Below are positions 1 to 50,428 of a stretch of DNA of 50,428 nucleotides, in pieces. The stretch lies in the NCBI GenBank assembly GCA_020629235.1, contig JAHDDS010000002.1, forward strand, positions 45,797 to 96,224, read 5' to 3'. Source of the DNA: Planktomarina sp. GTDB taxonomy: Bacteria > Pseudomonadota > Alphaproteobacteria > Rhodobacterales > Rhodobacteraceae. Within the stretch, counting starts at the first letter, position 1, and each line of letters starts with the position of its first letter. The translations under genes and the position numbers were made by a program. The notes beneath the pieces are model-generated. The model was not told where the DNA came from. It did no database searches and was given only the letters and a program-made list of their open reading frames with translations.

Positions 1-1
1 G

Positions 2-40
2 ACCGATGCCAACTTCTGGGGAGGCTATGGCGACCAATGA
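2..40 (+). CDS. comD: Sulfopyruvate decarboxylase alpha subunit, C-terminal end only (partial)
   Basis: Only the last 12 codons are present (reading TDANFWGGYGDQ, then TGA at 38-40), so the product cannot be identified from its own sequence. The call rests on context: its stop overlaps the ATG of the downstream beta-subunit gene in an ATGA arrangement, the usual coupling of the two halves of sulfopyruvate decarboxylase. The alpha subunit carries the pyrimidine-binding half of the thiamine diphosphate site. It could also be the N-terminal half of a related split decarboxylase such as phosphonopyruvate decarboxylase. Confidence 0.55.
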   Translation, partial: TDANFWGGYGDQ

Positions 41-591
41 TCCGTTCTGAAATTTTAAAAGAAATCGCCCCGATCCTGCGTGACCAACTGGTTGTGTGCA
101 ACATCGGTATCCCAAGCCAAGAACTGCACGCCATTGATGACCAACCCACCAACTTTTACATGTTGGGCACCATGGGGCTTGCGTCGTCCATCGGGTTGGG
201 ATTGGCCTTGGCCCAGGATAAAACCGTGATCTCTATCGACGGGGATGGGTCGGTTTTGACCAACTTGGGGACTTTGCCCACCATCGGCAACAACATCCCC
301 AAGAACTATATTTTGATGATCATCGACAATGGGTCCTACGGGTCCACCGGCGACCAGCCCACATACACGGGTCTGAAAACAGATTTGGCGGGGATGGCCC
401 GGGCTGCAGGGTGCGACAACGTGGTGGAAGTCATGGACAAAGACACCGGGGCCGCGCTGCAACAGGCCATCGACGCCCAGGTGGGAACTGTGATGATCGT
501 AAAATGCGACAGCGGAAACGCAAAAATGCCGGTGATCACCATGGACCCCGTCGTGATACGTGATCGGTTTATGACGGCCGTGGCCTCTTAA
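37..591 (+). CDS. comE: Sulfopyruvate decarboxylase, beta (ThDP-binding) subunit
   Basis: A 184-residue protein with the C-terminal thiamine-diphosphate fold of split 2-oxoacid decarboxylases. The ThDP/Mg motif is clear: GDGS near residue 68, followed about 27 residues later by IDNGSYGSTG. Length matches ComE-type beta subunits (about 180-190 aa). In roseobacters ComDE decarboxylates 3-sulfopyruvate to sulfoacetaldehyde during sulfolactate, DHPS or cysteate breakdown, feeding Xsc; it is cytoplasmic. The ATG overlaps the stop of the alpha-subunit gene (ATGA at 37-40), so the subunits are translationally coupled, and a strong terminator follows 31 bases after the stop, making this the last gene of its operon. 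Phosphonopyruvate decarboxylase is the main alternative. Confidence 0.82.
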   Translation: MIRSEILKEIAPILRDQLVVCNIGIPSQELHAIDDQPTNFYMLGTMGLASSIGLGLALAQDKTVISIDGDGSVLTNLGTLPTIGNNIPKNYILMIIDNGSYGSTGDQPTYTGLKTDLAGMARAAGCDNVVEVMDKDTGAALQQAIDAQVGTVMIVKCDSGNAKMPVITMDPVVIRDRFMTAVAS

Positions 592-621
592 CTGCGGCAA
601 CATAACGTTGTCCAAGATTTG

Positions 622-652
622 AAATGCCGAGATTCGTCTCGGCATTTTTTTT
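622..652 (+). terminator. Intrinsic terminator after comE
   Basis: A perfect 10-bp stem (623-632 with 637-646, core TGCCGAGA/TCTCGGCA) closed by a stable TTCG tetraloop runs directly into eight T residues. It ends the comDE operon. The rest of the 592-889 gap holds only a possible LacI-type operator. Confidence 0.93.
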
Positions 653-818
653 GTCCGCTGACCAGGTTTGTTGGGGGTCATTGTCAGCTTGGTGTCAGCT
701 TCACCAGACCAAATAGCGCCAAGACTGTTAGCGATAACCCCCGCAGCCTGAAATTTCCCGCCAAACGTGCAAATTCCCGATATTTTTTGTTGCCATAGCG
801 CGGTTTACATGCTGCAAA

Positions 819-833
819 TTGAGAGCGCTGTGG
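819..833. promoter_or_regulatory. Possible LacI-family operator upstream of the sugar-binding protein gene
   Basis: TTGAGAGCGCTGTGG is centred on the palindrome AGCGCT (824-829), the core typical of LacI-family operators, and lies 57 bases before the binding-protein start. Only the inner part is symmetric. No regulator gene lies beside it. Suggestive only. Confidence 0.3.
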
Positions 834-889
834 GGAAAGGCGCGCCAAGTGCCGCCACAGCCAAAAACAAATACGTTGGGAGGAACGTT

Positions 890-1801
890 ATGAAAAAACT
901 TATGCTGACGGCAGCCGCCGTTGCCATTTCTGCGTCTGCAGCTTTTGCAGAACGCTATGTCATGATCACACACACACAAGGTACAGATCCATTCTGGCCA
1001 GTTGTTGAAAAAGGCGGCCGTGACGCTGCTGCTGCCATCGGTGCAGAATTCGAATACAACTTCGACCCATCAGGCGACATGGCTGGCATGGCCAAACTGA
1101 TCGAAGCTGCGGCAGCTTCGCAGCCAGATGGTATCATCGTTTCATTGCCAGACGCTGACGCGTTGGGTGGTGCGATCCAAGCCGCTGTGGATTCCGGTGT
1201 TCCTGTGATCACCATGAACTCTGGCCTGGAATCGTCCGCTGCTGTTGGTGCCCTGATGCACGTTGGTCAGCCAGAGCGTTTGGCCGGTGAAAAAGCCGGT
1301 GCACGCGCGAAATCCGAAGGTGTGACAAACGGCCTGTGTCTGAACCAAGAAGCGTTCAACACCGCGTTGGTTGACCGTTGCGAAGGGTACTTCGCTGGTC
1401 TGGGCGGCGATCTGAACATGATCGACGTGTCCAACGACGTGACGCAGATCGAAACACGGACCGCTGCTGCGCTGTCCGCTGACCCATCCATCGATGGCGT
1501 TCTGGCTGTTGGCCCACACGTATGTGCCGCTGCAAACAAAGCGATCAAAGACGTTGGCGCCGATGTACACCTGGCATGTTTTGATTTGTCCCCTGAAGTT
1601 ATGGACATGATCAAAGCCGGTGACGCATCTTTCACCATTGACCAGCAGCAGCGTCTGCAAGGTTACATGCCTGTGATCGTTCTGCACCTGTACAACACAA
1701 ACGCTGGCATGCTGCCAGGTGCAAACATCCCATCTGGCCCAGGCTTCGTTGATGCGTCCAATGCAGACAGCGTTGCAAGCCAAGCTGGCGTGAACCGCTA
1801 A
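890..1801 (+). CDS. Sugar (probably inositol) ABC transporter, periplasmic binding protein
   Basis: A 303-residue Peripla_BP_4-type solute-binding protein. The N-terminus is a Sec signal peptide (MKK, hydrophobic stretch, AFA cleavage site near residue 22), then a RbsB-like two-lobe fold. The start is fixed by GGGAGG about 7 bases upstream. A permease and an ATPase follow, then iolB, which points to myo-inositol or a related polyol; the sequence itself does not prove the substrate. Codon choice (GTT, CCA, TTC, CTG, GAA) differs visibly from neighbours that favour GTG, CCC and TTG, as expected for a very highly expressed binding protein. A hairpin after the stop probably keeps its expression above that of the membrane components. 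Confidence 0.88.
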   Translation: MKKLMLTAAAVAISASAAFAERYVMITHTQGTDPFWPVVEKGGRDAAAAIGAEFEYNFDPSGDMAGMAKLIEAAAASQPDGIIVSLPDADALGGAIQAAVDSGVPVITMNSGLESSAAVGALMHVGQPERLAGEKAGARAKSEGVTNGLCLNQEAFNTALVDRCEGYFAGLGGDLNMIDVSNDVTQIETRTAAALSADPSIDGVLAVGPHVCAAANKAIKDVGADVHLACFDLSPEVMDMIKAGDASFTIDQQQRLQGYMPVIVLHLYNTNAGMLPGANIPSGPGFVDASNADSVASQAGVNR

Positions 1802-1827
1802 TCGTTTTGCTGAACAGCAAACGCTAA

Positions 1828-1855
1828 AAACAGGCGGGCTTTGTCCCGCCTGTTT
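1828..1855 (+). terminator. Intra-operon attenuator hairpin between binding protein and permease
   Basis: A perfect 11-bp stem (1828-1838 AAACAGGCGGG with 1845-1855) and a 6-base loop, followed by only a short T tract. It lies between the binding-protein stop and the permease start. Such hairpins act as partial terminators or 3' mRNA stabilisers, giving excess binding protein over permease. Confidence 0.75.
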
Positions 1856-1885
1856 CCTTCAGAACAGATAAAATTTGGGGATGAT

Positions 1886-3085
1886 ATGTCAGATCGCAGC
1901 GAAGCTGATCGGCTAACACAAGAAACGTGGCTGCAGCGCATGGTGCGCCGGCCAGAGATTGGCGCCTTTATCGTGATGGTGATTATCATCGTCGCACTGG
2001 GCATCGCCTCGGAAGGCAAAGCTTTCAACGCGCTTGGCCTTAAGAACAACATCGCAATTATTTCACAGCTTGGCATTATCGCAGTAGGGGCGGCCCTTCT
2101 GATGATTGCAGGTGAATTTGACTTGTCGATCGGGCCAATGATCGCCTTTGCGGGGATGTGTATTGCCATCATGTTGAAATGGGGGCTTTGGACACCCTTC
2201 GGCGTATATGAAGTGACGCCCTTCATTGCATTTGTGGTGACCCTTGCGATGACCTTGGGCTTCGGCTGGCTGATCGGAACGATTGTTGTACGTTCTGGCT
2301 TGTCGAGCTTCATCGTAACGCTGGCGTTCTGGTTTTTCCTGCGTGGTTTGACCGAAGTCTGTTTCCGCCTGATCAACCAAAACACCAACGTGTCCGGCCT
2401 GCCTGATTTCAAGAAAGAAAGCTGGTTCGCCGAACAAATGGGTGGTGAAGTGTTTGGTTGGTTCTATGACGCTTGGTACTGGATCGGCACCAAGGTCACC
2501 GCTGGCGTGGAATTCACCGGGGACATGTCCCGGGAAGCCAAAATTGAATTGATCAACTACCTCGGCTTTTTCAACATCAACCGGAAGATGGAACAGTGGG
2601 TCACAGGATTTGACGCACGTTTGTTGTGGTTCTTGGTCATTGCCGGTGTCGCCTGGTACGTTCTGTCCAAGACCCAATTGGGCAACTGGATTTACGCCAC
2701 GGGTGATAACAAAGACGCCGCCCGTGCGAACGGGGTTCCGGTGAACCGCGTGAAGGTCGGCTTGTTCATGTTCTCTGCCTTCTGCGCAACGATCTTTGCA
2801 ACGTGTCAGGTGCTTGACACCAACTCCTCAGACGCGGCCAAGGGCATGTTCAAGGAGCTTGAGGCGATCGCGATTGCGGTTGTGGGCGGCATCCTTATGA
2901 CGGGCGGGTTCGGGTCCATCCTGGGCGTGATCTTTGGGGCGATTACCTTTGGCCTGGTGGCCAACGCGGTGTTCTTTATTCCGTGGATCGACGGCGCCTG
3001 GTTCCGTGTCTTCGTGGGCACTGTTCTTTTGGCCGCTGTGTTCGCCAACGAACGCATCCGCAAACGCATCACAGGGGGGATTTGA
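1886..3085 (+). CDS. Sugar ABC transporter permease (RbsC/FrcC family)
   Basis: A 399-residue polytopic inner-membrane protein of the BPD_transp_2 family. It starts with a short charged N-terminus (MSDRSEADRL), has about ten hydrophobic segments, and carries the conserved region near residues 275-300 (GNWIYATGDNKDAARANG) that contacts the ATPase. The ATG at 1886 is chosen because GGGGA lies 5 bases upstream; an earlier in-frame start would fall inside the attenuator stem. It is somewhat longer than RbsC (about 320 aa) because of an insert near residues 180-250, common in the longer FrcC-type permeases. The ATPase gene follows two bases after the stop. Confidence 0.88.
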   Translation: MSDRSEADRLTQETWLQRMVRRPEIGAFIVMVIIIVALGIASEGKAFNALGLKNNIAIISQLGIIAVGAALLMIAGEFDLSIGPMIAFAGMCIAIMLKWGLWTPFGVYEVTPFIAFVVTLAMTLGFGWLIGTIVVRSGLSSFIVTLAFWFFLRGLTEVCFRLINQNTNVSGLPDFKKESWFAEQMGGEVFGWFYDAWYWIGTKVTAGVEFTGDMSREAKIELINYLGFFNINRKMEQWVTGFDARLLWFLVIAGVAWYVLSKTQLGNWIYATGDNKDAARANGVPVNRVKVGLFMFSAFCATIFATCQVLDTNSSDAAKGMFKELEAIAIAVVGGILMTGGFGSILGVIFGAITFGLVANAVFFIPWIDGAWFRVFVGTVLLAAVFANERIRKRITGGI

Positions 3086-3087
3086 TC

Positions 3088-3864
3088 ATGGCGGACCCAC
3101 TTATTCGCATTGAAAAGCTGGTCAAAAAGTTCGGACCCTTCACGGCGCTGAACGGTGTTGACCTGGAAGTCTACCCTGGTGAAGTGCATGCTTTGCTGGG
3201 GGACAACGGGGCCGGGAAGTCCACCTTGATCAAGGTTTTGTCCGGGGTGCATAACCCCACAGGTGGGCAAATCTATGTCGAAGGCAAACCGGTCAATTTC
3301 CGCAGCCCGCGCGATGCAGCGCAGGCGGGGATTGGGACGGTGTACCAGGATCTGGCGCTGAACCAGCTGATGTCTGTGACCCGCAACTTCTTCATGGGGC
3401 GCGAGTTGAAAGGCATGTTCGGCAATCTTCGAATGGATGAGATGAACAAGATCGCCCATGATGAGATGAACAAGATCGGCATCAATTTCAGCGATCCGAC
3501 ACAAGCCGTGGGCACCATGTCTGGCGGCCAACGTCAGACGCTGGCCATCGCACGCGCGATCTACTTCGGGGCCAAGGTTTTGATCCTGGACGAACCCACG
3601 TCGGCCCTGGGTCAGAAACAGCAGATGGGTGTGCTCAAAACGATGATGAAGGTGCGCAAACGCGGCGACATCGCGATCATCTTTATCACGCACAACGAAA
3701 TCCATTCGAAGTTGGTGGCCGACCGGTTCACGTTCCTGTCTTTGGGCGAAGTGATCGGCAAAGGCACCAAGAAAGAGTTGGAAGGCGATGACATCCGCCG
3801 CTTGATGGCTGGCGGCGCAGAGCTTGGCGACCTGGCGGCAGAGCTGGCCACGGTCACGGGATAA
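3088..3864 (+). CDS. Sugar ABC transporter ATP-binding protein (FrcA-type, single domain)
   Basis: A 258-residue ABC ATPase with Walker A GDNGAGKST at 38-46, signature MSGGQRQ at 144-150 and Walker B VLILDEP at 164-170, then the D-loop TSALG. It has a single nucleotide-binding domain, as in FrcA, unlike the two-domain RbsA/XylG type, so it must act as a homodimer on the permease. The start lies directly after the permease stop. Transport of a monosaccharide or cyclitol is inferred from the family and from iolB downstream. Confidence 0.9.
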   Translation: MADPLIRIEKLVKKFGPFTALNGVDLEVYPGEVHALLGDNGAGKSTLIKVLSGVHNPTGGQIYVEGKPVNFRSPRDAAQAGIGTVYQDLALNQLMSVTRNFFMGRELKGMFGNLRMDEMNKIAHDEMNKIGINFSDPTQAVGTMSGGQRQTLAIARAIYFGAKVLILDEPTSALGQKQQMGVLKTMMKVRKRGDIAIIFITHNEIHSKLVADRFTFLSLGEVIGKGTKKELEGDDIRRLMAGGAELGDLAAELATVTG

Positions 3865-3874
3865 GGATCCCCGC

Positions 3875-4705
3875 GTGGCAAGCCATCTGTTGAAAAAACC
3901 TGCGGGCACCCACGGGTGCCTGCATTCTGTGTCCGCCGCATCGGCGAAAAAAGACTGCCCGAATTGGGGGTATGTTGGGTTTCATGTGCACGTCTTGGCC
4001 GCAGGGCAAACACTTTCCCAAGATACGGGCGATTTGGAACATTGCATCGTCATCATCACGGGCAAGATGACGGCTTCGGTGGACGGGCAAGATATGGGCG
4101 AACTGGGTGCGCGGATGGACATCCATGCACGCGAAAAGGCCCATGCGCTGTATGTGCCCAACGGGTCCACCTGGACGCTGACAGCCACCACCGATTTGGA
4201 AATCGGCATCTGCACAGCACCGGGGCAGGGCGGACATCAGGCGCGCAAGATCACCCCCACAGCAGGTCCGATGGAAGCGCGCGGCACCGGCGCGAACACC
4301 CGATACGTCAATGCGTTCATGATGGAAGACAATGATTGCGCCGACAGTTTGCTGGTGGTGGAGGTGTGGACCCCAAACGGCAATTGGTCGTCTTACCCCA
4401 GCCACAAGCACGACACGGATGCCTTCCCGGACGAAACTTATCTTGAAGAAACGTATTACCACCGCATCAATCCGCCCACGGGTTTTGGGGTTCAGCGGGT
4501 GTACAATGACGACCGGTCTTTGGATGAAACCATGACGATAGAAGACCGCGATCTTGTGTTGGTACCGGAAGGGTATCACCCGTGCGGCGCGCTTTATGGT
4601 CACGATCTGTACTATCTGAACGTTATGGCGGGGCCCCTTCGCAAGTGGCGGTTCCGAAATGATCCTGACCACGATTGGGTATTTCAGCGGGACGCAAAGA
4701 CCTAA
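3875..4705 (+). CDS. iolB: 5-deoxy-glucuronate isomerase
   Basis: A 276-residue double-cupin protein of the IolB/KduI family, which converts 5-deoxy-D-glucuronate to 2-deoxy-5-keto-D-gluconate in inositol catabolism. The second cupin shows the metal-site pattern SYPSHKHD followed by EETYYHRI, and a terminal EGYHPCGA supplies a further histidine. Length matches the family (about 270 aa). The GTG at 3875 is chosen because AAGGAT lies 7 bases upstream and because it starts just after the ATPase stop; the first family-like residues follow it. Other iol genes are not in the window. Its place directly after the transporter is the main reason to assign inositol as the transported substrate. Confidence 0.88.
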   Translation: MASHLLKKPAGTHGCLHSVSAASAKKDCPNWGYVGFHVHVLAAGQTLSQDTGDLEHCIVIITGKMTASVDGQDMGELGARMDIHAREKAHALYVPNGSTWTLTATTDLEIGICTAPGQGGHQARKITPTAGPMEARGTGANTRYVNAFMMEDNDCADSLLVVEVWTPNGNWSSYPSHKHDTDAFPDETYLEETYYHRINPPTGFGVQRVYNDDRSLDETMTIEDRDLVLVPEGYHPCGALYGHDLYYLNVMAGPLRKWRFRNDPDHDWVFQRDAKT

Positions 4706-4742
4706 ACAAAAGACTCGACACAGCGGACGTGTCCCGATTAAA

Positions 4743-4756
4743 TGAACAAGTGTTCA
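4743..4756. promoter_or_regulatory. Palindromic operator-like site at the head of the ivd-mcc operon
   Basis: TGAACAAGTGTTCA is a perfect 6-bp inverted repeat around a 2-base centre (TGAACA/TGTTCA), the form of many TetR-family operators. It lies 16 bases upstream of the chosen ivd start and would block transcription into the leucine-catabolism genes. It also overlaps a possible earlier ATG (4742), which is one reason that start is disfavoured. No regulator gene lies beside it. Confidence 0.45.
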
Positions 4757-4771
4757 ATAAACGGGGCTGCC

Positions 4772-5935
4772 ATGTTCTTGGGATCCATGAAATTCGATTT
4801 GGGCGAAGATATCTTGGCCCTGCAGGATGCAGCCCATCGGTTCGCCCAAGATGTAATCAAACCCCAGGCCGCGCAAATTGATGCAGACAACGCATTTCCA
4901 CCCGCACTGTGGAAGCAGTTGGGCGACATGGGGTTTCTTGGCGTCACTGTGCCGGAAGACTTTGGCGGGGCCGGGTTGGGGTATTTGGCCCACACCGTGG
5001 TGGTGGAAGAAATCGCCCGCGCGTCAGCTTCTGTCAGCTTGTCTTATGGGGCGCATTCGAACTTGTGCGTGAACCAAATCGCTTTGAACGGCAGCGATGA
5101 ACAGCGGGCAACATACCTGCCGGGTTTGGTGTCAGGCGACCACGTCGGCGCCCTGGCCATGAGCGAGGCCGGCGCAGGGTCAGACGTGGTGTCCATGTCT
5201 TTGACGGCAGAAAAGCGCAACGATCATTACCGACTGAACGGTAACAAATACTGGATCACCAACGGCCCAGATGCGGACACTTTGGTGGTCTATGCCAAGA
5301 CCGACAAGGACGCGGGGTCCAAAGGGATCACCGCGTTTTTGATCGAAAAATCCATGGCGGGTTTTTCCACGTCGCCGCATTTTGATAAACTGGGCATGCG
5401 CGGTTCGAATACGGCAGAATTGATTTTTGAAGATGTCGAAGTCCCATTCGAAAATGTCCTGGGCGAAGAAGGCAAAGGCGTGAACGTTCTGATGTCTGGG
5501 CTGGATTTCGAACGCGTGGTGCTGGCGGGCATTGGCCTTGGGATCATGGCGGCCTGCTTGGACGAAATCATGCCGTACTTGGCCAGCCGCAAGCAATTTG
5601 GGCAACCCATCGGCAATTTCCAACTGATGCAAGGCAAGATCGCGGACATGTACACGGCGATGAATTCTGCCCGCGCCTATGTATACGAGGTGGCCAAAGC
5701 CTGTGATCGGGGCGAAGTCACCCGCCAAGATGCTGCGGCCTGCTGTCTTTATTCCAGCGAACAAGCCATGGTTCAGGCCCACCAAGCCGTGCAAGCCATG
5801 GGCGGTGCCGGATTTTTGAACGACGCCCCTGTCGCGCGGTTCTTCCGCGATGCTAAGCTGATGGAAATCGGCGCAGGCACCTCGGAAATTCGGCGGATGT
5901 TGGTGGGCCGTGAATTGATGGGAATGATGACATGA
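4772..5935 (+). CDS. ivd: Isovaleryl-CoA dehydrogenase
   Basis: A 387-residue acyl-CoA dehydrogenase that oxidises isovaleryl-CoA to 3-methylcrotonyl-CoA in leucine breakdown, passing electrons to ETF. The flavin motif [11 protein letters not shown] is present. So is the region around the catalytic glutamate, [12 protein letters not shown], placed as in isovaleryl-CoA dehydrogenases rather than medium- or short-chain enzymes. GGAGFL and GAGTSEIRR near the C-terminus are typical. The ATG at 4772 (MFLGSM) gives the family length and start; ATG 4787 is possible, and ATG 4742 overlaps the operator-like palindrome. The stop overlaps the next gene (ATGA), and mccB-mccA lie just downstream, confirming the pathway. 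Confidence 0.92.
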
Positions 5936-6417
5936 TGACACGCGTTTTGGCGGCTGCCCTGGCGCTGGCCCCGGGGTTTGCTTTCGCAGACGGGCACATC
6001 AACGAAGACAAATCGCTGGTTTTGGCCTGCTTGGAACTTGTGGGGGACGGGGCGGAATGGACCCAATGCGTGGGGATGATGTTCAAGCCCTGTGAAGCAG
6101 ACAAGGTCGGCTCGGACGCGCACACCGCCTGTATGGTGGAAGAACGCGATGCTTGGCGCGAAGCGTTGCGGGTGGAACAGGCTGCCTTGGCCGATGTCCT
6201 AACGCCCGCAGGCAACATCGAACTGACCAACATCATCAATGGCTGGGCGCGATATTCTGACCAGAAGTGCCAAGAAAGCAGCTTGGCCCGGGGTGGGTCG
6301 CCTGTGGCTTTGCACGGTTGCGAAATCGCCGAAGTCGTCAGTGCCACATCGGAGCTTGTCGCGTGCCGCGAAGGCCGATCCACAGCGCAGTTCTGCGTGT
6401 TCAAGGACGACGGGTGA
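5932..6417 (+). CDS. Cysteine-rich secreted protein, LprI/DUF1311-like
   Basis: A 161-residue protein with a Sec signal peptide ([19 protein letters not shown]). The mature part has eight cysteines (33, 46, 54, 67, 113, 130, 145, 155), enough for four disulfides, so it is periplasmic and stably folded. The spacing resembles the DUF1311 / lysozyme-inhibitor LprI-like family, but this is a weak match by eye. It is coupled to both neighbours: its ATG overlaps the ivd stop and its TGA overlaps the GTG of mccB. It is thus locked into a cytoplasmic leucine-catabolism operon although its product is exported. Function in this pathway is unknown. Confidence 0.7.
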
Positions 6418-7973
6418 CCGCGCGCCCGGGACATGAAGCTGCGCTGAAAGAATGGCGCACGGCGGTGGACGCTGCGGCCCTGGGCGGCGGCGACAAAGCC
6501 CGCCAACGCCACATGGATCGCGGCAAGCTGCTGCCGCGCGACCGGGTGGCGGGGTTGTTGGACCCGGGATCATGGTTTTTGGAAGTGGGGGCGACGGCGG
6601 CCCACGGCATGTACGATGGGGCAGCACCTTGCGCAGGCGTTGTGGCGGGCGTCGGTCTGGTGCACGGGCGCGAAGTCATGGTCATTTGCAACGACGCCAC
6701 GGTGAAGGGGGGGACATATTACCCCATGACCGTGAAGAAGCACCTGCGCGCCCAAGAAATCGCGGAAGACTGCCATTTGCCGGTCATCAGCCTGGTGGAC
6801 AGCGGCGGGGCCAACTTGCCCAACCAGGACGAGGTGTTCCCAGACCGCGATCATTTCGGGCGCATCTTTTACAACCAGGCCCGCATGTCTGCCAAAGGCA
6901 TCGCCCAGATCGCTGTGGTCATGGGGTCGTGCACGGCTGGCGGGGCTTACGTCCCAGCGATGGCGGATGTGTCTATCATCGTAAAAGATCAGGGAACCAT
7001 CTTTTTGGCAGGCCCCCCTTTGGTGAAAGCCGCAACGGGCGAAGTCGTAACGGCAGAAGACTTGGGCGGCGGCGATGTGCATACGCGCCTGTCGGGCGTG
7101 GCCGACTATCTTGCTGAAGACGATGCCCATGCCCTGGCCCTGGCGCGCGAAGCAGTTCGCCATCTGGGGGCGGCCCCGGTGTCTTCCGGGGATTGCACGG
7201 GGGCTGCACCGGTCAAGTCCATGGATGATTTGTTTGACGTTGTCCCATCGGATCTGACCCAAGCCTTCGATGTGCGCGAGGTAATCGCACGCATTGTGGA
7301 CGCCAGTCGCTTCGATGAATTCAAGGCACGCTTTGGGGACACCATCGTTACGGGTTTCGCCCATATCGAAGGCATGCCGGTGGGATTTGTGGCCAACAAC
7401 GGCGTGCTGTTTTCTGAAGCCGCCCAGAAAGCTGCGCATTTTGTGGAACTGTGCAGTCAGCGCAAGACGCCGTTGATTTTCTTGCAAAACATCACCGGGT
7501 TTATGGTGGGCCAGAAATACGAAAACGAAGGGATCGCACGTCACGGTGCCAAGATGGTGACGGCCGTTGCCTGCACGTCAGTCCCCAAGATCACGATGAT
7601 TATCGGGGGCAGTTACGGGGCTGGAAACTATGGGATGGCAGGGCGCGCTTATCAGCCGCGCTTTTTGTGGACGTGGCCCACCTCGCGCACCGCCGTGATG
7701 GGGGGCAAGCAGGCAGCCAACGTGCTGGCCACAGTGAAACGTGACGCCATGGACCGCGCGGGCAAGGCCTGGTCGGAAAAAGAAGAAGCCGCGTTCAAAA
7801 AACCCACCGAAGACATGTTCGAAGAACAATCGCACCCGCTTTATGCCAGCGCGCGTCTGTGGGACGACGGCATCATCGATCCGCGCGACAGCCGCAAGGT
7901 GTTGGCCCTGTCCTTGCGCGCGGCATTGAATGCCCCCATCGAAGACACCCGCTTTGGCGTGTTCCGGATGTAG
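6414..7973 (+). CDS. mccB: Methylcrotonyl-CoA carboxylase, carboxyltransferase (beta) subunit
   Basis: A 519-residue carboxyltransferase that moves CO2 from carboxybiotin on MccA to 3-methylcrotonyl-CoA. The two crotonase-like halves are visible: [13 protein letters not shown] with [15 protein letters not shown] in the N-half, and [11 protein letters not shown] followed by [16 protein letters not shown] in the C-half. The latter pattern separates MccB from propionyl-CoA carboxylase beta. The GTG at 6414 overlaps the upstream TGA, has AAGGA 6 bases before it, and gives close to the usual length (about 530 aa). A longer frame starting inside the upstream gene was rejected. It is followed by mccA after 5 bases. 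Confidence 0.93.
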
Positions 7974-7978
7974 CCGCC

Positions 7979-9919
7979 ATGATCGAAAGCCTTCTCATTG
8001 CCAATCGCGGCGAAATCGCCGCCCGCATCGCGCGAACGGCCCGCAGACTTGGGGTGCGCACGATCGGTGTCGCCTCTGACATCGATATGGGCGCGCTGCA
8101 TGCCCAATCCTGCGACACGGTGGTGCATCTGCCCGGCACAACCCCGGCAGAGACTTACTTGCAGGGGGCCAAGATCATCGCTGCAGCGGTGGACACGGGG
8201 GCGCAGGCCATTCACCCCGGGTATGGCTTTTTGTCTGAAGATCCAGATTTTGCCCAGGCGGTGATGGATGCGGGCCTTGTTTGGGTCGGCCCCCCCCCTG
8301 ATGCGATCCGGGCAATGGGCCTCAAAGATGCGGCAAAGGATCTGATGGCCCAGGCTGGTGTGCCGGTGGTGCCAGGATATCAAGGCGCGGACCAGTCCGC
8401 GGCCCACCTGGCCAAGCAGGCCGAAAACATCGGTTTTCCGTTGTTGATTAAGGCCGTCGCGGGCGGCGGCGGCAAAGGCATGCGCAAGGTGGACCGATCG
8501 GCGGACTTCCCAACCGCCTTGGCCGCAGCCCAAGCCGAAGGGCTGGGGGCGTTTGGCAATGGCGATGTACTGTTGGAAAAATTCATCACGCAGCCGCGCC
8601 ACATCGAATTTCAGGTCTTCAGTGACGGTGTTGAAACGGTGCATCTGTTGGAACGCGAATGTTCCCTGCAGCGCCGCCACCAAAAAGTCATCGAAGAAGC
8701 CCCAGCCCCGGGACTTTCAGACCAGGTGCGTGCCCAAGTGGGGGCCATGGCGGTGCAGGCGGCCCAAGCGGTAGGGTACAAAGGGGCAGGGACGGTGGAA
8801 TTCATCGTCGATGGAACCGGCCCCCTGACGGCAGACAAATTCTTCTTCATGGAAATGAACACCCGGCTTCAAGTGGAACACCCGGTCACGGAAGCGATTT
8901 TGGGCGTCGATCTTGTGGAATGGCAGCTGCGCGTGGCGTCGGGTGCGGGTCTGCCCAAAACCCAAGATGCGTTGCAGCCACAAGGTCATGCCATGGAAGC
9001 GCGTCTTTATGCGGAAGATCCCGCCGCTGGGTTTTTGCCCGCCACCGGAACACTGACTGCATTTGATGCGCCGCAGGCTTTGCGGTTTGATTCGGCCGTG
9101 CGGGCTGGCGACGCCATAAGCCCATACTATGACCCTATGATCGCCAAGGTAATCGCCCACGGCCCAGACCGGGAACGCGCCCGCATCGCCCTGCGTGATG
9201 GATTGGGTCAGATGCGGGTGGCGGGGTTGACCACCAATTGCAACTTTTTGCGCGCCTTATTGGACGACCCGATCTTTGCCGCAGGCACCCATGACACCCA
9301 GTTCATCGACAGCCACTTGGACAACCTTGTGGCCCCGAAGGATCCAAGCCCCGATGTGCTTGCCATGGCCCTTGCCGCAGCCGTTCCGCCGCTGCCCCTT
9401 GCACCAGGCTTTGCCATCGGTCAGCCGCTGCGCCCCACTGTTTCCGTATGCCATGGCGACATCGTTCATGCCGCGCGGATTGCTGTTTCGGACAACGATA
9501 TGGGGGTGGAAATTTCAGGCACTTCTGTTGTGTTGCGCCGGACGCAAGACGGTTGGCAAGTGCCCAATGCGCCGCAAATCACTGCCCTGCGCCACGGCGA
9601 CACGATCACAGTTTTTGCAGGTGATGCGTTCACTTTCACAGTGCCCGATCCGTTGGACCGCAGGGCAGCCGTCAGTCAAGATCGCACGGTTATCGCGCCG
9701 ATGCCGGGACTGGTGCAAGCGGTTCATGTGAAGTCTGGGGACACGGTTCTGGCGGGTGGGCCATTGGTGACGCTGGAAGCCATGAAGATGCAACACGTGC
9801 TGAAAGCCGCCCAAGACTGTACTGTGGAAGCCTTGCACGTGACTGCGGGCCAGCAAGTGCAAGCCCAGGCTGTGCTTTTGGACGTGGTGCCAAGGGGGGC
9901 AGAGGCGGAAACCCGCTAA
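7979..9919 (+). CDS. mccA: Methylcrotonyl-CoA carboxylase, biotin-carrying (alpha) subunit
   Basis: A 646-residue protein with a biotin carboxylase domain (residues 1-450; ATP-grasp glycine loop AVAGGGGKGMR near 160, catalytic region EMNTRLQVEHPVTE near 295). It ends in a biotin carboxyl carrier domain whose attachment motif EAMKM has Lys603. The linker between them fits MccA/PccA-type alpha subunits. It forms the dodecameric MCC enzyme with MccB in the cytoplasm. It needs BirA, encoded about 7 kb downstream in this window. In related bacteria enoyl-CoA hydratase and HMG-CoA lyase genes usually follow; here the operon ends and small genes begin. Confidence 0.93.
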   Translation: MIESLLIANRGEIAARIARTARRLGVRTIGVASDIDMGALHAQSCDTVVHLPGTTPAETYLQGAKIIAAAVDTGAQAIHPGYGFLSEDPDFAQAVMDAGLVWVGPPPDAIRAMGLKDAAKDLMAQAGVPVVPGYQGADQSAAHLAKQAENIGFPLLIKAVAGGGGKGMRKVDRSADFPTALAAAQAEGLGAFGNGDVLLEKFITQPRHIEFQVFSDGVETVHLLERECSLQRRHQKVIEEAPAPGLSDQVRAQVGAMAVQAAQAVGYKGAGTVEFIVDGTGPLTADKFFFMEMNTRLQVEHPVTEAILGVDLVEWQLRVASGAGLPKTQDALQPQGHAMEARLYAEDPAAGFLPATGTLTAFDAPQALRFDSAVRAGDAISPYYDPMIAKVIAHGPDRERARIALRDGLGQMRVAGLTTNCNFLRALLDDPIFAAGTHDTQFIDSHLDNLVAPKDPSPDVLAMALAAAVPPLPLAPGFAIGQPLRPTVSVCHGDIVHAARIAVSDNDMGVEISGTSVVLRRTQDGWQVPNAPQITALRHGDTITVFAGDAFTFTVPDPLDRRAAVSQDRTVIAPMPGLVQAVHVKSGDTVLAGGPLVTLEAMKMQHVLKAAQDCTVEALHVTAGQQVQAQAVLLDVVPRGAEAETR

Positions 9920-9954
9920 AATCCACCCATTCGGACTGAAACCGCAGCTTACCG

Positions 9955-9984
9955 TTGACGAAAACGTAACGATCACGGCATTAA
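9955..9984 (+). promoter_or_regulatory. Possible sigma-70 promoter for the YodC-like gene
   Basis: TTGACG at 9955-9960 is a good -35 element; 18 bases on, CATTAA (9979-9984) is a weak -10. It lies 40 bases before the next start, in a 104-base gap. Weak support. Confidence 0.28.
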
Positions 9985-10023
9985 CGCGGTATTGGAACCA
10001 TATGTGACACAAAGGGGACCTCC

Positions 10024-10224
10024 ATGGCCATGCAACCCGGCAGCGTAGTGATTTTGAAAAGCGGTGGACCGTTGATGACGATTGAAGAGTTCGGCGAACA
10101 TAAAGATGCCAAATGCACCTGGTTCCAGGAAAAGTCGCTGTGCCGCGAATGGTTCGCATTGGTGGGCCTGCGCGAAGCCCCCACCACGGTGCCCCGCAAG
10201 GAAAAGGCCCCGGCAAAACCTTGA
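10024..10224 (+). CDS. YodC-like (DUF2158) small protein
   Basis: A 66-residue cytoplasmic protein with the DUF2158/YodC pattern: an N-terminal GSVVILKSGGPLMTIE segment, a central C-x-W pair (CTWF), then a C-terminal FxxxSL-type region. The function of the family is unknown. A good ribosome site (AGGGGACC) precedes the ATG, and an intrinsic terminator follows 41 bases after the stop, so it appears to be its own transcription unit. The tail is Lys/Pro/Ala rich. Confidence 0.72.
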   Translation: MAMQPGSVVILKSGGPLMTIEEFGEHKDAKCTWFQEKSLCREWFALVGLREAPTTVPRKEKAPAKP

Positions 10225-10265
10225 CCCGTTCACATTCTATGCGCACCACGCTTGTGTGATGCCAC

Positions 10266-10298
10266 GAAGCCCATGGTCGTTGCCTTGGGCTTCTTTTT
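10266..10298 (+). terminator. Intrinsic terminator after the YodC-like gene
   Basis: An 8-bp perfect stem (GAAGCCCA at 10266-10273 with TGGGCTTC at 10286-10293), 12-base loop, then five T residues. It separates the YodC-like gene from the lipoprotein gene. Confidence 0.85.
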
Positions 10299-10372
10299 GG
10301 CCAGCGGGCAGATTCTTCTTGGGTTCTGGGCGGATTGCCTTCAGGGTCGTGTAACGCGACAAGGGATTTTCG

Positions 10373-10666
10373 ATGGTACCGCTTTTCAAAGTTTCGTTCC
10401 AATCAGGGTTAGTTGGAATTGTGCTTGCCCTGTCGGCCTGCGCCACGGCCCCGTCAGGTACAGCTGATCGACAAAAATTCGACACAGCCATTGCGGCGGT
10501 GGGATGCAAGGTCGATTCTGACGAAGTGGCCCTTCGGGTGGAAGCCATGACCGGCCTGACCCCCGATCAATTGGGGGACTTGGTGGTGGCGTACTGGGAA
10601 GAAGGACGCATGCAAGAAGCCCCCAACGGCGGGTTCATCCTGACGACCGGTCCCTGCGCGAAATAG
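10373..10666 (+). CDS. Small lipoprotein of unknown function
   Basis: A 97-residue protein. The N-terminus is a lipoprotein signal peptide with lipobox LSAC (Cys about residue 23), so it is probably anchored to the inner or outer membrane. The mature 75 residues are acidic and include AVGCKVDSDEVALRVEAMTG, a helical-looking VVAYWEEGR stretch and a second Cys pair member near the C-terminus. I do not recognise the family. It precedes genes normally found in nuo clusters, but a terminator upstream and a 159-base gap downstream leave its operon membership open. Confidence 0.6.
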   Translation: MVPLFKVSFQSGLVGIVLALSACATAPSGTADRQKFDTAIAAVGCKVDSDEVALRVEAMTGLTPDQLGDLVVAYWEEGRMQEAPNGGFILTTGPCAK

Positions 10667-10721
10667 CATAAACGTCGCAGATTGCGGCCCCAATATACAG
10701 CAACGCGGCAAATGCGCCGCA

Positions 10722-10746
10722 CCCCCCAATAAGTTGTGTTGGGGGG
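10722..10746. repeat. Short perfect inverted repeat in the 10667-10825 gap
   Basis: CCCCCCAA (10722-10729) and TTGGGGGG (10739-10746) form an 8-bp perfect stem around a 9-base loop. No T tract follows, so it is not a convincing terminator. It could be an mRNA-stabilising structure at the end of the lipoprotein gene. Confidence 0.5.
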
Positions 10747-10825
10747 CAAGACGCGTTGTTTTCCCCATGATATCCGTGCACAAAGCGTAAAAATATGCGC
10801 TGAACACTGAACAGGGGATGTCACC

Positions 10826-11650
10826 ATGAAACATGATGGACAACAATCCAGCAGCTGCGTCTATGGCTCGCTGCTTTTGGCCGCGGGTGTGGGACTTGTG
10901 GCTGCACTTTTGATGATTGTGCTTTCGGGCCTGGGATGGCCGGGATCAATTTTTGTAGCCATCGTTTTGGCTGCTGTTTTGGCTGCACTGCTGCTGTGGA
11001 TTTTCTGCCGCCCGCTGCCCAACGCCATGACCGATGAAGCCGGATCTGCCGCTGGCGGGGCAGGGGTTGCCGTTGCTGGTGGGGCGATTGCTGCCGGGGC
11101 CGCTGGCGCTGCGACCGCGCGTGCTGCAAACGCAGATGCGTCGGCCAAGGCCGCTGCTGACGCAAAAGCTGCTGCTGCCAAGGCTGCGGCGGACAAAAAA
11201 GCTGCTGAAGCTGCTGCCGCCAAGAAAGCCGCTGCTGCCAAAAAGGCTGCTGCCGACAAGAAAGCTGATGCAGCCAAGCCCAAAGCGAAAGCTGCATCGA
11301 AAGCCAAAGATGGTGGCAACGTTGATTACGATGGCGATGGCGTCATTGAAGGGGCCGATGAAGGCAAAAAGCCGGCCACTTTGAAAGCGGCCCGCGGCGG
11401 CAAGGCCGACGATCTGAAAATGATCAAAGGCGTTGGCCCTAAAATGGAAAAGCTGTGCAACAAACTGGGCTTTTATCACTTCGACCAAGTTGCATCTTGG
11501 ACCAAGGATGAAGTGGCATGGGTTGATGCCAACCTTGAAGGATTCCGTGGCCGGGTCAGCCGGGACGAATGGGTCAAACAAGCCAAGATATTGGCCAAAG
11601 GCGGCACCACTGAATTTTCCAAGAAAGTGGACAAAGGCGGCGTCTACTAA
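10826..11650 (+). CDS. Two-TM protein with Ala/Lys-rich linker and NuoE/L21-type helix-hairpin-helix domain
   Basis: A 274-residue protein in three parts. Residues 12-62 are two closely spaced transmembrane helices. Residues 70-190 are an Ala/Lys-rich, probably long helical or coiled linker with repeated AAAKKAA-type units. Residues 195-255 are a compact domain opening with DDLKMIKGVGPKMEK and continuing FYHFDQVASWT. The same domain ends Rhodobacterales NuoE proteins and the L21 protein in this window (about 23240-23470). The tail TEFSKKVDKGGVY also resembles NuoE C-termini as I recall them. No [2Fe-2S] thioredoxin-like NuoE part is present. In Rhodobacterales such proteins sit in nuo operons. 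The HHH-like fold could bind RNA, DNA or protein; its role here is unknown. Confidence 0.72.
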   Translation: MKHDGQQSSSCVYGSLLLAAGVGLVAALLMIVLSGLGWPGSIFVAIVLAAVLAALLLWIFCRPLPNAMTDEAGSAAGGAGVAVAGGAIAAGAAGAATARAANADASAKAAADAKAAAAKAAADKKAAEAAAAKKAAAAKKAAADKKADAAKPKAKAASKAKDGGNVDYDGDGVIEGADEGKKPATLKAARGGKADDLKMIKGVGPKMEKLCNKLGFYHFDQVASWTKDEVAWVDANLEGFRGRVSRDEWVKQAKILAKGGTTEFSKKVDKGGVY

Positions 11651-11713
11651 ACCAGCGCTGCGAATTTTTTGCACGGTCCGCCCCGCGGGCCGTGTTTTCG
11701 TTTTGGAAAGACC

Positions 11714-11932
11714 ATGCCCCCATCAGATCAAGACAAACGCGTGCAACGCACGGGCCAGATTGTGGCCATCACCATTGCAGTCGCTGGCTTGGCAACGATA
11801 TTTGCCCCTGTGATTGTAGCGGGGCTGGGGCTGGCGCAGCGGTTTGAAATGCTGATCTATCTTTGCGCCTTGGCGGCCATGGCGTGGTCCGTTGTGGTGG
11901 CCTGGGGCCTGTGGCGCAAGCGGGACAAATAA
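11714..11932 (+). CDS. DUF5337-type small membrane protein (nuo-cluster accessory)
   Basis: A 72-residue protein with two transmembrane helices and a basic C-terminus ending LWRKRDK. It resembles DUF5337 proteins, which in Rhodobacterales are encoded among the nuo genes near nuoE/nuoF; the assignment is from memory of the family pattern (short polar N-terminus with DQD, two TM helices, RKR end). It lies 63 bases after the HHH protein, as in those clusters, but nuoF does not follow here. No function is known. Confidence 0.6.
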   Translation: MPPSDQDKRVQRTGQIVAITIAVAGLATIFAPVIVAGLGLAQRFEMLIYLCALAAMAWSVVVAWGLWRKRDK

Positions 11933-12031
11933 CCGTCCCACACCCAAAATATTTCACTGTGTCACGCACTGTGCCTTGTGCCGTTTCCGTCACCGACATA
12001 ACCATGGCCTAAACGGTTCGGAGCACCTGAT

Positions 12032-12367
12032 ATGCAGTTTCATCGTCCGCAAAAGTTGTCTTTCATCTGTGCTGCGGTTCTGGCCGCTTGGTTCTTTGGC
12101 CCTGGCGCGGTTGTTGCCCAAACCTCGCCCTTTCAGGCGACGGCCATCAAGCGCCCGCTTCAAAGCCCGCCCCAAGCCCGTTTGACCCAATGGTTCGTGA
12201 CTGTCTTCCGCAAAGACGGTCAGCCAATGCCAGACGGGCAAATTCAAGCCGCCAGTCAATTTGCCGTCGCCAAGGCCTGTGTCGGGGGGCAAACCACGTC
12301 CTTCGCGGAAGGGGTGCGTGACGGCCTGGGGGTGCGGTTCGAATTTATCTGCGCCCAACGGCGCTGA
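12032..12367 (+). CDS. Secreted protein of unknown function
   Basis: A 111-residue protein with a Sec signal peptide (hydrophobic stretch ending PGAVVAQ, cleavage about residue 30). The mature part has LTQWFVTVFRKDGQPMPDG and two cysteines near the C-terminus (KACVGG, FICAQ), probably one disulfide in the periplasm. I do not recognise the family. It ends 17 bases before the next lipoprotein gene, so the two are likely co-transcribed. Confidence 0.6.
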   Translation: MQFHRPQKLSFICAAVLAAWFFGPGAVVAQTSPFQATAIKRPLQSPPQARLTQWFVTVFRKDGQPMPDGQIQAASQFAVAKACVGGQTTSFAEGVRDGLGVRFEFICAQRR

Positions 12368-12384
12368 ATAAAGGGGCCCCGGTG

Positions 12385-12774
12385 ATGCGCGCGCTTTGGG
12401 TTGGTCTGTTCTTGCTGTCGGGATGCGTTGTGCCGTCGACAGACACAGCACCGCAAGCCCCCGCATTCGGGCGCTATATCGGGTCGGAAACGCGGCTTTT
12501 GGACGGGGATTTGGTGAACTTCAAAGTCCGCATGGAAGGCGGCCTGACGCGGCAAAACTTGATCGACTATGCCGAATGCGTCGCGGCGCAGTACACGTTG
12601 GTGCGCGGCTATGCGTTTGCACGTCATGTTCGCACGACGGTAACCCGCAACGGAAATCTGTGGGTCGGTGACGCTATTTATACTATCTCGGCCACGATCC
12701 CACGCGGATTGCGCACGATCGAAGCGGACATCATCGTCGAATCCTGTGCGGCCCGCGGCATCCCGACGGTTTGA
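12385..12774 (+). CDS. Small lipoprotein of unknown function
   Basis: A 129-residue protein with lipobox LLSGC (Cys about residue 14). The mature part contains GGLTRQNLIDYAECVAAQY, then GYAFARHVRT and a strand-rich end, with two more cysteines (AEC and ESC), probably one disulfide. I have the impression of seeing similar Rhodobacterales proteins near nuo genes, but cannot verify this. The ATG at 12385 follows an in-frame GTG by one codon. It is the last small gene before the NuoL-like gene, 206 bases away. Confidence 0.6.
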   Translation: MRALWVGLFLLSGCVVPSTDTAPQAPAFGRYIGSETRLLDGDLVNFKVRMEGGLTRQNLIDYAECVAAQYTLVRGYAFARHVRTTVTRNGNLWVGDAIYTISATIPRGLRTIEADIIVESCAARGIPTV

Positions 12775-12980
12775 ACGCACGGCCACTGGCATCGCCGCTG
12801 CGCCCGACAATATCATGAATTGTGAACGATCCCCCCTCGCAAATGGGTCCGATTGGCGCTAGCCATCTGGGGGTGGGCGGCTATGTTGCCTGTCACGGGT
12901 CGCGCAATCGAAGGCTGCAGGTCGATGCAAATCAGTGGAATTGGACATCTGCCCCAACGGCACCGGAGCGGGAATTTTTC

Positions 12981-14999
12981 ATGTCCCTTGCAGTAATCAT
13001 GGTTTTTCTGCCCCTTTTGGGCGCTGCGATCTGCGGCCTAGTTTGGCGCTGGATCGGCGAAGGCTTAGCCATTTGGACCGCGACCTGTGCCAGTCTGATC
13101 AGCGCGCTTTTGGCCTGGTCAGTGTTCTTGAATGTGTCCGGCCCGGTTGATGTTGCAGTTTTGGGCAGTTGGTTGGTCAGTGGAAGTATCGGCTTGGACT
13201 GGGCGGTGCGCGTGGACCGCGTCAGCATGCTGTGCGCCGTGACCATCACGTCGGTCACTGCTTTGGTGGCGGTGTACAGCCATCGTGGCCTGCGGTGCGA
13301 AGATCACTTTGACCCCGATACGGTCTATCGCCCACGGTTTTTTGCGGCGTTGCTTTGGCTGTGTTTTGCGGGCCTGATCTTGGTAATGTCTCACAACCTG
13401 GCCCAGCTTTTGGCGGGATGGGGCGGCGTTACCTTGGGGGTGATGCTTATGATGGGGTTCCGGGATCGCACCACAAACGCCACCAAGGCGGCCACCGGGG
13501 CCGCTGTGGTATTCGCGCTGGCGGGCATGATGATGGGCTTGGCCGCTGCGATTTTATTCCTTCAATTCGACGCCCTGCGTTTTGACGACATCGCTGTTCT
13601 TTCGCCGGGGGCCAACACGGTTGCGCTGTTTGGCGCGGCCTGGCCCACGACAAATATCGTGGCGGCGCTTTTGGTGGCCGCTGCGCTGCTTTCAGCCGCA
13701 CAGTTCCCATTCCAATCGTGGCTGTTGGCAGGCGTTGATACCCCGTCACCCGCCATGGCGCTGGTTCAATCGACAATCTTGCCTATGGCCAGCCTGTTTG
13801 TGCTGTTGCGATTTTTTCCGGTTCTTGAATTCGCCCCAAATGTGATGGTTTGGCTGATGGTATTTGGTATCGCCACGGCCCTGTTCGGCGGGCTGTGCGC
13901 CCTTGTGCAAACCGACATCAGACAGGCCTTGGCCTGTATCGGCGTCGCACAATTGGGATTGATTTTCGCAGCGGTGGGTCTGGGTGCGCCCACCGTGGCG
14001 TTGTGGCAAGCGGTGATCTTTGCGGCCCACCAATCGGTGTTGATTTTGGGGGCAGGATCGGTTGTGCGGGCCATGGGCGGCGCATCGGACTTGGGCGCTT
14101 TCGGTGGGTTGCGCGCAAAGATGCCTGTTACGTTTTGGGCCATGGTGGCTGGCGCGTTGTCAACGGCAGGGATCGGACTGCCTGGGCTGACGGTCGGGTT
14201 TGCGGGTTTTGCGCCCCGTACCGCGTTGGCAGAGGTGGCGGCAAGCGCTGGCCCACCCTGGGTTCTGGCCGCCCTGGGTGTTGGATCACTGGTGCTGGCC
14301 TGCGCCGTAACGCGCGTGGTAATCTTGTGTTTTATGGGCCCCGCCCGCGGCCCGAAAGAGGCGCATAAGTCAGCCACCGAAAGTGCTGGTGCCATGCTTG
14401 CGCCACTGGGCGTATTGGCCGTAGTTTGCGTGATCGGCGGGGTGTTTTGGCAGGGTTCATTCTATCACCAACCGCAGCAGGTTTCGGTCTGGTTTGGACA
14501 AACCGAAGTGGCGCTGGCGCCAAAAGAGGCGGTCGCCAAGGATAAGGACAATTTGCCAACCCCAGTACCAGCGCAACAGGCCGGTCTGGTTTGGACGAAA
14601 GGCGGCGCGGTATTGCAAAATGCCCGCGCCGTGCCTGCCACCGCTTCTTTGGCGGTCTGGGGTGCAGGGCTTCTGGGACTGTTACTGGCCTTCGGGTGGG
14701 TGCCGCGCATGGACCTTGGTCGCAGATCTTCGACATCCCCGGTCCGGCGGTATTTTTCACAGGCTGGCGGCCTTGATCGTGTATGGGACAGGCTTGTGGG
14801 CATACCGGCGCAGTGGTTTGGCCGCACCTTGGGGCGATGGGGTGATGATTGGGTTTTTGACGGCGTGGCACAGGCCATGGCCGGGCTTCTGGCCAAAGCG
14901 TTTCAGGGTCGCCCAGGGGCACACTTCACCTTTGTAATGGCCGTCGTGTTGGGAATCATGGGGCTTGTGATTTGGATCACAGGCATGGGGGTCAGCTGA
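12981..14999 (+). CDS. NuoL-like antiporter subunit lacking the proton-channel residues
   Basis: A 672-residue, about 16-TM protein clearly homologous to complex I subunit NuoL, aligned by eye to my memory of E. coli NuoL. Scaffold motifs remain: FFAALLW, AGWGGVTLGVMLMMGF, AAQFPFQSWL, PSPAMALVQS, ALVQTDIRQALA, GAGSVV, GGLR and the C-terminal traverse-helix and last-TM region. But the key ionisable residues are replaced: Glu144 by Gly148, Asp178 by Gly, Lys229 by Ser238, His254 by Gln263, Lys342 by Gln351, Lys399 by Phe410, Asp400 by Ala. The frame is intact and full length. Start ATG 12981 has GGAG 12 bases upstream and matches the NuoL N-terminus. The stop overlaps the NuoM-like ATG. It cannot pump protons as NuoL does; a structural role is inferred. 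Confidence 0.88.
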   Translation: MSLAVIMVFLPLLGAAICGLVWRWIGEGLAIWTATCASLISALLAWSVFLNVSGPVDVAVLGSWLVSGSIGLDWAVRVDRVSMLCAVTITSVTALVAVYSHRGLRCEDHFDPDTVYRPRFFAALLWLCFAGLILVMSHNLAQLLAGWGGVTLGVMLMMGFRDRTTNATKAATGAAVVFALAGMMMGLAAAILFLQFDALRFDDIAVLSPGANTVALFGAAWPTTNIVAALLVAAALLSAAQFPFQSWLLAGVDTPSPAMALVQSTILPMASLFVLLRFFPVLEFAPNVMVWLMVFGIATALFGGLCALVQTDIRQALACIGVAQLGLIFAAVGLGAPTVALWQAVIFAAHQSVLILGAGSVVRAMGGASDLGAFGGLRAKMPVTFWAMVAGALSTAGIGLPGLTVGFAGFAPRTALAEVAASAGPPWVLAALGVGSLVLACAVTRVVILCFMGPARGPKEAHKSATESAGAMLAPLGVLAVVCVIGGVFWQGSFYHQPQQVSVWFGQTEVALAPKEAVAKDKDNLPTPVPAQQAGLVWTKGGAVLQNARAVPATASLAVWGAGLLGLLLAFGWVPRMDLGRRSSTSPVRRYFSQAGGLDRVWDRLVGIPAQWFGRTLGRWGDDWVFDGVAQAMAGLLAKAFQGRPGAHFTFVMAVVLGIMGLVIWITGMGVS

Positions 15000-16516
15000 T
15001 GGACAATTTGCTGACAATCATCATTTTCACCCCCTTGTTGGCCGCCTTGATCATGGGGTTCTTGTTGAAAGGCAGCGATGCTGCGGCAATGAAAAACGCC
15101 AGGTATCTCGGGCTGTACGGAACTTTGGCCACGCTTTTTGTGGCGCTGTTTTTGTTGGCAGAATTCGACCGTGGCGATCCTGGCTTTCAGTTTGTCGAAC
15201 ATCACGCCTGGTATTTTGGGCTTAGCTACAAAGTTGGGGTCGACGGGATTAGCGCGGTTTTGGTGTTGGCCACGGTGTTGATCATGCCCGTGGTCATTCT
15301 GTCGACATGGACCATGACCCATCGGGTCAAGGAATTGATGATTGGCTTGCTGACGCTTCAAACCACTGTTCTTGGGGCATTGGCGGCTTTGGACCTGGCG
15401 CTTTTTTTCGTGTTGGCCCTGGGCAGCGCTGTGCTTTTGGTCCTTGTGATCGGTGTTTGGGGGCGTGACGCCAGCGCGGCTGCGGCCACGAAACTGGCGC
15501 TTTACACGGCCCTGGGTGGGGCAGTTCTGGGGGCTGCCATGGTGGCCATGGCGCGCACGGGGCCCGGTGCCGACATTGCTGATTTGGTAATCCACAATTT
15601 TTCTACGGCCCCGGTGTCTGTCCTGGGATTCGCCATTCCAGGCGGCATGCAGGGCGTGATGCTGATCGGGCTTTTGGTGGGGGCGGCGGTATGGACGGCC
15701 GCCTGGCCGTACCACGCATGGTTGCCACAAGCGTTGCACCAAGCGCCGCCCGTTGCGGCCTTTGTTGCGGTGGCCCTGGTTGCGAAATTGGGGGCCTATG
15801 CGTTGATCAGGTTGGGTTTGCCAGTGTTTCCTGTGGCGGGCCAAGCCATGCAACCTATCTGGCTGTGGCTGGCGGCTGTCGGCACGGTCTGGGCCGCCCT
15901 GGTGGCATTGGTGCAAACGGACTTGCGCCGCATTCTGGCGTACGGGTTCACCGCGCACATGGGTTTGGTGCTGATGGGCATTTTGTCGGCCACGCAGCAG
16001 GGCTTGGATGGGGCGATCCTGCTGTTGCTGGCCGGGGGTGTGGTCTTCGGCGGGCTGGCGGTTGCGGTTCAAATCATCACCGACCGAGGTGCCGATGCGT
16101 CGCTGACCAACCTGGGCGGTCTGATCCAACGCATGCCGCATTTCGCGGGTCTGATGGCGGTCTTCGTCTTGGGCTTGATGATCGTGCCGGGCACGGGTTC
16201 CTTCGCGGGCGTGTTCCTGGTGGTCTTGGGGGCCTTTGGGGCTGCGCCGGCCGCTGTGTTGGTGGCTTGTATCGGTGTCCCAGTTTTGGCCGCTGTCGGG
16301 TGGGGGATGTACCGCCGCGCGATGTTGGGCGAATTGATGCGTGCCAGCTTGAAAGGCTTGTCCGACGTGACACCACGTGAAGCGCTGGTGCTTTCGCTTT
16401 TGGCCTTGGGGATCATCGGTCTTGGCCTTGCGCCAGGGGCGTTACTTGAATTCACCGACACCACCGTCGCTGGCTTGCTGGACGCGCGCGCTGCGGCCCT
16501 TGCCGCAACCAACTGA
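14999..16516 (+). CDS. NuoM-like antiporter subunit lacking most proton-channel residues
   Basis: A 505-residue, about 14-TM protein with strong similarity to alphaproteobacterial NuoM: FQFVEHHAW near 65, YKVGVDGIS near 78, WPYHAWLP near 236, VALVQTDLRR near 302, AHMGLVLMG, VPGTGSFAG near 396, and DVTPREAL near the C-terminus. Compared with E. coli NuoM from memory, Glu144 is Leu141, Lys234 is Trp232, His322 is Gly346 and the terminal Glu407 is Val405; only Lys265 (Lys263 here) survives. The LPDAH motif is LPQAL. The gene is intact, starts in an ATG overlapping the NuoL-like TGA, and ends 7 bases before birA, where nuoN usually lies. With its partner it looks like a non-pumping relic or a repurposed pair. 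Confidence 0.88.
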   Translation: MDNLLTIIIFTPLLAALIMGFLLKGSDAAAMKNARYLGLYGTLATLFVALFLLAEFDRGDPGFQFVEHHAWYFGLSYKVGVDGISAVLVLATVLIMPVVILSTWTMTHRVKELMIGLLTLQTTVLGALAALDLALFFVLALGSAVLLVLVIGVWGRDASAAAATKLALYTALGGAVLGAAMVAMARTGPGADIADLVIHNFSTAPVSVLGFAIPGGMQGVMLIGLLVGAAVWTAAWPYHAWLPQALHQAPPVAAFVAVALVAKLGAYALIRLGLPVFPVAGQAMQPIWLWLAAVGTVWAALVALVQTDLRRILAYGFTAHMGLVLMGILSATQQGLDGAILLLLAGGVVFGGLAVAVQIITDRGADASLTNLGGLIQRMPHFAGLMAVFVLGLMIVPGTGSFAGVFLVVLGAFGAAPAAVLVACIGVPVLAAVGWGMYRRAMLGELMRASLKGLSDVTPREALVLSLLALGIIGLGLAPGALLEFTDTTVAGLLDARAAALAATN

Positions 16517-16523
16517 GGCGGTG

Positions 16524-17267
16524 ATGGCCCAAAGTCCACCCGTGGGCGTGTCTGTCGATTGGCACGACAACGTGACGTCCACCATGGATTTGGCCAGCAG
16601 TGTGACCGTGGATCCGGGCCAGCAACACTGGATCATGGCCCGCCACCAATCGGCCGCACGCGGTCGGCGGGGACGATCTTGGCTTGCAACCGACGCCGCC
16701 TTTTCAGGCACCGTTGTGTTGAACCCAAATTGCCCGCCTCAGGACGCCGCCCTGCGGTCTTTCGTTGCTGCCTGTGCGCTGTTTGACGCGTTGGCAGGGT
16801 ATGTCCCGGCTGCACTGTTGGCGCAAAAGTGGCCAAATGACGTGCTGCTGCAGGGGGGTAAAGTGGCGGGCATTTTGTTGGAAGCGTCTTCCAGTGGGGG
16901 CCGGGTCACCCAATTGGCGATCGGCATCGGCATCAACTTGGGGCGCGCGCCCCGCGATGTTCCGGATGCCGCTTTTGCGCCGGTGGGACTGGCGGATGTC
17001 ACCCCGTCTTTCCCAAGCGCGTCAGAGTTTTTGCCGGTTTTGGCCAAGCATCTGCAAATATGGGAAACGGTCATGGCAACCCAAGGCTTCGGGCCCGTGC
17101 GGGACGCCTGGATGGGCCAGGCCGCGCGGATGGGACAAGCCATCAAAGTGCACGCGGGATCCCAGACGTTGGACGGAACGTTCCAAGGCATCGACGCCAC
17201 CGGAAATTTGCTGCTGTTGACGCCGAAGGGTCAGAGGGCCATACCCGCCGCCGACGTTATCTTTTGA
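16524..17267 (+). CDS. birA: Biotin--[acetyl-CoA-carboxylase] ligase
   Basis: A 247-residue biotin protein ligase: AARGRRGRSW is the biotinyl-AMP loop, KWPNDVLLQGGKVAGILLE the catalytic core, then a C-terminal SH3-like domain. The N-terminal DNA-binding domain of E. coli BirA is missing, so this is a group I, non-regulatory enzyme. It activates biotin and attaches it to carrier domains such as Lys603 of MccA in this window and AccB elsewhere. It starts at ATG 16524 (GTG 16521 is also possible), directly after the NuoM-like gene. In Rhodobacterales birA usually follows nuoN, so this junction marks a missing nuoN. Confidence 0.92.
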   Translation: MAQSPPVGVSVDWHDNVTSTMDLASSVTVDPGQQHWIMARHQSAARGRRGRSWLATDAAFSGTVVLNPNCPPQDAALRSFVAACALFDALAGYVPAALLAQKWPNDVLLQGGKVAGILLEASSSGGRVTQLAIGIGINLGRAPRDVPDAAFAPVGLADVTPSFPSASEFLPVLAKHLQIWETVMATQGFGPVRDAWMGQAARMGQAIKVHAGSQTLDGTFQGIDATGNLLLLTPKGQRAIPAADVIF

Positions 17268-17285
17268 ACACAAGGCGGGCGGCCC

Positions 17286-18059
17286 ATGCTTTTGGCCATC
17301 GACTGCGGCAACACCAACACTGTTTTTTCGATCTGGGATGGGTCGAAATTTCTGTGCACCATGCGCACGTCGACGCACCATGCCCGAACCGCGGATGCCT
17401 ATTTCACGTGGTTCTCGACGCTTCTTAAACACTATGACCTGAAGCCGGACATCACCGACGTTATCATCAGTTCCACCGTGCCGCGCGTGGTGTTCAATTT
17501 GCGGGTCTTTGCCGACCGCTTTTTTGGATGCCGCCCCATGGTGGTGGGCAAACCAGATTGCCGGCTGCCGCAAACGCCGCGCGTGGATGAAGGCACCATT
17601 GTGGGGCCCGACCGTTTGGTGAATGCCGCAGGGGCCTTTGACCGCCACGGTGGGGATTTGATTGTGGTGGATTTCGGCACGGCCACGACGTTCGATGTGG
17701 TGGCCAAGGACGGCGCCTATATCGGGGGGATGATTGCCCCTGGGGTGAATCTGTCGCTTGAAGCGTTGCACATGGCCGCCGCCGCGCTGCCCCATGTGGA
17801 TATCGCCAAACCCCAGAAAGTGGTGGGCACCAACACCGTACAGTGTATGCAAGGCGGTGTGTTTTGGGGGTACGTGGGGCTGGTGAAAGAATGCTGCGCA
17901 CGTATCAAAGCGGAACGCGACCGACCCATGATGGTGATCGGCACCGGGGGCTTGGCCCCATTGTTTGCCGAAACAGAAACCCTATTTGACGCAATTGAAG
18001 ACGATTTGACGATGCATGGTCTGACGGTGATCAGTGCATTCAACAAGGAAAATGGATGA
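17286..18059 (+). CDS. coaX: Type III pantothenate kinase
   Basis: A 257-residue ASKHA-fold kinase for the first step of CoA synthesis. Diagnostic motifs are the phosphate-binding DCGNTNT at residues 6-12, GPDRLVNA near 111-118 and DFGTATTFD near 132-140, with the ribosyl-contact stretch GTGGLAPL near 220. Type III enzymes need a monovalent cation and are not inhibited by CoA. It lies 18 bases after birA and its TGA overlaps the ATG of rnj, so the three genes form one coupled unit. Confidence 0.94.
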   Translation: MLLAIDCGNTNTVFSIWDGSKFLCTMRTSTHHARTADAYFTWFSTLLKHYDLKPDITDVIISSTVPRVVFNLRVFADRFFGCRPMVVGKPDCRLPQTPRVDEGTIVGPDRLVNAAGAFDRHGGDLIVVDFGTATTFDVVAKDGAYIGGMIAPGVNLSLEALHMAAAALPHVDIAKPQKVVGTNTVQCMQGGVFWGYVGLVKECCARIKAERDRPMMVIGTGGLAPLFAETETLFDAIEDDLTMHGLTVISAFNKENG

Positions 18060-19720
18060 GCAAAAACAGGCTAGTGTACCTCCCCCTCGGCGGGGCCGGG
18101 GAGGTGGGGATGAACTGCTATGTCTATGGCTATGGGCCAGCGGACAAAGAGCGGCTGATTGTGGTGGATATCGGCGTCGCCTTTCCAGACATGGACGGCA
18201 GCCCTGGGGTCGATCTGATCTTCCCTGACTTGGACTGGTTGAAGGCTCGCAAAGATCGGATCGAGGCGGTGTTCATCACCCATGCCCACGAAGATCACAT
18301 CGGGGCCATCGGCCACACCTATGCCGATCTGGGGGTTCCAATATATGCCCGGGCGTTCACGGCCAACATCGGTCGGCGCAAATTGGACGAATACGGCGTG
18401 GGTCCCAAAGCCATCAAAACCGCGTCGCCATGGCCAAAAACGGTCAAGGCGGGACCTTTCAAAGTGGGCTTCGTGCCGATTTCACATTCCATTCCTGAAA
18501 GCAGCGGACTGGTGATCGACACGCCCACGGGACGCGTGGTGCACACCGGCGACTTTAAATTGGACGAACAGCCCTTGGTGGGCGAGGCATGGGATCCAGA
18601 CCTGTGGGCCGACATTTCCAAACCCGGGGTGAAGGCCCTGGTGTGCGACAGCACAAACGTGTTTTCGCGCGAACCGGGCCGGTCTGAAAGCACCTTGGGC
18701 GACAATATCAAAGAACTGATCCAAAGCGCCGACCAGATGGTGGTGGCCACGACCTTTGCGTCCAACGTGGCGCGCCTGAAAACCTTGGCCGATGCAGGCC
18801 GGGCCGCGGGCCGGTCGATCTGCTTGTTGGGGCGGGCCATGCGCCGCATGGTGGAAGCTGGTGTCGAAACGGGTGTTTTGGCAGATTTCCCCCCCACCAT
18901 CAGCCCAGAAGACGCGTTGGATGTGCCGCGCGGGAACCTGATGCTTTTGGTGACGGGCAGCCAAGGCGAACGGCGCGCGGCGTCAGCCCAGCTGGCCCAA
19001 GGCAAGTACCGCGGGTTGAAGTTGAAAGAAGGGGATATGTTCCTGTTTTCATCGAAAACCATCCCTGGCAACGAACGCGGTGTGATCCGCATTATCAATC
19101 AATTGTCCGAAATGGGCGTTGATGTGGTGGACGACAATTCGGGCGCGTACCATGTGTCTGGCCACGCCAACCGCCCCGATCTGCAAACCATGCACCACGT
19201 GGTGAAGCCGCAGATGGTGGTGCCCATGCACGGCGAACACCGCCACTTGCGCGAACACGCGAAGCTGGCCGAAGCAGGCGGATTGCAATCCATCGTGGCC
19301 GTCAATGGCACCATGGTGGATTTGTCCGGCAACGCCCCCAAGGTGGCCGAATACGTGGAAACCGGGCGCACATATTTGGACGGCAGCGTCCAGATCGGTG
19401 CATTGGACGGTATTGTGCGCGACCGTATCCGCATGGCATTGAACGGCCACATTATGGTGAACGTGATCTTGGAAGGGGATGAACCGATCGGCGAACCCTG
19501 GGTCGAAATCAAAGGTCTGCCAGAAATCGGCGACAGCAAAGCCGCCTTGGTAGAGGTGTTGGAGGAAGACCTGAACCAGTTCATGATGCGGGCAGGGGCC
19601 AAAACCCTGCGCGATGATGACAAACTTGAAGATGAACTGCGCCGCATTGCCCGCAAGACCGCGCAGTCAGAAATTGGCAAAAAGCCCGAGATGACCGTGG
19701 TGATCAGCCGCTTGAATTAA
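18056..19720 (+). CDS. rnj: Ribonuclease J
   Basis: A 554-residue metallo-beta-lactamase/beta-CASP nuclease with 5'-3' exo- and endonuclease activity in mRNA turnover and rRNA maturation. The metal motif HAHEDH is at 76-81; PISHSIPES and HTGDFKLD supply further metal ligands; SGHANRPDLQTMHHVVKP and the MHGEHRHL segment are beta-CASP motifs, and the C-terminal domain is present. Length fits RNase J. The ATG at 18056 overlaps the coaX stop (ATGA). Rhodobacterales use RNase J alongside RNase E. Confidence 0.94.
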   Translation: MSKNRLVYLPLGGAGEVGMNCYVYGYGPADKERLIVVDIGVAFPDMDGSPGVDLIFPDLDWLKARKDRIEAVFITHAHEDHIGAIGHTYADLGVPIYARAFTANIGRRKLDEYGVGPKAIKTASPWPKTVKAGPFKVGFVPISHSIPESSGLVIDTPTGRVVHTGDFKLDEQPLVGEAWDPDLWADISKPGVKALVCDSTNVFSREPGRSESTLGDNIKELIQSADQMVVATTFASNVARLKTLADAGRAAGRSICLLGRAMRRMVEAGVETGVLADFPPTISPEDALDVPRGNLMLLVTGSQGERRAASAQLAQGKYRGLKLKEGDMFLFSSKTIPGNERGVIRIINQLSEMGVDVVDDNSGAYHVSGHANRPDLQTMHHVVKPQMVVPMHGEHRHLREHAKLAEAGGLQSIVAVNGTMVDLSGNAPKVAEYVETGRTYLDGSVQIGALDGIVRDRIRMALNGHIMVNVILEGDEPIGEPWVEIKGLPEIGDSKAALVEVLEEDLNQFMMRAGAKTLRDDDKLEDELRRIARKTAQSEIGKKPEMTVVISRLN

Positions 19721-19744
19721 CGCTTTGGACGCGAAACCAGACGA

Positions 19745-21457
19745 ATGACGACCCTTATTGATCAAATTAATGCTGCCTGTGCGGACGCCTTTGCTGCCTG
19801 TGGGTTTGACACGAAGTTTGCCGCCGTACGCGAATCTGACCGGCCGGATATGGCGGACTTTCAGTGCAATGGCGCGCTGCCCATCGGGAAGATGCAAAAG
19901 CAAAACCCGATGGATGTGGCGGACAAAATCGTCGCCGCCATGGCAGACAATCCCATTGTGACTGTCGAAGCGGCGAGGCCAGGGTTCTTGAACTTCCGGG
20001 TGCGGGACAGCGCCTTGGCCCACCACATCGCCACAATTGCCGCCGATCCCAGATCTTTGGCGGTCACGGCTGCAACGGCTTCGAAGATTTTGGTGGACTA
20101 TGGCGGGCCCAACGTCGCCAAAGATATGCACGTGGGGCACCTGCGCGCTGCCATTATCGGGCAAGCACTGAAGGACATTTTGCGCTTTGCCGGACACGAC
20201 GCCGACGGGGATGTGCACCTGGGCGACTGGGGCCTGCAGATGGGGCAGTTGATCGCCTTTATCGAAGCTGAACACCCCCATCTGTTGGACGGCGGCGAAA
20301 TCACCATGGAAGACCTGCAAGCTTGGTACCCCCAGGCCAGTGGTCTGTCCAAAACCGACGATGCTTTCCGCGAAAAAGCCCGTGCCGCCACTATGGCACT
20401 GCAAGCGGGGCAGGCCGACTATTTCGCATTGTGGGAACGCATGCGGGCGGCGTCGGTGGCCAGTCTGAAGCGCGACTATGATTGGTTGGGGGTCCAGTTC
20501 GAATATTGGTACGGCGAAAGTCGGTATCAGTCTGCGCTCGATACCATGGTGGCAGACCTGCAATCTACAGGCGTGGCCGAGCTGGACGACGGGGCGATGA
20601 TCATCCGCACGTCTGACGACGGCAAACTGCCACCACTGATCTTGCGCAATTCAAACGGGGCCTATGGATACGGGGCCACCGACGTGGCCACCATTCAAGA
20701 CCGCATCCAGGACCCGGCGTTGCAAACGATCCTCTATGTGGTGGATGCCCGGCAATCGACCCATTTCAAACAGGTGTTCAAATCCTGTGAACGGGCAGGG
20801 TACTTGGGAACTGTCAGCGCGGAACACATCGCCTTTGGCACTGTCAACGGCACGGACGGCAAGCCGTTTAAGACCCGCGAAGGCGGCACCATGCGGCTGA
20901 CCGATTTGATCGCAATGATGGTGGATGCCGTGCGCGCGCGCCTGGACGATGCAGGGTCCATACCTGAAACGGACCGGGCCGCCGTGGCCCAGACCGTGGC
21001 CCAAGCCGCCATAAAATTCGGCGAATTGTCCCACGACCGCGAAAAAAACTATGTCTTTGACATCGACCAGTTTGCCCAATTTGAAGGCAAGACCGGCCCT
21101 TATCTGCAGTACACTTGCGTGCGCATTCAAACGCTGTTGGACGCTGCGGCCCAGGACGGGAAAACCCCCGGCACGATCACATCTGTGGGCGACGGCGGGC
21201 GGGCTTTGGCCTTGGCCTTGGACGCGTTTCCTGCAGCGATTGACAAATCCATCAAGGCCCGCAAGCCCAGTCACCTGGCCAACCATGCTTATCGCATCGC
21301 GGAAGCGGCCAACGGATTTTACCAGAAAAACCGTGTCCTGTCGGCAGGGGTATCCGCCGAAGACGCCGCAAGCCATTTGGCCACCCTGGCCGCAGCACAA
21401 CGCCAGTTGACACTTGCATTGGATCTGATGGGGATATCGGTTCCCACAAAGATGTAA
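19745..21457 (+). CDS. argS: Arginyl-tRNA synthetase, E. coli/Caulobacter-like subtype
   Basis: A 570-residue class I synthetase. It has an N-terminal Add-1 domain (DRPDMADFQCNGAL near 30), the catalytic entry VDYGGPNVAKDMHVGHLR (HIGH-type motif HVGH at 129-132), and the C-terminal DALR anticodon-binding domain. The VDYGGPNVAK context matches the E. coli/Caulobacter-type enzyme. Most Rhodobacterales enzymes, as I recall them, have VEYVSANPTGPMHVGHAR instead. This may be a transferred or second argS. It starts 24 bases after rnj and is followed by a tRNA gene on the other strand. Charging of tRNA-Arg is well supported by the family; the subtype point is inference. Confidence 0.93.
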   Translation: MTTLIDQINAACADAFAACGFDTKFAAVRESDRPDMADFQCNGALPIGKMQKQNPMDVADKIVAAMADNPIVTVEAARPGFLNFRVRDSALAHHIATIAADPRSLAVTAATASKILVDYGGPNVAKDMHVGHLRAAIIGQALKDILRFAGHDADGDVHLGDWGLQMGQLIAFIEAEHPHLLDGGEITMEDLQAWYPQASGLSKTDDAFREKARAATMALQAGQADYFALWERMRAASVASLKRDYDWLGVQFEYWYGESRYQSALDTMVADLQSTGVAELDDGAMIIRTSDDGKLPPLILRNSNGAYGYGATDVATIQDRIQDPALQTILYVVDARQSTHFKQVFKSCERAGYLGTVSAEHIAFGTVNGTDGKPFKTREGGTMRLTDLIAMMVDAVRARLDDAGSIPETDRAAVAQTVAQAAIKFGELSHDREKNYVFDIDQFAQFEGKTGPYLQYTCVRIQTLLDAAAQDGKTPGTITSVGDGGRALALALDAFPAAIDKSIKARKPSHLANHAYRIAEAANGFYQKNRVLSAGVSAEDAASHLATLAAAQRQLTLALDLMGISVPTKM

Positions 21458-21530
21458 GCGCTTCGCCGGACCAAGCGATATCGTATTGGGCCGGGACCAG
21501 TGTAACGCAACGATTAACAGCATGGGAAAG

Positions 21531-21620
21531 TGGCAGAGAGACAGGGATTCGAACCCTGGGTACCCTTGCAGGTACAACGGATTTCGAATCCGTCCCGTTC
21601 GACCACTCCGGCACCTCTCC
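21531..21620 (-). tRNA. tRNA-Ser (anticodon CGA)
   Basis: Read on the minus strand, a 90-base cloverleaf with a long variable arm. The 5' acceptor GGAGAGG pairs with the 3' side using G-U pairs at both ends; the anticodon loop has CGA between GGATT and AATCC; the T arm is CAGGG-TTCGAAT-CCCTG; discriminator G73; CCA is encoded. The long variable arm and G73 are serine identity features. It reads UCG. Confidence 0.95.
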
Positions 21621-21638
21621 GCGCATGGTGGTGGGCGC

Positions 21639-21667
21639 GTGTTATCCAAGGCGCTTTCCACACGCAA
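21639..21667 (-). promoter_or_regulatory. Candidate promoter for tRNA-Ser
   Basis: On the minus strand TTGCGT (21667-21662) and TAACAC (21644-21639) are separated by exactly 17 bases and lie 18 bases upstream of the tRNA 5' end. Spacing is ideal, element match moderate. Confidence 0.42.
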
Positions 21668-21738
21668 GGGTGATTTGCCCTTGGGTTCCGGCGATGTTGG
21701 ATTACCTTACACCCACGCAGCGAAGGAAGGGCGACGCG

Positions 21739-22563
21739 ATGCTGATTTTGCGCAACTTTGGAATGGTGGTTTTGGTTTGGATGGCGACGGCCTTGCCAGG
21801 TTTGTCTGCCGATCGGGCCAAATTGGAAGCCTTCATGGAGGTCACTGGATTTGACGTCGCCTTAGAAGGATTGCGGGTGTCGGCCCATAACGCGCCCGCC
21901 ATGGTGGGCCTGGACGCGGCTGACTTCGGCCTGACGTGGATCAAAGTTGCGGACGAGGTGTTTGAACCCAAACAGTTGAAAATTGACGCCCTGAACATCT
22001 TGGAAAAAACCTTGTCCGATGATGTGTTGAACCATGCCGTTGAATTCTATGCCAGCCCGCTGGGACAGCGCTTGGTGACGGCGGAAAATGCCAGCCATTT
22101 GGCCGACGACGCCCGCAAAGCTGAAGAAGGCGCGCGTTTGGCCGCGGACTTGATGAAACGCGGGTCGCCGCAGCCGCAGTATTTCTTGGATATGTCCGAC
22201 GCGGTTGGGTCCATCGACACAGGGATCGCGCAGTTCCGAGAAGTGCAGGTGCGCTTCTTACTGGCCGCTATGGCCGCGGGCCTGATCGAAGCGGATATGT
22301 CTGAAGAAGACTTGCGCATGGTCTTGGGTCAAAACGACGACGATATTCGCAGCGAAGTGCTGCAAAACATGATCAACTCCAACGCTTTCACCTATCGCGA
22401 TTTTTCGGACATCGAGATGCGTGAATATTCGGAAGCCCTGGCCACAGATGAAATGCGCGAACTCTATGAACTGATGAATGCGGTGCAATATACACTGATG
22501 GCGGACCGCTATGAAGTTTTGGCAAGCCGCATGGCGGAATTACACCCAAGTCAGGAATTGTGA
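21739..22563 (+). CDS. Secreted DUF2059-like protein
   Basis: A 274-residue protein with a Sec signal peptide (MLILRNFGMVVLVWMATALPGLSA), then an almost entirely helical acidic body. DALNILEKTLSDDVLNHAVEFYASPLGQRLV fits the DUF2059 pattern (a helix, then FYxSPxGQ/K). Length exceeds the basic DUF2059 unit, suggesting one full unit and a second diverged helical region (residues 170-270). It is periplasmic; function is unknown. ATG 21739 is chosen for the signal peptide and the GGAAGGG 9 bases upstream; an earlier in-frame start would run into the tRNA promoter region. Confidence 0.72.
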   Translation: MLILRNFGMVVLVWMATALPGLSADRAKLEAFMEVTGFDVALEGLRVSAHNAPAMVGLDAADFGLTWIKVADEVFEPKQLKIDALNILEKTLSDDVLNHAVEFYASPLGQRLVTAENASHLADDARKAEEGARLAADLMKRGSPQPQYFLDMSDAVGSIDTGIAQFREVQVRFLLAAMAAGLIEADMSEEDLRMVLGQNDDDIRSEVLQNMINSNAFTYRDFSDIEMREYSEALATDEMRELYELMNAVQYTLMADRYEVLASRMAELHPSQEL

Positions 22564-22567
22564 TCGC

Positions 22568-22596
22568 TTGACACTGCGGGGGATGGGTGGGATATG
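22568..22596 (+). promoter_or_regulatory. Probable sigma-70 promoter of rplU-rpmA
   Basis: A perfect -35 TTGACA (22568-22573), a 17-base spacer and a weaker -10 GATATG (22591-22596). It lies about 145 bases upstream of rplU, so the mRNA would have a leader containing a GGGTCT/AGACCC hairpin (22623-22650). Confidence 0.6.
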
Positions 22597-22740
22597 CCGC
22601 CCATGGCCCCGGCAATCGTCGCGGGTCTTTTTATGTTTTGTCTGAGACCCAGACACGCAGCCCCCGGTGATCGTGGATGAAATGCCACGGTCGACAAAGC
22701 GAAAGCTGCCAAAGGGCGCGGAAAAATGAAGGAAACGCAC

Positions 22741-23472
22741 ATGTTTGCGGTTATGAAAACCGGCGGCAAGCAATATCGGGTTCAATCCGGTGATGTGTTG
22801 CGCGTCGAAAAGCTGGCAGCGGATGCTGGCGAAACAGTTCAATTCAACGAAGTGCTGATGGTGGGTGCCACTGTGGGGACTCCCCTGGTGGACGGTGCCG
22901 GCGTGCAAGCCGAAGTGATCGACCAGATCAAAGGCGACAAGGTGATCAACTTTGTTAAGCGCCGGCGCAAGCATTCGTCCAAGCGCACCAAAGGCCACCG
23001 CCAGCAACTGACGCTGCTGCGCGTGACGGACATTTTGGAAAAAGGCGCTGACAAGTCCGGCGTGAAAGCTGCAATCGGTGCAGGGTCTGTTGCCGGTGCC
23101 GCCATCATGGCCGCCGCCGCAGCAAAGCCCGCCAAGAAAGCAGCTGCCCCGAAGAAGGAAGCTGCACCGAAGAAAGCCGCCGCGCCAAAGGCAGAGCCTG
23201 CAGTGACAGCTGATGATGTGGCCGGTGTTGAACCCGCCAACTTGCTGAAAACGGCGCGTGACGGCGGCCCAGATGATCTGAAAAGGATTTCTGGCGTTGG
23301 GCCAAAACTGGAAGGCACATTGCACGAAATCGGTGTATTCCACTTTGACCAAATCGCCGCTTGGGGCCCCGCTGAAATCGCGTTCATGGACGACCGTCTG
23401 TCGTTCAAAGGCCGCATCGAGCGTGACAACTGGATCGAGCAAGCCGCCGCGTTTGCCGCTGAAAAGGAGTAA
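22741..23472 (+). CDS. rplU: 50S ribosomal protein L21 with C-terminal helix-hairpin-helix extension
   Basis: A 243-residue protein, over twice the usual length. Residues 1-103 are L21 (FAVMKTGGKQYRVQ start, RRRKHSSKRTKGHRQ rRNA-binding stretch). Residues 115-155 are an Ala/Lys/Pro linker. Residues 175-243 are a compact domain with DDLKRISGVGPKLEG and FHFDQIAAWG, the same type as in the protein at 10826-11650. Such extensions are known in Rhodobacterales L21. ATG 22741 is preferred to 22726 because the AAGGAAA between them acts as its ribosome site and L21 proteins begin MFAV. rpmA follows after 6 bases. Confidence 0.95.
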   Translation: MFAVMKTGGKQYRVQSGDVLRVEKLAADAGETVQFNEVLMVGATVGTPLVDGAGVQAEVIDQIKGDKVINFVKRRRKHSSKRTKGHRQQLTLLRVTDILEKGADKSGVKAAIGAGSVAGAAIMAAAAAKPAKKAAAPKKEAAPKKAAAPKAEPAVTADDVAGVEPANLLKTARDGGPDDLKRISGVGPKLEGTLHEIGVFHFDQIAAWGPAEIAFMDDRLSFKGRIERDNWIEQAAAFAAEKE

Positions 23473-23478
23473 TTTCCC

Positions 23479-23748
23479 ATGGCACACAAAAAAGCAGGCG
23501 GTTCATCCCGCAACGGTCGTGACTCTGCCGGACGTCGCTTGGGCGTAAAACTGTTCGGGGGCCAACACGCCATCCCAGGTAACATCATTGCCCGTCAGCG
23601 CGGCACCAAGTGGTGGCCGGGTGAAGGCGTGGGCATGGGCAAAGACCACACAATCTTTGCCACATCCGAAGGCCACGTGACATTCCACAAAGGCCTGAAA
23701 GGCCGCACCTTTATTTCGGTTTTGCCGGCGGCCGAGGCTGCAGAATAA
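23479..23748 (+). CDS. rpmA: 50S ribosomal protein L27
   Basis: An 89-residue ribosomal protein whose N-terminus ([15 protein letters not shown]) reaches the peptidyl-transferase centre. [10 protein letters not shown] and [15 protein letters not shown] are family-diagnostic. No cleavable N-terminal extension like that of Firmicutes is present. It follows rplU by 6 bases, is preceded by AAAAGGAG, and an intrinsic terminator lies 28 bases after the stop. Confidence 0.97.
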
Positions 23749-23776
23749 GCCGGACCCAAAGGGCATATCATTTCCC

Positions 23777-23808
23777 AAGGGATCGGCGAATGCGCCGGTC
23801 CCTTTTTT
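23777..23808 (+). terminator. Intrinsic terminator of rplU-rpmA
   Basis: A 12-bp stem (23777-23788 with 23793-23804, one T-G wobble) with an AATG loop followed by six T residues. It closes the ribosomal-protein operon. Confidence 0.9.
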
Positions 23809-23895
23809 CGTTTTTGAGAGGTGCCAAATGGCACGCACACGACCCACGATGCTATGCCTGGCAGCTTTGGCCAAGCCCGCAACAGGCTTGGCCCC

Positions 23896-24495
23896 ATGAT
23901 TTCCGCGTTAATCCCCATGTTCATGTTGTGTGTGGCAACCGTGGGTACACCCGGTCCAGCAAACATGGCCATCATGGCTGCCGCCGCGCGGTTCGGCTTG
24001 CGCCCCGTCTGGCCGTTTGTGTTCGGCGTGATCTTGGGCAAACAAGCCATCATATGGCCCATCGGGCTGGGGTTGTTGCAGGTGGCCGATGCGGCACCGG
24101 CTGTGTTTTTGGCCATGAAGATCGCCTCGGCCGGATACATGCTGTATCTGGCATGGAAAATCGCTGGCATGTCCTTGGTGGTGGGGGACGCCGGAACCGC
24201 AGCGCCGGGGTTCGCAGCCGGTTTGATCGTGCATCCTTTGAACCCCAAAGCTTGGGCCTTGGTGACCTTCGTGTTCTCTGGCTTGATGCCAGACATGGGC
24301 AGCGCGTTTTGGACCACTGCTGTGGGGGCCGTCATCATTTTGGGCGTTCAGCTTGTCTTGCAACCCCTGTGGGGCGTCGTGGGGTTTGAAGTGGCCAAGC
24401 GTTTGAAGGGACGGGCTGAACGGGTGTTTTTCATCCTGCTGGCCGTTTTGATGCTGGTGTCCATCGCCTGGGCCTTTTGGGGGGCAGGGGGTTGA
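23896..24495 (+). CDS. LysE/RhtB family amino-acid exporter
   Basis: A 199-residue membrane protein with about six TM helices and the family motif GTPGPANMAIM near residue 17-27, the re-entrant proline-rich region after TM1. A second HPLNPKAWAL segment near 116 mirrors the conserved NPKA motif. It probably exports amino acids or small metabolites from the cytoplasm; the substrate cannot be read from sequence. ATG 23896 (MISALIP) gives the normal length; the longer frame adds a non-membrane extension inside the terminator region and was rejected. It lies between rpmA and obgE, where Rhodobacterales often insert a small gene. Confidence 0.85.
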   Translation: MISALIPMFMLCVATVGTPGPANMAIMAAAARFGLRPVWPFVFGVILGKQAIIWPIGLGLLQVADAAPAVFLAMKIASAGYMLYLAWKIAGMSLVVGDAGTAAPGFAAGLIVHPLNPKAWALVTFVFSGLMPDMGSAFWTTAVGAVIILGVQLVLQPLWGVVGFEVAKRLKGRAERVFFILLAVLMLVSIAWAFWGAGG

Positions 24496-24547
24496 GCCAG
24501 CGCCCCCAAAGCCTTAGGCCCACACACAACAATCGAAAGCGCACGCA

Positions 24548-25582
24548 ATGAAATTCCTCGACCTGGCCAAAGTCTATATCCGTTCGGGCGGCGGCGGGTC
24601 GGGCGCTGTGTCGTTCCGGCGCGAAAAATACATCGAATACGGCGGTCCTGACGGGGGCAACGGCGGGCGCGGCGGCGACGTGGTGGTGGAAGTGGTGGAC
24701 GGGCTGAACACCCTGATCGATTTCCGGTATCAGCAGCATTTCTTTGCCAAAAACGGCCAACCCGGCATGGGCAAACAACGGTCCGGTAAAGACGGCGATG
24801 CCATCGTGTTGCGCGTGCCAGTGGGAACAGAAGTACTGGACGAAGACCAGGACACTGTTCTGGCGGATATGACGGAAATGGGCCAACGCTTCGTCATTGC
24901 CAAAGGCGGCAATGGCGGGTTTGGAAACCTGCATTTCAAATCTTCCACAAACCAAGCACCGCGGCGGGCCAACCCGGGCATGGAAGGGGTGGAACGGACC
25001 ATCTGGTTGCGTCTGAAATTGATCGCAGATGTGGGGCTTTTGGGGCTGCCGAATGCGGGCAAGTCCACCTTTTTGTCCGTCACATCAGCAGCCCGCCCCA
25101 AGATTGCTGATTATCCATTCACAACTTTGCACCCAAACCTGGGCGTCGTGGCTGTGGATGGGGCGGAATTTGTCATCGCGGATATCCCAGGGTTGATCGA
25201 AGGTGCATCTGAAGGACGTGGCTTGGGGGATCGTTTTTTGGGACATGTGGAACGCTGCCACGCGCTGTTGCATATCGTGGATGGCACGTCGCCGGATCCC
25301 GCCGCGGACTATGCCACCATCCAAGGTGAATTGCAGGCCTATGGCGGTGATCTGGCGGACAAACCCCAAATCCTGGTGCTGAACAAGGTGGATGCCTTGG
25401 ACGATGACGCCAAGTCGGACGCCAAAGCCGCTTTGGAAGCGGCCAGCGGCGGGGCCGTGATGGAAATGTCCGGCGTGGCCAAGCAAGGCACCACAGAAGT
25501 ACTGCGCGCCCTGCGCAGTATCATCACCGGTGGCCCGCTTAAGGACGGCGAAACGGAAGAGGACGGGGCATGGCGGCCTTAA
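24548..25582 (+). CDS. obgE: GTPase Obg/CgtA
   Basis: A 344-residue GTPase with the glycine-rich Obg fold at residues 1-158 ([29 protein letters not shown]). Its G domain has P-loop GLPNAGKST at 165-173, switch [17 protein letters not shown] and NKVD. It acts in 50S assembly and stress and cell-cycle control. Its end overlaps the start of proB by 13 bases, so obgE-proB-proA is one unit, the usual Rhodobacterales order. Confidence 0.96.
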
Positions 25583-26679
25583 CAGACAGCGCCTGCATCG
25601 TCGTCAAAATCGGATCGGCGTTGTTGGTAGATGCAGACCAAGGGAATTTGCGGCACGACTGGCTTGTAAGTTTGGCGCAAGACATTGCCTGGTTGAAAAC
25701 ATCAGGGTGCAACGTGGTGATTGTGTCTTCGGGATCCATCGCGTTGGGGCGGCACGTGTTGGGGTTACCTTCAGCGGCGCTGTCTTTGGAACAGTCCCAA
25801 GCCGCCGCAGCCGTGGGTCAAATCCGTCTTGCACGCGCCTATGAAGAAACGCTGGCGCCCCACGGGATCACAACGGCGCAGATATTGCTGACGTTGGAAG
25901 ACAGTGAAAACCGACGGCGATACCTGAATGCCCGCGCCACGCTAAGCCAACTTTTGGCGTTGGGCGTGGTGCCGATTGTGAATGAAAATGACACTGTGGC
26001 CACGGACGAGATCAGGTATGGTGACAACGATCGCTTGGCCGCCCAGATCGCTGTGACGGTGGGGGCAGACAAGCTGGTGTTATTGTCCGATGTGGATGGT
26101 CTTTACACCGCCAATCCCACGGCCAATCCCGATGCCAAACGCCTGGACACGGTCAGCCAGATCACACCGGACATCGAAGCGATGGCAGGCGACGCGGGAA
26201 CGGGCTTGTCCAAGGGCGGGATGAAAACAAAGGTGATGGCGGCCAAGATGGCCATGGGCGCGGGCTGCGCCATGGCCATCACTTTGGGGTCGCCCGCCAA
26301 CCCATTGAAAACATTGTCAGACGGCGCGCCTGCCACTTGGTTCATTCCTTCTCTTGATCCCGCACAGGCGCGAAAAGGATGGATCAGCTCTTTGAAAACC
26401 AAAGGGCACATCGCTGTGGATGCAGGTGCGTTGAAGGCCTTGCAAGCTGGCAAAAGCCTGTTGCCCGCCGGGGTCACAGCCGTATCCGGCGGGTTTGAAC
26501 GGGGGGACGCCGTTGCCATTTTGGGGCCGGACGGCGAAACATTGGGCGGCGGATTGGTGCGGTTTACGGCGTCAGAAGCCGAAGCCGTCAAAGGACAGCA
26601 CACCGACGCGTTCGAGGCGATCTTGGGTTATGCCGCCCGGTCAGTCCTGGTGCATCGGGACGATATGTATTTGGGATAA
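25570..26679 (+). CDS. proB: Glutamate 5-kinase
   Basis: A 369-residue enzyme phosphorylating glutamate to gamma-glutamyl phosphate, the first and feedback-regulated step of proline synthesis. The N-terminal amino-acid kinase domain shows [35 protein letters not shown] and [16 protein letters not shown]. The C-terminal PUA domain (about residues 280-369) is present, as in E. coli. The gene overlaps the end of obgE by 13 bases and is followed by proA after 13 bases. Confidence 0.96.
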
Positions 26680-26692
26680 GGGGGCCCCGACG

Positions 26693-27940
26693 TTGGAACA
26701 AAACGTACATCAGATCATGGCGGCCATGGGCCGTGCCGCGAAAGACGCGGCAGCCATCTTGGCGACCGCAACCGCAGAACGCAAACATGCCGCCCTGATC
26801 GCGGCGTCGGAACATGTTTGGAAAGATCGCGCCACAATCCTGACGGCCAACGCCAAAGATTTGGCTTTTGGTCGCGACAAAGGCCTAAGCGACGCGATGA
26901 TGGACCGTTTGATGCTGGACGAAGACCGCATTCGTGGGATCGTGGACGGGCTGCGCGCCGTGGCTGAACAAGCCGATCCGGTGGGTCAGGTGCTGGCCGA
27001 ATGGGACCGGCCCAACGGGTTGAACATCCAGCGCGTCCGCACCCCGCTGGGGGTGGTGGGGGTGATCTATGAAAGTCGCCCGAATGTGACGGCTGATGCT
27101 GGCGCTTTGTGCCTGAAATCTGGGAATGCCGTGATTTTGCGGGGCGGGTCTGAAAGTTTTCATTCGTCCGGTGCGATCCACGCGGCGATGGTGAAGGGAT
27201 TGCTGGACGCAAACCTGCCCGAAGCTTGCGTTCAATTGGTGCCCACACGGGATCGGGCCGCTGTGTCCGAAATGCTGACGATGGTGGACACCATTGACGT
27301 GATCGTGCCCCGGGGCGGCAAGGGCTTGGTGGGCTTGGTGCAACGCGAGGCCCGCGTGCCTGTTTTTGCCCATTTGGAAGGGATCGTGCACATCTATGTC
27401 GACAAGTCTGCAGACCCTGCCAAGGCCATGGACGTGGTTTTGAACGCCAAAACGCGGCGTACAGGGATCTGCGGCGCGGCGGAGTGTTTGTTGATCCACG
27501 AAGACATCGCTGCGGGCTTGGGCCAAGACTTGGTGAACATGCTTAAAGACGCGGGGGTGGAAGTGCGGGGTCACGGGCTGGACGGATCGACACTCGCCAC
27601 CCAGGACGATTGGGGGCACGAATTTTTGGATATGGTCATCGCGGCCAAAACCGTGTCCGGGGTGGAAGACGCGGTGGCTCACATCCGCCAGTTTGGGTCC
27701 GATCACACTGATTGCATTCTGGCAGAAGATACCCGCGCCGTTGACCATTTCTTCACCCATTTGGACAGCGCCATCTTGATGCACAACGCGTCGACCCAAT
27801 TTGCCGATGGGGGTGAATTTGGCATGGGGGCCGAAATCGGCATCGCCACCGGGAAAATGCACGCTCGTGGACCGGTGGGGGCCGCGCAGTTGACCAGCTT
27901 TAAGTATCTGGTGCGCGGGAACGGAACCGTCCGCGCTTGA
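26693..27940 (+). CDS. proA: Gamma-glutamyl phosphate reductase
   Basis: A 415-residue NADPH-dependent enzyme of the aldehyde dehydrogenase superfamily that reduces ProB's product to glutamate semialdehyde. Visible signatures are [32 protein letters not shown], the catalytic Cys in [11 protein letters not shown], and [13 protein letters not shown]. The TTG at 26693 is chosen because AAGGGGG lies 8 bases before it and the length then fits the family; ATG 26717 would lose nine residues. It ends one base before the convergent chpT gene. Confidence 0.94.
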
Positions 27941-27941
27941 T

Positions 27942-28517
27942 CTATGCTGAAAGTGTCAAAGACAGACCCTTCGGACTTTCGTCGATCTGAATGGAAAATC
28001 CGGCACTTTCAATTTCTTGTCGCAGAAGGTTGAAGTGAATGTGCGCCGCCTTTGGTGCAAGGTCGGTGCCGTTTTCCAAATGCTGCCAACCGGCGTCTTG
28101 GGGCAACAGCTTATCGGCACTGGCACTCAGGCTCAGCCGATTTTCTTGGGCCGTCACTGCGATTGCGCCCCCCAAGGCCAAGGCATCGCCGCAGCACATA
28201 AGTGCCAAAGCCAGCGGGCGCCGCAGCGCGTCGGGTACGGTGCCATCAAGGCTGGCCTTGGCCTTTGAGATTTGGTTCCAGTTCGCCAGCATATCCGCAG
28301 TGCCGCCGCCGGTTGGGCCAGCGGTGCCCAAAGCGACGCGCAAAAACCGAAGACGGGCTTGGGCGGCGGCTGTGGCATCCTTGATCAAGCCGATTTCTGC
28401 AGACGATGCTGCGGCGGTCAATTCAAGAAGTTCGATCCCATTGCCGATGGCGCCCAGGGGATTGGCCAAATCATGGGACATTCGCGCCACAACATGGGCT
28501 GACAAATCGCCGGTCAC
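27942..28517 (-). CDS. chpT: Histidine phosphotransferase ChpT
   Basis: A 191-residue protein with a histidine-kinase-like DHp helix carrying the phospho-accepting His15 (RMSHDLANPLGAIGNG), followed by a degenerate ATPase-like domain without N, G1 or G2 boxes. This is how ChpT works: it dimerises and passes phosphate from CckA to CtrA or CpdR but cannot bind ATP. It is cytoplasmic. The GTG at 28517 has GGAG 8 bases upstream. Placement after proBA is usual in Rhodobacterales, where CckA-ChpT-CtrA controls motility and gene-transfer-agent or quorum-related functions. Confidence 0.85.
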   Translation of the reverse strand: MTGDLSAHVVARMSHDLANPLGAIGNGIELLELTAAASSAEIGLIKDATAAAQARLRFLRVALGTAGPTGGGTADMLANWNQISKAKASLDGTVPDALRRPLALALMCCGDALALGGAIAVTAQENRLSLSASADKLLPQDAGWQHLENGTDLAPKAAHIHFNLLRQEIESAGFSIQIDESPKGLSLTLSA

Positions 28518-28705
28518 AGGTAATACTCCGCCGCGAAAAGGGGATGGGGCAGATATGAATACCAAGACCAAGAAATCGTGCGGCCGTGCCAGCAGTATCT
28601 ACCCCATCCGAGTGGGATCAGAAGTGGTGTCGTACTTTAGGTATCCTATGTTAAATGCCCGGAAACAACCAATGGTTGTACTTGGGGAGGCGGTTTGGGA
28701 CAGCT

Positions 28706-29452
28706 GTGACCAAATTGCATGACTATACTGTGCGTTTGGCCACCTCGGCCGAAGATGTCGCGGCTGCGCAGCGCCTGCGATACCAGGTTTTTGTGGAAGA
28801 ATTGGGTGCCTCGGGACCCCTGGTGGACCATCAAGCGCAACTCGAACGGGACCGGTTTGACGACCACAGCGATCATCTGATCCTGTGGCACAATGACCTG
28901 GCGGTCGGAGTGTATCGTTTGATGACCGCAAGGCAAGCGGACGCGGCCGGTGGGTTTTACACGGCCAATGAATTTGAGCTGCAACCGCTTCTGGACAGTG
29001 GCCGCACGTTGTTAGAGGTGGGGCGATCCTGTCTGGCCGCTGACCATCGCGGGGGGGTGGGGATGCTGCTGTTGTGGTCAGCCCTTGCCCAACACGTCAC
29101 CGCCACAAAGACAGACGTTTTGTTTGGTACGGCAAGCCTGCGCGGCGCAAATCCCGCCGACCACGCCCAAGCCTTGGCCCTTTTGCACCAATCCCACCTT
29201 GCACCACCCGCTTTGCGCCCAACCGCGAAACCGCCCTGCGTGGTGGCCGACCCTGCGGTGCAGGTGGATCGCAAGCAGGCCATGGCGCGGATGCCTGCGT
29301 TGATCAAAGCCTATCTTCGGCTGGGGGGCGGGGTTGGGCACGGCGCCTTTGTGGACCAAGATTTCAACACGACCGACGTCTGCCTGGTGCTGGATGTGGA
29401 AAACATGTCGCCCCTGCAAAAATCCATTTACACGCGGGGGCCCACGCCATGA
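28706..29452 (+). CDS. olsB: L-ornithine N-alpha-acyltransferase (lyso-ornithine lipid synthase)
   Basis: A 248-residue GNAT-like acyltransferase of the OlsB family. RLRYQVFVEELGA near 30, a DHSDHLIL stretch near 57, LEVGRSCLAADHRGG near 110, and a C-terminal LDVENM are family features. It transfers a 3-hydroxyacyl chain from acyl-ACP to ornithine. GTG 28706 follows a weak TTTGGGA site; no in-frame ATG fits. The stop overlaps the ATG of olsA (ATGA), so both steps are produced together. Ornithine lipids replace phospholipids under phosphate limitation, common in marine roseobacters. Confidence 0.87.
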   Translation: MTKLHDYTVRLATSAEDVAAAQRLRYQVFVEELGASGPLVDHQAQLERDRFDDHSDHLILWHNDLAVGVYRLMTARQADAAGGFYTANEFELQPLLDSGRTLLEVGRSCLAADHRGGVGMLLLWSALAQHVTATKTDVLFGTASLRGANPADHAQALALLHQSHLAPPALRPTAKPPCVVADPAVQVDRKQAMARMPALIKAYLRLGGGVGHGAFVDQDFNTTDVCLVLDVENMSPLQKSIYTRGPTP

Positions 29453-30261
29453 CGACTTGGGACGAAACGCCTGCACCCGCCCATGCAAAGATTTCCGCTG
29501 CCGGATGGCTGCGTGTTATTGTGCGCGGTGCAGTATTGGCGGCGCTTACCTTCGGTTGCTTAGCGCTTCTTCTTCTGGCGCGCTTGGTGGAACGGCCTGT
29601 CTGCGGTGCTGCCCGTCCTGTCACACCCAAGATCACCAAATTTGTGTGCCGCAATGCATTTCGGATTTTGGGGATGGGGTTCAAAGTGACCGGCACGCCC
29701 GCCGAAGGGATCGGCGCGGCGGTGGCGAACCATTCGTCTTGGTTGGATATCTTCGCGCTGAATGCCCGGAATGAAATCTTCTTTGTGTCCAAGTCCGAAG
29801 TGGCCCATTGGCCAGGCATCGGCTGGTTGGCGCGGGCAACGGGCACGTTGTTTGTGGTGCGGGATCGCAAATTCGCAGCCCAGCAGAAAGCGCAGATGCA
29901 GGACCGCTTTGCCTTGGGGCACCGTCTTTTGTTCTTTCCCGAAGGCACGTCCACGGACGGCCAGCAGGTTGTGGCGTTCAAGCCCACACTGTTTCAAGCC
30001 ATCATCGACGCAAGTGCAGATTTAGAATTTTATGTTCAACCCATCACCTTGCGATACACAGCACCTGCCGGTGAAGACCCGCGATTTTACGGCTGGTGGG
30101 GGGACATGGCGTTCGGCAGCCATTTGCTACACACTTTGGCGGCGGCCCGCCATGGATCGGTGGAAGTGGTGTACCATGCGCCCGTGGCCATCCGCCCGGA
30201 TATCAATCGCAAGGTATTGGCCGCACAACTGCATGCCACAGTGGCGGATGGTCTGACCTAA
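29449..30261 (+). CDS. olsA: Lyso-ornithine lipid O-acyltransferase
   Basis: A 270-residue membrane acyltransferase of the PlsC family with an N-terminal TM helix (residues 22-46), the catalytic NHSSWLD box (HX4D) near 94-100 and FPEGTS near 164. It adds the second acyl chain to lyso-ornithine lipid made by OlsB at the cytoplasmic face. Coupling to olsB by an ATGA overlap favours this over 1-acylglycerol-phosphate acyltransferase, although both activities occur in OlsA of Rhodobacter. Its end overlaps the convergent ThiE-like gene by four bases. Confidence 0.87.
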   Translation: MTTWDETPAPAHAKISAAGWLRVIVRGAVLAALTFGCLALLLLARLVERPVCGAARPVTPKITKFVCRNAFRILGMGFKVTGTPAEGIGAAVANHSSWLDIFALNARNEIFFVSKSEVAHWPGIGWLARATGTLFVVRDRKFAAQQKAQMQDRFALGHRLLFFPEGTSTDGQQVVAFKPTLFQAIIDASADLEFYVQPITLRYTAPAGEDPRFYGWWGDMAFGSHLLHTLAAARHGSVEVVYHAPVAIRPDINRKVLAAQLHATVADGLT

Positions 30262-30878
30262 AGCCGTGCATCCGCCAGTGTTCTTAAGGCGTCTGCCGGC
30301 GTGTCCGTGTCCCAGATTTCTGCGCCAATCCCGAAAAAATCCACCTTGTCCGACAGGCCCCGGATCAATGCAGGATCCAAGCCCCCTTCGGCGATGACGG
30401 GCACTTCAATCATTTCGGACCACCAGGCAAACAGGTCTTCGTCCGCCAAGGACCCATCCCCCAACATGGAAGACGCAACTGGTCCAAAACAGACATAGTC
30501 CGCAGACGCTTCGCCTGCGTTCATGCCATCGTGGCGCGACGCCCCGGAATGGCACCCGACAATGGCATCTTCGCCCAGGTCTTTGCGCGCAGCGCGCACA
30601 CCCCGTGCCCCTTGGGACAGATGCACCCCGTCCAAGCCCAAACGCTGCACCAGTTGCAGGTGATCTTGGACCACCAAAGCGATGTCGCGGGCATGGGTCA
30701 CGTCGCGGCATGCATCGGCCACGCGCGCGATGTCGTCTTCATTTTGAAACGCCAAGGCCAAGCGGACGCACGCCACATCCACGACGTCCAGCACCCGTGC
30801 CAAGTCGGCAGGAAAGGTGCTGGCTTCCGGGGTGGGGGGCGTGATCAGGTAAATCTGGGCGCGGTCTTGGTCTGACAT
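30258..30878 (-). CDS. ThiE-like TIM-barrel protein lacking thiamine-phosphate synthase motifs
   Basis: A 206-residue protein with the ThiE/TenI fold (DGVHLSQ, YVCFGPV, VIAEGGL). The substrate and metal motifs of thiamine-phosphate synthase are altered: QxRxK on strand 2 is CVRLA, IND is VQD, QED is QGA, GVSTH is GCHSG and FPTxTK is SSMLG. It may bind a related phosphate or be an inactive paralogue; annotation as thiE would be by fold only. Similar divergent copies are annotated as thiE in Rhodobacterales. It is convergent with olsA and divergent from trmJ. Confidence 0.78.
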   Translation of the reverse strand: MSDQDRAQIYLITPPTPEASTFPADLARVLDVVDVACVRLALAFQNEDDIARVADACRDVTHARDIALVVQDHLQLVQRLGLDGVHLSQGARGVRAARKDLGEDAIVGCHSGASRHDGMNAGEASADYVCFGPVASSMLGDGSLADEDLFAWWSEMIEVPVIAEGGLDPALIRGLSDKVDFFGIGAEIWDTDTPADALRTLADARL

Positions 30879-30976
30879 CTGCGCTCTCCTTCAAGTCTTG
30901 CAGGGTCTTTACAGGCCTGATGCGTCTTTGACCACCGCTTGTGGTGCGCGCGCACCGTGGATAGAAGGCAGGCGAC

Positions 30977-31717
30977 ATGGATAAATCACAACAACCCGCA
31001 ATCGTTTTGGTGCGCCCGCAGATGGGCGAAAACATCGGTGCCGCCGCCCGTGCCATGTGGAATTTCGGCTTGGACCGGATGCGCATCGTGGCCCCGCGCG
31101 ACGGCTGGCCGAACCCCAAGGCCGTGGCCATGGCCAGCGGGGCAGGGCGTTTGTTGGACGAAGCGCAAATGGTGGACACCACAGCGCAGGCCGTTGCGTC
31201 GGCGCATTTTGTCATGGCCACCACGGCCCGTCCGCGGGGTTTGACCACGCCCGTGTTCACCCCCGAAGCGGCCATGATCGAAGCCCGCACCCGCATTGCC
31301 AAAGGGGAACAGGTGGCCATTCTTTTTGGCCCCGAAAGGTCGGGGCTGGAAAACGACGATATTGCGCGGGCCAATGCTGTGATCAACGTGCCCGTAAACC
31401 CTGAATTCGCATCCCTGAATTTGGCGCAATGCGTTTTGCTGCTGGCCTATGAATGGCGCAAACAAACTGCAGATGTGGAAGATTTCCGCGTCGACATGGC
31501 CAAAACGGATTGGGCCAGCGCGGTAGAGGTGGAAAAATTGGGCGATCACTTCGAAGACCGCCTGGACACCGCCGGGTTCTTTTTCCCCGAAACCAAAGCT
31601 GCGGGCATGAAGATGAACCTGCGCAATCTGTGGTCGCGCATGCCGCTGACCCAGGCGGATGTGCAAACCTTGCACGGCGTGCTGCGGCAAATGGTGCGCT
31701 GGAAAGAGCGGGATTGA
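30977..31717 (+). CDS. trmJ: tRNA (cytidine/uridine-2'-O-)-methyltransferase TrmJ-like
   Basis: A 246-residue SPOUT (trefoil-knot) methyltransferase. The three SpoU motifs are present: MGENIGAAARAMWNFG near 15, VAILFGPERSGLEN near 112, and VPVNPEFASLNLAQ near 137. The C-terminal extension (residues 160-246) is the TrmJ dimer/tRNA arm. It methylates the 2'-OH at position 32 of certain tRNAs with SAM. ATG 30977 is followed by a lysine-poor start typical of the family. It is monocistronic or leads ctaA 56 bases downstream. Confidence 0.87.
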   Translation: MDKSQQPAIVLVRPQMGENIGAAARAMWNFGLDRMRIVAPRDGWPNPKAVAMASGAGRLLDEAQMVDTTAQAVASAHFVMATTARPRGLTTPVFTPEAAMIEARTRIAKGEQVAILFGPERSGLENDDIARANAVINVPVNPEFASLNLAQCVLLLAYEWRKQTADVEDFRVDMAKTDWASAVEVEKLGDHFEDRLDTAGFFFPETKAAGMKMNLRNLWSRMPLTQADVQTLHGVLRQMVRWKERD

Positions 31718-31773
31718 AGCCCCTGTGATGCAGGCCTAGGGTGCGGCAACGGGCTGAATAAGCGGAGGGGGCC

Positions 31774-32907
31774 ATGGCCGATAAACGCAGCATATTCCAA
31801 GAAGTGGGCAGCGACGAAAAACTGGCCGCCGCCGGGACGGGCAACCTGACCAAAGCGGGCGACGGCGCGCGCGGCACTGTGGCGTTGTGGCTGTGGGGTC
31901 TGGTGGTTTTGATCGTGGTGATGATTGTCGTGGGCGGGCTGACCCGGCTGACGGATTCGGGCCTGTCGATCATCGAATGGGACCCGGTTATGGGGGCCAT
32001 TCCGCCCTTGGGGGCCAGTGCGTGGGATGCCGCTTTTGCGGCCTATCAAACCACCACGGAATTTAAAGAACAGAACTTCGATATGACCCTGGATCAGTTC
32101 AAGGTCATCTTCTGGTGGGAATGGGGACACCGGCAATTGGGTCGGTTCATCGGTCTGTACTGGGCGGTGGGACTTGCCGTGTTGTTCATCAGGGGCATGG
32201 TGCCCAAGTCCCGCCAAGTGGCGTTGATCGCGATTGGACCGTTCATTGGGCTGCAGGGTCTGATCGGTTGGCTTATGGTCCGGTCCGGACTTCAGGCGTT
32301 GGACGTCAAATCCTATTGGCTGATGGCCCACTTGGGGGCAGCGTTTGCATTGCTGGCGTTTGTGGCGTGGTACGCAATGATTTTGGGCCGGCAAGAGGCT
32401 GATCTACTGCAAGCGCGCCGCAACCGCGCGCCGCGCATGTGGCAATTGGCAACCGTCTTGGGCGCGGTGTTGTTCGTTCAAATTCTGTTGGGGGCCCTTG
32501 TGGCTGGGATCGATGCCGGCCAGCAATTCGTCGATTGGCCGCTGATGGCGGGCGGCGTTTTGCCGCCCGATATGTTCGGACTTTCACCGTGGTGGCGCAA
32601 CTTTTTTGAAAACGCGGGCACTGTGCAATTTATGCACCGTATGACCGCTTATGGCCTGTTTGCCTTTGGCATCTATGTCGGCATGAAGGCGGCAAAGTCG
32701 CCCTTCAAGCGCACCCGTGGCGCCTTCGGCACCGTGGGGCTTTTGCTGATAATTCAAATGATCATTGGCATCCTGACGGTGCTTTACGCGGCGCCGTTGC
32801 AACTGGCCATTTTGCACCAGTTCATCGGTGTAGTGTTGTGGCTGGCGACCGTGCGGGCGCGCTTCATGGCGGGGTATCCTTCGGGCGACGCCATTCGGGG
32901 GAATTGA
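31774..32907 (+). CDS. ctaA: Heme A synthase
   Basis: A 377-residue, eight-TM protein of the alphaproteobacterial/mitochondrial COX15 type. Key features are GGLTRLTDSGLSIIEW near 50-65, WWEWGHRQLGRFIGLYW near 114-130 with heme-ligand His, and the later WLMAHL, FMHRMTAY and LHQFIG histidines in TM helices 5-8. It oxidises heme O to heme A for aa3-type cytochrome oxidase. The stop overlaps the ATG of the next gene by one base (TGATG). Confidence 0.94.
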   Translation: MADKRSIFQEVGSDEKLAAAGTGNLTKAGDGARGTVALWLWGLVVLIVVMIVVGGLTRLTDSGLSIIEWDPVMGAIPPLGASAWDAAFAAYQTTTEFKEQNFDMTLDQFKVIFWWEWGHRQLGRFIGLYWAVGLAVLFIRGMVPKSRQVALIAIGPFIGLQGLIGWLMVRSGLQALDVKSYWLMAHLGAAFALLAFVAWYAMILGRQEADLLQARRNRAPRMWQLATVLGAVLFVQILLGALVAGIDAGQQFVDWPLMAGGVLPPDMFGLSPWWRNFFENAGTVQFMHRMTAYGLFAFGIYVGMKAAKSPFKRTRGAFGTVGLLLIIQMIIGILTVLYAAPLQLAILHQFIGVVLWLATVRARFMAGYPSGDAIRGN

Positions 32908-34367
32908 TGAAAAAGCTTCTGGAATATGACCGTCAAACCCAAGCCTTGTCGCAGATTGCTGGCCGCTTGGGCTGGGATCAAGAAACCATGATGGCCCGGG
33001 GGTCCGCTGGTCAGCGGGCTGAAGAAATGGCCGCGATGGAATCTGTGCTGCATGCGCGGCGCAGCAGTGCCGAACTGGCAGATTTGATCGGCGCGGCCAC
33101 ACCCACCACAGCCGTGGAACACGCCCAGTTGCGGCAGATCAAAACCAGCTTTGACCGGGCCACCAAAGTCCCGGGCGATTTGGCCGCCCAAATAGCGGCA
33201 GTCACGTCCGAAGCGCAGGGCAAATGGGCACGTGCGCGCGCAGATGAAGATGTGTCGGCATTTCTGCCCGTCTTGGAAAACGTCCTGAATTTGAAACGCC
33301 AAGAAGGCCAAGCGCTGGCGTCAAACGGGGATGTGTATGACGCGATGTTGCAGGACTATGAACCCGGCGGCACGGCGGCAGAATTGGAAGCGATGTTCGG
33401 CAGTCTGCGCCCTGGCCTGGTGGATCTGCGTGCGGCAATCTTGGACAAGCCCGCGCCGCCAGACCTGGATTTCGAATTCGACGAAGCGACACAGATGGCG
33501 TTGTCCCAAAAAGTGGCGGCAACCTTCGGCTATGACTTCGACAAAGGCCGCATCGACAAGGCAGTGCATCCGTTTTCCAGTGGGTCAGGCCACGACGTGC
33601 GCATCACCACCCGCACGGCCCCGCGCGATCCGTTCAACTGCATATATTCCACCATCCACGAAGTGGGGCATGCCTGTTACGAACAAAATATCGACGACGC
33701 CTTTGCCTTGACCGCGATCGGGCACGGGGTGTCGATGGGCGTGCACGAAAGCCAATCGCGCATCTATGAAAACCAGTTGGGTCGCAGCCGGGCATTTACA
33801 GAATGGCTGTACGGTCAAATGGTGGATGCTTTTGGTGATTTTGGTGTGGCGGACGCGGACACTTTCTATGGCATCGTCAATCGTGTCAGCAACGGGTTCA
33901 TCCGCACTGAAGCGGACGAGGTGCAGTATAATCTGCACGTCTTGATCCGCTTTGATCTGGAACGGGCCCTGGTGGCCGGGGATTTGCAGGTCAAGGATTT
34001 GGAAGCGGCTTGGAACGATCGGTTCGCGGCGGACTTCGGCTATGCTGTGGACACCCCCAGCAACGGGTGTTTGCAGGATGTGCATTGGTCGGTTGGGCTG
34101 TTTGGGTACTTCCCAACCTACAGCCTGGGCAATGTCTATGCCGGGTGTTTGCATCAATCCTTGCGCGCCGCCATCCCGAACCTGGATGATCAAATGGCCC
34201 AAGGCGATTTGACAGCGGCGACACAATGGTTGGAAACGCAGCTCCAAACCCATGGGGCCTTGCGCACGCCGGTTGAAACCATCGAACACGCTTGCGGCTG
34301 CACCCCCAGCGAAGGGCCATTGCTGGCGTACCTGACCGAAAAGTTCAGCACTTTATACGGGCTGTGA
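32907..34367 (+). CDS. M32 family carboxypeptidase (thermostable carboxypeptidase Taq-like)
   Basis: A 486-residue zinc metallocarboxypeptidase. The HEVGH motif is at 251-255, with GVHESQSR about 25 residues later providing the third ligand glutamate. Other M32 signatures are the N-terminal LLEYDRQ/GWDQETMM segment and HPFSSGSGHDVRITTR before the zinc site. Length fits the family. It is cytoplasmic, removing C-terminal residues from peptides. It is translationally coupled to ctaA by a one-base overlap and convergent with gyrA. Confidence 0.93.
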   Translation: MKKLLEYDRQTQALSQIAGRLGWDQETMMARGSAGQRAEEMAAMESVLHARRSSAELADLIGAATPTTAVEHAQLRQIKTSFDRATKVPGDLAAQIAAVTSEAQGKWARARADEDVSAFLPVLENVLNLKRQEGQALASNGDVYDAMLQDYEPGGTAAELEAMFGSLRPGLVDLRAAILDKPAPPDLDFEFDEATQMALSQKVAATFGYDFDKGRIDKAVHPFSSGSGHDVRITTRTAPRDPFNCIYSTIHEVGHACYEQNIDDAFALTAIGHGVSMGVHESQSRIYENQLGRSRAFTEWLYGQMVDAFGDFGVADADTFYGIVNRVSNGFIRTEADEVQYNLHVLIRFDLERALVAGDLQVKDLEAAWNDRFAADFGYAVDTPSNGCLQDVHWSVGLFGYFPTYSLGNVYAGCLHQSLRAAIPNLDDQMAQGDLTAATQWLETQLQTHGALRTPVETIEHACGCTPSEGPLLAYLTEKFSTLYGL

Positions 34368-34419
34368 CCTGCGGCGGCCCCAAGGGGCCACCGAACCGCA
34401 CTGATGTTTGGATGCCGTG

Positions 34420-37143
34420 TCAGGTTTCGCTGTCGTTTTCGGCCACGTCTTCACCATCGCCCTGGTCGGGGATATAGGCCACGGACACCACGCTTTCGTC
34501 TTTGCCGGTGTTGAACACCTTCACGCCCCCTGCGCTGCGCGACCGGAAGGAAATTCCGTCGATAGGGCAGCGGATGGATTGACCGGTGGATGTGACCAAC
34601 ATGATCTGGTCGTCCATTTCCACGGGGAAGCTGGCCACGATTTCGCCGCCGCGCATGGCTTTGTCCATGGCCATAACACCCATGCCGCCGCGACCCCGAA
34701 CTGGATAATCGTGGGACGAGCTTAGCTTGCCAGCGCCGTCTTCGGTGATGGTCAGGATCAAGTTTTCGGCCGCGGACATTTCGGCATAGCGTTCTTGGGT
34801 GATGTCACCCGCAATGTCGCTGTCTTCTTCCGTGTCTGCATCGGTCAGGCCCGCCACGGCCCGGCGCATTTTCAGATACGCCGCCCGTTCTTCGGGGCTG
34901 GCTTTGAAATGCCGGATTACGGCCATGGATACGACGTGGTCCTTGTCCACCTTGATGCCCCGCACCCCGGTGGAACTGCGGCTGTTGAACACCCGCAAAT
35001 CGGTGGTGGCAAACCGGATCGCGCGCCCTGTGTTGGTCACCAGCATAACGTCATCATCTTCCGAACAAATCCGCGCGTTCACCAAAGACACATCATCTGG
35101 CAGCTTCATGGCGATTTTGCCGTTGGCTTTGACATTGGTGAAGTCTGACAAACGGTTGCGGCGCACGTCGCCTTGGGACGTGGCAAAGACGATCTGCAAA
35201 TCGCCCCAATCCTTTTCGTCCACATCCACCGGCATGATGGCCGCGATGGACACACCCGTGGGGATGGGCAAGATGTTGACGATGGCTTTGCCTTTGGCGG
35301 TCCGTCCCCCCAAGGGCAGGCGCCATGTCTTCAGTTTATAGGCCATGCCGTCTGTGGTGAAAAACAGCAACTGGGTGTGGGTGTTGGCCACAAACAGCGT
35401 GGTCACCACGTCTTCGTCCTTGGTGGCCATGCCTTGCAGGCCTTTGCCGCCGCGTCGTTGGCTGCGGAAATCGGCCAGGGCCGTGCGTTTGATATAACCG
35501 CCCGCTGTGACCGTCACCACCATGTCTTCGCGTTCGATCAGGTCTTCGTCTTCCATATCTCCGGACCAGTCGGTGATTTCGGTCCGGCGGGGGATGGCGA
35601 ACATTTCGCGCACTTCGCGCAGTTCGTCGGCGATGATGGCCATGATGCGGTCGCGCGACGACAAGATGGCCAGGTATTCTTTGATTTTCCCGGCCAATTC
35701 TTCCAGCTCGTCCGTGACCTCTTTCACGCCGATCTGGGTCAGGCGTTGCAGGCGCAATTCCAAAATGGCGCGCGCTTGGGCTTCCGACAGGTTATAGGTG
35801 CCGTCGTCATTGGCGGTGTGGGTGGGGTCGTCGATCAGTGCGATATAGGGCAGGATGTCTTGGGCTGGCCAACGGCGCGTCATCAGCTTGTCGCGCGCTT
35901 CGGCGGCGTCGGTTGATTGGCGAATGGTGGCCACGATTTCATCGATGTTTGTGACAGCCACGGCCAAGCCGCACAGGATATGGCTGCGATCACGCGCTTT
36001 GCGCAGCAGATGGGCGGTGCGCCGCGCCACCACGTCTTCGCGAAAATCAATGAAGCTTGTCAGGAATCGGCGCAACGTCAGTTGTTCGGGGCGCCCGCCA
36101 TTCAACGCCAACATATTGCAGCCAAAGTATGTCTGCAGCGGCGTAAAGCGGAACAATTGGTTCAGCACCACTTCTGCGGTGGCATCGCGCTTCAATTCCA
36201 CCACCACACGCACGCCGTTGCGGTCAGATTCGTCTTGGACGTGGGCAATGCCTTCGATCTTTTTGTCGCGCGCCGCTTCGGCGATTTTTTCGATCATCGA
36301 CGCTTTGTTCACCTGGTACGGGATTTCGTCCACCACAATGGCCCAGCGGTCTTTGCGGATTTCCTCTACCCGCGTTTTGGCGCGTACAATCACTGACCCG
36401 CGCCCTTCGAGATAGGCTTTGCGGGCCCCAGACCGGCCCAGCATGATCCCCCCCGTGGGGAAGTCCGGGCCGGGCACGTATTCGATCAATTGTTCAGACG
36501 TCAGGTCTGGTTCTTCGATCAACGCCAAGGTGGCATCCACCACTTCGCCCAAATTGTGGGGCGGGATGTTTGTGGCCATGCCCACAGCGATACCGCCAGC
36601 GCCGTTCACCAACATGTTAGGGAAGCGGGCCGGCAGGACGGTGGGTTCGCGGTCTTTGCCGTCATAGTTGTCTTGGAAATCGACCGTTTCTTTGTCGATG
36701 TCGGCCAGCAGGCTGGCGGCAGGTTTGTCCATGCGCACTTCAGTGTATCGCATGGCCGCAGGATTATCGCCGTCCATGGACCCGAAGTTGCCTTGCCCGT
36801 CCAACAGGGGCAGGGACATGGAAAAGTCCTGGGCCATGCGCACCAGTGCATCGTAAATCGCGCTGTCGCCGTGGGGGTGGTATTTGCCCATCACATCGCC
36901 CACAGGCCGGGCGGACTTGCGGTACGGCTTGTCATGGGCGTTGCCGGTTTCGTGCATGGCGTACAAAATGCGGCGGTGCACCGGCTTCAGGCCGTCGCGC
37001 AAGTCGGGGATGGCGCGACTGACGATCACGCTCATGGCGTAATCCAGGTAAGACGCCTTCATTTCGTCGGTTATGTTGATGGTCGGGCCTTTGAATGCAT
37101 CGGATTCGATTGCATCATTTTCTGGTGGCGTTTCGTCCGTCAT
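34420..37143 (-). CDS. gyrA: DNA gyrase subunit A
   Basis: A 907-residue type II topoisomerase subunit. The catalytic tyrosine is Tyr133 ([10 protein letters not shown]). The GyrA-box QRRGGKG is in the C-terminal beta-pinwheel. In the quinolone-resistance region ([10 protein letters not shown]) Ser94 and Asp98 correspond to E. coli Ser83 and Asp87, both wild type. The C-terminus is acidic. It forms A2B2 gyrase with GyrB and introduces negative supercoils. The upstream 225-base gap is shared with a divergent secreted-protein gene. Confidence 0.97.
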
Positions 37144-37270
37144 CGATTCCTGGCTCGCACAAGGGATTGTTGTGGGAAGTGTATCCTATTACCAAATGTC
37201 GTTCAATTGACGGGGCGGAATGCGCTTGCGTCAGGGGCCTTTTGAAGCAAAACTGCACCGAAACTTGCAT

Positions 37271-37303
37271 AAGACTAAAGTATAGTCTGCACGGATTAGT
37301 CTT
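37271..37303. promoter_or_regulatory. Cluster of three AGACTA half-sites between gyrA and the PepSY-like gene
   Basis: AGACTA (37272-37277) and TAGTCT (37283-37288) form a perfect inverted repeat with a 5-base centre. A further TTAGTCTT (37296-37303) is an exact inverted copy of AAGACTAA (37271-37278). A -10-like TATACT follows at 37312. The layout suggests binding of a dimeric regulator; the LuxR-type protein at 37863 is one candidate. Confidence 0.5.
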
Positions 37304-37368
37304 TGGTGGCATATACTGCACCGCATGCTGCCCGTAAATCATTCTCGACGTGGTTGGAGATTGTTAAC

Positions 37369-37755
37369 TTGAAAAGCGTATCCAGTATTTTGGTTGTATG
37401 TGCTGCCCTCAGCTTTCCTATCCCAGCATTGGGGCAGTCGGCAATCTCCAACTACGTCGCCCAATTGGAACACCAGGGATATTCCGAAATTGTGATCGCG
37501 CGAACGCTGTTGGGTCGGACGAAAATTTCTGCGTCCCGGGACGGTGTGACCCGCGAAATCGTTGTGGCCCGAAACGGCCAAATACTGTTTGATTACCGCG
37601 ATGCGTCCAACCGGGAAGTGTCGACCTCTCCGACGCCGCCGAATTATGATGATGACGACGATACTGTGGGCCCTGTGCGTCCTACGAAACCGGATCAGAC
37701 CACAAAAATCGAGGCTGGTGCTACAGAGCGGACGGACCTGCGTCTTAACCATTAA
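37369..37755 (+). CDS. Secreted PepSY-like small protein
   Basis: A 128-residue protein with a signal peptide (hydrophobic stretch ending PIPALGQS). The mature region YVAQLEHQGYSEIVIARTLLGRTKISASRDGVTREIVVARNGQILFDYRD has the helix-then-hairpin pattern of PepSY domains; the C-terminal 40 residues are acidic and Pro-rich, with a run of Asp. It is periplasmic. TTG 37369 has GGAG about 10 bases upstream and directly precedes the signal peptide. It lies 107 bases before a membrane-anchored LuxR-type regulator, and the two may form a sensing pair; this is inference. Confidence 0.65.
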   Translation: MKSVSSILVVCAALSFPIPALGQSAISNYVAQLEHQGYSEIVIARTLLGRTKISASRDGVTREIVVARNGQILFDYRDASNREVSTSPTPPNYDDDDDTVGPVRPTKPDQTTKIEAGATERTDLRLNH

Positions 37756-37862
37756 CCGTCAGACCTACCCTGGACCACCAAATCGTTGGTAAAGCACAAC
37801 CGAACGGGCAAAGTGTATTTGGGCAGGGTTGCATCGAAACCGCGGCAGATGGAGTGAACAAT

Positions 37863-38351
37863 TTGTCAACCAAGCGGCTTCGGCTTCTTCTTGCGTTCAG
37901 CTTCTTTGCCCAAGCCATCGGGCTTTTGCTTTACGGATACCAGCTTTGGGTTTTGGTCTTCGCCCAATCGCGGCAAATCAGTTGGGTCTTCTATGAAATC
38001 ACTGAAATTGCTGCCTTTGTCGCATTGTTCGTGGGCACAATCGTTTCCGTAATTGCGTTCCGACGTCTGTCAGAACGGACAGAGCGTTTGGAATCCAAAG
38101 TCGACGCCGCGGCCAGCCGGTTTCACGATGTGATCGTGGATCAATTTAAAGCCTGGGGCTTTACAGAGGCGGAGTGCGAAATTGGAATGCTGATGATCAA
38201 AGGCATGTCCATTGCCGAAATCGCAGAGTTGCGGGGGCGCAGCCAGGCCACCGTGAAGGCGCAGAACTCGTCTATCTATCAAAAGTCCGGGTTGGCGAAC
38301 CGCGCGCAATTGGTCAGCTATTTCGTGGAAGAATTGACCAGCGGGTTCTAA
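37863..38351 (+). CDS. Membrane-anchored LuxR-family transcriptional regulator
   Basis: A 162-residue protein with two N-terminal TM helices (about residues 6-30 and 42-66), a short coiled-coil stretch (SERTERLESKVDAAASRFHDVI), and a C-terminal LuxR/GerE HTH (FTEAECEIGMLMIKGMSIAEIAELRGRSQATVKAQ). There is no receiver or autoinducer domain, so sensing must occur at the membrane or periplasm. TTG 37863 is preferred because GGAG ends 8 bases before it; GTG 37854 overlaps that site. The upstream PepSY-like gene and AGACTA sites suggest its targets. Confidence 0.75.
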   Translation: MSTKRLRLLLAFSFFAQAIGLLLYGYQLWVLVFAQSRQISWVFYEITEIAAFVALFVGTIVSVIAFRRLSERTERLESKVDAAASRFHDVIVDQFKAWGFTEAECEIGMLMIKGMSIAEIAELRGRSQATVKAQNSSIYQKSGLANRAQLVSYFVEELTSGF

Positions 38352-38836
38352 GCGGTCCGACCCGCCGACACATGCCGCAGGAACGCCAATCCCCATAACC
38401 CCACCAACAGGGCTGAAAACAGCGCGTTCCATCCGGGCATGGAAATGCCAAGAAACGCCCAGCTGACTTCATCGCACATAACCACTTTGTCCAGGACATC
38501 GACGCTCAGCAAATCATTGCCCGACAGATTGCCCAGTCCCGCGCCATCGCCAGAACACGATGCCGGACCGGCCCACCATTTCTGTTCAACGCCGACGTGG
38601 AACATTCCAAGGCCGGACGTTGCCGCCGCACTGACGGCCCCGCCCAAAATCCACACCCAAGCCGTGTCGTACAGCGCCACAGCGGCAAAGGCGATGGCCA
38701 TGCCGTGGGGCCAGCGCTGCCAATAACACATCTGACACGGGGCATATCCCAGGGCTTGAAAAATGAACGCGCCGACAAGAAGGGCGGCTGAACCCAACGC
38801 GGCCAAAGCCACCAATTGTTGTGGGGTTGCAGTCAT
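38348..38836 (-). CDS. dsbB: Disulfide bond formation protein B
   Basis: A 162-residue, four-TM protein that reoxidises DsbA using quinone. The first active Cys pair is C34/C37 (APCQMCYWQRWPHG), with the family's following Trp-Gln-Arg-Trp; the second pair is C94 and C121 (PASCSG, VMCDEV) in the second periplasmic loop. ATG 38836 gives the usual length. It is 16 bases downstream of the yqaA gene, and the two appear co-transcribed. Its end overlaps the convergent LuxR-type gene by four bases. Confidence 0.88.
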   Translation of the reverse strand: MTATPQQLVALAALGSAALLVGAFIFQALGYAPCQMCYWQRWPHGMAIAFAAVALYDTAWVWILGGAVSAAATSGLGMFHVGVEQKWWAGPASCSGDGAGLGNLSGNDLLSVDVLDKVVMCDEVSWAFLGISMPGWNALFSALLVGLWGLAFLRHVSAGRTA

Positions 38837-38852
38837 CGCGTCCTCCGAACGG

Positions 38853-39428
38853 TTACAGGTATCGTACCAAATAAAGACCGCCAAACAATACAATGATAAA
38901 CAGGGTGAACATCAGCCCCAGACGCTTTTCGATGAAATCGCGCATGGTGGGGCCCGCGTACCACAACAGTGCGGCCACCACAAAGAACCGCAAAGCGCGC
39001 GCCACCAAAGACGAAATCACAAAAACCCCGAACGACAAATTCGTGGCCCCGGACAAAATGGTGACCACCTTGTACGGGAACGGCGTGACGCCCGCCGCCA
39101 ACACCACCCAAATCCCGTATTCATTGTAGCGTTCTGCAAATTCCGCGAAATAAGCGTCCTTGCCCAAAGCAGACAGGATGGGCTGGCCCAAAGTGTCAAA
39201 CGCGAACGCCCCGATCGCATATCCAAAGATGCCGCCCGCAACAGATGCCACAGTGGCCACGCCTGCAATCAAAAATGCCCGGCGCGGGGCTGCCAAGACC
39301 ATGGGGATCAACAGCAAATCCGGCGGGATCGGAAAGAAAGAGCTTTCGATGAAGGCCACAAACGCCAGCACCCAAAGGGCGCGGGGGTGTTCGGCCATGG
39401 CCATGGTCCATTGATAAAGTCTTTGCAC
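38853..39428 (-). CDS. DedA/YqaA family membrane protein
   Basis: A 191-residue protein with four to five TM helices. AFIESSFFPIPPDLLLIPMV near residue 25-44 is the DedA/SNARE-associated motif (E...FPIPPD), and AAGVTPFPYKVVTILSGA with the conserved PFPYK is typical of YqaA. The family includes lipid scramblases and small-molecule transport proteins. GTG 39428 is supported by GAGG about 7 bases upstream. It precedes dsbB in the same direction, an order seen elsewhere in Rhodobacterales. Confidence 0.83.
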   Translation of the reverse strand: MQRLYQWTMAMAEHPRALWVLAFVAFIESSFFPIPPDLLLIPMVLAAPRRAFLIAGVATVASVAGGIFGYAIGAFAFDTLGQPILSALGKDAYFAEFAERYNEYGIWVVLAAGVTPFPYKVVTILSGATNLSFGVFVISSLVARALRFFVVAALLWYAGPTMRDFIEKRLGLMFTLFIIVLFGGLYLVRYL

Positions 39429-39611
39429 TGGACCTCTTCCATGTCGGTGTTGGTGGGCTGGGGGTACTTCAAATTTGGACAAGACAAAAGGGGGCAAGCG
39501 TGCATTTCGCGCACCCATGCACTGGATATTGTGTTTGTGATTTTACGCAACATGTGGTCCCATCCGCGCCAGGTGCCAATCGCACATTTTGCAATTTCTG
39601 GGAGGAACACC

Positions 39612-40643
39612 ATGAACGTTTTCAAGCTTGCCGCCGCCTCGGCCCTTGCCCTTGGCATCAGTGGTGCCACCGCCATCGCGCAAGAGGTCACACTGCGTTT
39701 TCAACACTTCTTGCCGCCGCATTCCAGCGTACCGGCCTTGTTCATGGCGCCATGGGCCGAAAAGGTGATGAAGGACTCTGGCGGTCGCATCAAAATCGAA
39801 CTTTACCCCGGCATGCAACTGGGGGGCAAACCGCCCGCGTTGTACGATCAAATTCGCGACGGTGTCATCGACGGGGGCTGGGCTTTGCCCGCCTATACGC
39901 CTGGGCGTTTTCCTGAAACTGAAGTGTTTGAGCTGCCGTTTATGACGTCCATGAACGCGGAAGACACGTCCCGGGCGTTTTGGACGTTTGGACAACAATA
40001 CCTGACTGAACGCATGTCTGACGTGCATCTACTGGCAGTCCACGTGCATGGGCCCGGTGTGATCCACAAAAAGGGCGGGGCGGTGAAAACGCTGGACGAC
40101 TTGAAGGGTCTGAAGTTGCGCGGTCCGTCGCGCCAAGCCAACAAACTTTTGGAATCGTTGGGGGCCACGCCCGTGGGCATGCCTGTCCCCGCGTTCCCCG
40201 AAGCCATGTCCAAAGGCGTGGTTCAGGGTGGTGTGATCCCGCAAGAGATCGTGCCTTTGCTGAAAATCCACGAATTGGCGGACAGCCACACCGAAGTGGG
40301 CGGCGACCGCGCTTTGTACAACACAACTTTCATCTGGGCGATGAACAAGAACAGTTACAACGCGTTGCCAGCCGATCTTAAAGCTGTAATTGATGCCAAC
40401 TCTGGCGTTGAAACATCCGCTTGGGCCGGGCGCGCGATGGATGAAGGCGATGACATTGGCCTGAAATTGATCCAAGAAACCGACAACGAAATCTTCACCA
40501 TGGGTGACGATATGGTGGCAGAGCTGCGTAAACTCGGCGACGCCCAAACCGCCGCTTGGGTGGAAGAGGTCACAGCCAAAGGCCTGGACGGTCAAGCCAT
40601 GGTGGACACCGCCAAATCCTTGATCGCTGAAAACGCCATGTGA
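39612..40643 (+). CDS. dctP: TRAP transporter substrate-binding protein
   Basis: A 343-residue DctP-type periplasmic receptor. Signal peptide (MNVFKLAAASALALGISGATAIAQ), then RFQHFLPPHSS, AWFD-like WALPAYTPGRFP, and the conserved LKGLKLRGPSRQANKLLESLGATPVGMP carrying the arginine that binds a carboxylate. The substrate is probably an organic acid but cannot be named from sequence. ATG 39612 is preceded by GGGAGGA. The ORF extends far upstream, antisense to yqaA; that extension is spurious. dctQ and dctM follow. Confidence 0.92.
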   Translation: MNVFKLAAASALALGISGATAIAQEVTLRFQHFLPPHSSVPALFMAPWAEKVMKDSGGRIKIELYPGMQLGGKPPALYDQIRDGVIDGGWALPAYTPGRFPETEVFELPFMTSMNAEDTSRAFWTFGQQYLTERMSDVHLLAVHVHGPGVIHKKGGAVKTLDDLKGLKLRGPSRQANKLLESLGATPVGMPVPAFPEAMSKGVVQGGVIPQEIVPLLKIHELADSHTEVGGDRALYNTTFIWAMNKNSYNALPADLKAVIDANSGVETSAWAGRAMDEGDDIGLKLIQETDNEIFTMGDDMVAELRKLGDAQTAAWVEEVTAKGLDGQAMVDTAKSLIAENAM

Positions 40644-40750
40644 TCGACGTCTTCTGGTGCACATAATTTGAAGGGGCGGTGGCAACATCGCCCCTTTTCT
40701 TGTGGGGGCGTGCTGGATACCACTGGTCACGGACACGGGGGGGAACGGCC

Positions 40751-41326
40751 ATGGTGGCACCACAGTTGGAACAAAAGGCTGGGCGTCTTTTGGACATCCT
40801 TGCCAAGGCCTGGGCCTGGGTCGGCGGGCTGATTTTGACGGGCCTGGCGGTGATGACAGTGGTGTCGGTGATCGGGCGCAAGATCAATGCGGGCGGTATC
40901 ACTGGGATCACCGGCGACTACGAATTGGTGGAAGCCGGTGTAGCCATTGCGATCTTTGCCTTTTTGCCGCTGTGCCAATTGCGGCGCGGTCATGTGACGG
41001 TCGATATCCTCAGCAATACGTTTCCCATGGGCGTGCAGCGGGCATTGATGCTGCTGGGGGATGTTCTGATCACCATTGTGGCCTTTGTGATCATGTGGCG
41101 GTTGTACCTGGGGGTGGGGGAAAAGTTTCCCTACTTTGACCAACCCCTGCGCGATGCCCTGTCCATGGGATACAAACCGTTTTTCCCCGAAACCACATAT
41201 GAGCTGGAAATTCAGCTGTGGTTGCCCATGGCCGCGGCCTTGATCGGGGCCGTTCTGTTCTTTGTGGCCAGCGTCTTCACAGTGTGGCGCAGCCTGAACG
41301 CGCTTGGCACAGGGGCTGCCCGATGA
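40751..41326 (+). CDS. dctQ: TRAP transporter small permease
   Basis: A 191-residue protein with four TM helices of the DctQ family. QLRRGHVTVDIL near residue 76 is the conserved loop motif. A longer loop (FPYFDQPLRDALSMGYKPFFPETTYELE) lies between TM3 and TM4. It forms the membrane unit with DctM. ATG 40751 lies 107 bases after dctP; its stop overlaps dctM's ATG. Confidence 0.87.
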   Translation: MVAPQLEQKAGRLLDILAKAWAWVGGLILTGLAVMTVVSVIGRKINAGGITGITGDYELVEAGVAIAIFAFLPLCQLRRGHVTVDILSNTFPMGVQRALMLLGDVLITIVAFVIMWRLYLGVGEKFPYFDQPLRDALSMGYKPFFPETTYELEIQLWLPMAAALIGAVLFFVASVFTVWRSLNALGTGAAR

Positions 41327-42774
41327 CTGGCATGGAAATCGCATTGGTGGGCTTTGGCCTGATGTTGCTGGGTATTTTCCTGCGGATTCCCATCGCTGTG
41401 GCCATGGCCATCACCGGATTTGTCGGCATCTGGTACGTGCGTGGCACGCCAGCAGCCCCCATGGCGCAGTTGAAAACCCTGACCTACGACACGTTTTCCA
41501 GTTATTCCCTGTCCATTGTGCCGCTGTTTTTGCTGATGGGGCAGTTTGCCACCAAATCCGGCATGTCAGCCGCGCTTTTCCAGGCCGCCTCTGACTGGTT
41601 GGGCCACCGCAAGGGTGGGGTGGCCATGGCCGCTGTGGGGGCCAGTGCGGGCTTTGGGGCAGTGTGCGGATCGTCGCTGGCCACCGCCAGTACCATGGGG
41701 CAGGTGGCTTTGCCTGAAATGCGCAAACGCGGGTATTCTGACGCTTTGTCCACCGGCGTTTTGGCAGCGGGCGGCACTTTGGGCATTTTGATCCCGCCGT
41801 CGATCATTTTGGTGATCTATGCCATTATGACCAGCCAGAACATCGTGAAGATGTTTTTGGCCGCTTTGATCCCCGGGCTGCTGGCGGCCTTGGGATATAT
41901 GATTGTGGTGATGATATACGTCCGGGTGCGCCCGAACGCGGCTGATACCGCACCGCGCACGCCGTACCGGCAACGATTCAAGTCCCTTGGTCGCACATGG
42001 CCGGTTTTCGCGATTTTCGCTTTGGTGATGTACGGCATTGCGGGGGATTGGAACTGGTCCAACCCCGGGCCGGACGCGCTGTTCACCCCCACGGAAGGCG
42101 CCGCAGTGGGGGCAGTGCTGACGGGGCTTTATGGGCTGTGGACGCGCGGGCTGACGTGGCCCGCATTTGTCGAAAGCATCTATGCCACTGCCACAGCCAG
42201 TGCGATGATTTTCTTCATTGTGTTTGGGGCGGCAGTTTTCAACAGTTTCCTGGCCACGACCCAAGCCCCCCAAGCCATGGCGGATTGGGTCACAACGCAA
42301 GGGTTCGCCCCCGCGCTGGTGCTGGTGGCGATGTTGGCGACGTATTTGCTGTTTGGATGTGTGATGGACAGCCTGTCCATGATTTTGCTGACCATCCCGA
42401 TTTTCTTTCCCATCATCAGCGCGCTGGATTTCGGCATGTCGGCTGAAGCAACAGCGATCTGGTTTGGCATCTTGGTTCTGATCGTGGTGGAAGTGGGCCT
42501 GATCACACCGCCGGTGGGGATGAACCTGTTCATCATCAACTCTTTGGCCAAGGACATCCCCATGGCCAAAACCTATGCCGGGGTGACGCCCTTTGTGCTG
42601 TCCGATCTGGTGCGGGTGGCGATTCTGGTGCTGTTTCCAGGCATCACGCTTTACCTGGTGAACATCGCCTATGACGGGGTGTCTGCCGTCTGGATATGGG
42701 TCGGTTTGGGCCTGGTGGCGGCGGCGATCATTTTGTCCACAGTTCTGCGCAATCTTCGTGCATCGGGGGATTGA
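41323..42774 (+). CDS. dctM: TRAP transporter large permease
   Basis: A 483-residue, about 12-TM DctM. Motifs include GASAGFGAVCGSSLATASTMGQVALPEMRKRGYS near 107-140 and GTLGILIPPSIILVIYAI near 149-166, mirrored by GCVMDSLSMILLTIPIFFPI and VGLITPPVGMNLF in the second half. It is longer than the typical 430 residues owing to a loop near residue 205-260. It uses the sodium gradient to drive uptake with DctPQ. The -35 of the downstream tRNA-Leu overlaps its stop codon. Confidence 0.93.
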   Translation: MTGMEIALVGFGLMLLGIFLRIPIAVAMAITGFVGIWYVRGTPAAPMAQLKTLTYDTFSSYSLSIVPLFLLMGQFATKSGMSAALFQAASDWLGHRKGGVAMAAVGASAGFGAVCGSSLATASTMGQVALPEMRKRGYSDALSTGVLAAGGTLGILIPPSIILVIYAIMTSQNIVKMFLAALIPGLLAALGYMIVVMIYVRVRPNAADTAPRTPYRQRFKSLGRTWPVFAIFALVMYGIAGDWNWSNPGPDALFTPTEGAAVGAVLTGLYGLWTRGLTWPAFVESIYATATASAMIFFIVFGAAVFNSFLATTQAPQAMADWVTTQGFAPALVLVAMLATYLLFGCVMDSLSMILLTIPIFFPIISALDFGMSAEATAIWFGILVLIVVEVGLITPPVGMNLFIINSLAKDIPMAKTYAGVTPFVLSDLVRVAILVLFPGITLYLVNIAYDGVSAVWIWVGLGLVAAAIILSTVLRNLRASGD

Positions 42775-42799
42775 CGCCGCCGCGTCCCAAGCATACCAC
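42771..42799 (+). promoter_or_regulatory. Candidate promoter for tRNA-Leu
   Basis: TTGACG (42771-42776, overlapping the dctM stop) and TACCAC (42794-42799) are 17 bases apart, ending 9 bases before the tRNA 5' end. Good -35 and spacing, weak -10. Confidence 0.42.
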
Positions 42800-42808
42800 G
42801 CGGCCAGT

Positions 42809-42894
42809 GCCCAAGTGGCGGAATGGTAGACGCAGGGGATTCAAAATCCCCCGCCTTCGCGGGCGTGCCGGTTCGAGTCCGGCCTTGGGTACCA
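42809..42894 (+). tRNA. tRNA-Leu (anticodon CAA)
   Basis: An 86-base cloverleaf with a long variable arm. Acceptor GCCCAAG pairs with CTTGGGT (G-U at the end); anticodon CAA lies in GGATTCAAAATCC; T arm GCCGGTTCGAGTCCGGC; discriminator A73; CCA encoded. Variable arm CGCCTTCGCGGGCG is leucine-like. It reads UUG, a codon used heavily in this window. Confidence 0.96.
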
Positions 42895-42899
42895 TACCA

Positions 42900-42914
42900 C
42901 TTCGCAAAGCGAAG
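42900..42914 (+). terminator. Weak hairpin after tRNA-Leu
   Basis: CTTCGC-AAA-GCGAAG, a 6-bp stem with a 3-base loop, directly after the tRNA. No T tract, so it is at most a processing or weak termination signal. Confidence 0.35.
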
Positions 42915-43016
42915 CGGTGAGCCAGAGAACCAAACGTTTGCTGCAGTGGTTTGCAAAAACCGCGAAAGCAAACACAGCCCGCTTCGACCAATGAAGTGCG
43001 GCATCGGAACGTCTCA

Positions 43017-44189
43017 ATGACCCGCACAGCATCAATCATTGGCGCAGGCATCGGCGGTTTGTCCGCAGCCATTGCCTTGGCCCAAGCCGGATGGGATGTG
43101 CGTGTGTTCGAACGCCGCACGTCGCTGGTCGAAATGGGGGCCGGCATCCAAATGTCACCCAATGCGTGCAAGGTGCTGGACGCGTTGGGCTGCTTTGCCG
43201 CCGTGAAGGCCACGGCCTTTGCCCCCGACGCCATTGAAATGCGGATGGGGACGTCTGGTCGGCTTGTTTTCAGTTTGTCTTTGCGTCAGGCGGAACGCCG
43301 GTGGGGCGGGGCTTACCTGCATATCCATCGCGGGGATCTTTTGGCGGCCTTGGTGGATCGGGCAGGGCAACTCCCCGGCATCACCATTTCCACCAACATG
43401 ACCGCCCAAGCTGTGGACGACAGCACGGTATCTTTTGCCGATGGCACCCAGACCACGGCCGATCTTGTGGTGGTGGCTGATGGGATGAACAGCCGCTTGG
43501 CCCGGTCCTTGGTGAACGCACCGTCGCCTGAATTTTCCGGCTGCATCGCCTGGCGCACCACCGTGCCAATGGACCGTCTGACCACGGCGCCGCCTCCCAC
43601 GGCGTGCGCCTGGGTGGGGGCGGGCAAACACGCCGTGACGACGCGGATCAAATCTGGAACCGTCGCAAATTTTGTCGGCGTTGTGGAAACTGACCACCAG
43701 CCCCCCGAATCCTGGCGTCACACCGGCGATAGGGCGCGGGCCTTGGCGGACTTTGCAGGCTGGCACCCCACGTTGGTGGACATTCTGGATCGTGCCGATG
43801 ATTTGCATTGTTGGTCGTTGATGGAACGCACCCCGCTGCGCCATTGGGCGCGCGGAAACGCCGTTTTGCTGGGGGACGCGGCCCATCCGATGCTGCCGTC
43901 CATGGCCCAAGGGGCTGCCCAAGCCATGGAAGACGCTGTGGCCTTGGCGGCGTGTTTGGACTGGCAAGCGGACGTGGCCTTGGCGCTGAAAGATTTTCAG
44001 CAGACCCGCCAGCCGCGTGCCGCAAAAGTTCAGGCGTTGTCTGCGGCGAACTTGAAATTGTTCCACCGGGGCCACGTCTTGACGCAACTGGCCACCTATG
44101 GCCCTGCCGCCGTGGCCGCGCGCATCGCCCCAAGTCTGCTGCACCGACGCCAAGATTGGGTTTATGGCCACGACCCGCTTCACATTTAA
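43017..44189 (+). CDS. FAD-dependent aromatic monooxygenase (salicylate/3-hydroxybenzoate hydroxylase-like)
   Basis: A 390-residue class A flavin monooxygenase. FAD motifs are GAGIGGLSAAIALAQAG at the N-terminus, DLVVVADGMNSRLAR (the DG motif) near 155 and GDAAHPMLPSMAQGAAQAMEDA near 285, the last closely matching salicylate 1-hydroxylase and 3-hydroxybenzoate 6-hydroxylase enzymes. It uses NAD(P)H and O2; the substrate is not evident and no ring-cleavage gene is adjacent. ATG 43017 precedes the Rossmann motif by 10 residues. It is convergent with the FAD-GcvT gene, overlapping it by four bases. Confidence 0.85.
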   Translation: MTRTASIIGAGIGGLSAAIALAQAGWDVRVFERRTSLVEMGAGIQMSPNACKVLDALGCFAAVKATAFAPDAIEMRMGTSGRLVFSLSLRQAERRWGGAYLHIHRGDLLAALVDRAGQLPGITISTNMTAQAVDDSTVSFADGTQTTADLVVVADGMNSRLARSLVNAPSPEFSGCIAWRTTVPMDRLTTAPPPTACAWVGAGKHAVTTRIKSGTVANFVGVVETDHQPPESWRHTGDRARALADFAGWHPTLVDILDRADDLHCWSLMERTPLRHWARGNAVLLGDAAHPMLPSMAQGAAQAMEDAVALAACLDWQADVALALKDFQQTRQPRAAKVQALSAANLKLFHRGHVLTQLATYGPAAVAARIAPSLLHRRQDWVYGHDPLHI

Positions 44190-46567
44190 AGCAGGGGGGC
44201 TGTGATCCGCCGGGCGGGCAGGCGTTTGCCCAGAACTTCTATTTCGACAGCGACGGAATCTTCGGCCAAGTCTGTGGGCAAGAAGCCAAACGCAATGGAT
44301 TTGTCCGCGTGGTGGGAATACCCGCCTGATGTGCAGAACCCCACGACAGAGCCATCGAAAAATATCGGTTCATAGGCCACGATATCGGCATCAACGGCAT
44401 CCACTTCGAACACGCAAAGTGTCTTGGTGGGGCGATCTGCTTCCGCGGCCGATCTGCCAATGAAATCAACGTCTTTCTTAAAATTGATGAAGCGGTCCAA
44501 TCCGGTTTCGGCCGCCGTGTAATCGGGCGAAAATTCCCGCATCCAGGAGCCGAAGAACCGGTCCAACCGCAGCGACATCATGGCCCGCATACCGAACGGT
44601 CGCATGTCAAACGGCTGGCCCGCGGCCCACAGCACTTCCCACAAATGGCGCTGTGACATGGCGTCGGTGAATATTTCAAAGCCCAAATCCCCAGTATAGC
44701 TGACCCGCTGCACAATGCAGTCCGCGGCCCCAACCTGCATGCGTGCGACGTCCAGAAACTTCATCGCCGTGACGTCAAAACCGGTACAGGCAGCCAGCAC
44801 TTTGGTGGCGTTGGGTCCTGCGACCTGAAAGCCCGTGCGTTGGTCAGACAGGTTCATCAGACGCACATCAGGCCCGGGGTTTTGGTCGAACCACCGCAAA
44901 TGGAATGCTTGACTGCCATAGCTGGCGGTCAACTGGAATTCATCATCTTCCAGGCAAGATACGGTGAAATCGCCGATGATTTTGCCCCTGGGGGACAGCA
45001 TCGGGTTCAAGGCCAAGCGCCCTGGCCCAGGGATGCGGCCTGCCATGATCCGGTCCAACCAGGCGCGCGCGCCGGGACCCGTGACCGCGAATTTGGAAAA
45101 ATTATGGACCTCGTTTATGCCGACGCTGTTGCGTACGGCCAATACCTCGCGCCGGGTGGCGTCCCATGCGTTCGACCTGCGAAAGGACGGGGTTTCAAAG
45201 CGGGGTTCGTCGCCTTGGGCAAAATAGTTCGGCACTTCCAAGCCATACTGCGCGCCCCACACGGCCCCCATGGCATCGAATGTGTCGTACATGGGCGTGC
45301 GGCGGATGCCCCGGGCGGCAGGCAGTTCTTCGTTGGGATAAGACACGGAAAACCGCCGTTGGTAATTTTCAATGACTTTGGGCACCGTGTATCCCGGCGT
45401 GATCCAAGGCCCAAAGCGGGCCACGTCCATGGCCGATACATCGCGATCCGGTTCGCCATCCACCATCCATTGGGCCAAGGTCAGCCCCACGCCGCCCCCT
45501 TGACTGAACCCCGCCATCACCGCGCAGGCGGACCAGTAATTGCGCATGCCTGGCACAGGCCCCACCAATGGGTTGCCGTCCGGGGCAAAGGTGAAGGGGC
45601 CGTGGATCACCCGTTTCACACCCGCCCGTTCCAAAGCTGGGAAGCGTTTGTAGGCGAAAGCGATGCTGTCTTCGATTTTGTCAAAATCGTCCGCCAGCAA
45701 TTCCTGACCAAAATCCCACGATGTGCCCCCCACGGCCCAAGGGCGGCAACTCTGTTCGTAAAAGCCGATGCACAGGCCACGCCCTTCTTGGCGCAGATAT
45801 GATTCCCCCGCCGGGTCCATGACGTGGGGGTGTTCGCCGCCCGCGTCGATGATGGCTGCAATCTCGGGCACGTCTTCGGTGATCAGATACTGATGTTCCA
45901 TGGGCAGCAGCGGGAAATATACGCCCGCCATGGCCCCCACTTCACGCGCCCACAACCCGCCCGCGTTTACCAGGTGTTCAGTGTGGATCGTGCCGTTGTT
46001 TGTCACTACGTCCCATGACCCGTCCGGGCGTTGGGTGGTGGCGGTCACCATGGTGTGGGTTTCGATCGTCGCACCCCCCATTTTGGCCGCTTTGGCATAG
46101 GCATGGGTGGTGCCATAGGGGTCCAAGTGCCCATCCAGCGGATCGTAAAGCCCACCGATCACGCCATCCACATTGGTGACAGGCGCAATTTTCTTGATCT
46201 CTGCCGGGCTGACGATTTCGGTTTCCAGGCCCATGTATCGGTGCTTGGCCCGTTCCGCCACCAGCATATCCATCCGGTCTTGGTCGCCCGCCAGGGTGAT
46301 GCCGCCGACGTGGTGCAACCCGCAAGACTGTCCGGTTAATTCTTCCAACTCGCGGTACAGCTTGATGGTGTACCCCTGCAGGGCCGCCATATTCGTGTCG
46401 CCGTTCAGCGTATGAAACCCGCCCGCTGCGTGCCAGGTGGATCCCGATGTCAGTTCGGACCGTTCCACCAACATCACATCTGACCACCCCAGCTTGGTCA
46501 GGTGGTAAAGAACCGAACATCCCACAACGCCGCCGCCGATGATCAAGACTTGGGTGGTGGTTTTCAT
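44186..46567 (-). CDS. FAD-GcvT oxidoreductase, dimethylglycine/sarcosine dehydrogenase-like (copy 1)
   Basis: A 793-residue two-domain enzyme. The N-half (1-400) is a DAO-type flavin domain with GGGVVGCS at 11-18 and STWHAAG, whose His46 corresponds to the histidine carrying covalent FAD in dimethylglycine dehydrogenase. The C-half (about 420-793) is GcvT/folate binding, with GDFTVSCLEDDEFQL and VSYTGDLGFEIF. Such enzymes demethylate N-methylated glycine derivatives and pass the methyl group to tetrahydrofolate. The ATG at 46567 has AGAGG 7 bases upstream; the ORF reading further upstream is discarded. It is divergent from a paralogue at 46709. Confidence 0.85.
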   Translation of the reverse strand: MKTTTQVLIIGGGVVGCSVLYHLTKLGWSDVMLVERSELTSGSTWHAAGGFHTLNGDTNMAALQGYTIKLYRELEELTGQSCGLHHVGGITLAGDQDRMDMLVAERAKHRYMGLETEIVSPAEIKKIAPVTNVDGVIGGLYDPLDGHLDPYGTTHAYAKAAKMGGATIETHTMVTATTQRPDGSWDVVTNNGTIHTEHLVNAGGLWAREVGAMAGVYFPLLPMEHQYLITEDVPEIAAIIDAGGEHPHVMDPAGESYLRQEGRGLCIGFYEQSCRPWAVGGTSWDFGQELLADDFDKIEDSIAFAYKRFPALERAGVKRVIHGPFTFAPDGNPLVGPVPGMRNYWSACAVMAGFSQGGGVGLTLAQWMVDGEPDRDVSAMDVARFGPWITPGYTVPKVIENYQRRFSVSYPNEELPAARGIRRTPMYDTFDAMGAVWGAQYGLEVPNYFAQGDEPRFETPSFRRSNAWDATRREVLAVRNSVGINEVHNFSKFAVTGPGARAWLDRIMAGRIPGPGRLALNPMLSPRGKIIGDFTVSCLEDDEFQLTASYGSQAFHLRWFDQNPGPDVRLMNLSDQRTGFQVAGPNATKVLAACTGFDVTAMKFLDVARMQVGAADCIVQRVSYTGDLGFEIFTDAMSQRHLWEVLWAAGQPFDMRPFGMRAMMSLRLDRFFGSWMREFSPDYTAAETGLDRFINFKKDVDFIGRSAAEADRPTKTLCVFEVDAVDADIVAYEPIFFDGSVVGFCTSGGYSHHADKSIAFGFLPTDLAEDSVAVEIEVLGKRLPARRITAPLL

Positions 46568-46708
46568 GGGGGCACCTCTGATGATTTTGATCAGTCTAGG
46601 CCTCAAGTTTTTGGCAGTGGCGCGAAATGCGACATGATTGGTCGTCTTGGGGCAAATGAATGATTTTGCCTTGGGGGATGCTGAGCGTAAGCCAAAGCGG
46701 AGCAGTCC
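46568..46708. promoter_or_regulatory. Divergent intergenic region between two FAD-GcvT paralogues
   Basis: The 141 bases must hold both promoters. I see no clear -35/-10 pair and no strong palindrome. It contains GATGATTTTGATCAGT near 46577, a TGATC-centred partial inverted repeat. Confidence 0.4.
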
Positions 46709-49129
46709 ATGAAATCCCATGCCCAAGCTGTTGTCATCGGGGGCGGCGTCATCGGTTGTTCGATCCTGTATCACCTGACGAAACTTGGGTGGACTGACGT
46801 GGTGCTGCTGGAACGCGACGAACTGACATCAGGGTCCACTTGGCATGCAGCGGCCAATATTCATGGGCTGCATGACAGCACAAACATCAGCCGAATACAG
46901 CATTACACAATGCAATTGTACAACGATCTGGAAGCGGAAACGGGTCAAAGCTGCGGCGTGTTTCAACCCGGATCTTTATATTTGGCCCAGACCGAGGCGC
47001 GCGAACACCAGCTGCGCCTGCAAGCGGCCAAGGCCAAACTGTACGGCATGAATTTCCATGAAATCAGCCGGGACGAAGCAGAACGTCTGCATCCTTTGAC
47101 CAACTTCGACGGCATCCGTTGCATCATGTTTGAACCCGACGGCGGCAACGTGGATCCATCCGGCGTCACCAACGCCTATGCCACAGGTGCGCGCCAGAAC
47201 GGTGCGGAGATTCATCGCTTCACACCCGTGACCGCCACCGAACAGCAGCCCGATGGAAGCTGGATTGTGCGTACGCCCAAGGGTGACATCCACACCGATT
47301 GGGTGGTGAACGCCGCCGGGTTGTGGGGCAGGGAAGTCGCCGCCCTGGCGGGGATTGAACTGCCATTGCAACCCACCGAACATCAGTACTTCGTCACCGA
47401 AACCATCCCAGAAATCGCGGCCATGGACCGCCGCCTGCCGTCTGTGGCGGATCGAGATGGGGAATATTACTTGCGCCAGGAAGGCCAGGGGTTGTTGATC
47501 GGGGCCTATGAAAAAGACCTGAAGTTTTGGGCCGAAAACGGCACGCCTTTGGATTTCGCCCACGATCTGTTCCCAGACGATCTGGAACGGATTGAAGACA
47601 ACATGATGCGGGCCATTGACCGGGTGCCTGCTGTGGGGACTGCCGGGATCAAGCGGGTCATCAACGGTCCGATGATCTGGTCACCCGATTCCAACGTACT
47701 GTTTGGCCCGCACCCTGATTTGCGCAATTACTTTTGCTGCAATGGTATCATCCCAGGCTTTTCCCAGTCTGGGGGCATGGGCCTGCAATCGGCCCAATGG
47801 ATCGTGGAAGGCGAAAGCCAATACGACATGTTCGCCTGGGACGTGGCGCGGTTTGGGGCATGGGCCGACAAACCCTTCACCAAGGCGCGGGTGGGGGACC
47901 AATACGCCAAACGCTTTGCCATCCATTATCCCAACGAAGAACGCAGCGCGGGTCGACCTGTGCGCACCCGGCCCGTGTACGAATTGCAGAAATCGTTGGG
48001 GGGCGTCTTTGGGCTGAATTATGGCTGGGAACATCCGCAGTGGTTTTCGGACACGCCCGGGACAAAAGACACCAATGGGTTTACGCGCCAAAATTGGTTT
48101 GAACCGGTGGGCCAAGAATGCCGCATGCTGCGGGATCGCGCGGGCATCATCGATATTTCCAACTTTGCGAAGTACCATGCGTCGGGCGCAGGGGCCTCCA
48201 ATTGGCTGGATTCCATCTTTGCCAACACCATGCCCAAGACGGTGGGGCGGTCGTGCCTGACGCCGTTGATCGGGGTGCGCGGTGGGATCGCGGGGGACTT
48301 CACTGTCACCAAACTGGCGGATGATGAATTCATGATCATCGGGTCGGGCATGGCGGAACGATATCACCAGCGGTTCTGGGCCATGGTGCCCCAGCCAGAC
48401 ACGGTCACGTTTGAAAGCCGAACGGAAAGCTGGTGTGGGTTCAACGTCGCGGGGCCAAAGTCGCGCGACATGCTGCAACGTATGACCAACACGTCGCTGG
48501 CCACAGCGGATTTCCCTTTTATGCGGTCCAAGATGATCGAATTGGGCGGCGTGGAATGCCTGGCCCTGCGCGTGTCCTTCACCGGTGATTTGGGGTGGGA
48601 ACTGCATTGCCGCACCGAAGACCAATTGGCGCTGTATCAAGCGTTGTTGGCAGCGGGGCAGGACGTGGGCGCAGGCCCGGTGGGCGCACGGGCGTTGATG
48701 TCGCTGCGTGTGGAAAAAGGATATGGATCCTGGTCGCGCGAATACAGCCCGGAATACTGGCCCCAAGAAGTGGGGTTTGCGCCGTTGGTGAAGGATGCAA
48801 AGAAAGATTTCTTACATAAAGACGCATACTTGGCGATCAAAGATAATCCCAAACGTGAAGTGCTGTCGATCCTGCATATCCTGGACACACCGCACAATGC
48901 AGATGCCACAGGCGGAGAGCCGATCTTCGATTTGGACGGCAACGGCTTGGGGCGTGTTACCTCCGGCACGTATGGATATACAGTCGATATGTCCTTGGCG
49001 TTGGGGTACTTGAAACCCCATGTCAAATCAGGCACGCAGGTCGACGTGATGATCTTGGGCCAACCGCACCGTGCCATGGTTTTGGCGGAACCGCCATTTG
49101 ATCCCAAAGGCGAACGGTTGCGCGCTTAA
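46709..49129 (+). CDS. FAD-GcvT oxidoreductase, dimethylglycine/sarcosine dehydrogenase-like (copy 2)
   Basis: An 806-residue paralogue of the divergent neighbour: GGGVIGCS at 11-18, STWHAAA with His46, QSCGVFQPGSLYLA near 88, and a C-half GcvT domain with GDFTVTKLADDEFMI and VSFTGDLGWELH. The first 46 residues are nearly identical in layout to copy 1, but later residues differ, so the substrates may differ. An N-methylated glycine or betaine-derived compound is likely. ATG 46709 is preceded by AGCGGAGCAG. The stop overlaps the convergent SMR gene by four bases. Confidence 0.85.
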   Translation: MKSHAQAVVIGGGVIGCSILYHLTKLGWTDVVLLERDELTSGSTWHAAANIHGLHDSTNISRIQHYTMQLYNDLEAETGQSCGVFQPGSLYLAQTEAREHQLRLQAAKAKLYGMNFHEISRDEAERLHPLTNFDGIRCIMFEPDGGNVDPSGVTNAYATGARQNGAEIHRFTPVTATEQQPDGSWIVRTPKGDIHTDWVVNAAGLWGREVAALAGIELPLQPTEHQYFVTETIPEIAAMDRRLPSVADRDGEYYLRQEGQGLLIGAYEKDLKFWAENGTPLDFAHDLFPDDLERIEDNMMRAIDRVPAVGTAGIKRVINGPMIWSPDSNVLFGPHPDLRNYFCCNGIIPGFSQSGGMGLQSAQWIVEGESQYDMFAWDVARFGAWADKPFTKARVGDQYAKRFAIHYPNEERSAGRPVRTRPVYELQKSLGGVFGLNYGWEHPQWFSDTPGTKDTNGFTRQNWFEPVGQECRMLRDRAGIIDISNFAKYHASGAGASNWLDSIFANTMPKTVGRSCLTPLIGVRGGIAGDFTVTKLADDEFMIIGSGMAERYHQRFWAMVPQPDTVTFESRTESWCGFNVAGPKSRDMLQRMTNTSLATADFPFMRSKMIELGGVECLALRVSFTGDLGWELHCRTEDQLALYQALLAAGQDVGAGPVGARALMSLRVEKGYGSWSREYSPEYWPQEVGFAPLVKDAKKDFLHKDAYLAIKDNPKREVLSILHILDTPHNADATGGEPIFDLDGNGLGRVTSGTYGYTVDMSLALGYLKPHVKSGTQVDVMILGQPHRAMVLAEPPFDPKGERLRA

Positions 49130-49461
49130 TGCGCGGCGGAGTTGGAAAATACGTTGATCACCACCACGCCCGCCACGATCAGGCCAATCCCAATCAGGGC
49201 GGGAATATCAAGTTTTTGCCCGAAGACCACAAAGCCGATCAGGGTGATGGTCACGATCCCAAGCCCCGCCCAAATGGCATAGACAATGCCCACTGGCATG
49301 ACTTTCAGCACCAGTGACATGAAGAAAAGTGCGGTGACAAAGCACAGGATGCCGATGGCAGACGGCACCAGCTTGGTGAACCCCTGGCTGACATTGATGG
49401 CAGACGTGCCCACAACTTCGAACAAGATTGCTAAGATCAAAAAGACGTAGTGGGTGGGCAT
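49126..49461 (-). CDS. SMR family multidrug/cation efflux protein (EmrE-like)
   Basis: A 111-residue, four-TM small multidrug resistance protein. The essential membrane-embedded glutamate is Glu15 (ILAILFEVVGTSAI), matching EmrE Glu14. AIWAGLGIVTITLIGFVVFGQKLD is the conserved TM3 motif. AYAIWxG is retained as VYAIWAG. It exports quaternary cations with proton antiport as a dimer. It lies just after a FAD-GcvT gene that may handle methylated amines, so a betaine-like or quaternary-amine substrate is possible; this is inference. Confidence 0.9.
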   Translation of the reverse strand: MPTHYVFLILAILFEVVGTSAINVSQGFTKLVPSAIGILCFVTALFFMSLVLKVMPVGIVYAIWAGLGIVTITLIGFVVFGQKLDIPALIGIGLIVAGVVVINVFSNSAAH

Positions 49462-49507
49462 GGTTTTGATCCTTCACCTTCAGGCCAGCGGCCCAAAATG
49501 CTTGTTT

Positions 49508-50131
49508 TCAGGCGATGTATCTGTCCCGCCTGTGGTTCAGGATAATTGTGATGTTCAACACCACCACGCCCGCCAGCGACCAGGCCAAGACGGTGAACGG
49601 CAAAAACACCGCCGCCACCGCGAACAATGCGATGTCAAACAGCAGCTGTACTGTTCCGGCCTGCATCCAGCCGCGATCTTGCGCGTACAGCGCCAAGATG
49701 CCGATGCCGCCCAAAGATCCGCCGTGGCGGAAAATTGCGATTAAGCCGACGCTTGTGACCACAGCGAAGGTGATTACCCCCAATGCGGGATGAAGCGCAG
49801 CTATGGCGAAATGGGGCGGCAAAAGCGCCGATGCCGCACCGACACCTGCCACGCAGACAAGGCTTTTCACAGTGAAGGCCCAGCCCATTTTGCGCGCACC
49901 GAAAATGTAAAACGGCAGGCTGATGGCAACGAACAGGGCAGCAAAGGGCAGGCCGGTCATCAACGCCACCACCATGGCCAGCCCAGCGATTTGGCCGGTG
50001 AACAGCCCAAGCCCTGCCAGCAGATGCAGCCCAAGCCAGCACAACACCACGCCGCTGCCCAGGCCCAGCACGTCTTCGTACCAGCGGTGTTTGATGGCGT
50101 CGGGATCGATCAGGGGGATATTTGTCGGCAT
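49508..50131 (-). CDS. YitT-like membrane protein
   Basis: A 207-residue protein with about five TM helices that resembles YitT/YczE-type proteins. GLHLLAGLGLFTGQIAGLAMVVALMTGLPFAALFVAISLPFY near residue 35-75 contains the family's G-x-TGG-like turn (FTGQIAGLA). The loop FRHGGSLGGIGILALYAQDR is the conserved substrate-like turn. The C-terminal cytoplasmic domain of YitT is missing. Function is unknown, possibly amino-acid related transport. Confidence 0.72.
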   Translation of the reverse strand: MPTNIPLIDPDAIKHRWYEDVLGLGSGVVLCWLGLHLLAGLGLFTGQIAGLAMVVALMTGLPFAALFVAISLPFYIFGARKMGWAFTVKSLVCVAGVGAASALLPPHFAIAALHPALGVITFAVVTSVGLIAIFRHGGSLGGIGILALYAQDRGWMQAGTVQLLFDIALFAVAAVFLPFTVLAWSLAGVVVLNITIILNHRRDRYIA

Positions 50132-50155
50132 AGGTCAACAATAGTGACCTATGCC

Positions 50156-50185
50156 AAAATGGAAAGGGCCGCCCTAAGGCGACCC
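50156..50185 (-). terminator. Intrinsic terminator after icd
   Basis: On the minus strand an 8-bp stem (GGGTCGCC with GGCGGCCC, one U-G wobble) with a 4-base loop, followed by a T-rich tract (TTTCCATTTT). It lies 22 bases after the icd stop. Confidence 0.72.
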
Positions 50186-50207
50186 CAAGTCTTGGTTTGC
50201 GGCGGCG

Positions 50208-50428
50208 TTACATTGCCGCGTTCAGGTTTTCGTCGATCTTTTCCAGGAACCCTTCGGTGGTCAGCCATTTCTGATCTGGACCCACCAGCAGCGCCAAGTC
50301 TTTGGTCATGAAGCCGCTTTCCACGGTGTCCACGATCACCTTTTCCAGCGTTTCCGCGAATTTCATCAGCTGTGCGTTGTCGTCCAATTTGGCGCGGTGC
50401 TTCAGCCCGCCGGTCCAGGCAAAGATGG
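50208..50428 (-). CDS. icd: NADP-dependent isocitrate dehydrogenase, C-terminal part
   Basis: The last 72 codons plus TAA at the window edge; the gene continues beyond 50428. The end of the protein reads ...IFAWTGGLKHRAKLD, MTKDLALLVGPDQKWL and ...KIDENLNAAM, which is the C-terminus of eukaryote-like homodimeric NADP isocitrate dehydrogenase common in Rhodobacterales. It converts isocitrate to 2-oxoglutarate in the TCA cycle. An intrinsic terminator follows. Confidence 0.92.
   Translation of the reverse strand, partial: IFAWTGGLKHRAKLDDNAQLMKFAETLEKVIVDTVESGFMTKDLALLVGPDQKWLTTEGFLEKIDENLNAAM

Follow-up and report, generated by a model that had tools for sequence, protein, structure and literature searches.

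An orphan NuoL–NuoM pair under purifying selection, with the NuoL proton path erased, in two NqrA-bearing genomes of one genus

MrpA/MrpD, DabB and HyfB are antiporter-domain relatives of NuoL and NuoM with roles outside complex I, and to our knowledge complex I itself is usually retained or lost as a whole. The locus described here lies in a window of 50,428 nucleotides from Planktomarina sp. (contig JAHDDS010000002.1) and holds a NuoL–NuoM pair that is like MrpA/MrpD, DabB and HyfB in consisting of NuoL-like proteins outside complex I, but unlike them in descending from the local nuo operon, as judged by sequence and synteny. In Vibrio, Na+-NQR stands in place of complex I, according to the available part of PMC4014592; the window genome is similar in carrying NqrA with no complex I found, but differs in that two complex I subunits persist as selected orphans. 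No earlier report of an orphan NuoL–NuoM pair was found in the literature searched, which covered few subscription journals, and nqr, nuo and NADH were absent from the main text, as available, of a 653-genome Roseobacter survey (PMC12661815).

The features of the locus are as follows.

10826–11650, forward strand: URF1, a retained passenger of the ancestral nuo operon, resembling the C-terminal tail of the NuoE model (146.5 bits, below the cut-off of 514)
12032–12367, forward strand: URFx, a retained passenger of 111 aa, found between nuoF and URF2 in the intact relative G013
12382–12774, forward strand: URF3, 130 aa, retained, a putative lipoprotein from a reading of its N-terminus, found between nuoG and nuoH in the intact relatives G011 and G013
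12981–14999, forward strand: orphan nuoL, 672 aa, ATG at 12981 and stop at 14997–14999, proton-path residues erased
13422–13424, forward strand: NuoL codon 148 (Gly), aligned with the site of channel Glu144
13692–13694, forward strand: NuoL codon 238 (Ser), aligned with the site of central Lys229
14217–14222, forward strand: NuoL codons 413–414 (Arg-Thr), aligned with the site of Lys399-Asp400
14999–16516, forward strand: orphan nuoM, 505 aa, its start overlapping the nuoL stop by 1 base
16524–17267, forward strand: birA, beginning 7 bases past nuoM; nuoN intervenes in the intact relatives G012 and G013
17286–18059, forward strand: coaX (type III pantothenate kinase), downstream neighbour
18056–19720, forward strand: rnj (RNase J family, top models below their cut-offs), downstream neighbour

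The nuoL frame was open over 672 aa and its product exceeded the cut-offs of both NuoL Pfam domains (PF00361, 127.7 bits against 21.5; PF00662, 27.9 bits against 24.5), in agreement with the first-pass annotation, which had claimed a full-length NuoL homologue with an open frame. The top NCBIfam models were also NuoL, each scoring below its cut-off (NF005141, 313.7 against 556; TIGR01974, 285.7 against 407.5). The frame stays open further upstream to a GTG at 12822 (12822–12980, giving 725 aa); the ATG at 12981 matches homologues and was adopted. A predicted structure of the window protein had the NuoL fold, in a model with a mean pLDDT of 64 that was built from six sequences, four of them ordinary NuoL relatives, and in which the last 57 residues fell below 50. 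An Mrp, Hyf or Dab origin was rejected because NuoL models scored highest (as NuoM models did for the adjacent NuoM) and because the gene occupies the place of the ancestral nuo operon, next to that operon's passengers. PF00361 matches just two proteins of the genome, NuoL and NuoM, which sit beside the URFs and birA and not in an mrp operon with MrpA and MrpD, and none of the neighbouring genes scanned was named DabA, either by Pfam (URF1, URFx, URF3) or by NCBIfam (the same three, birA, coaX and rnj).

The intact operon of G013 runs nuoB-C-D-E-URF1-F-URFx-URF2-G-URF3-H-I-J-K-L-M-N-birA-coaX-rnj, and the window order is mccB- and mccA-like genes, URF1, URFx, URF3, nuoL, nuoM, birA, coaX, rnj and argS. 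In the relatives, NuoD was identified by PF00346 and NuoL and NuoM by BLAST, while nuoB, C, E to K, N and the URFs were named from sequence and order; the mccB/mccA-like and argS names in the window come from a reading of the sequence. At the window locus the remaining nuo genes are missing, as is URF2; three passenger genes (URF1, URFx, URF3) remain, and no nuoN lies between nuoM and birA. A tblastn search of the window with G013 proteins (NuoB to NuoN, NuoB being partial and NuoA excluded) found no relic of NuoB, C, D, F, G, H, I, J, K, N or URF2; the NuoN matches landed on NuoL and NuoM themselves, the NuoE matches corresponded to the tail domain that URF1 resembles, and the chance-level matches (NuoG, E 0.027; NuoI, 0.89; NuoK, 0.98) all fell outside the window. 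A genome-wide search of the window genome (G000) found neither NuoD nor NuoH. Altogether, at least 11 of the 14 complex I core genes (nuoA outside the count) appear to have been removed, with the distal antiporter subunits NuoL and NuoM retained. The label of subunit, given in the first-pass annotation, is wrong or incomplete, since no complex I was found for NuoL to join, and annotation of such genes as NADH-quinone oxidoreductase subunits may imply a respiratory enzyme that is absent. As separate observations on the URF1-type domain, a second stretch resembling the NuoE tail lies at 23245–23442 of the window (49% over 67 aa), and URF1 additionally matches ribosomal protein L21 models.

The window genome is a MAG-like assembly, 86.9% complete and in 124 contigs, which would suit the explanation that complex I is present and that the missing genes merely lie outside the assemblies. 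The same explanation draws on the wider family, where 8 of the 13 other NuoD-less genomes carry a normal full-length NuoL, suggesting that sequence is missing from those eight assemblies. Against it stands a second genome of the genus, G019, also a MAG and not an isolate, which is 98% complete and in which a PF00346 search likewise found no NuoD. Its gene order at the locus (contig JAHDCP010000025.1) equals that of the window, nuoN and nuoF to nuoK are absent from inside the contiguous syntenic locus in both species, and the window genome holds no normal NuoL or NuoM elsewhere, so that we regard a mere assembly gap as highly improbable. An assembly or frame error at nuoL was also rejected, because the gene order and the erased residues recur in a second species on a separate contig. 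The two NuoL proteins are 43–44% identical, both frames are open, and the nuoM frames are open too. In a scan of relatives' contigs, G019 gave the only match above 34% identity among the matches listed, which cover 80 of 246 relatives.

NuoD was present in 17 of the 20 genus genomes; the third genome without it, G005, has a normal NuoL, and G016 (86% complete) has NuoD with no NuoL match. Across the family, NuoD was found in 380 of 394 genomes (drawn from a larger group), leaving 14 with no match. Among the 13 of these other than the window genome, all eight full-length NuoL proteins retain the proton path, which rejects a wider family trend of path loss; G161 and G376 had NuoL fragments only, G371 had distant matches only, and the matches in G256 and G364 look like other antiporter-type proteins, from their low identity and residue pattern. 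As an observation in its own right, G256 (78% complete, NqrA at locus L129) carries NqrA, gave no NuoD match and has only a distant 617-aa antiporter-like match (L173), so that it may have lost complex I independently, with no NuoL retained.

NqrA was detected in 2 of the 20 genus genomes, exactly G000 and G019, and their NqrA proteins were sisters with a support of 100 in a tree of 31 family NqrA proteins. The NqrA and the partial NqrB of the window genome exceeded NCBIfam cut-offs, and in both genomes the evidence for NQR consists of NqrA and an NqrB cut by the contig end, past which any nqrC to nqrF would lie. By an odd coincidence, both nqrB genes (L158:1–1123 and L159:11010–12132) leave their contig after the identical residues MMLAIL. 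PF05896 exceeded its cut-off in 101 of the 394 family genomes and gave any match in 108, though weak matches among these may come from unrelated proteins; since NuoD accompanies PF05896 in 105 of these 108, most NQR-bearing relatives retain complex I, and NQR alone does not entail its loss. Most likely, complex I is gone and the NuoL–NuoM pair is retained in NqrA-bearing genomes, of which there are two here, and this suggests that, within one bacterial genus, a sodium-pumping NADH dehydrogenase took the place of a proton-pumping one. Both genomes also encode a pyridine-nucleotide disulfide oxidoreductase that shares 31% identity with E. coli Ndh (L125, G000 C96:18760–19809; L124, G019 C129:15953–17002); the two are the best E. 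coli Ndh matches among the 20 genus genomes, are unnamed by NCBIfam and, as far as their similarity goes, may be NDH-2.

The proton path of NuoL was mapped by aligning the window protein with the NuoL of E. coli and those of 24 relatives from the family. None of E144, K229, H334, H338, K342, K399 and D400 was retained in the window protein, confirming the earlier claim that the path is erased. Six of the eight assignments that had been made by eye were recovered (E144 to G148, D178 to G182, K229 to S238, H254 to Q263, H334 to Q343 and K342 to Q351), while two were not, as K399 aligned with Arg413 and not with Phe410, and D400 with Thr414 and not with Ala. Further losses, in E. coli numbering, were D134 to H138, K169 to G173, R175 to A179 and H338 to F347, and K305 aligned with R314; the two lysines K305 and K399 were thus replaced by arginine and not by uncharged residues. 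Compared with NuoL (ND5/Nqo12), the window protein has lost every proton-path Glu, Lys and His checked, lies below both NuoL cut-offs and has no complex I found beside it. All 36 relatives read, namely 28 of the 57 genomes with a NuoL match (locus given, the two orphans excluded) and the eight NuoD-less family genomes, retain E144, R175, D178, K229, H254, K305, H334, H338, K342, K399 and D400, although one of them, G002, is without the first NuoL residues, which indicates that the loss is not family variation. The NuoL of G019 is without the same path residues, replaced by identical or other letters, and shares with the window protein Arg at K305 and K399 and Gly-Gly-Ala at H357-H358-E359, so that an orthologue with shared substitutions and an intact frame does exist.

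That loss had also been described as concerted, and this held only in part. Over 186 columns invariant in the relatives and E. coli (with at most one exception), the window NuoL retains 7 of the 27 with an ionisable residue and 82 of the remaining 159 (Fisher p 0.02); for the NuoL of G019 the counts are 9 and 73, respectively (p 0.30), and many non-ionisable sites have changed too. The corresponding p values for NuoM were 0.66 and 0.81 in the two orphans, and enrichment of ionisable residues was therefore rejected as decisive on its own. Nor is the loss purely concerted, because the whole of NuoL evolved 7- to 26-fold faster than the neighbouring genes.

In NuoM the erosion is less complete. 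The window protein passes TIGR01972 (335.1 against 263.8) and retains K265 and H322, as does NuoM (ND4/Nqo13), together with H241; it differs from NuoM in missing the equivalog cut-off (384 against 585) and in the replacements E144 to L, K234 to W, H348 to G and E407 to V. E407 and H348 are absent from both species, while E144 and K234 were lost only in the window species, so that G019 keeps four of the five residues E144, K234, K265, H322 and E407, and the window NuoM only K265 and H322. As far as these residues indicate, part of the proton path survives in the NuoM of G019.

In a tree of RNase J, CoaX and BirA (27 taxa) the window genome and G019 were joined with a support of 100, on a stem of 0.109 with tips of 0.196 and 0.191. 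The same branches of the NuoL tree measured 2.82 for the stem and 1.98 and 1.39 for the tips, the source of the 7- to 26-fold difference; G018 and G002 were excluded from the NuoL tree and G008 from the NuoM tree. Selection was estimated with a custom GY-type codon model (F3x4) on 8 of the 30 taxa with NuoL, after dropping columns gapped in any of the eight (665 NuoL and 505 NuoM codons left); neither the codon alignments nor the invariant-column counts included G018, G008, G002 and G015, which are incomplete or split. Under branch times held in common with RNase J, CoaX and BirA, and with synonymous sites near saturation, the NuoL omega was 0.26 in G000, 0.197 in G019 and 0.458 on the stem, against 0.036 on other branches, and the NuoM omega was 0.224, 0.103 and 0.349, respectively, against 0.026. 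Forcing omega to 1 lowered lnL by 59, 73 and 11 for NuoL and by 70, 107 and 19 for NuoM (G000, G019 and stem). When branch times were free, the NuoL tip omegas were 0.06–0.08 and a single omega fitted about equally well (lnL −12968.8 vs −12969.3); the relaxed omega, though not the purifying selection, therefore rests on the shared clock, because free branch lengths cannot separate relaxation from a faster clock. As the NuoL tip omega was 0.20–0.26 vs 0.04 in relatives and neutrality was rejected, the pair is altered yet still selected.

These values bear on two further explanations. If nuoL and nuoM were midway through ordinary decay into pseudogenes after the loss of complex I, the large acceleration, the stem omega of 0.46 and the more advanced erosion of NuoM in one species would follow. 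Yet both nuoL frames are intact although each tip branch is estimated to span 3.7–3.9 neutral substitutions per codon, for which about 20 stops per 672 codons are expected (lowest of 40 simulations, 8 and 12; observed, 0), and tip omegas are well under 1 (0.10–0.26 over NuoL and NuoM, with both frames open in both species), so that we hold decay to be quite improbable. Alternatively, the frames could be mere conduits of transcription and translation, in which a stop or frameshift would cut the expression of birA, coaX and rnj while the proteins themselves stay idle. Such a role fits the one-base nuoL/nuoM overlap, which is present in both G000 and G019, the start of birA just past nuoM with coaX and rnj close behind, and the fast evolution of NuoL. 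It predicts, however, an omega near 1, or of about 0.44–0.73 (depending on the classes) if only residue class mattered, against the low tip values observed and the strong rejection of omega=1; structural Gly and Pro are also retained above other residue classes in the orphans, and removing the entire pair would be simpler. We consider it unlikely. Constraint was tightest in NuoL columns 351–400 (tip omega 0.083) and NuoM columns 1–50 (0.04), while NuoL columns 501–600 were nearly free (0.55–0.70).

The first-pass annotation had taken NuoL to be not an active pump but a retained or repurposed protein, and this view is upheld: both sister species have lost the path residues, purifying selection acts on the gene, and the orthologue in G019 has neither a frameshift nor neutral decay. 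The proton route described in the available part of PMC9271201 can hardly run through the window NuoL. We consider it probable that Na+-NQR replaced complex I and that NuoL–NuoM was co-opted into a membrane module that does not pump, whose role we infer. The ancestor of the window species and G019 would have abandoned the proton-pumping complex I, with NADH oxidation moving to Na+-NQR; the nuo genes would then have been deleted from the operon, leaving nuoL, nuoM and the operon passengers. Freed from complex I, NuoL and NuoM would have kept their fold and overlapping junction, the proton path would subsequently have been lost, wholly in NuoL and partly in NuoM, and the two would afterwards have come under a new, moderate purifying selection as a passive membrane module, a scaffold or assembly partner that moves no protons.

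The pair might instead transport something else, as a sodium or small-solute channel or carrier in a Na+-based energy economy. The restriction of NqrA to these two genus genomes is consistent with such a role, as are the membrane fold, predicted to be retained, and the constraint on NuoL columns 351–400. In the available part of PMC4938563, moreover, stand-alone E. coli NuoL was placed in a B. subtilis mrpA mutant, where K229A behaved as the unmutated protein and E144Q caused only modest slowing, while some changes in helix VIII (H254, T257, M258, V259) slowed growth more. A sodium route of that type is doubtful here, because helix VIII is altered in the window NuoL too: in both orphans H254 is Gln and M258 is Leu, V259 is Pro or Ala, and T257 is retained in G019 only. 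No substrate-binding motif was recognised either, and we give this explanation little credence, favouring the passive module with a structural or assembly role. It is also conceivable, though we would stop short of calling it probable, that in these bacteria, after complex I was given up, the two proteins make up a novel membrane complex of two subunits under its own selection, with NuoL pathless and perhaps with a new cargo or with Na+-NQR as partner. Such a dimer, if real, would be a natural experiment in which antiporter subunits of complex I acquired a role that does not depend on redox-driven proton pumping. The pair offers a natural separation of NuoL and NuoM as pumps from NuoL and NuoM as membrane proteins.

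Two minor observations concern the nuoL genes of relatives. In G002, contigs C5 and C13 gave two NuoL matches of equal score, in both cases broken into one frame of 56 codons and one of 672, as would fit a duplicated contig carrying a frame break. Around nuoL, Roseovarius sp. FR_34 (L046:8004–11162) shows an open frame of unusual length (1052 aa), which may be a fusion, a frame error or an extension.
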